From Kiloniellales bacterium (GTDB taxonomy: Bacteria > Pseudomonadota > Alphaproteobacteria > Kiloniellales > JAKSBE01): DNA of 36,475 nucleotides. The notes under the pieces are model-generated. The model did no database searches. It saw only the letters and a program-made list of their open reading frames with translations, and was not told the origin of the DNA. Both the position numbers and the translations under genes were made by a program. The stretch is from positions 1-36,475 of the forward strand of contig JANQGU010000371.1 of the NCBI GenBank assembly GCA_028282935.1, given 5' to 3'. The stretch's first letter is position 1, and the number at the start of each line of letters is the position of its first letter. This document shows positions 1-36,475 of the stretch, one piece after another.

Positions 1-16
1 AGGAGGGCCGATCACA

Positions 17-550
17 ATGCTCAAGGAAGCCGATGCCCGGACGGTCAAGGCATGGCTGGACGGCGGGCGCGCCGTCCTGATCGATATTCGCGAAAGCGAC
101 GAGTACGCCCGCGAGCACATCCTCGGTGCGCAGCTCTTGCCGCTGTCCGGCTTCGACGCCGCCGACTTTCCCGAGGACCACGACAAGATCGCCGTGTTCC
201 ACTGCGCCAGCGGTGACCGGACCTGCGCGGCGGCACCAGAGATCCTCGAGCGGGGCTTCAAGGAGGTTTACCAGCTGAAGGACGGCCTCGCCGGCTGGAA
301 GCGCTCGGGCCTTCCGACCCATGTCGACCGCAAGGCGCCGATCAGCATCATGCGCCAGGTGCAGATCGTCGCCGGCAGCTTGGTGCTGCTGGGCGTCCTG
401 CTGGGCTGGCTGGTCTCGCCCTGGCTCTACGGCCTCAGCGCCTTCGTCGGCGCCGGCCTGGCCTTCGCCGGAATCTCGGGCACCTGCGCCATGGCGAAGC
501 TCCTGCGCCTGCTGCCCTACAACCGGCGTCCACTCGCCACGACCAGCTAA
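17..550 (+). CDS. Rhodanese-like sulfurtransferase with C-terminal membrane anchor (YgaP-like)
   Basis: The 177-residue protein has an N-terminal rhodanese fold (about residues 5-100) with the active-site loop HCASGDRT, where Cys63 would carry the persulfide. A DUF2892-like hydrophobic hairpin follows (about 113-160) with two membrane segments. This is the YgaP arrangement: a membrane-tethered sulfurtransferase whose catalytic domain faces the cytoplasm. The start is fixed by AGGAGG at positions 1-6, just before ATG. The gene stands 104 bp upstream of the cytochrome c peroxidase gene on the same strand, so co-transcription is possible. The physiological sulfur donor and acceptor cannot be read from sequence. 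Confidence 0.9.
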   Translation: MLKEADARTVKAWLDGGRAVLIDIRESDEYAREHILGAQLLPLSGFDAADFPEDHDKIAVFHCASGDRTCAAAPEILERGFKEVYQLKDGLAGWKRSGLPTHVDRKAPISIMRQVQIVAGSLVLLGVLLGWLVSPWLYGLSAFVGAGLAFAGISGTCAMAKLLRLLPYNRRPLATTS

Positions 551-654
551 CCCCGGGGGCCGGCAGCGCTCCGAGGCACGACCACAGGGCGTCGGGGGTC
601 CGGTTCTCGATCCAGATCATCACGAAGACAGCCTTCGAGGAGGAGAGACGAGAC

Positions 655-1692
655 ATGCGTGCCGGAATTCTGACCTTGGTGGCCTGCGCGGCCCTGCTTT
701 CGGGTGCCGCCCGGGCGGCGGACGGCCTGATGACGGAAGCCCAGGAGCTGTTCGAGCCGATCCCGGCGCAGCCGCCCGAGATCGAGGGGAACCCCGCGAC
801 GCCGGCGAAGGTGGAGCTCGGCAAGATGCTCTACTTCGACCCGCGGCTCTCGGAAAGCCACACAATCAGCTGCAACTTCTGCCATCGGGTCGGGCTCGGC
901 GGCGTCGACATGCTGGAGACCTCGCTCGGCCATCGTTGGCAGGCGGGCGGTCGCAACGCGCCGACGGTCCTGAACTCCGTGTTCAACACCGCGCAGTTCT
1001 GGGACGGCCGCGCCAAGGACCTGGAGGAGCAGGCCGCCGGGCCGCTGGTCAACCCCATCGAGATGGCCTCCAGCCATGAGCACGTGGTCGAGCAGTTGAA
1101 GAGCATCCCGGGCTATCGCGGCGCCTTCGAAGCGGCCTTCCCGGAGGAGAAGGAGCCCATCACCATCGACAGCGCGGTGAAGGCCATCGCCCTCTTCGAG
1201 GCGACGCTCATCACCCCGAACGCCCCCTTCGACCGCTACCTGAAAGGCGAGGCCGAGGCCCTGACCGAGGACCAGAAGGCGGGGCTCCGGATCTTCATCG
1301 ACAGCGGTTGCGCCAGTTGCCACGGCGGGGTCAACCTCGGCGGCGCCATGTACGCCCCCTTCGGCGTGGTCGAGAAGCCGGGTGCGGACTTCCTGCCGCC
1401 GGAGGACAAGGGGCGCTTCGAGGTCACCCGCTCGGTCGACGACGAATACGTCTACAAGGTGCCGACCCTGCGCAACATCGCCCTCACGCCACCCTACTTC
1501 CACACCGGCAAGGCCTGGGACCTCCGCCAGGCCGTGGCGGTCATGGGCACGACCCAGCTTGGCGCCGAGTTGAACGACGCGGAGGTCGACAAGATCACCG
1601 CCTTCCTGCACAGCCTGACCGGCGAGCAGCCCCAGGTGGTCTACCCGATCCTGCCGCCCAGCACCGCGGCGACGTCGCGGCCGCAGCCCTAG
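655..1692 (+). CDS. Di-heme cytochrome c peroxidase (CcpA/MauG family), periplasmic
   Basis: The 345-residue protein begins with a Sec signal peptide (cleavage near ARAA, residue 22). It carries two c-type heme sites, CNFCH (Cys73-His77) and CASCH (Cys219-His223), with the spacing of bacterial di-heme peroxidases. The family reduces hydrogen peroxide to water in the periplasm using electrons from cytochrome c or cupredoxins. The motif PTVLNSVF and the FWDGR stretch near residue 116 are family hallmarks. GAGGAGGAG precedes the ATG. A close relative such as a MauG-type oxidase cannot be excluded, but the length and motifs favour a classical peroxidase. Confidence 0.93.
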   Translation: MRAGILTLVACAALLSGAARAADGLMTEAQELFEPIPAQPPEIEGNPATPAKVELGKMLYFDPRLSESHTISCNFCHRVGLGGVDMLETSLGHRWQAGGRNAPTVLNSVFNTAQFWDGRAKDLEEQAAGPLVNPIEMASSHEHVVEQLKSIPGYRGAFEAAFPEEKEPITIDSAVKAIALFEATLITPNAPFDRYLKGEAEALTEDQKAGLRIFIDSGCASCHGGVNLGGAMYAPFGVVEKPGADFLPPEDKGRFEVTRSVDDEYVYKVPTLRNIALTPPYFHTGKAWDLRQAVAVMGTTQLGAELNDAEVDKITAFLHSLTGEQPQVVYPILPPSTAATSRPQP

Positions 1693-1711
1693 GCTCGGCG
1701 CCGGGGGGGCC

Positions 1712-1763
1712 TCACCCCCACCCAACCCTCCCCCATCAAGGGGGAGGGCTGGGGTGGGGGTGA
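1712..1763. repeat. GC-rich interspersed palindrome, possible terminator
   Basis: Long inverted repeat with C-rich left arm and G-rich right arm around an ATCAA loop, near-perfect over about 23 bp with small interruptions. It lies 20 bp after the peroxidase stop codon and before the convergent recQ gene. Similar palindromes are scattered through many alphaproteobacterial genomes between convergent genes. It has no T-tract, so termination is plausible but unproven. Confidence 0.75.
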
Positions 1764-1840
1764 TACACCGTGGCGCCTAAGGGGGCTGCTCTGCGAAGGT
1801 GCTGCTCCGCTCCGGCCCTGGCGGAATCGACGGGCCGGCG

Positions 1841-3658
<1,818 letters not shown>

Positions 3659-3818
3659 GGCCGGGAGACTAGCGGCTAATTCCGGGCTTGGCGATGCCCC
3701 TCGTGACCCGGCCGGCACGCCTTCCTCGATCCGACGGTCGAAAGACGCATGGTCGCAGAAACGACTTATGTTACATACTTTAGGTTGTGGTCTCTCTGAG
3801 CCGAAACGGAGCCTCTGC

Positions 3819-4370
3819 ATGACGAAGGCGGCCAGTCTGGCCCGGCCCCGCAGATCGAGGATCAGGCTGCAGGTCCTGCTGCGGCAGATCCATCATTGGG
3901 GGTCGATCGTCGTCGCCCTGCCGTTGATCGTCATGATCGGCGCCGGCCTGCTGCTGATGCTGAAGAAGGAGATCGACTGGATCCAGCCGCCGACCCAGCG
4001 CGGCGTCTCGCAGGACCTGCCGGCGCTCTCGCTGGAGGCGCTCTTCGCCGCCGCCAAGGCGGTGCCCGAGGCGGCCTTCACCGACTGGCGCGACCTCGAG
4101 CGGGTCGACTTCAAGGCCTCGAAGGGCGTCGTCAAGTTCGTCGGCGAGAGCCGCTGGGAGGTCCAGGTCGACACCGCGACCGGCGAGGTGCTGCAGGTCG
4201 CCTACCGCCGCTCCGACCTGATCGAGAGCATCCATGACGGCAGCTTCTTCGCCGACTGGGCCAAGCTCTACCTCTTCCTGCCGGCCGGGGTCGTGCTCCT
4301 GCTGCTCTGGCTGACCGGCCTCTACCTCTTCTTCCTGCCCCACGTGAAGAGGTGGCGGAAGCGCAGGTGA
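3819..4370 (+). CDS. PepSY-associated transmembrane protein
   Basis: 183 residues. A basic N-terminus is followed by a first TM helix (about 27-48), an extracytoplasmic PepSY-like stretch with SRWEVQVDTATGEVLQVAYR, and a second TM helix (about 150-172) ending in a basic tail (VKRWRKRR). It resembles the short PepSY-TM proteins often found with iron or redox functions, but no partner gene is adjacent. The ATG at 3819 was chosen because upstream codons in this frame overlap the 5' part of recQ on the other strand. It is divergent from recQ with a 160-bp shared upstream region. The molecular role is unknown. Confidence 0.85.
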   Translation: MTKAASLARPRRSRIRLQVLLRQIHHWGSIVVALPLIVMIGAGLLLMLKKEIDWIQPPTQRGVSQDLPALSLEALFAAAKAVPEAAFTDWRDLERVDFKASKGVVKFVGESRWEVQVDTATGEVLQVAYRRSDLIESIHDGSFFADWAKLYLFLPAGVVLLLLWLTGLYLFFLPHVKRWRKRR

Positions 4371-4500
4371 CTGGCTCCGGGCTCAGGCGCCGGACACCAC
4401 TCACGCAGCGTTCACTGAGCCCCCCGAAGGTAAGGGAAAGGAAGACTCCCTCTCCAGACCCTAGCGGGTCCTCGGAGGAGCGATGAGCGAGATGCCAATG

Positions 4501-4716
4501 TCAAACATAGGCAGCGAGATAGCCCCTGATCCGCTCTGCGTTCTCGGCTTGTCGATCGAACAGCTCGGCCAGGAGCCTATAGCTCGGGTGCGCCTTGCCG
4601 TCTGCGATGGCCTTGCTGATGTCCGCGGCAAGGTCACGGTAGCTCGCGGCCTTGTCCGAAAGGGCGTTGATGATGATCAGGAGGTCGTCATCGAACAGGA
4701 GGACGCTGCGTTTCAT
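4501..4716 (-). CDS. Small hypothetical helical protein
   Basis: A 71-residue ORF starting MKRSVLLFDDD and ending RGYLAAYV. Codon third positions are GC-rich, as expected for real coding in this genome, and the composition suggests two or three amphipathic helices. The frame remains open upstream to 4839, but that extension is poor in coding character. A GGGA sequence about nine bases before ATG 4716 is a weak ribosome site. I do not recognise a family. A plus-strand ORF (4483-4791) preceded by GGAGGAG overlaps it, but its sequence looks like an antisense shadow. The gene sits at the left edge of a lower-GC accessory segment. Confidence 0.55.
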   Translation of the reverse strand: MKRSVLLFDDDLLIIINALSDKAASYRDLAADISKAIADGKAHPSYRLLAELFDRQAENAERIRGYLAAYV

Positions 4717-5019
4717 CCGCGTTATTCCCGAACCAATGGTCACAGTTGGAATAAGCGGAACGCTAAGCATAGCACCCGCCGAACGCTGTGAACCACTTGA
4801 GTCTTGGGAGAATAAATTTATGAGGCCCGATGGAGACACAGCCCGGAGTCCAGTCTTGGTGAGGCGTCAGAATACAATCGCCAATGTTCTTGCCGATATT
4901 TTCGTCAGCATCCGCACGGGAATATTTTGCAGTATTGCCTGAAAGATCGCTAGTTAGCGGGCTAGAATTGCATCGCTGGCGAACGGGCTGAATGGACGGA
5001 GCGGGGAGGCCGAGAGGCG
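4717..5019. other. 303-bp intergenic segment, AT-richer than the surroundings
   Basis: I see no convincing gene, RNA or terminator here. Base composition is noticeably more AT-rich than the flanking core genes, which agrees with an acquired region. It could hold promoters for the minus-strand gene ending at 4501 and for the plus-strand gene starting at 5020. Confidence 0.5.
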
Positions 5020-5286
5020 ATGAGTGGAATGATCAAGAAGGTGGCGAGAGCCTTCTACGATGAGCAATGGCGGCCTCACGCCAAGCCCACGATGGAAGAT
5101 GTTAAACGCCACCGACGGCTTGCCCGGATCGCGATCGAGACGTTGATGGAGCCGAACGCCAAGATGATGATGGCGTTCTACCACGAGATGGATCGAGGAT
5201 CGCTCGCAAACAGATACGAGCCTGCGTTCCATCGGGCTTGGCGGGCAGCGCTCGAAGCGGCGCTGGAGGAAGGAGACGAGGCATGA
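5020..5286 (+). CDS. Small phage-type hypothetical protein
   Basis: 88 residues, basic N-terminal half and acidic alanine-rich C-terminus (ALEAALEEGDEA). No catalytic motif or membrane segment is visible. GGGGAGG lies about ten bases upstream of ATG 5020. The stop overlaps a following ATG at 5283 that opens only a 27-codon frame (to 5366), followed directly by a decayed DUF6362 gene. Tightly packed small genes of this type next to DUF6362 are usual in alphaproteobacterial prophages, so I infer a phage origin. Function is unknown. Confidence 0.6.
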   Translation: MSGMIKKVARAFYDEQWRPHAKPTMEDVKRHRRLARIAIETLMEPNAKMMMAFYHEMDRGSLANRYEPAFHRAWRAALEAALEEGDEA

Positions 5287-5388
5287 ACGCCCAAGCCAAG
5301 ATCACCCGGGCCTCGTGGCCCAACGTCGACAATCGGAAGGACAAGGCATGCGACACGCGCAGCTGAGCGACGGGTCCGAGGTCACGTT

Positions 5389-5801
5389 TACACCCCCGAG
5401 TAGGTCAAGGCGCGGCTCGAGGAGGCGGCGCAGACGCTTCGGCGGCTGCCGGCGGCCGGGTGCTTCCCTCAGGGCCACAAGGCGCAGTGGCCGGCGGTCG
5501 TGCGTGAGTTTGGGAGGAGTGGAACGTCAGTGGCGAGAGCGAGAAAGAGGCCTTCGCTGATGAGCGGAACCGGGTGCGGCTGTCACCGTTGCCGGCGCAG
5601 ATCGAGCGGATGGATGAGGCGCTGATGCGGCTCTACTACATCAAGCAGCCGAAGCATCGGATGGTGGTGTTTGCGAGGTCGTTGGGGGTGAGGGGGAGCG
5701 TGCTGGCGCGGCAGTTGGACATTCACAGAAATACGGCGGCGAGTTGGTACGAGGCGGGAATGGACCGCATCATCGGAACTCTAGGCAACACTGACACGTA
5801 G
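5389..5801 (+). pseudogene. Decayed DUF6362-type phage gene (nonsense codon plus frameshift)
   Basis: Two frames together spell one DUF6362-like protein. In the frame of 5389 one reads YTPE-stop-VKARLEEAAQTLRRLP, then AQWPAVVREFG. The TAG at 5401-5403 falls where the family has Trp (TPEWVKARLEEAA). After about 5515 the similarity continues one frame over, with SEKEAFADERNRV, then SPLPAQIERMDEALMRL, ending in a helix-turn-helix-like tail (LARQLDIHRNTAASWYEAG). The 3' part survives as a 75-codon ORF (5574-5801). Family proteins of about 130 residues are phage-associated and carry an HTH-like C-terminus. A nonsense mutation and a frameshift make this a pseudogene. Programmed frameshifting is unlikely because of the TAG. 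Confidence 0.72.
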
Positions 5802-5941
5802 TCCGGCGTGGGTGCAGCGGGACGCCGTTATTGCCGTCACCAATTGCCTGATGTCTCGTTAAGTCGGTAGTTCAAGCTGCACCCGTGCCCCGGATTTGAC
5901 AGCGGTACCATCCAGAGATCGGTGCCCCTTCGGAACAGAGA

Positions 5942-6382
5942 CTATGTCGCGTGGTACAGGAGCCAGATTCGAGCGACGTCGAAATTCTCCTGATCGCCGT
6001 GCGTATCCCCCGACTCGCTGCGGGAGTGAAATCCCAAGAAGTTGTTGCCCGGTCGTAGCATGCGCTCTTTCACTCTAGTCACTTGAGGAATCCAGTTCTT
6101 GCCTGTAGGGACGATCCTCGAGACATAGAAGCTTTGGGGCTTCGCATCCTGGAAGCTTATGTCATCCACGTTGGAGCCTTCCGGTGCATTCCAAGAGATG
6201 AAGCTGAATTCTTTGTCAACCCCACGGGCATAGAACACCAGCAGGGCGTGACGGCTGGCGTCCACGCTTTCCGGAAGTACGATGGGCCCCACCTTCTGGT
6301 TGAGACCGTCCGGCCTGTTCTCCCCAAACTGGAAGTGCGGCAGGTCAACTTCATGGATCGTTTTCAGCTCTAAGCTGGACAT
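5942..6382 (-). CDS. Hypothetical 146-residue protein
   Basis: The start is well supported: AAAGGAG lies seven bases before ATG 6382. The protein lacks a signal peptide and membrane segments. It looks beta-rich, with the stretches ASRHALLVFYARG, SFYVSRIVPTG and FDVARIWLLYH, suggesting a small beta-sandwich. I do not recognise the family. Codon use is less GC-biased than in the flanking core genes. It is divergent from the winged-helix/TPR regulator at 6478, and the shared 95-bp upstream region could be controlled by that regulator, although no operator is obvious. Confidence 0.75.
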   Translation of the reverse strand: MSSLELKTIHEVDLPHFQFGENRPDGLNQKVGPIVLPESVDASRHALLVFYARGVDKEFSFISWNAPEGSNVDDISFQDAKPQSFYVSRIVPTGKNWIPQVTRVKERMLRPGNNFLGFHSRSESGDTHGDQENFDVARIWLLYHAT

Positions 6383-6477
6383 TCGTCATCTCCTTTAGCG
6401 ATTGCTCCGCCGCGAGATTGCGGTCGGGACAGCCCATTGACTCTATGTGCTAAGGGGTATGGAGTAATGGAGACGCC

Positions 6478-8055
6478 GTGGAGTTTTGGTGGAGTTCCGG
6501 TGGGTGCCAGATGCATGTCTCCCCAGACCAGAGAACTCTCTTAAGGCTGGATGTCCGAGACGAGCGTCTGTGGGACGGCGATCAGGCGATCCGCCTGACG
6601 CCCAAGGCGTTCGCCCTGCTCCGGCACCTTGTGCAGAACCCGAACCGGTTACTCACCAAGGACGAGATCCTAGAAAAGGTCTGGCCAGATACCTTCGTGA
6701 GCGAGGGTCTCGTGCGGGAGTACGTCCAGGACCTCCGTCAGGCCCTGAACGACGACCCTAAGGAGCCACGGTTCATCGAGACCGTGCATCGGCGTGGATA
6801 CCGCTTCCTTGGTGACATCGAGATAACAGGTGATGACGCTAACTCCTTGCCGAGTCAGAGCGGCCAGGCATCGCCGCCCGCCATCGCAGTACTACAATTC
6901 GAGAACCTAGCTGGGGACGAGGGGTGGGGGCACTTCGCGGCAGGTCTCTGCGACGACATCATCACGGATCTGACGCGCTACCCGGACCTGCAGGTGATCG
7001 CGCGCTACTCGACCCTGGTTTATCACGGGAGGACAGTTGATGTTCGGCAGATCGCGCGCGAGCTAAATGCCGCTTATCTTCTTGAGGGAAGCATCCAAGC
7101 CGACGGCCAACAGATGCGTGTCGCCGCGCAGTTGGTGGATGGCGCGACTGGCGGTCATATCTGGGCCGAGCGCTACAATCGCCAGCTGGATGACTTGTTC
7201 GCAATTCAGGACGACATTGTTGCGCGGGTTGTCTCAGCACTTGGCGGGCTCCACGGAGAGGTTCTTCGAGCAGAGCGGACACGGGTTCGCAGGAATTCGC
7301 CACTTAACCTGCAATCCTACGAATACTATCTCATCGGATCTGACCATATGTTGACGTTTTCTGATGGCGGCACGCGCAAAGCAATTAAGTTTCTTGAAAA
7401 ATCAATAGAGCTGGACCCCATGTTTGCGCGGGCATGGATCACGCTCGCCTTTGCTTTTATGCACTCAATCATCGCGGGTTGGACTAGTGAGCCAGCGGAA
7501 TTGAGCGCCCGCTACAGGCTTGCGGTTCTGAATGCTGCAAAGCTGGACCCAAGGGATCCCTTCGTCTTGAAAGAACTCTGTGTGTTGCGCGCCTCGGACG
7601 GTGATATAGAAGGAGCATGTGCAGCGCTAGAGCGGGCGCTTGATATTGGTGGAAACAATGCGGATGCTTTGGCTGCTCTATCGAAGCGCGTTACTACTGT
7701 GCTAGGCCATGGTGACGAAGCGAAGTCAATGGTAGAAAAGAGTGTCAGGCTCAATCCTTGCGCTCCGGACTGGTATTTCACGTCAGTGGCCTGGGTGGCA
7801 TATTTTAATGGAGATTTTGAAGAAGTGCTGCGGGCAGCAAAACGAGCTACAGACTTTTTACCGACACGCGTTCTCGAAATACTGTCACTTGCCCATCTTG
7901 GAGACGCATCCGGGGTTAAGGACAAAATGCGGACGTTTCTGCGTCGCTACCCGAGTTTTGAACCTTTTGGAGGGATCACACCGCTACCACTGATTCATGA
8001 CCCACACATCGAACTCTACCATGAAGGGCTGCGAAGAGCGGGTTTCGCACCATAG
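6478..8055 (+). CDS. Winged-helix regulator with TolB-like N-terminal and TPR domains (CadC-like, soluble)
   Basis: 525 residues from GTG 6478, which has GGAG about seven bases upstream; ATG 6511 is the alternative start. An OmpR/PhoB-type winged-helix DNA-binding domain spans about 20-110, containing FALLRHLVQNPNRLLTK and the wing segment TVHRRGYRF. A TolB/FlgO-like domain follows (about 132-265: AVLQFENLAGDEGW, and LLEGSIQADGQQMRVAAQL). The C-terminal half is TPR-like. Unlike CadC, no transmembrane helix separates the domains, so it is probably cytosolic. This architecture is common in alphaproteobacteria, often beside adenylate cyclases. Ligand and targets are unknown. AT-richer codon use, especially in the C-terminal half, suggests acquisition. 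Confidence 0.85.
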   Translation: MEFWWSSGGCQMHVSPDQRTLLRLDVRDERLWDGDQAIRLTPKAFALLRHLVQNPNRLLTKDEILEKVWPDTFVSEGLVREYVQDLRQALNDDPKEPRFIETVHRRGYRFLGDIEITGDDANSLPSQSGQASPPAIAVLQFENLAGDEGWGHFAAGLCDDIITDLTRYPDLQVIARYSTLVYHGRTVDVRQIARELNAAYLLEGSIQADGQQMRVAAQLVDGATGGHIWAERYNRQLDDLFAIQDDIVARVVSALGGLHGEVLRAERTRVRRNSPLNLQSYEYYLIGSDHMLTFSDGGTRKAIKFLEKSIELDPMFARAWITLAFAFMHSIIAGWTSEPAELSARYRLAVLNAAKLDPRDPFVLKELCVLRASDGDIEGACAALERALDIGGNNADALAALSKRVTTVLGHGDEAKSMVEKSVRLNPCAPDWYFTSVAWVAYFNGDFEEVLRAAKRATDFLPTRVLEILSLAHLGDASGVKDKMRTFLRRYPSFEPFGGITPLPLIHDPHIELYHEGLRRAGFAP

Positions 8056-8542
8056 CTGCAAGAACAAATGATACGGTCCGTCGGTTGGTCAGGAAAAGGC
8101 ATTGTGCAAAATGTGCCGTTTCTGTTAGGGACCGTTTGAGGGTGACGAATCGCGTCCGCACCATCCCGCCCGGCAGCCCCGCGGCGGGTTTTTCTGTGCC
8201 GCGGTTTCGGTGCTCTGCCGGTATGTGGCCAGTCTGCCTGGTTCTGGCCTCGCGCTTCGGTCAACCCCACCGGCGTAGCCTCGGAGCCCTAGCGGGGGTT
8301 TGCCCTGAAGAACAAGGTGGTCGATGAGGCCAAGCTGGCGAAGGCTGGCATCTGGGCCAATACGGATGAGCACGCCGCCGCTGCGCTATAGGCCGCACTG
8401 GTCGCTATCTTCTGCCTGCACCAAAACTATCTTCTTCCTGCGCCAAGAAGAGACGGTGGTGAGAACGCAGGTGAGGTGGCCGCTCTCCTGCCTCCGAGCC
8501 TTCGACCTTCCCGGAATCGGGCGCTCGGAACGGGCTTCGAAA
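8056..8542. other. 487-bp intergenic segment with a terminator and a possible gene relic
   Basis: No intact gene is supported. It contains the intrinsic terminator at 8165-8194. It also has a start-less frame (8293-8391) reading like the C-terminus of a protein (KNKVVDEAKLAKAGIWANTD, then HAAAAL and stop), which may be a gene relic. The rest shows mixed composition typical of decayed accessory DNA. Confidence 0.5.
8165..8194 (+). terminator. Intrinsic terminator downstream of the TPR regulator
   Basis: CCCGCC (8165-8170) pairs with GGCGGG (8183-8188) around a 12-nt loop, followed by TTTTTCT. It is about 110 nt after the regulator stop codon, so the transcript would carry a short 3' tail. Confidence 0.7.
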
Positions 8543-8644
8543 TCAGGCGCCGGAGCGGGTGCTTCCGAAGCGGTGCCGGCCGTCCGGGCGGGTCGCGACG
8601 AAGAACGCCAGGCCGAGAACCGCGATGGCTAGGACATACCTCAT
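8543..8644 (-). CDS. Small membrane or secreted peptide, 33 residues
   Basis: Translation reads MRYVLAIAVLGLAFFVATRP, followed by a basic, Gly/Ser-containing tail and TGA. AGGAGG lies eight bases before ATG 8644, one of the best ribosome-binding sites in the window. The N-terminal 18 residues form one hydrophobic helix, so the product is either a single-pass small membrane protein or a very short exported peptide. I know of no family match. It is too short for ordinary gene calling. It points away from the secreted-protein gene at 8855, with 210 bp between them. Confidence 0.55.
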   Translation of the reverse strand: MRYVLAIAVLGLAFFVATRPDGRHRFGSTRSGA

Positions 8645-8854
8645 AACCAAGACCTCCTAAGCTTCATACGGCGATTGGGCCGTCCCGGTTCATAGGCCAG
8701 CTTGTCCGGTCGAATCCGGCCTAAAACCGTGCCGATTCGCGGCTCCGCGCTTCGCTTTGCGGCCCGCTTTCTCTAGACTTGTCCACAGGGCGCGTCGGGC
8801 GGGGGCGGCGGCGGGCGGTCCTGGCGTGAGACAGGGAAATAAAGGGAAAAAGAT

Positions 8855-9388
8855 ATGCGTGTCGCGTTAGCGGTTCCGGGGATCCTGGCCGGAATTTTGA
8901 TTACGGGTGTCTGGGCAGCAGGGGCCCGGGCAGCGGACGTGCCCGAGGTCATCAATGGCTTCCAGAACATCAAGGTGACCTTCTCGCAGCGGGCGGACGA
9001 GTGCGCCATCAACGACAAGCAGATGTACGTCAAGCATCTCTACAACCGGCTCGGCGAGATGGGCATCAAGGAGGACGCCAACAGCATCGTCGAGGCTCAC
9101 ATCAACGTCGCCGGCGCCCCCTCCGGACTCTCGACCTGCATCCTCCACACGCTGCTGCGCTTCGATACCCTCCTGGGCTCGAAGAACATCGCCACCACCA
9201 ACCCGGCGGTGCGCCAAGCCGTCGACAAGCTGGGGGTCTTTCCGATCACCCTGTGGTCGGGCGGCGCCATGGCTGCCAAGCAGTACCGCCTGCCGGCGAG
9301 CGGGAACAAGATCGACCGCGCCGCCAAGAGCGTGCTCGAGCAGATCGACTTCATCCTGGAGCGCTTCAAGGCCGAGCGCCGGCGCTGA
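8855..9388 (+). CDS. Secreted hypothetical protein, 177 residues
   Basis: A clear Sec signal peptide (about residues 1-26, cleavage after AGARA) leads a soluble, probably periplasmic protein of about 150 residues. Two cysteines (in ECAIND and STCILH) could form a disulfide. The segment VKHLYNRLGEMGIKEDAN and the later NPAVRQAVDKLGVFPITLW suggest mixed alpha/beta structure. No enzymatic motif is evident and I do not recognise the family. AGGGAAA lies just upstream of ATG 8855. The gene seems monocistronic, with a strong GC hairpin at 9405-9430 after its stop. Confidence 0.85.
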   Translation: MRVALAVPGILAGILITGVWAAGARAADVPEVINGFQNIKVTFSQRADECAINDKQMYVKHLYNRLGEMGIKEDANSIVEAHINVAGAPSGLSTCILHTLLRFDTLLGSKNIATTNPAVRQAVDKLGVFPITLWSGGAMAAKQYRLPASGNKIDRAAKSVLEQIDFILERFKAERRR

Positions 9389-9404
9389 CGCTTCCGGGCT
9401 CCGG

Positions 9405-9430
9405 CGGCCGCCCGGGGCACCGGGCGGCCG
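9405..9430. terminator. Perfect 11-bp GC hairpin after the secreted-protein gene
   Basis: CGGCCGCCCGG (9405-9415) and its exact reverse complement (9420-9430) enclose a GGCA loop 16 bp past the stop codon. There is no T-tract, so it may act as a transcript-stabilising 3' hairpin or a Rho-assisted terminator. Confidence 0.5.
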
Positions 9431-9521
9431 GCTGGCCATCACCTTGCCGAGCCGGTAAGCTTTGCCGCAGGGCGGGCTGTCTCCGCGGCCTGCCCGAGTG
9501 GGGTCAAGCGAGAGGTGCGGC

Positions 9522-9704
9522 ATGCCGCCGCAGATCCTGGTCTGCCTGCCGGAGCGCCTGCATCCGGTGAGCCAGCGGCTGCTCGAGGCCTGGCTGGCCG
9601 GCGACATGGAGACCGCGGACTTCCTGCGCTGGTTCCATATGCCGAACTCCTCCTACCTGGAGGTGGCGCAGTGCCTGCTGAGGGCCATGCAGGGCGGGGC
9701 CTAG
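9522..9704 (+). CDS. Small hypothetical protein, 60 residues
   Basis: Starts MPPQILVCLPERLHPVSQRL and is rich in Leu and aromatic residues, likely two helices, with no membrane segment. The frame is open from 9462, but GAGAGG upstream of ATG 9522 and the composition favour the shorter form. Its TAG stop (9702-9704) overlaps the stop of the convergent gene at 9701. I do not recognise the family. Confidence 0.6.
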   Translation: MPPQILVCLPERLHPVSQRLLEAWLAGDMETADFLRWFHMPNSSYLEVAQCLLRAMQGGA

Positions 9705-9949
9705 AGAGCCTTTCGGATGCGGTCGTAGCCGGCCTTGATCTCCTCGGCGAGAAGCGAGACCGCCTGTCCCAGCCCCTCCGCGGTCTCGTCGAGCCGGGCC
9801 TTGGCCTCGAAGTCCGACCACTTCTGCTCCAGCTCCTCCCACTCGGACTTGGCCTCCATGCTGCCGAGGTGGATCTTCAGGGCCAGCTCGTCGCGCAGCT
9901 GCTTCAGCTGCTCCAAGACCTCGGCGAGCTCTTCCTTGGCTTTGGTCAT
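9701..9949 (-). CDS. Small coiled-coil protein, 82 residues
   Basis: Highly charged and helical, with heptad-like Leu/Ala spacing over most of its length (KEELAEVLEQLKQLRDELAL). A coiled-coil or four-helix bundle monomer is likely. There is no signal peptide or membrane segment. GGAGGG lies about eight bases before ATG 9949. It resembles small 'apolipoprotein/coiled-coil' hypothetical proteins of alphaproteobacteria, but no function is established. It ends in a shared CTAG with the convergent 60-residue gene. Confidence 0.75.
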   Translation of the reverse strand: MTKAKEELAEVLEQLKQLRDELALKIHLGSMEAKSEWEELEQKWSDFEAKARLDETAEGLGQAVSLLAEEIKAGYDRIRKAL

Positions 9950-10403
9950 GTCTCGGGTTCCCTCCTCTGACGGCGCTGCTTCTTAACCTTGGTCCGGCCG
10001 GCGCGGCTTCAAGGCCGGAGCGCGGACAATTCCCGCGCCGCCCGGACGCGGATACGAAAGTGTCGCCAAGGCCGGTCTTTTGGCAAGGACTTGGCGTTTT
10101 CTTGGCCAGGCGCCCTCGGATATTGACAAGATTTGTCCCGGCCGCCATGTCATGGGGACAGAACGCAATCGCACGTGCCTCTGGCATGGTCCGCAGGACC
10201 CGAAGGCCCAAGTAACGGCGGGAGCGTCTCTTTTGTTGGGTGCCGGATCGACCGGCTGGCTGACGGGGAGAATGCCCATGCCGACATTCAGTATCTGCGC
10301 CGCCTGAGGGCGGGCCCGGCCCCGGGGCGACCAGGGGATCCCGAAAGACCGAAGCAAAACGACCAGCGGCGGGCCGCGATCCGGCCCGGCACGGAGGACC
10401 ACG
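9950..10403 (+). other. 454-bp speD upstream region with possible leader peptide
   Basis: No full gene is supported. Near the 3' end a 9-codon frame (ATG 10278 to TGA 10307, MPTFSICAA) is preceded by GGGGAG at 10265-10270 with 7-nt spacing. Just upstream a small hairpin (GCCGG/CCGGC around ATCGA) lies near 10242-10256. A TTGACA near 10126 could be part of a promoter. A cis-acting leader controlling the polyamine genes is plausible. Confidence 0.4.
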
Positions 10404-10942
10404 ATGCGAGACAACACCGCCCGCCTGCACGCCGTCGAGGCGGCGCAGGCCGAGAACGGCTTTGCCCAGCCAGACTTCGACGAGCCCGACTTCGACGAGC
10501 CCACCCTCGATGAGCCCACTCCCGACGGAACCGGCCCGGCCGGGATCGCCGCGGAGTCGCAGGACCGGAAGGACTTCTTCATCGTCCGCGACGGCGAGCG
10601 CTTCGCCGGCACCCACCTGATCGTCGACCTCTGGCAGGCCGAGCGCCTGGACGACCTGGACTACGTCCGCGAGACCCTGGTCGCCTGCGTCGAGGCCGCC
10701 GGCGCGACCTTGCTGAACATCGACCTGCACCACTTCACCCCCAACGGCGGCGTCTCGGGCGTCGCGGTCCTGGCGGAGTCCCACATCTCGATCCACACCT
10801 GGCCGGAATGCGGCTACGCCGCGCTGGACGTCTTCATGTGCGGCGACGCTCGGCCCGAGGCCAGCGTCCCGGTGCTGCGCGCGGCCTTCGCGCCGAGCAA
10901 GGTCGCGGTGCAGGAGCTGCGCCGGGGACGGGAGGCGCTGCG

Positions 10943-10946
<4 letters not shown>
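10404..10946 (+). CDS. speD: S-adenosylmethionine decarboxylase proenzyme
   Basis: Makes decarboxylated S-adenosylmethionine, the aminopropyl donor for spermidine. The 180-residue proenzyme has the self-cleavage and pyruvoyl site in AESHISIHTWPE, with Ser126 becoming the pyruvoyl group. The conserved HLIVDLW and HHFTPNGGVSG segments are present. The catalytic core begins near residue 56. The preceding part is an unusual acidic extension with repeated DEP units (FDEP, FDEP, LDEP), absent from typical bacterial SpeD of about 115-130 residues. GGAGG before ATG 10404 supports this start. The stop overlaps the speE start as ATGA, so the two are translationally coupled. Confidence 0.95.
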
Positions 10947-11797
<851 letters not shown>

Positions 11798-11831
11798 GCC
11801 CGGCGTCGCCGCCGCGTTCCCTGAGGGAGCT

Positions 11832-11875
11832 GCTGCGCCTGCCGATTTATTTCGCAGGTGCAGCATTTTTCTCTT
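11832..11875 (+). terminator. Intrinsic terminator of speDE
   Basis: Eleven-base stem GCTGCGCCTGC (11832-11842) with GCAGGTGCAGC (11854-11864), containing one G-U pair and an 11-nt AT-rich loop, followed by ATTTTTCTCTT. This isolates speDE from the RNA region downstream. The -35 element of the next promoter begins in its tail. Confidence 0.88.
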
Positions 11876-11901
11876 GATTCTGAGTCCAGCCGCTTTATAA
11901 C
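11874..11901 (+). promoter_or_regulatory. Sigma70-like promoter of the structured RNA
   Basis: TTGATT (11874-11879), a 16-bp spacer and TATAAC (11896-11901). It is the best housekeeping-type promoter I see in the window. Predicted transcription start is near 11907. No protein-coding gene follows on this strand for about 7 kb (phaC at 18871); the stretch that follows is the hairpin-rich RNA. Confidence 0.7.
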
Positions 11902-11906
11902 CCTGC

Positions 11907-12740
11907 GTCCCGGGCCGCTTGGGGTCCGGACGCAAGGACAGCCCGGGGTGACCCGGGTAAAGGCGTGAAGCCTACATAGCGCCGCCCGCAAGGGCCCGCC
12001 CAAGCAAGCGCCGATGACCCCGCGAGGGGGCCTCATCCGTCAAATGGGGCGAAGTCGGACAGCATGTCTGCGGTCCCGGAAGGGATAGGTCCTGGCCGAC
12101 GGTGGGGGCCGAAAGGGCGGGTGGAACCGCCGCCGCAAGCCAAGGCATCGTCCGCTGATCGTCAAGGCGTGGTGCCGCCGGTACGAGGGTTGTTGCCTCA
12201 GTGCTGCGGCGCAGGTGACCGGGGAGAGATCCTCGGGCAGCCCGTGGGACGCCCCTAACAAGGGACCCGCAGACGGTGAGTTCTATTCCTGGCCCAAAAG
12301 GTCGGGAGGAACCGCTGGGGCTCGTCGTCGTAGGTTACGTAAGCAGCTCAAAGCGAGCAGCGGGCTCAAGACCCGAAGGGAAGGTGCGATTCCTTCGCTT
12401 GCCACCCTTCCAGGGTGGAAACGCAAAAGCCCCCAGCGGTGCGGGCACGGAAAGATGCCTAATCCCGGCCATCTTCGGATGAAGCCGGGGGCCAGGAAGC
12501 CGCAAGCCGAATGGCCTTGCTGTAGGACCGGGCGAACTGGGTCGGCCAACCCAAACCGTTCGGAAAGCAGCGAGACGGCTCGCACGACGGGTGAGACGCC
12601 GCACCCCAAAAAAGGCGGCATTGGGCTGATACCCGGGGAAACCCGGGTGGATGAAGGGCTAACCGGAGGCGCCACCTTCGGGTACGGTCCAGAAGGCAGC
12701 CCGCGGAGGCCCGTAGTCTCAGGGTTTCCCGACTTCTTTT
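11907..12740 (+). ncRNA. Large structured non-coding RNA, unassigned
   Basis: About 830 nt with no plausible protein. Plus-strand hairpins include CCCGGG-GUGA-CCCGGG (11942-11957), GCCC-GCAA-GGGC (11984-11995) and a GAUGA/CCCC stem with a GCGA loop (12013-12037). Others are UCCC-GGAA-GGGA (12074-12085), a 7-bp stem with GAGA loop (12219-12236), CCACCC/GGGUGG (12402-12418) and CCCGGC-CAUC-UUCG-GAUG-AA-GCCGGG (12464-12489). Near the end are GCGAG/CUCGC (12570-12583), ACCCGGG-GAAA-CCCGGGU (12631-12648) and ACC-UUCG-GGU (12674-12683). GNRA and UUCG loops are stable only on the plus strand, which agrees with the promoter. Conserved motifs of RNase P, tmRNA, SRP RNA and group II domain V are absent by eye. 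Function is unknown. Confidence 0.72.
12716..12740 (+). terminator. Possible terminator of the structured RNA
   Basis: GTC/GAC and GGG/CCC pair (12716-12733) with an internal TCA bulge and TTT loop, followed by TTCTTTT (12734-12740). The stem is weak, but it sits exactly between the RNA and the convergent metallopeptidase gene. Confidence 0.45.
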
Positions 12741-12758
12741 CCCGACGTCCGCGGCGGC

Positions 12759-14780
12759 TCAGTCGAAGCGCTTGACCAGGGGGCTGTCGGCGGCGGGCCA
12801 GACGCCCTTGTCGACCGCCTTGCTGCCCTCGAAGACGACGTAGCCGTAGCGCCGGTAATGCGGCAGCGGCCGCAGCAGCAGGGCAAGGCTTTCCGCGTCC
12901 TTGGCCGAGACGATCAGGGCGGTCACCCCGTCGCCGCGGCGCCGGGTCCAGGCGCGGGCGCTGCCCCGGCCATCGAGGACCTTGGGCATGGGCGACACCT
13001 CGTGCTCCGCGAGGGCCTCGGGCAGCTCGCTCTCCAGGCCGACGATCAGCAGGGGGCCGGTCGCGGGCGCCGCCGGCTCGACCCCGCTAGGGGTCGCCGC
13101 GACGCCGCGGACCAGCCGGCCGGCCAGGTCCTCGGCCGCCTGGCGAGCCACCGCGTCCGCGCCGGTGGCCAGGACCACGCGGGCCTCGGGGTTCAAGGTG
13201 ACGTCGCGCAGGATCGGCGTCGCCTCGCCGGGCGCCAGGCGGCGGAAGAGATCGTAGTCGGGATCGATGTGCAGCGCCTTGGGGCGCGCGTCCAGGCGCT
13301 CGCTGACCTTGGCCTTCGCGCCCTTCAGCTCGACCCGCAGGGTCCGGCTCCCGGCCTCGGTCTCGATCCGGACCGGCACCGAGAGGCGGAAGGGGGAGCC
13401 CTTCTGCGACAGGGTGAAGCTCAGCCGCGGGCCGCCGTCCTCCTCGGTCACCACGACCTCGCCGAGCTGCAGCTCCGGCGCCCCGGGGCGGATCAGCCAC
13501 TGCTCGAACAACCAGGTCAGGTCGCGCCCGGCGGCGGCCTCGAAGGCGGCCTGCAGCTCCACCCATCCGGCGCGCCGGTACTTCTGCGCCTGCCAGAAGC
13601 CCCGGATGCCGGCGGCGAAGACCTCCGGGGTCAGCTCCTGCTCCAGCATGTGGAAGAAGAAGGCGGTCTTGTTGTAGCCGATGACCTGCTGGGCGTCGTG
13701 GGTCTTGGAGACGAAGCTGGTGACGGGTTGGTCCTGCCCGGCCGGCAGGGCGGCGTAGTCGCGCAGCCAGCCCAGGCGCATCTCGCGCGCCGCCTCCGGC
13801 CCGCTCTCGGCGGTCAGGGCGTAGTCGGCCATGAAGGTCGTCAGGCCCTCGGCCCAGTTGCCGGCGGCGTAGTCGATCTCGACCGCGTTGCCCCACCAGT
13901 TGTGGGCGATCTCGTGTGCCAGCGAGCGCCCTTGCATGAAGGGCAGGTGCAGGATCTTGTCGGAAACGTAGGTCAGGCCCGGAAAGCCCAGGCCGACCGG
14001 CAGCGGCCCGGCGACGATGTGGAAGGCGTCGTAGGGGTAGGGGCCGATGCGCTCCTCGAAGAGGTCCAGGTAACGCGCCGTGCTGTCCAGGTAGCGGGGC
14101 GCCAGGGTCTCGGCGGCGGCGGGAAAGTAGGTCCGCAGCAGGGTCCCGCCGTGGCGCCGTTCCGCGACCTGGAAGCGGCCGGCGAAGACCGCGGGCGCGC
14201 TCACGCCCGGCTGGCTGGCCACGACCACGCTGTGGCGGCCCTTCTCGCTCTTCTCCTCGATCAGGCGGCCGGTCGCGATCGCCCGGAAGGGCTCCGGCGT
14301 GGAGATCGACAGGCGGTAGCTGCTGCGCGCCTCCTCGGTCTCGGGCATCCAGCCCAGGCGCTCGGGCAGATAGGCGCCGCGCGGGTCCAGGAAGGCGCTG
14401 CCGCTGTCGTCGATCAGAGGGCCCCGGTAGCGCACCACGACCTCGCTGGACTCCTTGCGCGGCAGGCGGACGACCAGCGGCCGCTGGTCCGCGTCGAAGC
14501 GCTCCGCCTCGCCGTCCACCAGCAGCGCCTCGATTTTCAGCGAGGGATAGAGGTAGAGGGCCAGCTCGCGGCGGCCGGTCACGGTGATGCGGTCGCTGCC
14601 CTCCAGGAGGCCCTTTGCCGGATCGAGATCGATCTGGACGTCGTGCGCGACGCTCGGGACCGGGGCCTCGGCCAGGGCCGGCGGGGCCCCGGTCGACAGG
14701 GCCCAGCTCGACAGGGCCCAGGTGGAGAGGGCCCAGGCCGGCAGAACCAGGGCGAGGACGAAGGTCAGGCGCGCGGTCAT
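12759..14780 (-). CDS. Secreted M1-family (gluzincin) metallopeptidase
   Basis: 673 residues with a signal peptide. The zinc site HEIAH (289-293) with the third ligand Glu311 in NWAEG marks an aminopeptidase-N-like fold, preceded by the usual N-terminal beta domain. Two things are odd. The GxMEN substrate motif of true M1 aminopeptidases is replaced by GLGFPGLTYVS. The signal peptide contains three tandem WALS units. The C-terminal part (about 540-673) shows no clear family. It probably acts in the periplasm as a peptidase of altered specificity. ATG 14780 overlaps the stop of the ChaN/PDZ gene, so the two are coupled. Confidence 0.88.
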   Translation of the reverse strand: MTARLTFVLALVLPAWALSTWALSSWALSTGAPPALAEAPVPSVAHDVQIDLDPAKGLLEGSDRITVTGRRELALYLYPSLKIEALLVDGEAERFDADQRPLVVRLPRKESSEVVVRYRGPLIDDSGSAFLDPRGAYLPERLGWMPETEEARSSYRLSISTPEPFRAIATGRLIEEKSEKGRHSVVVASQPGVSAPAVFAGRFQVAERRHGGTLLRTYFPAAAETLAPRYLDSTARYLDLFEERIGPYPYDAFHIVAGPLPVGLGFPGLTYVSDKILHLPFMQGRSLAHEIAHNWWGNAVEIDYAAGNWAEGLTTFMADYALTAESGPEAAREMRLGWLRDYAALPAGQDQPVTSFVSKTHDAQQVIGYNKTAFFFHMLEQELTPEVFAAGIRGFWQAQKYRRAGWVELQAAFEAAAGRDLTWLFEQWLIRPGAPELQLGEVVVTEEDGGPRLSFTLSQKGSPFRLSVPVRIETEAGSRTLRVELKGAKAKVSERLDARPKALHIDPDYDLFRRLAPGEATPILRDVTLNPEARVVLATGADAVARQAAEDLAGRLVRGVAATPSGVEPAAPATGPLLIVGLESELPEALAEHEVSPMPKVLDGRGSARAWTRRRGDGVTALIVSAKDAESLALLLRPLPHYRRYGYVVFEGSKAVDKGVWPAADSPLVKRFD

Positions 14781-16030
14781 TCGAAGGCCGTCGGGAACCT
14801 GGCGATCACGTCGAGGGTCTCCTCGCCGCGCTGCACGCGCAGCGGCAGCCAGGTGCCCGGCGCCTGGCGCTGCACGATCTCGATCAGCTGGCTGTGCCGC
14901 TCCAGCGCCAGGCCGGCGGCCTCGCGCACCAGGTCGCCAGCCTGGAGCTCGGCCGCCGCGGCGACGCTGCCCTCGGCGACGTTGCGGATCCGCACGCCCT
15001 CTTCCGCGGTCTCGATGATCACGCCCAGGCGCGGCTTGGGCCGCTTTCCGACGTCCTTGCGCTCGACCACGAAGACCGCGTCGGCCAGGCCGGGGTCCAG
15101 GGTCTCGCAGGCCTCCTCCGGCGTCACCGGCAGCAGCACGGCGACCTCGTCGATGCCCAGGTCCGAGAGCTGGTGCGGGATGCCGTGGCGGTTCTGCAGG
15201 TGGCCGCTGCCGACGATGCCGACGACCTGTGGCCGTCTCGAGCCGTTTCGCGCCGCGGCCAGGGCTTCCGCCATGGCGCGGTCCCAGGTGAGCTGCGCCT
15301 CGACGAAGCGGTCGAAGGCGGGCAGGGCCATGACCTCCTCCAGGGTCATCTTCTCGCCTTCACCGCCGTGCTCGCCGTCCTTCGGCTTGGCCGGCACGTG
15401 CTGCCGGTAGACCTTGCCGAGGCTGAGCCGATAGGCCGCGCTGGCCGGCTTCGGATCGCCGAGGCCTTCGCGTTCCTCGACCGGGACCGCGGCCCAGCCC
15501 TCCTGGCCGACCTTGGAGACCAGCTTGCGCTCGACGTTGAGCGCGACCATCGGCAGACGGTAGAGCCGGGCGAAGTCGAAGAGCGGCAGGTAGAGCCCCG
15601 GCTCCATGCCCCAGACCTCGGACCAGCGCGCTTCCTTCAGGAAGGTGCCCTCCGTCCATTCGCCCTCGACCCAGGTGTCGAGCGCGGGCTGGACGCTGCG
15701 CGGGAAGGACTCGAAGCCGACCGCCAGCCGGTCGGTCTTGGCGTGAAGCCCGGCCAGGACCGAGAGCTGCCAGCGGTGGTGGTCGGCCTGGTCGTGGGAC
15801 TCGCCCAGCAGCACGATCTCGGCCTCCGCCGCGGCGGCGACGACGTCGCGGTGGGAAAGCCGCCGGCCGTTGGCCGGATCCATCCAGGTGCCCGCGGCCG
15901 GGCAGACGCGCGGCGGCGGATCCCGCTCTTCGGCCAGGGACTGTCGCGGCGGCACCGCGACGGCGGCCAGCAGGACCGCGACCGCGAGGCAGCCGGAAAG
16001 CGCCGATAACAGGTTGCTTGGACTTGGCAT
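14777..16030 (-). CDS. ChaN-family protein fused to a PDZ domain, exported
   Basis: 417 residues from ATG 16030; the frame also opens at GTG 16084. A signal-like hydrophobic N-terminus is followed by a ChaN/Tiki-type domain with LLGESHDQADHHRWQ and GIVGSGHLQNRHGIPHQL, the conserved His/Glu-bearing segments of this family. ChaN itself binds heme, whereas Tiki relatives are metal-dependent proteases. A C-terminal PDZ domain (about residues 325-405) would bind peptide termini, which fits the coupled downstream metallopeptidase. It follows the sialidase-like gene by 101 bp on the same strand. Whether it binds heme or cleaves peptides cannot be decided here. Confidence 0.85.
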   Translation of the reverse strand: MPSPSNLLSALSGCLAVAVLLAAVAVPPRQSLAEERDPPPRVCPAAGTWMDPANGRRLSHRDVVAAAAEAEIVLLGESHDQADHHRWQLSVLAGLHAKTDRLAVGFESFPRSVQPALDTWVEGEWTEGTFLKEARWSEVWGMEPGLYLPLFDFARLYRLPMVALNVERKLVSKVGQEGWAAVPVEEREGLGDPKPASAAYRLSLGKVYRQHVPAKPKDGEHGGEGEKMTLEEVMALPAFDRFVEAQLTWDRAMAEALAAARNGSRRPQVVGIVGSGHLQNRHGIPHQLSDLGIDEVAVLLPVTPEEACETLDPGLADAVFVVERKDVGKRPKPRLGVIIETAEEGVRIRNVAEGSVAAAAELQAGDLVREAAGLALERHSQLIEIVQRQAPGTWLPLRVQRGEETLDVIARFPTAFE

Positions 16031-16131
16031 CTCGGTCGTCTTCTGCTCGTGAAGGGATACGGCGGCTTGGTGCTCCGGGATCACCGGCAGCGGCCGGTCG
16101 CGTGGCGCCCGGCAAGCCCTGGGGGTCCTCG

Positions 16132-17079
16132 CTAAATCTCCGCCGGGTCGATGACTCCGTGTTTGATCCTGCGCCGATTCCAGGTATAGGCGACCTGGAC
16201 CCGGCCATCCCGATCCAGGATGACGGCCGGGTAGGAGAACTCGCCGGCCTCGTCTTCCAGGACCAGGACATCTTCCCAGTCTTGACCGTCACGCGACACC
16301 GCGATGTTCAGGGGGCTGCGCCTGCGGTTGCTGCGGTTGTAGACCAGCAGCGCCCGGCCGTCCCGTAACATTACTGCGTCGATGCCGCTGTCCGGATTGG
16401 GCAGGTCCGTGGCCGCCATCGCGCTCCAGCTCCGGCCGCCGTCCTGCGACCAGCATTCGGTGACGACGCCCTGGCGGGAGCGGCTGAGGATCTGCAGGCG
16501 GCCGCCGCCGTAGTCCAGGATCGCCGGCTGGATCGCCTTGAACTCCGCGCGGCTGTTCATCGGGCCGATCCGGTCCCAGGTGGCGCCGCGGTCGCTGGAG
16601 CGCTCCAGATGGACCCGCCAGCCGTCGTGCTCGCTGCTCGAGGGGCTGAGCCAGGAGCCGTCGGCCAGCTCGACCGGCTTGTTCTTGATCGGCCCCAGGA
16701 TGCCCTCGGGCAGGCGCCGCGGCTCCGACCAGGTCGCGCCGCCGTCTTCCGAGGCCATGACCTCGCCCCACCAGCGGCTGGGGCTGCGCCCGACCTTGAA
16801 GAACAGCAGCAGCGGCCCCTGCGCCGGCTGGAACAGCACCGGGTTCCAGCAGGGATAGCGGCGCCATTGGCCCAGAGGCCCGCTCGGCACGCCGTCGGCG
16901 ACCTCGACCGGCGGCGACCAGGCACCGGCTTCCAGCCGGGCGACCCAGATCCCGACGTCGCGGTGCTTCTCCCGGGTCCCGGCGAACCAAGCGGCGACCA
17001 GGCCCCGCTCGGTCGCGGCGAGGGTCGCGGCGTGGGCCGAGGGGAAGGGCGCCTCCTCGAAGATGAAGGCGGACTTCAT
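16132..17079 (-). CDS. Sialidase-like (BNR/Asp-box) protein
   Basis: 315 residues with several Asp-box motifs (ASEDGGATWSEP, RSSDRGATWDRI, WSQDGGRSWSAM), giving a six-bladed beta-propeller of the BNR/sialidase superfamily. No signal peptide is visible, so it is probably cytoplasmic. Its true substrate may not be sialic acid, since bacterial relatives include many uncharacterised glycosidase-like proteins. ATG 17079 overlaps the ggt stop (ATGA), so translation is coupled. The pairing with a gamma-glutamyltransferase is unexplained. Confidence 0.88.
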   Translation of the reverse strand: MKSAFIFEEAPFPSAHAATLAATERGLVAAWFAGTREKHRDVGIWVARLEAGAWSPPVEVADGVPSGPLGQWRRYPCWNPVLFQPAQGPLLLFFKVGRSPSRWWGEVMASEDGGATWSEPRRLPEGILGPIKNKPVELADGSWLSPSSSEHDGWRVHLERSSDRGATWDRIGPMNSRAEFKAIQPAILDYGGGRLQILSRSRQGVVTECWSQDGGRSWSAMAATDLPNPDSGIDAVMLRDGRALLVYNRSNRRRSPLNIAVSRDGQDWEDVLVLEDEAGEFSYPAVILDRDGRVQVAYTWNRRRIKHGVIDPAEI

Positions 17080-18626
17080 CGGACCGCGACGGCCGCCGCC
17101 ACGGGCGAGGGCAACTGGGCCGCGCCCTCGCAGGCCGCGCCGTCGTGCAGGGCGATCACCGGGTTGGCGTAGTGGTTCGGGGTCAGCACGGCCTCGACCA
17201 GGCGGATCGGCAGGGCCTCGGCGATGGCCTTGGCGACCGCGTCGCCCAGCCTGGGGTCGACCTCGACCTCCGGGCCGCCGTCGACGTTGATCCGCGGCTG
17301 GCGGACCGCCGCCTCCAGCGGCAGGCCGCCGTCGATCAGGAAGGAGGCGACCTGGAACACGGCCGGCAGGATGCGCCGGCCGCCGGAGCCGCCCAGGGCG
17401 AACCAGGGCCGGCCGTCGCGGGTCGCGACCAGCGGGCACATGTTGCACAGCGGCCGCTTGCCCGGCGCGATGGAGTTGGGGCGGCCGGGGCGCGGATCGA
17501 ACCACATGATCCCGTTGTTGAGCAGGACCCCGGTCCCGGGCGAGACGACCTTGGCGCCGAAGGGCGAGAGCAGGGTGTTGGTCAGGGCAACCAGGTTGCC
17601 CTCGGCATCGGCGACCGAGACGTGGGTCGTGCTGGCCTGGCCGGCCAGGTCGCCGTCGTGGCCGATCTCCGCCAGGCGCCGCCGGTAGGCCTCGGTCAAG
17701 GCCCGGGCATAGGCGGCGAAGGCCTCGGGTCCGGGCGCGCCCGCGGCGATCGGGCCCAGCGCCTCCAGGGCTTCGGCGAAGCTCGGGCCCGCGGTCAGCC
17801 CCGGCGGCAGGTGGATGCTGGCCGCGCCCCGCCGGGCCGTGCGCGGCGCGACCACGCCGGCCTCGTAGCCCGCCAGGTCCTCGGCCGAGAGCACCCCGCC
17901 CAGGGCGGCGACGTCGGCGACCAGCGCCTCGGCGAGGGCGCCGCGGTAGAAGTCCTCGGGACCGGCCTCCGCCAGGCGGCGCAGGGTCGCAGGCAGCCGG
18001 CCGAGGTCGAGCTTCAGCTTGCCGATCTCGGTCGCGACCGGGGGCAGGCCCTCGGGCAGGTAGACGGCGGCGGCCGCCGGGTTCTCGCGCAGGGCGGCGG
18101 CGTCGCGGGCGACCATCAGGGTGGTCCACCAGTCGACGACGTGGCCCTGCTCGGCAAGCGCGATCGCGGGCGCCAGGACCTCGGCCCAGGGCAGGCTGCC
18201 GAAGCGCGCCAGGGCGAGGGCGAAGCCGGCGACGCTGCCCGGCACACCGAGCGACAAAGGTCCCCGGACGTTGCGCTCGCCTTCGACGCCCGGCCAGCCG
18301 AAGAGGTCGTGGTCCGCCGCGGCCTCGCTGCTCAGGGGATAGGCCGCGGGGTCCAGCGCCCGCGGCGCGACGGTGCCGAACGCGACGACCTGGACCGACT
18401 GCGCGGCGGCGCTGTGGACGACCATGTAGCCGCAGCCGCCCAGGCCGCTCATCCAGGGCTCGGCCACCGCCAGGGCGCAGGCGGTGGCGACCGCGGCGTC
18501 GACCGCGTTGCCGCCGGCCTCCAGGATCTCCGCGCCCGCTTGCGCCGCCCGCCAGTTTTGCGCCGCCACCACGCCGCGGGGGGAGCGGGCGACGGGCTTG
18601 GAAATCTGCCAGTTCTCGATCGGCAT
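17076..18626 (-). CDS. Gamma-glutamyltransferase family protein
   Basis: 516 residues. Family proenzymes self-cleave before a catalytic Thr; here Thr333 in ASTTHVSVADAEGN, followed by the typical LTNTLLSPFG. A glycine-rich segment matching the family (GLGGCGYMVV) lies near residue 61. There is no signal peptide, unlike periplasmic Ggt, so this is probably a cytoplasmic Ywrd/acylase-like member with uncertain substrate. I chose ATG 18626 rather than the upstream codons because GGAG precedes it and the homology begins there. It is first of a probable four-gene minus-strand operon. An FNR-type box lies 128-141 bp upstream. Confidence 0.92.
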   Translation of the reverse strand: MPIENWQISKPVARSPRGVVAAQNWRAAQAGAEILEAGGNAVDAAVATACALAVAEPWMSGLGGCGYMVVHSAAAQSVQVVAFGTVAPRALDPAAYPLSSEAAADHDLFGWPGVEGERNVRGPLSLGVPGSVAGFALALARFGSLPWAEVLAPAIALAEQGHVVDWWTTLMVARDAAALRENPAAAAVYLPEGLPPVATEIGKLKLDLGRLPATLRRLAEAGPEDFYRGALAEALVADVAALGGVLSAEDLAGYEAGVVAPRTARRGAASIHLPPGLTAGPSFAEALEALGPIAAGAPGPEAFAAYARALTEAYRRRLAEIGHDGDLAGQASTTHVSVADAEGNLVALTNTLLSPFGAKVVSPGTGVLLNNGIMWFDPRPGRPNSIAPGKRPLCNMCPLVATRDGRPWFALGGSGGRRILPAVFQVASFLIDGGLPLEAAVRQPRINVDGGPEVEVDPRLGDAVAKAIAEALPIRLVEAVLTPNHYANPVIALHDGAACEGAAQLPSPVAAAVAVR

Positions 18627-18753
18627 GACGGTGCTCCGGCTCCGCCCTTCTGGGATCATGTCCTGCCAGAAGGTAGATGGGACCCCCGGAGCCGTCCACA
18701 AGGAGCGTTCCGCGGCGCCTCGGAGGCGCGGTTTCGCCGGCCGGGGTCCCGTC

Positions 18754-18767
18754 TTGACGCACATCAA
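18754..18767. promoter_or_regulatory. FNR/FixK-type box between ggt and phaC
   Basis: TTGAC-GCAC-ATCAA, a near-palindrome matching the TTGAY-N4-RTCAA consensus. Its centre is 110 bp upstream of the PHA synthase ATG (18871), and TAGGCT lies 25 bp downstream as a possible -10. This suggests class II activation of phaC. Confidence 0.75.
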
Positions 18768-18870
18768 GGCGGGACTCCGGCCGCCCCGCTAGGCTGCCCG
18801 CGAGGCTAGGGCAGCTCCCCTGCGCTGTCTCGAAGCCTTCGGTTTGCCGGGCAAGGGCTGCTGGGTCGCC

Positions 18871-20805
18871 ATGGACGAGAAACGCGCTTCGACCGTCTCC
18901 GGACGCCTTCTCCCATCTTCCTCGGCGGAGGCCCGGGGGCGCCGCTCCGGTGGGAGCGGGAAGCGCAGGCCCTTGTCCAGGGCGTCGGCCGGTGAGGGGG
19001 CACGTCCGGCCGTGCCGAGTCCGCCCTGTCCGGCGGCCGATCCGGCCCGGGGGTCTTCGGAGCCCGGTCCGGGCTTCGAAGCGCATGAGCACAAGTACGA
19101 CAGCCTCGACCGGAGCCTGGCCGCCAACCTTGCCCGCCTGACCGCCGGCGTCTCGCCCAGCGTGCTCTGGCTCGCCTACCTGGACTGGCTGATCCATATC
19201 GGCCTGTCGCCGAGCAAGGGCGCGCAGCTCGCGGAAAAGGCGGCGCGCAAGAGCCTGCGCCTGGCGCTCCACGCCCAGCACGCCCTGGCCGATCCCGAGG
19301 CGCCGCCCTGCATCGAGCCCCTGCCGCAGGACAGGCGCTTCCGCGCCGAGGCCTGGCGGCAGTGGCCCTACAACCTGCTTTACCAGAGCTTCCTGCTGAC
19401 CCAGCAGTGGTGGCACGTCGCGACCAGCGAGCTGCGCGGTATGGACCGGGGCAACGAGCGGATCGTGAACTTCGTGACCCGGCAGCTGCTCGACATGGTC
19501 TCGCCCTCGAACCTGCCCTGGCTCAACCCCGAGGTCCGGGAGACGACGCTGCGCGAGGGCGGTGCGAACCTGCTCCGCGGCGCCGAGAACTTCCTCGAGG
19601 ACTGGGAGCGGAGCATCGCCGGCAAGCGCCCGGCCGGGGCCGAGTGCTTCCAGGTCGGGCGCGACGTGGCGGTGACACCGGGCAAGGTGATCCTGCGCAA
19701 CCGCCTGATCGAGCTGATCCAGTACGCGCCGGCGACCGAGACCGTGCAGGCCGAGCCGATCCTGATCGTGCCGGCCTGGATCATGAAGTACTACATCCTC
19801 GACCTCTCGCCGCAGAACTCGCTGGTCAAGTACCTGGTCGAGCGCGGCCACACGGTCTTCATGATCTCCTGGCGCAACCCGACCTCCGAGGACCGCGACC
19901 TCAGGCTCGACGACTACCGGCGCCTGGGCGTCCTGGCCGCCCTGGACGCCATCGACGCCGTGGTGCCGGAGCGCGAGGTCCACGGCGTCGGCTACTGCCT
20001 GGGCGGCACCCTGCTGGCGACGGCGGCGGCCGCGCTGGCGCGCAACGGCGCCCCGCGCTTCGCCAGCCTGACGCTCCTGGCCTCGCAGATCGACTTCCGC
20101 CACAGCGGCGAGCTGATGCTCTTCATCAACGACAGCCAGGTCGACTACCTGGAGAGCCTGATGTGGGACCAGGGCTACCTGGACACCCATCAGATGGCGG
20201 GCGCCTTCCAGCAGCTCCGCTCCAACGACCTGATCTGGTCGCGCCTGGTGCAGGACTACCTGCTCGGCAAGCGGCGCGAGATGTCCGACCTCATGGCCTG
20301 GAACACCGACCTGACGCGCATGCCCTATGCCATGCATTCCGAGTACCTGCGCCGCTTCTTCCTCGACAACGACCTCGCCGGCGGCCGCTACGAGGTCGAC
20401 GGCCGGCCGGTCGCGATCAGCGACATCCGCGCACCGATCTTCGCGGTCGGGACGACCAAGGACCATGTCGCGCCCTGGCGCTCGGCCTACAAGATCCATC
20501 TCCTGGCCGACACCGAGGTGACCTTCCTGCTGACCACGGGCGGCCACAACGCCGGCGTGGTCAGCGAGCCGAACCACCGCAACCGCTCCTACCAGGTCGC
20601 GACCAAGAAGGAGTCGGACTACTACCTCGACCCCGAGACCTGGCTTGCCAGGACGCCGCGCAAGGAGGGCAGCTGGTGGCCGGAGTGGCAGGCCTGGCTG
20701 GCGGCGCGCTCCGGCGGGCAGGCGTCGCCCCCCGGCCTGGGCGCCGCCGAGGCCGGCTATCCGCCGCTGATGGATGCGCCCGGCAGCTATGTTCTGCAGC
20801 CTTGA
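18871..20805 (+). CDS. phaC: Poly(3-hydroxyalkanoate) synthase
   Basis: Polymerises hydroxyacyl-CoA into storage polyester at the granule surface. The 644-residue protein carries the lipase-like box GYCLGG with nucleophile Cys376, Asp531 in TTKDHVAPW and His559 in GGHNAG, the complete PhaC triad. The N-terminal ~70 residues are a low-complexity Arg/Ser/Pro extension. The homologous region starts near HKYDSLDRSLAANLARL, so the real start could be later than ATG 18871; a TTG at 18844 also exists. Class I-type length. No phaA/phaB is adjacent. The upstream FNR-type box suggests induction under low oxygen. Confidence 0.95.
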   Translation: MDEKRASTVSGRLLPSSSAEARGRRSGGSGKRRPLSRASAGEGARPAVPSPPCPAADPARGSSEPGPGFEAHEHKYDSLDRSLAANLARLTAGVSPSVLWLAYLDWLIHIGLSPSKGAQLAEKAARKSLRLALHAQHALADPEAPPCIEPLPQDRRFRAEAWRQWPYNLLYQSFLLTQQWWHVATSELRGMDRGNERIVNFVTRQLLDMVSPSNLPWLNPEVRETTLREGGANLLRGAENFLEDWERSIAGKRPAGAECFQVGRDVAVTPGKVILRNRLIELIQYAPATETVQAEPILIVPAWIMKYYILDLSPQNSLVKYLVERGHTVFMISWRNPTSEDRDLRLDDYRRLGVLAALDAIDAVVPEREVHGVGYCLGGTLLATAAAALARNGAPRFASLTLLASQIDFRHSGELMLFINDSQVDYLESLMWDQGYLDTHQMAGAFQQLRSNDLIWSRLVQDYLLGKRREMSDLMAWNTDLTRMPYAMHSEYLRRFFLDNDLAGGRYEVDGRPVAISDIRAPIFAVGTTKDHVAPWRSAYKIHLLADTEVTFLLTTGGHNAGVVSEPNHRNRSYQVATKKESDYYLDPETWLARTPRKEGSWWPEWQAWLAARSGGQASPPGLGAAEAGYPPLMDAPGSYVLQP

Positions 20806-20841
20806 GATCGGGATTTCCGACCACTTCGAGGAGAAGAATCG

Positions 20842-21414
20842 ATGACGCCATCGGCGGAACCGCAGAAGCGTCTCGTGCGCGAAGCCGTCGGCGTCTTCCA
20901 GGACGCCGAGGCCCTGGAAACGGCGGTCGACACCTTGCTGAGCCACGGCTTCGACCGGGCCGAGATCAGCCTCCTCGCCGGCGAAAAGGCGGTCGAGGCC
21001 AAGCTCGGCCATGTCTACCGGCGGGTGCAGGAGCTGGAGGACGATCCGGAGGCGCCGCGGCGGGCCTTCGTCTCGACCGAGGCCATCGGCGATGCCCAGG
21101 GCGCCCTGATCGGCGGTCTGCTCTTCCTGGGCGGGGCGGCGGCGGCCGGGGCCCTGGTCGCGACCGGCGGCTCCCTGATCGGCGCGGCGGTCGCGGCCGC
21201 CCTCGGCGGCGGCACCGGCGGCCTGATCGGCTCGGTCCTGGCCGGCCTGGTCGGCGATCGGCACGCCCAGAGCCTGCAGGAGCAGCTCGACCGCGGCGGC
21301 CTGCTGCTCTGGGTCCGGACCCGCGACGCCGAGCACGAAGAGAAGGCCCTGAGCGTGCTCACAGGGGCCGGCGCGAGCGACGTTCACGTCCACGGCCTGA
21401 TGGACAAGTCGTAG
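20842..21414 (+). CDS. Glycine-zipper membrane-associated stress protein
   Basis: 190 residues. An N-terminal alpha/beta module (VGVFQDAEALETAVDTLLSHGF) resembles the general-stress/DUF1269-type fold. It is followed by long Gly/Ala-rich helices (about 92-136), a glycine zipper that can insert in or associate with membranes, then a C-terminal strand-helix segment (GLLLWVRTRDAEHEEKAL). GAGGAG precedes ATG 20842. It is 36 bp after phaC, so co-transcription from the FNR-box promoter is likely. The exact role is unknown; a granule- or membrane-associated protein would fit. Confidence 0.8.
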   Translation: MTPSAEPQKRLVREAVGVFQDAEALETAVDTLLSHGFDRAEISLLAGEKAVEAKLGHVYRRVQELEDDPEAPRRAFVSTEAIGDAQGALIGGLLFLGGAAAAGALVATGGSLIGAAVAAALGGGTGGLIGSVLAGLVGDRHAQSLQEQLDRGGLLLWVRTRDAEHEEKALSVLTGAGASDVHVHGLMDKS

Positions 21415-21463
21415 CGACATCCCCACCTAAGGCTTTTCCGAGACGAGCCGAGAGAGGTGGGAG

Positions 21464-22399
21464 ATGTCTACAGACTGGCCCGAGATTCCCTTCGAGCCCT
21501 GGAAGGACAGCTGCGCGACGCTGCATCTCTGGACCCAGATCGTCGGCAAGTACCGCCTCGCCCGAACGCCCTGGATCAACCACTCCTGGCACGCGACCCT
21601 CTACGTCACGCCCCGCGGCCTGACCACGTCGGAGATTCCGGACGGCCCGCGGGCGGTCCAGGTCGACTTCGATTTCATCGATCACGCGCTGGTCGTCTCG
21701 GCCAGCGACGGCGTCCGGCAGCGCATCGATCTGGCGCCGATGTCGGTCGCCGACTTCCACGGCCGTTTTCGCGACGCGCTCGCCACGCTTGGCGCGAACC
21801 CCGACTTCCACTCGGCGCCCAACGAGGTGGCGGATCCGATCCCCTTCGCGCGCGACCACCAGCACGCCGCCTACGATGCCGAGGCGGTGCAGCGCTTCTG
21901 GCGCGCCCTCCTGCGGATCGACCGGGTCTTCAAGCATTTCCGGACCGGCTTCCTGGGCAAGTCCTCGCCGGTGCACCTCTTCTGGGGCAGCTTCGACCTG
22001 GCGGTGACCCGTTTCTCCGGCCGGACGGCGCCGCCGCATCCCGGCGGTGTTCCGGCCTTGCCGGACAGCGTGACCCGGGAGGCCTATTCCCACGAGGTCA
22101 GCTCCGCCGGGTTCTGGCCCGGCGGCGGGCCCATCGACGAACCCACCTTCTATTCCTATGCCTATCCCACGCCGGAGGGCTTCGCCTCGGCCGCGGTGGG
22201 ACCCGGCGACGCCGTCTTCGACGCCGCGCTGGGCGAGTTCCTTCTGCCCTACGACGCGGTCCGCAGCGCCGCCGATCCCGAGGCGACGCTTCTCGAGTTC
22301 CTGCAGACGAGCTACGCGGCGGCGGCCGATCTCGCCGACTGGGACCGCGCCGCCCTCGAGACCGAACTGGGGCGGCCTGGCGTGCCCAGAGAAGCGTGA
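21464..22399 (+). CDS. DUF5996 family protein
   Basis: 311 residues matching the DUF5996 pattern: WPEIPFEPWKDSCATLHLWT at the start, then KYRLARTPWINHSWHATLYV, and the tail segment FYSYAYPTPEGF. No catalytic mechanism is known for the family. It is soluble, with no signal peptide. GAGAGAGGTGGGAG precedes ATG 21464. It follows the glycine-zipper gene by 49 bp and could be the last gene of the phaC transcript, ending at the hairpin at 22418-22459. Confidence 0.85.
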   Translation: MSTDWPEIPFEPWKDSCATLHLWTQIVGKYRLARTPWINHSWHATLYVTPRGLTTSEIPDGPRAVQVDFDFIDHALVVSASDGVRQRIDLAPMSVADFHGRFRDALATLGANPDFHSAPNEVADPIPFARDHQHAAYDAEAVQRFWRALLRIDRVFKHFRTGFLGKSSPVHLFWGSFDLAVTRFSGRTAPPHPGGVPALPDSVTREAYSHEVSSAGFWPGGGPIDEPTFYSYAYPTPEGFASAAVGPGDAVFDAALGEFLLPYDAVRSAADPEATLLEFLQTSYAAAADLADWDRAALETELGRPGVPREA

Positions 22400-22417
22400 G
22401 GGCCTGGGTCAAATAGA

Positions 22418-22459
22418 TAGAGCAGCTTATCCGCGTTCACCTGAACGCGGGCCGCTCTA
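22418..22459. terminator. Bidirectional hairpin between convergent genes, palindromic repeat
   Basis: CCGCGTTCA/TGAACGCGG (22431-22450, 2-nt loop), with TAGAGC/GCTCTA as outer arms (22418-22423 and 22454-22459). The right outer arm overlaps the Usp stop codon. It looks like a partly degraded interspersed palindrome that can terminate both converging transcripts. Confidence 0.65.
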
Positions 22460-23287
22460 GCGCAGGACCAGGACCGGCACGTCCTGGGTTTCGAGCAGGC
22501 CTTCCAGGTTCAGCTTGGACGCCAGCGGGCCGCGCTGATCGACCACCAGCAGGCCCGCGTCCCGGCGCTTGACCAGATCGTGGATCGCAGCGGCCTCGGC
22601 GGTGTCCAGGCGCTCGACCCGGCCGCGGAGTCCCGACTCGCGCAGCCAGGTCTCGGCCTCCGCCTCCAGGGCGGCGGCGCGCTCCGGAGTCTCGGCCAGG
22701 ACGCCGACGATCAGGGAGCAGGCGAAGACGCGCGACAGCTCCGCGGTCAGCGGCAGGGCGCGGGTGCCGCCCTCGTAGAGCGTCAGCAGGGGACAGCCGG
22801 CTCGCTGGCCGCCGCGCGAGACCAGCACCGAGCAGGAGGCCGCCATCGCCGTGCGCCTCGCGGTCGCGCCCAGGGGCGCGGTCCGGACCGCCGGCCGGCT
22901 GGTCCGGCCCAAGGCCACCAGGTCGAAGTCCCCGGCCTCGGCCACCACGGCCTCGGCGCTGCTGCCCCGGGTCACCCGAAAGGACCACTTGACCTGCCAT
23001 TGCTCGGCGCTGCGCTCCAGAGCTTCGCGGGCCTCGGCGGCCTGGACCTTGAAGGCGCGGCGCAGCATGGCGGGGTCCAGCGCGCCGGTGCCGCGGGCGC
23101 CGACCAGCCGGGTCACCGGCAGTTCGGCCATCCGCAAGAGGTCGCTGTCCTCGACGAAGAGGCCGACCAGTTCGGCGTTCAGGCCGCCGGCCAGCCGGGC
23201 CGCCGCCTCCAGGGCCGCGCGGCTCTGCTCCGAGACGTCCAGCGCGACCAGGATGCGGCGCAGCGCCAGCTCCGCTTCCGCTGCCAT
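22457..23287 (-). CDS. Tandem-domain universal stress protein (UspA family)
   Basis: 276 residues with two Usp modules. The first (about 10-150) starts RRILVALDVSEQSRAALEAA and ends with a poorly conserved nucleotide loop. The second (about 165-276) is degenerate but keeps the terminal VPVLVLR strand. Tandem Usp proteins of this type are often induced at low oxygen. ATG 23287 overlaps the stop of the Lon-like gene, so the two are coupled and share the FNR-box promoter. Confidence 0.85.
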   Translation of the reverse strand: MAAEAELALRRILVALDVSEQSRAALEAAARLAGGLNAELVGLFVEDSDLLRMAELPVTRLVGARGTGALDPAMLRRAFKVQAAEAREALERSAEQWQVKWSFRVTRGSSAEAVVAEAGDFDLVALGRTSRPAVRTAPLGATARRTAMAASCSVLVSRGGQRAGCPLLTLYEGGTRALPLTAELSRVFACSLIVGVLAETPERAAALEAEAETWLRESGLRGRVERLDTAEAAAIHDLVKRRDAGLLVVDQRGPLASKLNLEGLLETQDVPVLVLR

Positions 23288-25746
23288 CACCCTTTCTCCT
23301 CTTCGCCGCCGCCACGGGCGAAGGCCCGCCGCTGCTCGGCCAGCGCGACCAGGCGGGCCTCGACCCGGTGGTTGAGGCTGTCCTCGGGGAAGTGGCCGTC
23401 CGGCCCCCGCAGCCCCGCCGGCAGGCCGGTCAGGATCTCGATGCCCTGCTCGATGCTGGTGACGGGATAGATCCGGAAGCGGTCGTCCCGCACGGCCTCG
23501 ATCACGTCCGGGCGCAGCATCAGGTGCTTGACGTTGGAGTCCGGGATCAGGACGCCCTGCTCGCCGGTCAGCCCGCGCTCGGCGCAGAGGTCGAAGAAGC
23601 CCTCGATCTTCTCGTTCACCCCGCCGATGGCCTGGACCTCGCCGTACTGGTTGACCGAGCCGGTCACCGCGAAGGACTGCTTGATCGGGACCTCGGCGAT
23701 CGCGGAGAGCAGGGCATAGAGCTCGGCCGAGGAGGCGCTGTCGCCGTCGACCCCGCCGTAGGACTGCTCGAAGACCAGGCTGGCCGAGAGCGAGAGCGGC
23801 CGGTCGCTGGCGTAGTGCGAGCTGAGGAAGCCGCGCAGGATCAGCACGCCCTTGGAGTGCAGCGGTCCGCCCAGCTCGACCTCGCGCTCGATGTCGACCA
23901 GGTCGCCGCGTCCCAGGCGGACCCGCGCGCTGATCCGGCTCGGCCGGCCGAAGGAAAAGCCGCCGAGGCTGAGCACCGAGAGGCCGTTGATCTGGCCGAC
24001 CTTGGCCCCGCGGTCGTCGATCAGCACGGTGCCGCGGGTGATCTGCTCCTGCATGCGCTGGCGCACCCGGTCCTGACGGTAGACCTGCTTGTCGATCGCC
24101 TTCTGCACGTCGTCGCGCTCGACGATCTCGCGGCCCTCGGTGCCGGCCCAGTGGTCGGCCTCGCGCAGCAGGTCGGCGATGGTGTCGGTCTGGGCCGAGA
24201 GGCGTTCCGCGTCGCCGGCCTGGCGCGCCGCCTGCTCCAGGACCCGGCCGACCGCCTCGCGGCCGAAGGGCCGCAGCGCGTTCTCGCGCGCCAGGGTCGC
24301 GACCTGCCGGGCATAGAGCCGGTCGTTGGCCGCGCTGCGGTCGATCACCTCGTCGAAATCGGCCGAGACCTTGAAGAGGTCGCCGAACTCCGGGTCGTGG
24401 AAGGACAGCAGGTAATAGAGCTGACGGTCGCCGATCAGCACGATCTTGAGGTTCAGCGGAATCGGCGCCGGCTCCAGCGAGCTCGTGCTCAGCAGGCCGG
24501 CCATGTGGGCCAGCGGCTCGGTGCGGATCTCCTTGGCGAAGAGCGCGCGCTTGAGGCCGTCCCAGGCCAGCGGCCGGGTCAGCACCTTGCGCGCGTCGAG
24601 GATCAGATAGCCGCCGTTGGCCTTGTGCAGGGCCCCCGGACGGATGAGGTTGAAGTCGGTTACCAGCGCGCCCATCTCGGCGCGGTGCTCGATATAGCCG
24701 AGCAGGCGGTCGAAGGTCGGGTTGTCCTCGTAGACCACCGGCGCCCGGCCTTCCGTGTCGTCGCTTTTGGGGTCCTTGCCCGCGGCGTGGTTGTGCACGA
24801 CCAGGTTGACCCGGTAGCGGCGCAGCGGATTGCGGCCCGCTTCGCCCTCGCGGGCCGGGGGCGGACCCGCGCCCTGCTTGGGTTGCTGCAGGAAGAGGTC
24901 GACGTTGCCGATGACGTCCTGCCGGACCTCGCCCAGGTAGGCCATGATCTCGGGAAGGTCGGCATAGGCGTCGCTCAGGGCGCCGATCAGGTGGCCGACC
25001 GCCAGCTGGGCGATCTCCTGGTTCAGCGCCCGCACCTTCTCGCGGGTCTCCTTGATCCAGAGCGGGGTCTTCTCCAGCGCCGCCTGCAGGCGCTTCTGCA
25101 GTTCCTCGATGTCGGCTTCGATCTTCTCCCGGGCTTCCTTGGGGAAGTGCTCGAAGGCCTCGGGCGGGACCAGCTTGCCCTCGCTGACCGGTGCGAAGGC
25201 GAAGCCGAGCGGCGTGCGGACCAGGGCCAGGCCCTTCTCCTTGGCCGCGGCCTCGACCTCGGAGGCCGAGGCCTGCTGCCGCTCCTTCAGCTCTTCCTCG
25301 ATCACCTGGCGGCGGGTCCGGTACTCCTCGCTCTCGAAGGCGCTGATCAGGACGTCGTGCAGGTCCGTGACCAGGCGCGCCATGTCCTCCTTGAAGGCCA
25401 CCCCGCGGCCGGGCGGGAGCCGGATCGCCTTGGGCGCATGGGCCTCGCGGAAGTTGTTGACGTAGCACCAGTCGGCCGGGGCCGCCTGCCCGGCGGCCTT
25501 GGCCTCCAGGAAGCGACGGACGATGCCGTGCTTGTCCAGGCCTTCGGGGCCCAGGGCGAAGATGTTGTAGCCGGGCTGCTCGATCCCCACGGCGAAGTGG
25601 ATCGCTTCGACGGCGCGCGCCTGGCCGATGACCTCGCCGAGGTCCTCCAGGTCCTCGGTGGTCTCGAAGGCCCAGCCGGAGGTGTCGCAGCGCCAGCAGA
25701 GCCGCTCCGCGGCCAGCGGCGCGCCGCCTTTGATTTCACCGGGCAA
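23287..25746 (-). CDS. Lon-like ATP-dependent protease (AAA_32/LonC type)
   Basis: 819 residues. The P-loop is divergent (GPEGLDKH, not GxxGxGK[ST]). A long coiled-coil insertion (about 150-240) and the AAA lid follow. The C-terminal Lon-type Ser-Lys protease domain has the catalytic Ser in DGDSASSAE and Lys in GGVNEKIEGF. This family differs from classical Lon by lacking the N-terminal LAN domain. It likely degrades misfolded proteins. The frame's start is TTG 25746 with GAGAGG upstream; an ATG at 25754 is out of frame. It is first of the lon-usp operon, 101 bp from the FNR-type box. Confidence 0.9.
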   Translation of the reverse strand: MPGEIKGGAPLAAERLCWRCDTSGWAFETTEDLEDLGEVIGQARAVEAIHFAVGIEQPGYNIFALGPEGLDKHGIVRRFLEAKAAGQAAPADWCYVNNFREAHAPKAIRLPPGRGVAFKEDMARLVTDLHDVLISAFESEEYRTRRQVIEEELKERQQASASEVEAAAKEKGLALVRTPLGFAFAPVSEGKLVPPEAFEHFPKEAREKIEADIEELQKRLQAALEKTPLWIKETREKVRALNQEIAQLAVGHLIGALSDAYADLPEIMAYLGEVRQDVIGNVDLFLQQPKQGAGPPPAREGEAGRNPLRRYRVNLVVHNHAAGKDPKSDDTEGRAPVVYEDNPTFDRLLGYIEHRAEMGALVTDFNLIRPGALHKANGGYLILDARKVLTRPLAWDGLKRALFAKEIRTEPLAHMAGLLSTSSLEPAPIPLNLKIVLIGDRQLYYLLSFHDPEFGDLFKVSADFDEVIDRSAANDRLYARQVATLARENALRPFGREAVGRVLEQAARQAGDAERLSAQTDTIADLLREADHWAGTEGREIVERDDVQKAIDKQVYRQDRVRQRMQEQITRGTVLIDDRGAKVGQINGLSVLSLGGFSFGRPSRISARVRLGRGDLVDIEREVELGGPLHSKGVLILRGFLSSHYASDRPLSLSASLVFEQSYGGVDGDSASSAELYALLSAIAEVPIKQSFAVTGSVNQYGEVQAIGGVNEKIEGFFDLCAERGLTGEQGVLIPDSNVKHLMLRPDVIEAVRDDRFRIYPVTSIEQGIEILTGLPAGLRGPDGHFPEDSLNHRVEARLVALAEQRRAFARGGGEEEKG

Positions 25747-25787
25747 GACTCCATCCTCTCGTCGTCAAAGAACCGGGCGGACATGCT

Positions 25788-25800
25788 CACAGATTCTGTG
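25788..25800. promoter_or_regulatory. Short palindrome upstream of the Lon-like gene
   Basis: CACAGA-T-TCTGTG, perfect over 6 bp per arm, between the FNR-type box and the Lon-like start. It could be an operator for an unidentified regulator; a chance palindrome cannot be excluded. Confidence 0.3.
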
Positions 25801-25846
25801 GCGCCGGCAAAGCCTCCGTTCGTCCTCCGCCGCCCTCCCGGGTCCC

Positions 25847-25860
25847 TTGACGTGAATCAA
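25847..25860. promoter_or_regulatory. FNR/FixK-type box between the Lon-like and nicotinate phosphoribosyltransferase genes
   Basis: TTGAC-GTGA-ATCAA, one of the better matches to TTGAY-N4-RTCAA in the window. It is shared by two divergent operons: centre about 108 bp from the Lon-like start (25746) and about 71 bp from the other ATG (25925). Confidence 0.78.
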
Positions 25861-25924
25861 GGTGCCCGCCGCGGCCGGGCCGCAACCTGGAGGCGTCCCT
25901 TCGGGGCGCGTAATCCCTTGTCCG

Positions 25925-27325
25925 ATGGCCGCGCGATCCATGACTTCCTCGCACGATCCGCCAGGCCCGCAGCCCGCTTTCGGCTCCGGTCTGCTGCTCA
26001 CCGACCTCTATCAGCTGAACATGCTGCAGGCCTATCTCGACGCCGGCATGACCGAGACCGCGGTCTTCGAGTTCTTCGTCCGGAAGCTGCCGGCGAGCCG
26101 CAACTTCCTGATGGCGGCGGGCCTGGAGACGGTCGTCGACTTCCTGGAAGGCGCCGCCTTCACGGCGGCGGAGCTCGAGTGGCTGCGCGACTGCGGCCGT
26201 TTCTCCGAGGCCCTGGTCGACTATCTGGAGGGCTTTCGCTTCAGCGGCGAGGTCCATGCCCTGCGCGAGGGCACGGTCTGCTTTCCCGACGAGCCGTTGC
26301 TGCGCCTGACCGCGCCGCTGCCCGAGGCCCAGCTTCTGGAGACCCGGATCATCAACCTGCTGCACGTCCAGACCGTGGTCGCCTCCAAGGCGGCGCGCAT
26401 GGTCCTGGCGGCGCCGGGCAAGACCCTGATCGACTTCGGCCTGCGTCGCGCCCACGGCGCCGAGGCCGGGCTCCTGGCCGCGCGCGCCAGCTATCTGGCG
26501 GGCTTCGCCGGCAGCGCGACGACGCCGGCGGCCCGGCTCTACGGCATACCGGTCTACGGCACCATGGCGCATTCCTTCATCCAGGCCCACGACGACGAGG
26601 AGGCCGCCTTCGAGAGCTTCGCACGGGCCCGCCCCGAGGCCGTGGTCCTGCTGCTCGACACCTACGACAGCCTGGCGGCGGCCCGGACCGTGGTCCGTCT
26701 GGCGCCGCGACTGGCCCAGCGGGGCATCACGGTCCGCGGGGTGCGCCTGGACAGCGGCGACCTCGCCGAGGAGGCGTGGGCGGTGCGCCGGCTTCTCGAC
26801 CGGGCCGGGCTGGAGGACATCCGGATCTTCGCCAGCGGCGGTCTCGACGAGACGCTGCTGGCCCGCTACACGGCCGAGGGCGTGCCGATCGAGGGCTACG
26901 GCATCGGCACCAGCCTGGCCACGGCCTCGGACGCGCCGGCGCTCGACTGCGCCTACAAGCTGCAGGTCTACGCCGGGCGGCCGAGGCGCAAGGTCTCGAC
27001 CGGCAAGGCGACCTGGCCGGGCCGCAAGCAGGTCTTCCGGCACTACGGCCACGACGCGGTCATGGCCGGCGACGTCCTCACTTGCGAAGGCGACCCCCAG
27101 GGTGGCGAGGCCCTGGTCGCGCCGGTCATGCGGGCCGGGCGCCGGATCGCGCCGCTGCCCGGCCTGGAAGAGGCCCGCGCCCACGCGCTGGCGGAGTTGC
27201 GCCGCCTGCCGGCGGCGCTGAGGTCGCTGGAGCCGGCGCCGGCCTATCCGGTCGAGGTCTCGGCGGCCCTGCGGCGCCTGGCCGAGGAGGCCGACCGGGC
27301 ACGGCGGGAGGCCGGAGGCGCGTGA
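25925..27325 (+). CDS. pncB: Nicotinate phosphoribosyltransferase
   Basis: Catalyses nicotinate + PRPP (+ATP) to nicotinate mononucleotide, the Preiss-Handler route of NAD salvage. 466 residues from ATG 25925; ATG 25940 and GTG 25862 are alternatives. The family start LLLTDLYQLNMLQAYL follows within 25 residues. IDFGLRRAHGAEAG and IPVYGTMAHSFIQAH (with the phosphorylatable His) are present, and RLDSGDLAEEAW and GYGIGTSLATASD follow. The stop overlaps the antiporter start (GTGA). The upstream FNR-type box implies low-oxygen control. Confidence 0.93.
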   Translation: MAARSMTSSHDPPGPQPAFGSGLLLTDLYQLNMLQAYLDAGMTETAVFEFFVRKLPASRNFLMAAGLETVVDFLEGAAFTAAELEWLRDCGRFSEALVDYLEGFRFSGEVHALREGTVCFPDEPLLRLTAPLPEAQLLETRIINLLHVQTVVASKAARMVLAAPGKTLIDFGLRRAHGAEAGLLAARASYLAGFAGSATTPAARLYGIPVYGTMAHSFIQAHDDEEAAFESFARARPEAVVLLLDTYDSLAAARTVVRLAPRLAQRGITVRGVRLDSGDLAEEAWAVRRLLDRAGLEDIRIFASGGLDETLLARYTAEGVPIEGYGIGTSLATASDAPALDCAYKLQVYAGRPRRKVSTGKATWPGRKQVFRHYGHDAVMAGDVLTCEGDPQGGEALVAPVMRAGRRIAPLPGLEEARAHALAELRRLPAALRSLEPAPAYPVEVSAALRRLAEEADRARREAGGA

Positions 27326-28557
27326 CCGGGGTGCTCGAGGTCCTGGTGGTGCTTCTGGTGGCCCGGATCTTCGGGCGGATCGCGATCGCCTGCCATCAGT
27401 CGTCCTCGATCGGCGAGATCCTGGCCGGCGTGGTCCTGGCCCTGGCGCTGGTCAGCCTGCCGGTCGAGCTGCCCTGGCTCGCCGGGCTGAGGGGCAGCGA
27501 GGCGGTCGAGCTGATCGGCGAGGCCGGGATCTTCCTGCTTCTCCTGCTGACCGGCATCGAGATGGAGCCCAAGGAGATCGCCGAGCACTCCCGCGAGGCG
27601 GTGATGGTCGCCTGCGGCGGCCTGCTGCTGCCCCTGGCGCTGGGCTGCCTCCTCGGCTGGATGGTCCTGCCGCCCTCCGACCTGAAGCAGGGCCAGGCCC
27701 TGATTCTCGGCATCGGCCTGTCGATCTCGGCGATCCCGGTGGCCGCCAAGGTCTTCATGGAACTCGGCCTGCTGCATCAGGCGGTCGGCGAGATCGTGAT
27801 CGCCGCCGCGGTGATCGACGACATCCTGGGGCTGGTCCTGCTGGCGGTCGCCAGCCATCTGATCATCCACGGCGACCTGCCGGACATCACGGCGCTGCTG
27901 CTGCTCTTGGCCTCGGTCGGGGTCTTCTTCGCGGTCGCGATCGGGCTCGGCCGCTTCGTCTACGCGCCGCTGTGGCGCCGGCTTCCGGCCAACCAGGGCG
28001 GCGCCATGAGCCTGACCGTGCTGCTGCTGCTCGCCCTGGCGCTGGGTTTCCTGGCCGAGCTGCTGGGCCTGCACTTCGTCCTCGGGCCCTTCGTCGCCGG
28101 TCTCTTCTTCGAGAGGCAACAGGTCGGCGTCGAGGTCTACGAGCGGGTCAAGTCGGTGGTCGGGACCGTGACCTCGGCCGTCGCGGGCCCGGTCTTCTTC
28201 GCCTGGATCGGACTGCAGCTCGACCTCGACGCCTTCGCCACGGTGCCAGGGTTCCTCGCCGCCCTGATCGCGCTGGCCTTCCTGGGCAAGCTGATCGGTG
28301 CCGGGCTCCCGGCCTATTGGTGCGGGCTTGGGCCGCGCCACGCCCTGGCCATCGGGATCGGCCTCAGCGGCCGCGGCGCGGTGGAGCTGGTGATCGCCAG
28401 CATCGCCCAGAAATCCGGGCTCTTCGCGGCCGGCGATGGGGCAGACCCGATCGTCGGCAGCCTCTTCTCGGCGCTGGTCATCACCGCCGTGGCGACCACC
28501 CTTGTGGTCCCGATCGCCCTGCGCTGTCTCCTGGGCTGGCGCCGAGGGCCGCCCTGA
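27322..28557 (+). CDS. CPA2-family cation:proton antiporter
   Basis: 411 residues from GTG 27322, overlapping the pncB stop by 4 bp. About 11-12 hydrophobic segments. The paired acidic ion-binding motif AAAVIDDILGL (Asp-Asp) is typical of electrogenic Na+/H+ exchangers of the CPA2 group. SGRGAVELVIA near the C-terminus is another family marker. It probably exchanges Na+ or K+ for H+ at the inner membrane. No TrkA/RCK nucleotide domain is attached, unlike KefB/C. The coupling with pncB is unusual. Confidence 0.9.
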   Translation: MTGVLEVLVVLLVARIFGRIAIACHQSSSIGEILAGVVLALALVSLPVELPWLAGLRGSEAVELIGEAGIFLLLLLTGIEMEPKEIAEHSREAVMVACGGLLLPLALGCLLGWMVLPPSDLKQGQALILGIGLSISAIPVAAKVFMELGLLHQAVGEIVIAAAVIDDILGLVLLAVASHLIIHGDLPDITALLLLLASVGVFFAVAIGLGRFVYAPLWRRLPANQGGAMSLTVLLLLALALGFLAELLGLHFVLGPFVAGLFFERQQVGVEVYERVKSVVGTVTSAVAGPVFFAWIGLQLDLDAFATVPGFLAALIALAFLGKLIGAGLPAYWCGLGPRHALAIGIGLSGRGAVELVIASIAQKSGLFAAGDGADPIVGSLFSALVITAVATTLVVPIALRCLLGWRRGPP

Positions 28558-28574
28558 TCGCCTTTTACCTGCCT

Positions 28575-28596
28575 CGGCAGACAGAGTAGTCTGTCG
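28575..28596. promoter_or_regulatory. Inverted repeat between antiporter and histidine kinase genes
   Basis: CGGCAGAC-AGAGTA-GTCTGTCG (one mismatch, G-U as RNA), 18 bp after the antiporter stop. No T-tract follows. It could be a TetR-type operator for the kinase gene or a 3' hairpin of the antiporter mRNA. Confidence 0.4.
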
Positions 28597-28634
28597 GTTA
28601 CAAGATCGTCCCGAGCAGCAAGCGGATACCGGAT

Positions 28635-30536
28635 ATGTCCTCCGATTCTGCGGCGCCGGAGCATCACTCGAAGGCCCCGGACCCAAAGCCCTCCCTCGTG
28701 ATCGTGCTCGATCCCGAGGGACGCATCGTGTTGATGAACGAGGCCTGCCAGACCCTGACCGGGCGGGAGCAGTCCGAGGTGCGCGGGCGCCCGATCTGGG
28801 ACTGCCTGGTGCCGCCCGAAGAGGCCGGAGCCATGGAGCGCAGCATCGCCGAGCTCCTGCGGAACCACGCCGAGGGCGCGCCCGACTGTGACCTGATCCA
28901 TCGAAACGGCGACCGGCATCGGGTGTCCTGGTCGCACGACCTGCTGCGCGATGCCGCGGGGGACCCGCGGCTGCTGATCTGCACCGGCGTTGATGTCAGC
29001 CTCGAGAGCTCCGCCCGGGCCGAGGCCGAGGAGCGGCAGGCGCGCCTGCGCGCGATCCTCGAAAGCGCCGTCGACGCGATCGTCACCATCAACGACGAGG
29101 GCGTGATCGAGAGCCTCAACCCGGCGACGGAGCGGCTCTTCGGATACCCGGCCGGGGAGATGATCGGCCACAACGTCAGCCTGCTGATGCCCGAGCCGCA
29201 GCGCAGCGCCCACGACGGCTACATCCGCCGCTATCTGGAGACCGGCGAGCGGCGGGTCATCGGGACCGGCCGGGAGGTCCAGGCCCGGCGCAAGGACGGC
29301 AGCACCTTTCCCGCCAGTCTTTCGGTCAGCGAGGTGGTCTTCGACGGCCAGCGGCTCTTCACCGGGATCATCCACGACAACTCGGCCCGCAGGGCGGCCG
29401 AGGAGCAGCTCCACCACGCCCAGAAGATGGAGGCGGTGGGCCAGCTCACCGGTGGCATCGCGCACGATTTCAACAACTTGCTGACGGTGGTGATCGGCAA
29501 TCTGGAGATGCTGGAGACACGGGTCGCCGACGACAAGGCCCGCTCCCTGGTGCGCCAGGCGGAGGAGGCCGCCGAGCTCGGCGCGGACCTGATCGACCGC
29601 CTGTTGACCTTCGCCCGGCGCCGGTCGCTGGAGCCGCAGAGCCTCGACCTCAACGAGCTCATCCTCGGCCTGGGCGACATCCTGCGCCGGGCCCTGGGCG
29701 AGGCCATCGACCTCAGCATCCTGCTCTCGCCCGGTCTCTGGCAGGTCCGCAGCGATCAGGGACAGCTCGAGAACGCTTTGCTGAACCTCTGTCTCAACGC
29801 CCGCGACGCCCTGGGGACGGGGGGGCGGGTGACGATCGAGGCGGCGAACGCCGAACTGGACGGCGAGGCCACCGCCGGCGATCCGGAGGTCAGGCCCGGC
29901 AGCTACGTCCGGCTCTCGGTCGCGGACGACGGTCCCGGGATGCCGCCGGAGGTGCGCGCCCGGGCCTTCGAGCCCTTCTTCACGACCAAGGAGCCCGGCG
30001 TGGGCACCGGCCTCGGGCTCAGCATGGTCTACGGCTTCGCCAAGCAGTCGGGAGGCTTCGCCAGGATCGCCAGCGAGCCGGGCTCCGGGACCACCGTCAG
30101 CCTCTTCCTGCCGCGCTGGGAAGGGGCGCTCAGCGAGACACTGGCCGAGGACGCCGGGGCCGAAGACCTGCGGGGACGAGGCGAGACCATTCTCGTGGTC
30201 GAGGACGATGCCCGGGTCCGCCAGCTCTCGGTCCAGCGCCTGACGTCGCTGGGGTATCGGGTCCGGGAGGCCGGCAGCGGGCAGGCCGCCCTGGATGCCC
30301 TGGAGGCGCACGACGGCATCGCGCTGCTCTTCACCGACATCGTCATGCCGGGCGGCATGACCGGACGCGAGCTGGCAGCGGCGGTCCGGGAGAAGCACCC
30401 GGATGTGAAGGTTCTCTACACCTCGGGCTATGCGGCGCAGTGCGGTGCCCTAGGTCCCGGCGAGGCCGTGCTGCCGAAGCCCTATCGAACGTCAGAGCTG
30501 GCGATCCAGTTGAGACGGATCCTGGAAGCGGACTGA
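28635..30536 (+). CDS. Hybrid sensor histidine kinase with FixL-like heme PAS domain
   Basis: 633 residues: PAS1 (about 20-125), PAS2 (about 138-252), HisKA with phospho-acceptor His277 in [11 protein letters not shown], HATPase (G boxes [14 protein letters not shown]), and a C-terminal receiver with Asp568 in [12 protein letters not shown]2 carries the FixL signature [16 protein letters not shown] and VIGTGREV. His193 aligns with the heme-ligating His and Arg213 with the ligand-sensing Arg of FixL. There are no membrane segments, as in Bradyrhizobium FixL. I infer an oxygen or redox sensor; heme binding is untested. It is convergent with the response regulator 11 bp away. Confidence 0.93.
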
Positions 30537-30547
30537 AGGCCCGGGGA

Positions 30548-31282
30548 TCAGGTCGCGGCGACCTCGGGCGTGAAGATGTAGCCGATGCCGCGCACGGTCT
30601 TGATCAGGGACGGGTTCTTGGGGTCGGCCTCGATCTTCTTGCGCAGCCGTCCGACCTGGGTGTCGATGCTGCGGTCGAAGGGGCTCCAGTCCCGGCCGCG
30701 CAGCTTGTCCATGAGCTGGTCACGGTTGAGCGGGCGGTTCGGGGCCTGAAGGAAGGCCAGCAGAAGGTTGAACTCGCCGGTGGTCAGCTCGACCTCGGCG
30801 CCCCCGGCGTCCCGCAGCTCGCGCCGCCGTGGATCGAGGGTCCAGCCGGCGAAGGCCAGCCGGCCCGCCTCCGTCGCGGCACCGACGGCCTCGGCGTCGG
30901 GCTTGGAGGCCGCGACGCTCCGACGCAGGACGGCCCGGATTCGCGCCAGGACCTCGCGCAGATGGAAGGGCTTCGCGATGTAGTCGTCGGCGCCGACCTC
31001 GAGGCCGACGATGCGGTCCAGCATCTCGCCCTTGCCGGTGATCATGATCACCGGGACGCTGGACTGCCGGCGCAGTTCGCGCAGCAGGGTCAGGCCGTCC
31101 TCGCCCGGGATCTTCAGGTCCAGCAGGATCAGGTCGATCTCGGCGGCCGCCATCTCCCCGCGGAGCTGCTCGCCGTTCTCCGCGAGGCTGACCGCGAAGC
31201 CCTCCTCCGTGAGGTAGGAGGCCAGCATCTCCCGGATCCGTCGGTCGTCGTCGACGACCAGTATGCGTCCCGGCGTTTCCAT
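30548..31282 (-). CDS. OmpR-family response regulator
   Basis: 244 residues. Receiver domain with the acidic pocket VVDDD, phospho-acceptor Asp55 in LILLDLKIP, and conserved Thr and Lys in MITGKGEM and YIAKPFH. A C-terminal winged helix follows (about 150-235: ELTTGEFNLLLAFLQAPNRP, DRSIDTQVGRLRKKIE and TVRGIGYIF). It is encoded opposite the hybrid kinase and may be its partner, but FixL's usual partner FixJ has a LuxR-type output, so pairing is uncertain. The name-giving relative cannot be decided from sequence. Confidence 0.93.
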   Translation of the reverse strand: METPGRILVVDDDRRIREMLASYLTEEGFAVSLAENGEQLRGEMAAAEIDLILLDLKIPGEDGLTLLRELRRQSSVPVIMITGKGEMLDRIVGLEVGADDYIAKPFHLREVLARIRAVLRRSVAASKPDAEAVGAATEAGRLAFAGWTLDPRRRELRDAGGAEVELTTGEFNLLLAFLQAPNRPLNRDQLMDKLRGRDWSPFDRSIDTQVGRLRKKIEADPKNPSLIKTVRGIGYIFTPEVAAT

Positions 31283-31532
31283 GACACCCGGTGTTCAGGT
31301 TCCCCTCGGTCCCGGGAGCCTTGCGAGGCCCGTTCGAGCGCCGTCGCAGCCTCCCGGCCGACGCTGTCCCTTCTCAGTAGCATGAAGTTGCGCAGTGATA
31401 CAAAAAACCGCTGTTCCCTCGGCCGGAGTCGGGCACACTGTCGGCTCCAGGGTGATGCGCCGCTGCGGCATCGGGGCGCTGGGTCTCGGCCGCGCGGGCG
31501 CCAGCGCAGGACCCACGACTTGGGAGGTGCCG

Positions 31533-31757
31533 ATGCCCGATCGATCCCGAGATGTCGAGAAAGCCAAGGCCTGGTCGAAGATGAAGGCCGCGGTTCGCGC
31601 CTATGCTCACGATCCCTCCGGGAACAACATAGGCGAGGTGGAGTCGGCCTGCGGGCGCCTGCGCCGGGCCGAGACCGACTCCTTGCTGGAGCGCGGCCGG
31701 GCCGGCGAGGAGCCTCGCGGCCCTCAGCCGAACCGGAGCGGTCCCTCGAAGGACTGA
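31533..31757 (+). CDS. Small charged hypothetical protein, 74 residues
   Basis: Starts MPDRSRDVEKAKAWSKMKAA, helical and basic at the start, with a Pro/Gly/Arg-rich disordered tail. GGGAGG six bases before ATG 31533 fixes the start although the frame is open from 31395. It lies between the response regulator and the FixK-like gene. I do not recognise the family. Confidence 0.7.
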   Translation: MPDRSRDVEKAKAWSKMKAAVRAYAHDPSGNNIGEVESACGRLRRAETDSLLERGRAGEEPRGPQPNRSGPSKD

Positions 31758-31876
31758 CGCCGATCCGCTAGGGGCGGACGTCATGTCACGCTTCGTTACA
31801 AAGCGTTGCACTTTGGTGCCGAGTATCCGGCCCGCCGACATACGGCGGTGACGCAAGCCTGTTTTCCTAGAGACCT

Positions 31877-31907
31877 GGGGAAGGCCTGCGCTGCGGGCCT
31901 CTTCCCC
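31877..31907 (+). other. Stable hairpin in the leader of the FixK-like gene
   Basis: GGGGAAG/CTTCCCC (31877-31883 and 31901-31907) with an inner GCC/GGC pair, ending 26 bp before ATG 31934. No T-run follows, so it is more likely an mRNA leader structure than a terminator of the upstream 74-residue gene. Confidence 0.45.
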
Positions 31908-31933
31908 GACCGGGTTTCAATGGGGAGGACAGG

Positions 31934-32656
31934 ATGCTGGCGTTGAAGACGCAGGACGTCACGCGCTCCAGCGGGGCGCGCAGGACCGGATTTACCGAGG
32001 GGCTGCCAGGCGGATCCCTGGAAGATCTGTTCCTGGCTTCGGTCCGCAAGTCGGTCGCCCCGCGCGAGATCGTCGTCTGCGAGGGCGACAGCAGCGAGAG
32101 CGTCTTCGAGGTCGTCGAGGGCGTGGTCAAGCTCTACAAGCTCACGCCGGACGGCCGGCGCCAGGTGACCGGCTTCGTCTACCCGGGGCAGCTTTTCGGC
32201 CTGTCGCTGCAGGGCGCCTGCATTTACACCGCCGAGGCGGTCACGCGGGTCACCGTCGTGCTTTACCCGCGGACCAAGCTGGACCACCTGGCGGCCCGGG
32301 TGCCCGGCCTGGCCCAGCGGCTGCTGTCACTGGCGACCCGGGAGCTGATCACGGCGCAGGAGCAGATGCTCCTGCTCGGCCGCAAGACCGCCGTGGAGAA
32401 GATCGCCTCCTTCCTGGTAGCCCAGGCCGCCGACGCCGTCGCCCGCGGCGGCGACGGCGGCAGCCTCTACCTGCCGATGACCCGCGCCGATATCGGCGAC
32501 TACCTCGGCCTGACCACGGAGACCGTGAGCCGTGTCTTCAAGCCGCTGAAGGAGCACGGAATCGTCTCCCTGAGGCAGCAGAAATATGTGGTGATCCATG
32601 ATCATGCGACGCTCATCGATCTGGCGAACGGCAACTTGCATGGCTTCGAATACTGA
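31934..32656 (+). CDS. CRP/FNR-family transcriptional regulator, FixK-like
   Basis: 240 residues. Cyclic-nucleotide-binding-like beta-roll (about 30-150: APREIVVCEGDSSESVFEVV), dimerisation helix, then a Crp-type helix-turn-helix (TRADIGDYLGLTTETVSRVF). The recognition helix has E-x-x-S-R, the FNR/FixK residues that read TTGA half-sites. No N-terminal cysteine cluster is present, so it does not itself carry an FeS oxygen sensor. GGGGAGG precedes ATG 31934. It is the natural candidate to bind the five TTGAY-N4-RTCAA-type boxes in this window. Confidence 0.93.
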   Translation: MLALKTQDVTRSSGARRTGFTEGLPGGSLEDLFLASVRKSVAPREIVVCEGDSSESVFEVVEGVVKLYKLTPDGRRQVTGFVYPGQLFGLSLQGACIYTAEAVTRVTVVLYPRTKLDHLAARVPGLAQRLLSLATRELITAQEQMLLLGRKTAVEKIASFLVAQAADAVARGGDGGSLYLPMTRADIGDYLGLTTETVSRVFKPLKEHGIVSLRQQKYVVIHDHATLIDLANGNLHGFEY

Positions 32657-32689
32657 GACCTTGAGGCGAGCGGCGGTGGGGTGGAGCGC

Positions 32690-33298
32690 ATGAACATGCT
32701 GCACGAGGCCTTCGACCCGGACCCCTCCGACCTCGACCTTCGCCGGGGACGCCGCTCCCTCGCATTCCGCCGCGCCGGCCTGCCGCAAGGCCCCCTGTCT
32801 TGGCCCCGGCGGCGGGCCGTTCTGGCCGCCTTTGGCGACCGGCTTCGGCTCGAAAGCGCCCTGCTCGCTCTGCCGCGCCTGGGCTTCGACCTTGCCGGCT
32901 TCGGCGTCCTCGGGACCCCGGCGGCCTTCGAGGTCTTGCTTGCCGGCCGCTTCCAGGCCGCGCCGACCGGCGGCCAGGAGCCCGTCCTGGTCCTCGGCGA
33001 TTGCTTCGCGGACCCCGGCGGCCCGCCCGCCGTCACTAAGGCCCTGTCGAGGCTGCCGGCGAAATCGGAGGCGACGGCCTTCCTGGTCTCCGGCGGCTGG
33101 CCGCTGCCGCTTGCGGCGGAGCCGGGCGACGCTTGCGCCTCCCGGGACTGGTTCCGCCTGCTCGCCCCCGCTCAGGGCCGGCCGGCGATCCTTCTGGGCT
33201 TGCGCCTGCTGGACGGCCAGTCGGCCGCCTTCGTTTGCCGGACCTTGCTGGCGCTCACCGACGGCCCGGTCGAGCTTCTGGATCTCAAGGTTTCCTGA
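32690..33298 (+). CDS. Hypothetical protein, 202 residues
   Basis: Starts MNMLHEAFDPDPSDLDLRRG; a GTG at 32681 is the alternative start. Rich in Leu, Ala, Arg and Pro, no signal peptide or clear membrane helix, probably alpha/beta (EPVLVLGDCFADPGG, ATAFLVSGGWPLPL). Codon use is typical of the genome and the start is 33 bp after the FixK-like stop, so it is probably co-transcribed. Function is unknown. The FNR-type box at 33334 follows its stop. Confidence 0.7.
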   Translation: MNMLHEAFDPDPSDLDLRRGRRSLAFRRAGLPQGPLSWPRRRAVLAAFGDRLRLESALLALPRLGFDLAGFGVLGTPAAFEVLLAGRFQAAPTGGQEPVLVLGDCFADPGGPPAVTKALSRLPAKSEATAFLVSGGWPLPLAAEPGDACASRDWFRLLAPAQGRPAILLGLRLLDGQSAAFVCRTLLALTDGPVELLDLKVS

Positions 33299-33333
33299 TC
33301 CGCTCTTCATCCGCCGCACCCGGCGCCGGCACC

Positions 33334-33347
33334 TTGACGTGGGTCAA
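33334..33347. promoter_or_regulatory. FNR/FixK-type box upstream of the 110-residue gene
   Basis: TTGAC-GTGG-GTCAA, a symmetric match. Its centre is about 93 bp before ATG 33434, leaving room for a class II activated promoter. Confidence 0.75.
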
Positions 33348-33433
33348 TGAGGTGCCCGGCGTGCCGGTGTTCCCTGAGTGCCAGCAGTCGTTTCGTCGTG
33401 CTTCGGTAGAGGCAGATCGGTCCTGGGGGAAGG

Positions 33434-33766
33434 ATGGCCGAGAGCGGCAAGGGCGCCGATTTGAAGGAGATCCTTCGTGACCCGACCCGGGTGTTCCGTC
33501 AGCCCGAGGACGTGCTGCTGCACCCGGAGCTGGATCGGGAAGCGAAGATCGCCATCCTGCGCTGGTGGGAGCGCCACGACCGCGAGGCCCTGGCCCGAGA
33601 GTCCCGGGCGCCGGACGGCGAGCCCCTGCGCCTGATGCGCATCATCCGTGCCCTGAACGCCCTGCTGCACGACCGGAACCTCGACGGTGAAACCGGAGAG
33701 AGTGAGGCCGGAGAGGGCGATGGATTGGAGCCGCAAGCCCGGCCCTCGAAGGAAGACCAAGCCTAG
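33434..33766 (+). CDS. Small acidic hypothetical protein, 110 residues
   Basis: Core segment RQPEDVLLHPELDREAKIAI followed by LRWWERHDREALARES. The Arg-Trp-Trp and HPELDRE features look conserved-protein-like, but I cannot name a family. The tail is acidic and disordered. No membrane segment. GGGGGAAGG lies directly before ATG 33434. The upstream FNR-type box suggests low-oxygen induction. Confidence 0.75.
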   Translation: MAESGKGADLKEILRDPTRVFRQPEDVLLHPELDREAKIAILRWWERHDREALARESRAPDGEPLRLMRIIRALNALLHDRNLDGETGESEAGEGDGLEPQARPSKEDQA

Positions 33767-33845
33767 CGTCTCGGCGGCCGCGACTCTGGCGCAGGCGGGC
33801 GAACCTCGGCGCGACGGCCGGCGGTTGGGACCGACGGAGCCGCTC

Positions 33846-34253
33846 TCAGAGCCGCTCCGCCTCCATGTCCTCCAGGGCGTAGCCGTGCTGGGTCAAGGCT
33901 TCCTCGAGGTAGTCGCTGAGCAGCGGGATGCCCAGGAGGTAGCTCGCCGTGTGGTCGCTGCGGGCGTTGCGGGCTTCCGTCAGCGCCTGGTCCCATTCCT
34001 CCACGGTGAAGTCGCCGCGGCCGAGCCAGGTCAGGGCGACGAGGTTGATCTGCTCCTCCTCGTTGAGGGCGCCAATGAACTCCGAGACCTCGTCGTAGGT
34101 CGGGTCCTCGCCGTAGTCCTGCACCAGCTCGTCGACTTCCTCGTCGACGGCATTGGCTTCCGTTGCCTCTTCCCCGACATCGATCTGGGCGTCGAACTCG
34201 CGCGACTTGGCGATGACGAAGAAGACCTTGTCCGGTGCAATCGCGATGTTCAC
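33846..34253 (-). CDS. DUF3775 family protein
   Basis: 135 residues, acidic, with the family pattern APDKVFFVIAKSREFDAQID and INLVALTWLGRGDFTVEEWD. Its function is not established. I chose GTG 34253 because GAGGAG lies six bases upstream; the longer frame starts at a TTG (34274) without a good ribosome site. Its promoter region contains the two FNR-type boxes also facing uspA. Confidence 0.85.
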   Translation of the reverse strand: MNIAIAPDKVFFVIAKSREFDAQIDVGEEATEANAVDEEVDELVQDYGEDPTYDEVSEFIGALNEEEQINLVALTWLGRGDFTVEEWDQALTEARNARSDHTASYLLGIPLLSDYLEEALTQHGYALEDMEAERL

Positions 34254-34395
34254 GGCTCGCTCCTCGATTCCCAACGCCGACCGTCCCGTCCTTCAGGTTC
34301 CGCTGCCCGGCCGTCCTTCCTTTCCGGCCGCGGTCCCGCGTCCTCAAGACGTCGACGGTCTCTCGTCAGTCTCCCTCCGGCCCGGTCCGGGCGCC

Positions 34396-34409
34396 TTGAT
34401 CTGAGTCAG
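34396..34409. promoter_or_regulatory. FNR/FixK-type box 1 (DUF3775-uspA region)
   Basis: TTGAT-CTGA-GTCAG, with one half-site weaker than in the other boxes. Its centre is about 150 bp from the DUF3775 start and 28 bp from the centre of the next box. Confidence 0.55.
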
Positions 34410-34423
34410 TCGGGCCCGGACCC

Positions 34424-34437
34424 TTGACGTGCGTCAA
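34424..34437. promoter_or_regulatory. FNR/FixK-type box 2 (uspA promoter)
   Basis: TTGAC-GTGC-GTCAA, fully symmetric. TGATAC lies about 19 bp downstream as a -10 candidate, and the uspA ATG is about 95 bp from the box centre. This is the clearest activated promoter of the set. Confidence 0.78.
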
Positions 34438-34525
34438 GGTCGTGCGCGCCGCGCCGTGATACCCGGAGACTCGGGCTTGAGCCCGCACTTTTCCCTTCTC
34501 CGGCCCCTTCTCCAGGAGGCGCGCC

Positions 34526-35050
34526 ATGTTCAAGACCATCCTCGCGCCGGTCGACGGCTCCGATCACGCGGCCAAGGCGGCGGACCTCGCCGTGGAGCTT
34601 GCCAAGGCCTATGGCGCCAAGCTGATTCTCCTGCACGTCACCCTGCAGGGCGAAGCCCCGACGCAACTGCGCCGGCTCGCCGAGATCGAGCATCTGGTCC
34701 AGGCGGCGCCCGTCGAGCCGGTGCCGGTCGCCAACGTCCCGGCCGGCCTGGGCGCGGCCTTGCGGGGGCTGGAGGAGAACCGGCAATCGCAGGCGATCTA
34801 TCAGGCGCTCGGGCAGCGGATCCTTGACATCGCAGAACGCGCCGCCAGGGCCGGCGACGTCGCCGAGATCGAGACCAGGTTGGTCGTCGGCGATCCGACG
34901 GATCAGATCATCAAGGCGGCCGAGGGATCGGCGGCGGATCTGATCGTGATGGGCAGTCGCGGTCTCGGCGATCTGAAGGGACTGCTTCTCGGCAGCGTGT
35001 CCCACAAGGTCGCAAGCCTCGCGCCCTGCACCTGCATCACGGTGAAGTAG
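34526..35050 (+). CDS. Universal stress protein UspA family
   Basis: 174 residues, single Usp domain: FKTILAPVDGSDHAAKAADL at the start and the ATP-binding loop MGSRGLGDLKGLLLGS near the C-terminus (G-x-x-G pattern kept). AGGAGG precedes ATG 34526. It follows the symmetric FNR-type box. The mgtC-like gene starts 49 bp after the stop, probably in the same operon. Confidence 0.92.
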   Translation: MFKTILAPVDGSDHAAKAADLAVELAKAYGAKLILLHVTLQGEAPTQLRRLAEIEHLVQAAPVEPVPVANVPAGLGAALRGLEENRQSQAIYQALGQRILDIAERAARAGDVAEIETRLVVGDPTDQIIKAAEGSAADLIVMGSRGLGDLKGLLLGSVSHKVASLAPCTCITVK

Positions 35051-35099
35051 GCTTGGACCCAGGGCGGCCTCTAGGAAACGGCGGCCGCGATCCGACAGC

Positions 35100-36380
35100 A
35101 TGGAGTTGAGCCTTTCGGAGGTCGAGCTTTTCCAAGGCCTGGGCGTGGCCCTGGCCCTGGGAATCCTGATCGGGATCGAGCGGGGCTGGCATGAGCGCGG
35201 GCTGCGCGAAGGCAGCCGGGTCGCCGGCATCCGGACCTTCGGGATCATCGGGCTCCTGGGCGGCGTCTGGGCCCGGCTGGCCGAGCTGCTGGGGGAGATC
35301 GTCCTCGGCTTCGCCTTCCTGGCCTTCGCCGGGGTGATGATCCTGGCCCGGCTGCAGGTCGCACGCCAGACCAAGGACTACGGCAGCACCACGGTGGTGG
35401 CGGCCATGCTAACCTTCGTCCTGGGCGCCTTGGCTGCGCGGGGCGAGATGCAGGTCGCGGTGGCCGCCGCGGTGCTGACCGCGATGCTGCTGGGCGTCAA
35501 GCCGATCCTGCACGGCTGGATCGCCAGGATCAGCTTCGAAGAGCTGCTGGCGGTCCTCAAGCTGCTGGTCATGACCGCCGTGCTTCTCCCGGTGCTGCCC
35601 GACCGCGGATTCGGACCCTGGCAGGCCCTGAACCCGCAGGAGACCTGGCTGATGGTGATCCTGATCGCGAGTATCTCCTTCCTCGGCTACGTCGGGGTCC
35701 GGCTGATCGGCGAGTCGCGTGGCCTGCTGCTGACGGCCCTGGCCGGCGGCCTGGTCTCCTCGACCGCGGTCACGGTCAGCTACGCGCGCTTCGCCCGCAG
35801 CAACCCGGACCGCGGCCCGATCCTGGCGGCGGGAATCGCCCTGGCGGCGGCGACCATGTTCCCGCGCACCCTCGCCGTGGCCGTGGTGATCGAGCCGCAG
35901 CTCCTGGCCCCGCTCGCTTGGCCGTTGGGCCTGGCCTCGGCCGGCGGTTTCCTCGCGGCCGGCGTGCTCTGGCTGCGGCAGCGCGAGTCCGCCGGCGCGG
36001 CCGGGTTGCGGCTCGACAACCCCTTCGAGTTCGCCATGGCGCTGAAGTTCGGCCTGCTGCTGGCCGCCATCATGCTCCTGGTCCGGGCCGCCGAGGCCTG
36101 GGCCGGGGAGGGCGGGATCCTCGCCCTGGCGCTCTTGTCGGGGCTCGCCGACGTCGACGCCATCAACCTCTCCCTGTCGCGGCTTTCCGGGCAGACGATC
36201 GCCCTGTCGACGGCCGCCCTCGGCATCGTCCTGGCCTGCCTTTCCAACACCCTGGTCAAGGCCGGGATCGCCGTGGTCTCGGGTGGCCGCGCCCTGGCCC
36301 TGCCCGTCGCGCTGGCGCTGGGCGCCAGCCTCGCCGCCGGTGCGCTGGGCCTCGCGCTGGCCTGGCCCGCCGCGCGCTAG
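35100..36380 (+). CDS. MgtC/SapB-type membrane protein with DUF4010
   Basis: 426 residues, about ten to twelve membrane segments. The N-terminal MgtC/SapB domain (about 10-140) carries GILIGIERGWHERG and AGIRTFGIIGLLGG. The C-terminal half is DUF4010 with ESRGLLLTALAGGLVSSTAV. The family is linked to magnesium or pH stress and ATP synthase modulation, but the fused form is uncharacterised. Its operon position after uspA suggests a stress role. Confidence 0.9.
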   Translation: MELSLSEVELFQGLGVALALGILIGIERGWHERGLREGSRVAGIRTFGIIGLLGGVWARLAELLGEIVLGFAFLAFAGVMILARLQVARQTKDYGSTTVVAAMLTFVLGALAARGEMQVAVAAAVLTAMLLGVKPILHGWIARISFEELLAVLKLLVMTAVLLPVLPDRGFGPWQALNPQETWLMVILIASISFLGYVGVRLIGESRGLLLTALAGGLVSSTAVTVSYARFARSNPDRGPILAAGIALAAATMFPRTLAVAVVIEPQLLAPLAWPLGLASAGGFLAAGVLWLRQRESAGAAGLRLDNPFEFAMALKFGLLLAAIMLLVRAAEAWAGEGGILALALLSGLADVDAINLSLSRLSGQTIALSTAALGIVLACLSNTLVKAGIAVVSGGRALALPVALALGASLAAGALGLALAWPAAR

Positions 36381-36423
36381 ATCAAGATCGGCTCAGATCG
36401 AATCGATCTGAGCCGATCTTGAT
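36381..36423. terminator. Perfect 20-bp inverted repeat directly after the mgtC-like stop
   Basis: Left arm 36381-36400 and right arm 36404-36423 are exact reverse complements with an AAT loop, starting at the base after TAG. No long T-tract follows (CTGTCTTAAC). It is probably a palindromic repeat acting as terminator. Confidence 0.65.
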
Positions 36424-36475
36424 CTGTCTTAACAAGTTAGAGCGTGATTCACGCCTCACGCCGTTCCGGCGCAAG

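What the first reader, a model, noticed from the sequence alone, without database searches (positions are those of the whole stretch)
11874..12740. Large structured RNA of about 830 nt with its own promoter, unassigned to any family I know
Seen directly: an intrinsic terminator closes speDE, a TTGATT-16-TATAAC promoter begins in its tail, and then some 830 nt hold no plausible gene but at least fifteen local hairpins. Six different GNRA loops (GUGA, GCAA, GCGA, GGAA, GAGA, GAAA) and two UUCG loops cap plus-strand stems, matching promoter direction. GGGCC near 11912 can pair with GGCCC near 12708, hinting at a closing helix. RNase P CR-I/CR-V, tmRNA tag frame, SRP loop and group II domain V motifs are not found by eye. 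Size and ornateness resemble OLE/GOLLD/ROOL-class RNAs, but those live in other lineages.
Basis: partly seen in the sequence, partly recalled or inferred. Interest (0 to 1): 0.88.

Follow-up and report, generated by a model that had tools for sequence, protein, structure and literature searches.

The report
Chromosomal GOLLD RNA with tRNA-like linker
The 830-base RNA is a full-length GOLLD RNA, a phage-borne kind known to self-assemble into hollow RNA cages, but here it stands alone on a bacterial chromosome outside any visible prophage, apparently under evolutionary constraint, with a worn-down tRNA built into its middle.

Summary
In detail: a gene-free stretch between spermidine synthase (speE) and an M1 peptidase gene encodes a large structured + strand RNA. 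The claim that it belongs to no known family does not hold. At sensitive settings window 12271-12725 matches Rfam GOLLD (RF02032) end to end (124 bits, E=4e-34). This is below the curated cut-off of 150, so a default scan misses it. Of 92 model pairs present, 81 are standard, 49 of them changed on both sides. The 5' half (11903-12270) shares a covarying domain with IMG/VR phage RNAs whose 3' halves pass the GOLLD cut-off; the nearest lies among phage head and tail genes. The linker holds a tRNA-like cloverleaf (12338-12404) where related GOLLDs carry tRNAs.

New here: an alphaproteobacterial GOLLD outside any visible prophage. One sister species has it at the same site, another has a clean empty site, and it diverges less than third codon positions of speE. 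Side result: tRNAs inside phage GOLLDs mostly have acceptor stems cut to about 4-5 pairs (all seven pairs in 3/37, against 587/675 ordinary phage tRNAs), so they look like fixed tRNA-shaped domains. Expression, nanocage assembly and any decoy function are inferred, not shown.

The parts
11832..11870 (+). Terminator-like hairpin followed by TTTTT, upstream of the promoter (could end speDE read-through and insulate the RNA gene)
   Evidence: Sequence; the near-identical stretch between this genome and G002 starts about here; not called by the mechanical scan
11874..11901 (+). Promoter-like TTGATT-16-TATAAC
   Evidence: Sequence; both hexamers unchanged in sister species G002; TTGATC and TTGACA stand in the comparable place in G061 and phage L049
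11903..12270 (+). 5' (cap) domain of GOLLD
   Evidence: Shared with IMG/VR GOLLDs L043, L044, L046, L049 and MAG L056; covariation
11917..12007 (+). Most conserved 5' block: closing helix GCUUGG/CCAAGC, GNRA hairpin GCCCGGG-GUGA-CCCGGGU (11941-11958), GGNG...CNCC helix (from 11962), CCC-GCAA-GGG hairpin; motif AAAGGNGUGAAGCCUAC (11959-11975)
12271..12725 (+). 3' (ring) domain: end-to-end match to Rfam RF02032 GOLLD
   Evidence: 124.3 bits, E=4e-34, model 1-416/416; 81/92 pairs standard, 49 changed on both sides
12311..12320 (+). 5' strand of a 10-bp helix that closes the linker (ACCGCUGGGG)
   Evidence: same register in 46 of 48 candidate GOLLDs with different sequences
12431..12440 (+). 3' strand of the helix that closes the linker (CCCCAGCGGU)
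12338..12404 (+). tRNA-like cloverleaf in the linker (anticodon loop CUCAAGA; no GG in D-loop; T-loop UGCGAUU)
   Evidence: RF00005 25.5 bits, below cut-off 29, 27.2 bits in G002; same place as ARAGORN tRNAs in L043, L044, L056
12450..12463 (+). GOLLD signature GAAAG-UG-CUAAU
   Evidence: alignment; the pattern also finds phage GOLLDs
12706..12727 (+). Terminal hairpin with conserved GUAGUCUCA loop
11798..12755 (.). Stretch absent from the empty site of same-genus genome G001 (about 956 bp), where the speE and M1 peptidase stop codons are 13 bp apart

Best explanation
This is a full-length GOLLD RNA gene, probably acquired from a phage as an independent transcription unit (terminator-like hairpin, promoter-like sequence, RNA) and kept at one intergenic chromosomal site. 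Shown by sequence comparison: 5' cap domain, 3' ring domain, linker closed by a conserved helix, and a tRNA-like cloverleaf inside the linker. Inferred: the RNA is transcribed, folds as GOLLD env-38 does, and assembles into a hollow homo-oligomer with the tRNA-like linkers facing the inside. Inferred with low confidence: the cage presents or sequesters a tRNA-shaped decoy or ligand (for a tRNA-directed nuclease, processing enzyme or ribosome), first for the phage and now for the host. The confidence given is for GOLLD identity together with the anatomy and phage ancestry; I put cage assembly at about 0.75 and the decoy role at about 0.15.
For: RF02032 match end to end, E=4e-34; 81/92 model pairs standard with 49 double-sided changes at 44% identity to the consensus. 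Same 5' domain in phage RNAs L046 and L049, whose 3' domains score 180 bits, above the cut-off, with strong covariation (98% of cells paired, 22 double changes vs 6.6 shuffled). Linker helix in fixed register in 46/48 candidate GOLLDs and 10 bp in the window. tRNA-like element where relatives carry tRNAs. Nearest relative L049 lies between a radical SAM gene and a major head protein gene of a phage. No phage structural or integration genes among the window proteins scanned. Empty site in G001. Slower divergence than speE third codon positions. The published GOLLD structure has 5' cap, 3' ring, internal linker sometimes holding tRNA, 14-mer cage (PMC12286853).
Against: Score is below Rfam's curated cut-off (124 vs 150). 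No transcript evidence. The sister copy in G002 carries a 268-bp dispersed repeat inside a 3'-domain hairpin, and G001 lacks the gene, so it is dispensable. The tRNA-like element lacks elbow residues. High identity between two genomes could partly reflect transfer. No data on cage assembly of this RNA or on any partner.
Confidence: 0.9

Rival explanations
1. Decaying GOLLD relic: a once-mobile phage gene now drifting without function in the chromosome.
For: tRNA-like element has lost D-loop GG and the UUC of the T-loop; G002 copy interrupted by a dispersed repeat; absent in G001; shortened copy in a Sneathiellales MAG; below the Rfam cut-off.
Against: Window vs G002: 94.1% (5' domain), 93.4% and 99.1% (3' domain) identity against 83.9% at speE third codon positions (p=3e-5, 9e-4, 1e-10). 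Promoter hexamers unchanged while the spacer before them has drifted. All four differences in the tRNA-like element lie in loops.
Confidence: 0.25
2. A novel ornate RNA family unrelated to GOLLD.
For: Default Rfam scan finds nothing; nucleotide identity to the GOLLD consensus is only 44%.
Against: End-to-end GOLLD match at E=4e-34, compensatory pairs, shared linker helix, and shared 5' domain with RNAs above the GOLLD cut-off.
Confidence: 0.02
3. The element lies in a prophage whose genes are outside this contig or degraded.
For: GOLLD is usually phage- or prophage-borne (PMC12286853); the L049 copy is.
Against: Flanking genes are ordinary chromosomal ones; speE and the M1 peptidase gene flank the site in all three same-genus genomes, and in G001 they touch with nothing between.
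Confidence: 0.04
4. The low divergence from G002 reflects recent horizontal exchange rather than selection.
For: By speE and M1 identity the window is nearer to G001, which lacks the element, than to G002, which has it.
Against: Element identity is uneven (94, 93, 99%) and the flanking spacers have diverged with indels at the same site, as expected for shared old ancestry with loss in G001.
Confidence: 0.3

Closest known systems
GOLLD RNA (Rfam RF02032; Weinberg et al. 2009; cryo-EM 14-mer, Kretsch et al. 2025, PMC12286853)
   Same: Size of about 830 nt, separate 5' and 3' domains, conserved 3' domain end to end, linker in the same place, tRNA in the linker of some members.
   Different: Alphaproteobacterial chromosome, no prophage and no tRNA array seen; GC-rich; scores below the Rfam cut-off; embedded tRNA reduced to a cloverleaf without elbow residues.
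Phage GOLLD L049 (IMGVR_UViG_3300030397_000318)
   Same: About 60% identity over 807 nt, both domains, promoter-like sequence in the comparable place.
   Different: Lies between a radical SAM gene and the major head protein gene of a phage; linker shorter, no tRNA fitted.
Mycobacterial GOLLD with pseudo-tRNA (PMC6582537)
   Same: Bacterial genome copy with a pseudo-tRNA inside; reported as expressed, twofold higher in stationary phase.
   Different: Lies within a 32-tRNA array taken to be horizontally acquired.
ROOL and OLE RNAs
   Same: Large ornate homo-oligomeric RNAs; ROOL also forms a cage (PMC12286853).
   Different: No Rfam match to either in the window.

Membership tests
GOLLD RNA | Conserved 3' domain (RF02032) from end to end | tested here: met
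   Model 1-416/416, 124.3 bits, E=4e-34
GOLLD RNA | Score at or above Rfam's curated cut-off (150 bits) | tested here: not met
   124.3 bits. A curation threshold, not a biological feature: L043 (124), L044 (102) and L056 (106), which share both domains, fall below it too, while same-subtype L046 and L049 pass (180)
GOLLD RNA | Consensus helices kept by compensatory change | tested here: met
   3' domain 81/92 standard, 49 double changes (alignment is fitted to the model); 5' domain 98% of cells paired, 22 double-change cells vs 6.6 shuffled
GOLLD RNA | 5' domain of a type found in accepted GOLLDs | tested here: met
   Shared with L046 and L049, whose 3' domains pass the cut-off
GOLLD RNA | Variable linker, sometimes with tRNA, in the conserved position | tested here: met
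   tRNA-like 12338-12404 between GUAGGUU and AAACGCAAAAG; 10-bp linker helix
GOLLD RNA | Phage or prophage location, often near tRNA genes | tested here: not met
   No tRNA genes in the window; no phage structural or integration genes among proteins scanned. A usual association, not a defining feature of the RNA
GOLLD RNA | Assembly into a 14-mer nanocage | not testable with these tools
   Needs in vitro transcript with mass photometry or cryo-EM
tRNA gene (12338-12404) | Score at or above the tRNA cut-off, elbow residues, ARAGORN call | tested here: not met
   25.5 bits vs 29; D-loop without GG; T-loop UGCGAUU; no ARAGORN call
ROOL / OLE | Rfam match | tested here: not met

The most novel reading that the evidence does not exclude
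GOLLD RNAs are cages that carry tRNA-shaped decoys: the tRNAs in their linkers mostly have shortened acceptor stems that could not be charged in the normal way, and their anticodons (mostly Asn and Lys in the phages surveyed) bait tRNA-directed defence nucleases; a bacterium has captured one such cage and keeps it as a chromosomal gene.
Probability: 0.12. Interest if true: 0.9.

Novelty: new member of a known kind. Interest (0 to 1): 0.55.

Why it matters
GOLLD RNAs form some of the largest known RNA-only assemblies, and their function is unknown. A lone chromosomal copy that appears constrained, with a clean empty site in a sister species, gives a defined gene to delete and compare without a phage around it. 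The shortened acceptor stems of GOLLD-embedded tRNAs argue that most of these are fixed tRNA-shaped domains of the cage rather than tRNA genes, which narrows what the cage might hold or bind.

Tried and rejected
Default Rfam scan: no match, only because the score is below the curated cut-off. Coding reading (12215-12775): no domain. ARAGORN tRNA in window or sister: none. Closing helix GGGCC/GGCCC: rejected. Relatives among 50,697 INPHARED phages by distant blastn: none. RF02032 over 385 genomes of the class found only the window, but that search scored only 3 candidates per genome and missed the known G061 copy, so it is not evidence of absence. Two of the four genome hits of the 5' motif (Lachnospiraceae L053, Alistipes L055) have no GOLLD match and are taken as chance. 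Weinberg 2009 and Morgado 2020 are not held, so I could not check which hosts they list. A wrong file look-up gave empty stretches and was redone; a script error was redone.

Full report
What is there. The stretch between speE (ends 11797) and an M1 peptidase gene on the other strand (ends 12759) holds no credible gene. Its + strand folds more stably than shuffled sequence (z=-2.65). A terminator-like hairpin (11832-11870) and a TTGATT-16-TATAAC promoter-like pair (11874-11901) precede it. The consensus scan calls neither, but both hexamers are unchanged in a sister species while the spacer before them has drifted with indels.

Family. A default Rfam scan finds nothing. With permissive settings 12271-12725 matches RF02032 GOLLD over the whole model, 124.3 bits, E=4e-34, against a curated cut-off of 150. 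Reading the printed alignment, 92 of 98 model pairs are present, 81 are standard, and 49 of those differ from the consensus on both sides, though only 171/387 positions are identical; sliding the partners by 1-3 columns leaves about a quarter to under a half standard (this alignment is fitted to the model, so the count leans its way).

5' half. The Rfam model covers the 3' part. A motif from the 5' half, AAAGGNGTGAAGCCTAC, brought in IMG/VR contigs. Six of them align with the window element, four of them distinct. L046 and L049 have 3' domains above the GOLLD cut-off (180.8 and 180.5 bits); L043 and L044 score 124 and 102. Three helices of the shared 5' block keep 98.1% of cells paired, with 22 double-sided changes against 6.6 in shuffles, and fall to 37-51% paired when slid. 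The published structure has this layout: 5' residues forming a cap, 3' residues forming a ring, and a disordered linker inside (PMC12286853). I had no sequence of the solved molecule, so equivalence of the two 5' domains is not tested.

Linker. Just before GUAGGUU (9 bases) and just after GCAAA (2-3 bases), 46 of 48 candidate GOLLDs can form a 7-13-bp helix with differing sequences; the window forms 10 Watson-Crick pairs, 12311-12320 with 12431-12440 (mean 9.3 vs 6.5 with partners shuffled). Rfam leaves most of these columns unpaired; the helix may correspond to an element of the published structure whose numbering I could not check.

tRNA-like element. Inside the linker 12338-12404 matches the tRNA model at 25.5 bits, below its cut-off of 29; G002 gives 27.2. 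It has all four arms and a 7-nt anticodon loop with U33, but a 5-nt D-loop without GG and a T-loop UGCGAUU. The four differences from G002 all lie in the D-loop or anticodon loop and change the anticodon from CAA to UAU. Relatives L043, L044 and MAG L056 carry ARAGORN-callable tRNAs in the same place; a mycobacterial GOLLD also holds a pseudo-tRNA (PMC6582537).

Embedded tRNAs in phage GOLLDs. In 37 distinct linkers with a fitted tRNA, acceptor pairs 4-7 are formed in 36-37 of 37, pairs 1-3 in only 17-23 of 37. All seven pairs form in 3/37, against 587/675 ordinary phage tRNAs in the same loci (Fisher p=6e-25). Asn and Lys anticodons make up 24/37 against 61/675. The simplest reading is that most are tRNA-shaped domains of the RNA rather than separable tRNAs. 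That some GOLLD linkers hold tRNAs is known (PMC12286853); I did not find the acceptor shortening described in the papers I could read.

Location and history. Two same-genus genomes were compared. G002 has the element at the same site, 93-99% identical, with a 268-bp inverted-repeat insert inside a 3'-domain hairpin; related copies of the insert occur elsewhere in the genus. G001 has speE and the M1 gene with only 13 bp between the stop codons, a clean absence of about 956 bp. By speE and M1 identity the window is nearer to G001 than to G002, so either the element was lost in G001 or it was exchanged. Element identity (94.1, 93.4, 99.1%) exceeds that of speE third codon positions (83.9%; p=3e-5 to 1e-10), consistent with constraint. 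The scanned proteins of the window show no phage structural or integration genes. The nearest relative, L049, sits between a radical SAM gene and a major head protein gene, with head-tail adaptor and tail genes on the same contig, which points to a phage source. The 5' motif occurs in four contigs of a collection of 84,980 species from which the window's own genome may be left out; two have GOLLD matches: a shortened copy in a Sneathiellales MAG and one in an Acidimicrobiia MAG.

Mechanism. Likely transcribed alone, folding into cap and ring domains and self-assembling with the tRNA-like linkers inside; only the sequence anatomy is shown here. What the cage is for remains open. GOLLD is described as accumulating in lytic infection yet dispensable for one prophage (PMC7567579) and as binding ribosomes in pull-downs (PMC12286853). 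A tRNA-shaped bait for tRNA-directed enzymes fits the embedded tRNAs, and phages are known to answer tRNA-Lys-cutting defence with altered tRNAs (PMC11455837), but I rate it low.

Verdict. Real, known in kind, unusual in place: a new member of the GOLLD family on an alphaproteobacterial chromosome, with a useful side result on GOLLD-embedded tRNAs.

Noticed in passing
IMG/VR loci L043-L204 (GOLLD linkers between GTAGGTT and AAAANGCAAA): tRNAs embedded in phage GOLLD linkers mostly have acceptor stems of about 4-5 pairs (all seven paired in 3/37 vs 587/675 ordinary phage tRNAs) and mostly Asn/Lys anticodons (24/37 vs 61/675).
   Followed up: partly
L002:2109-2376 (genome G002): A 268-bp inverted-repeat element sits inside a GOLLD hairpin; related copies elsewhere in the genus (L058, L060, L059) suggest a MITE-like dispersed repeat.
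   Followed up: partly
L003:1158-1626 (genome G061, Sneathiellales MAG): A shortened GOLLD: first half of the 5' domain joined to the last part of the 3' domain, lacking the linker; next to different chromosomal genes.
   Followed up: partly
L049:5940-6713: GOLLD in a phage structural cluster between a radical SAM gene and the major head protein gene, with no tRNA gene on the 11-kb stretch.
   Followed up: partly
L043:8943-9015 and L044:2302-2376: Embedded tRNAs with anticodon AUG (A34), unlike ordinary tRNA-His.
   Followed up: no
L056:3418-4259: Acidimicrobiia MAG contig with the same GOLLD subtype and an embedded tRNA with anticodon UAG but a short variable loop, unlike ordinary tRNA-Leu.
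   Followed up: no
window 12283-12675 (-) and 12215-12775 (+): ORFs across the RNA gene that an automatic annotation could call as hypothetical proteins; no evidence that they are genes.
   Followed up: partly
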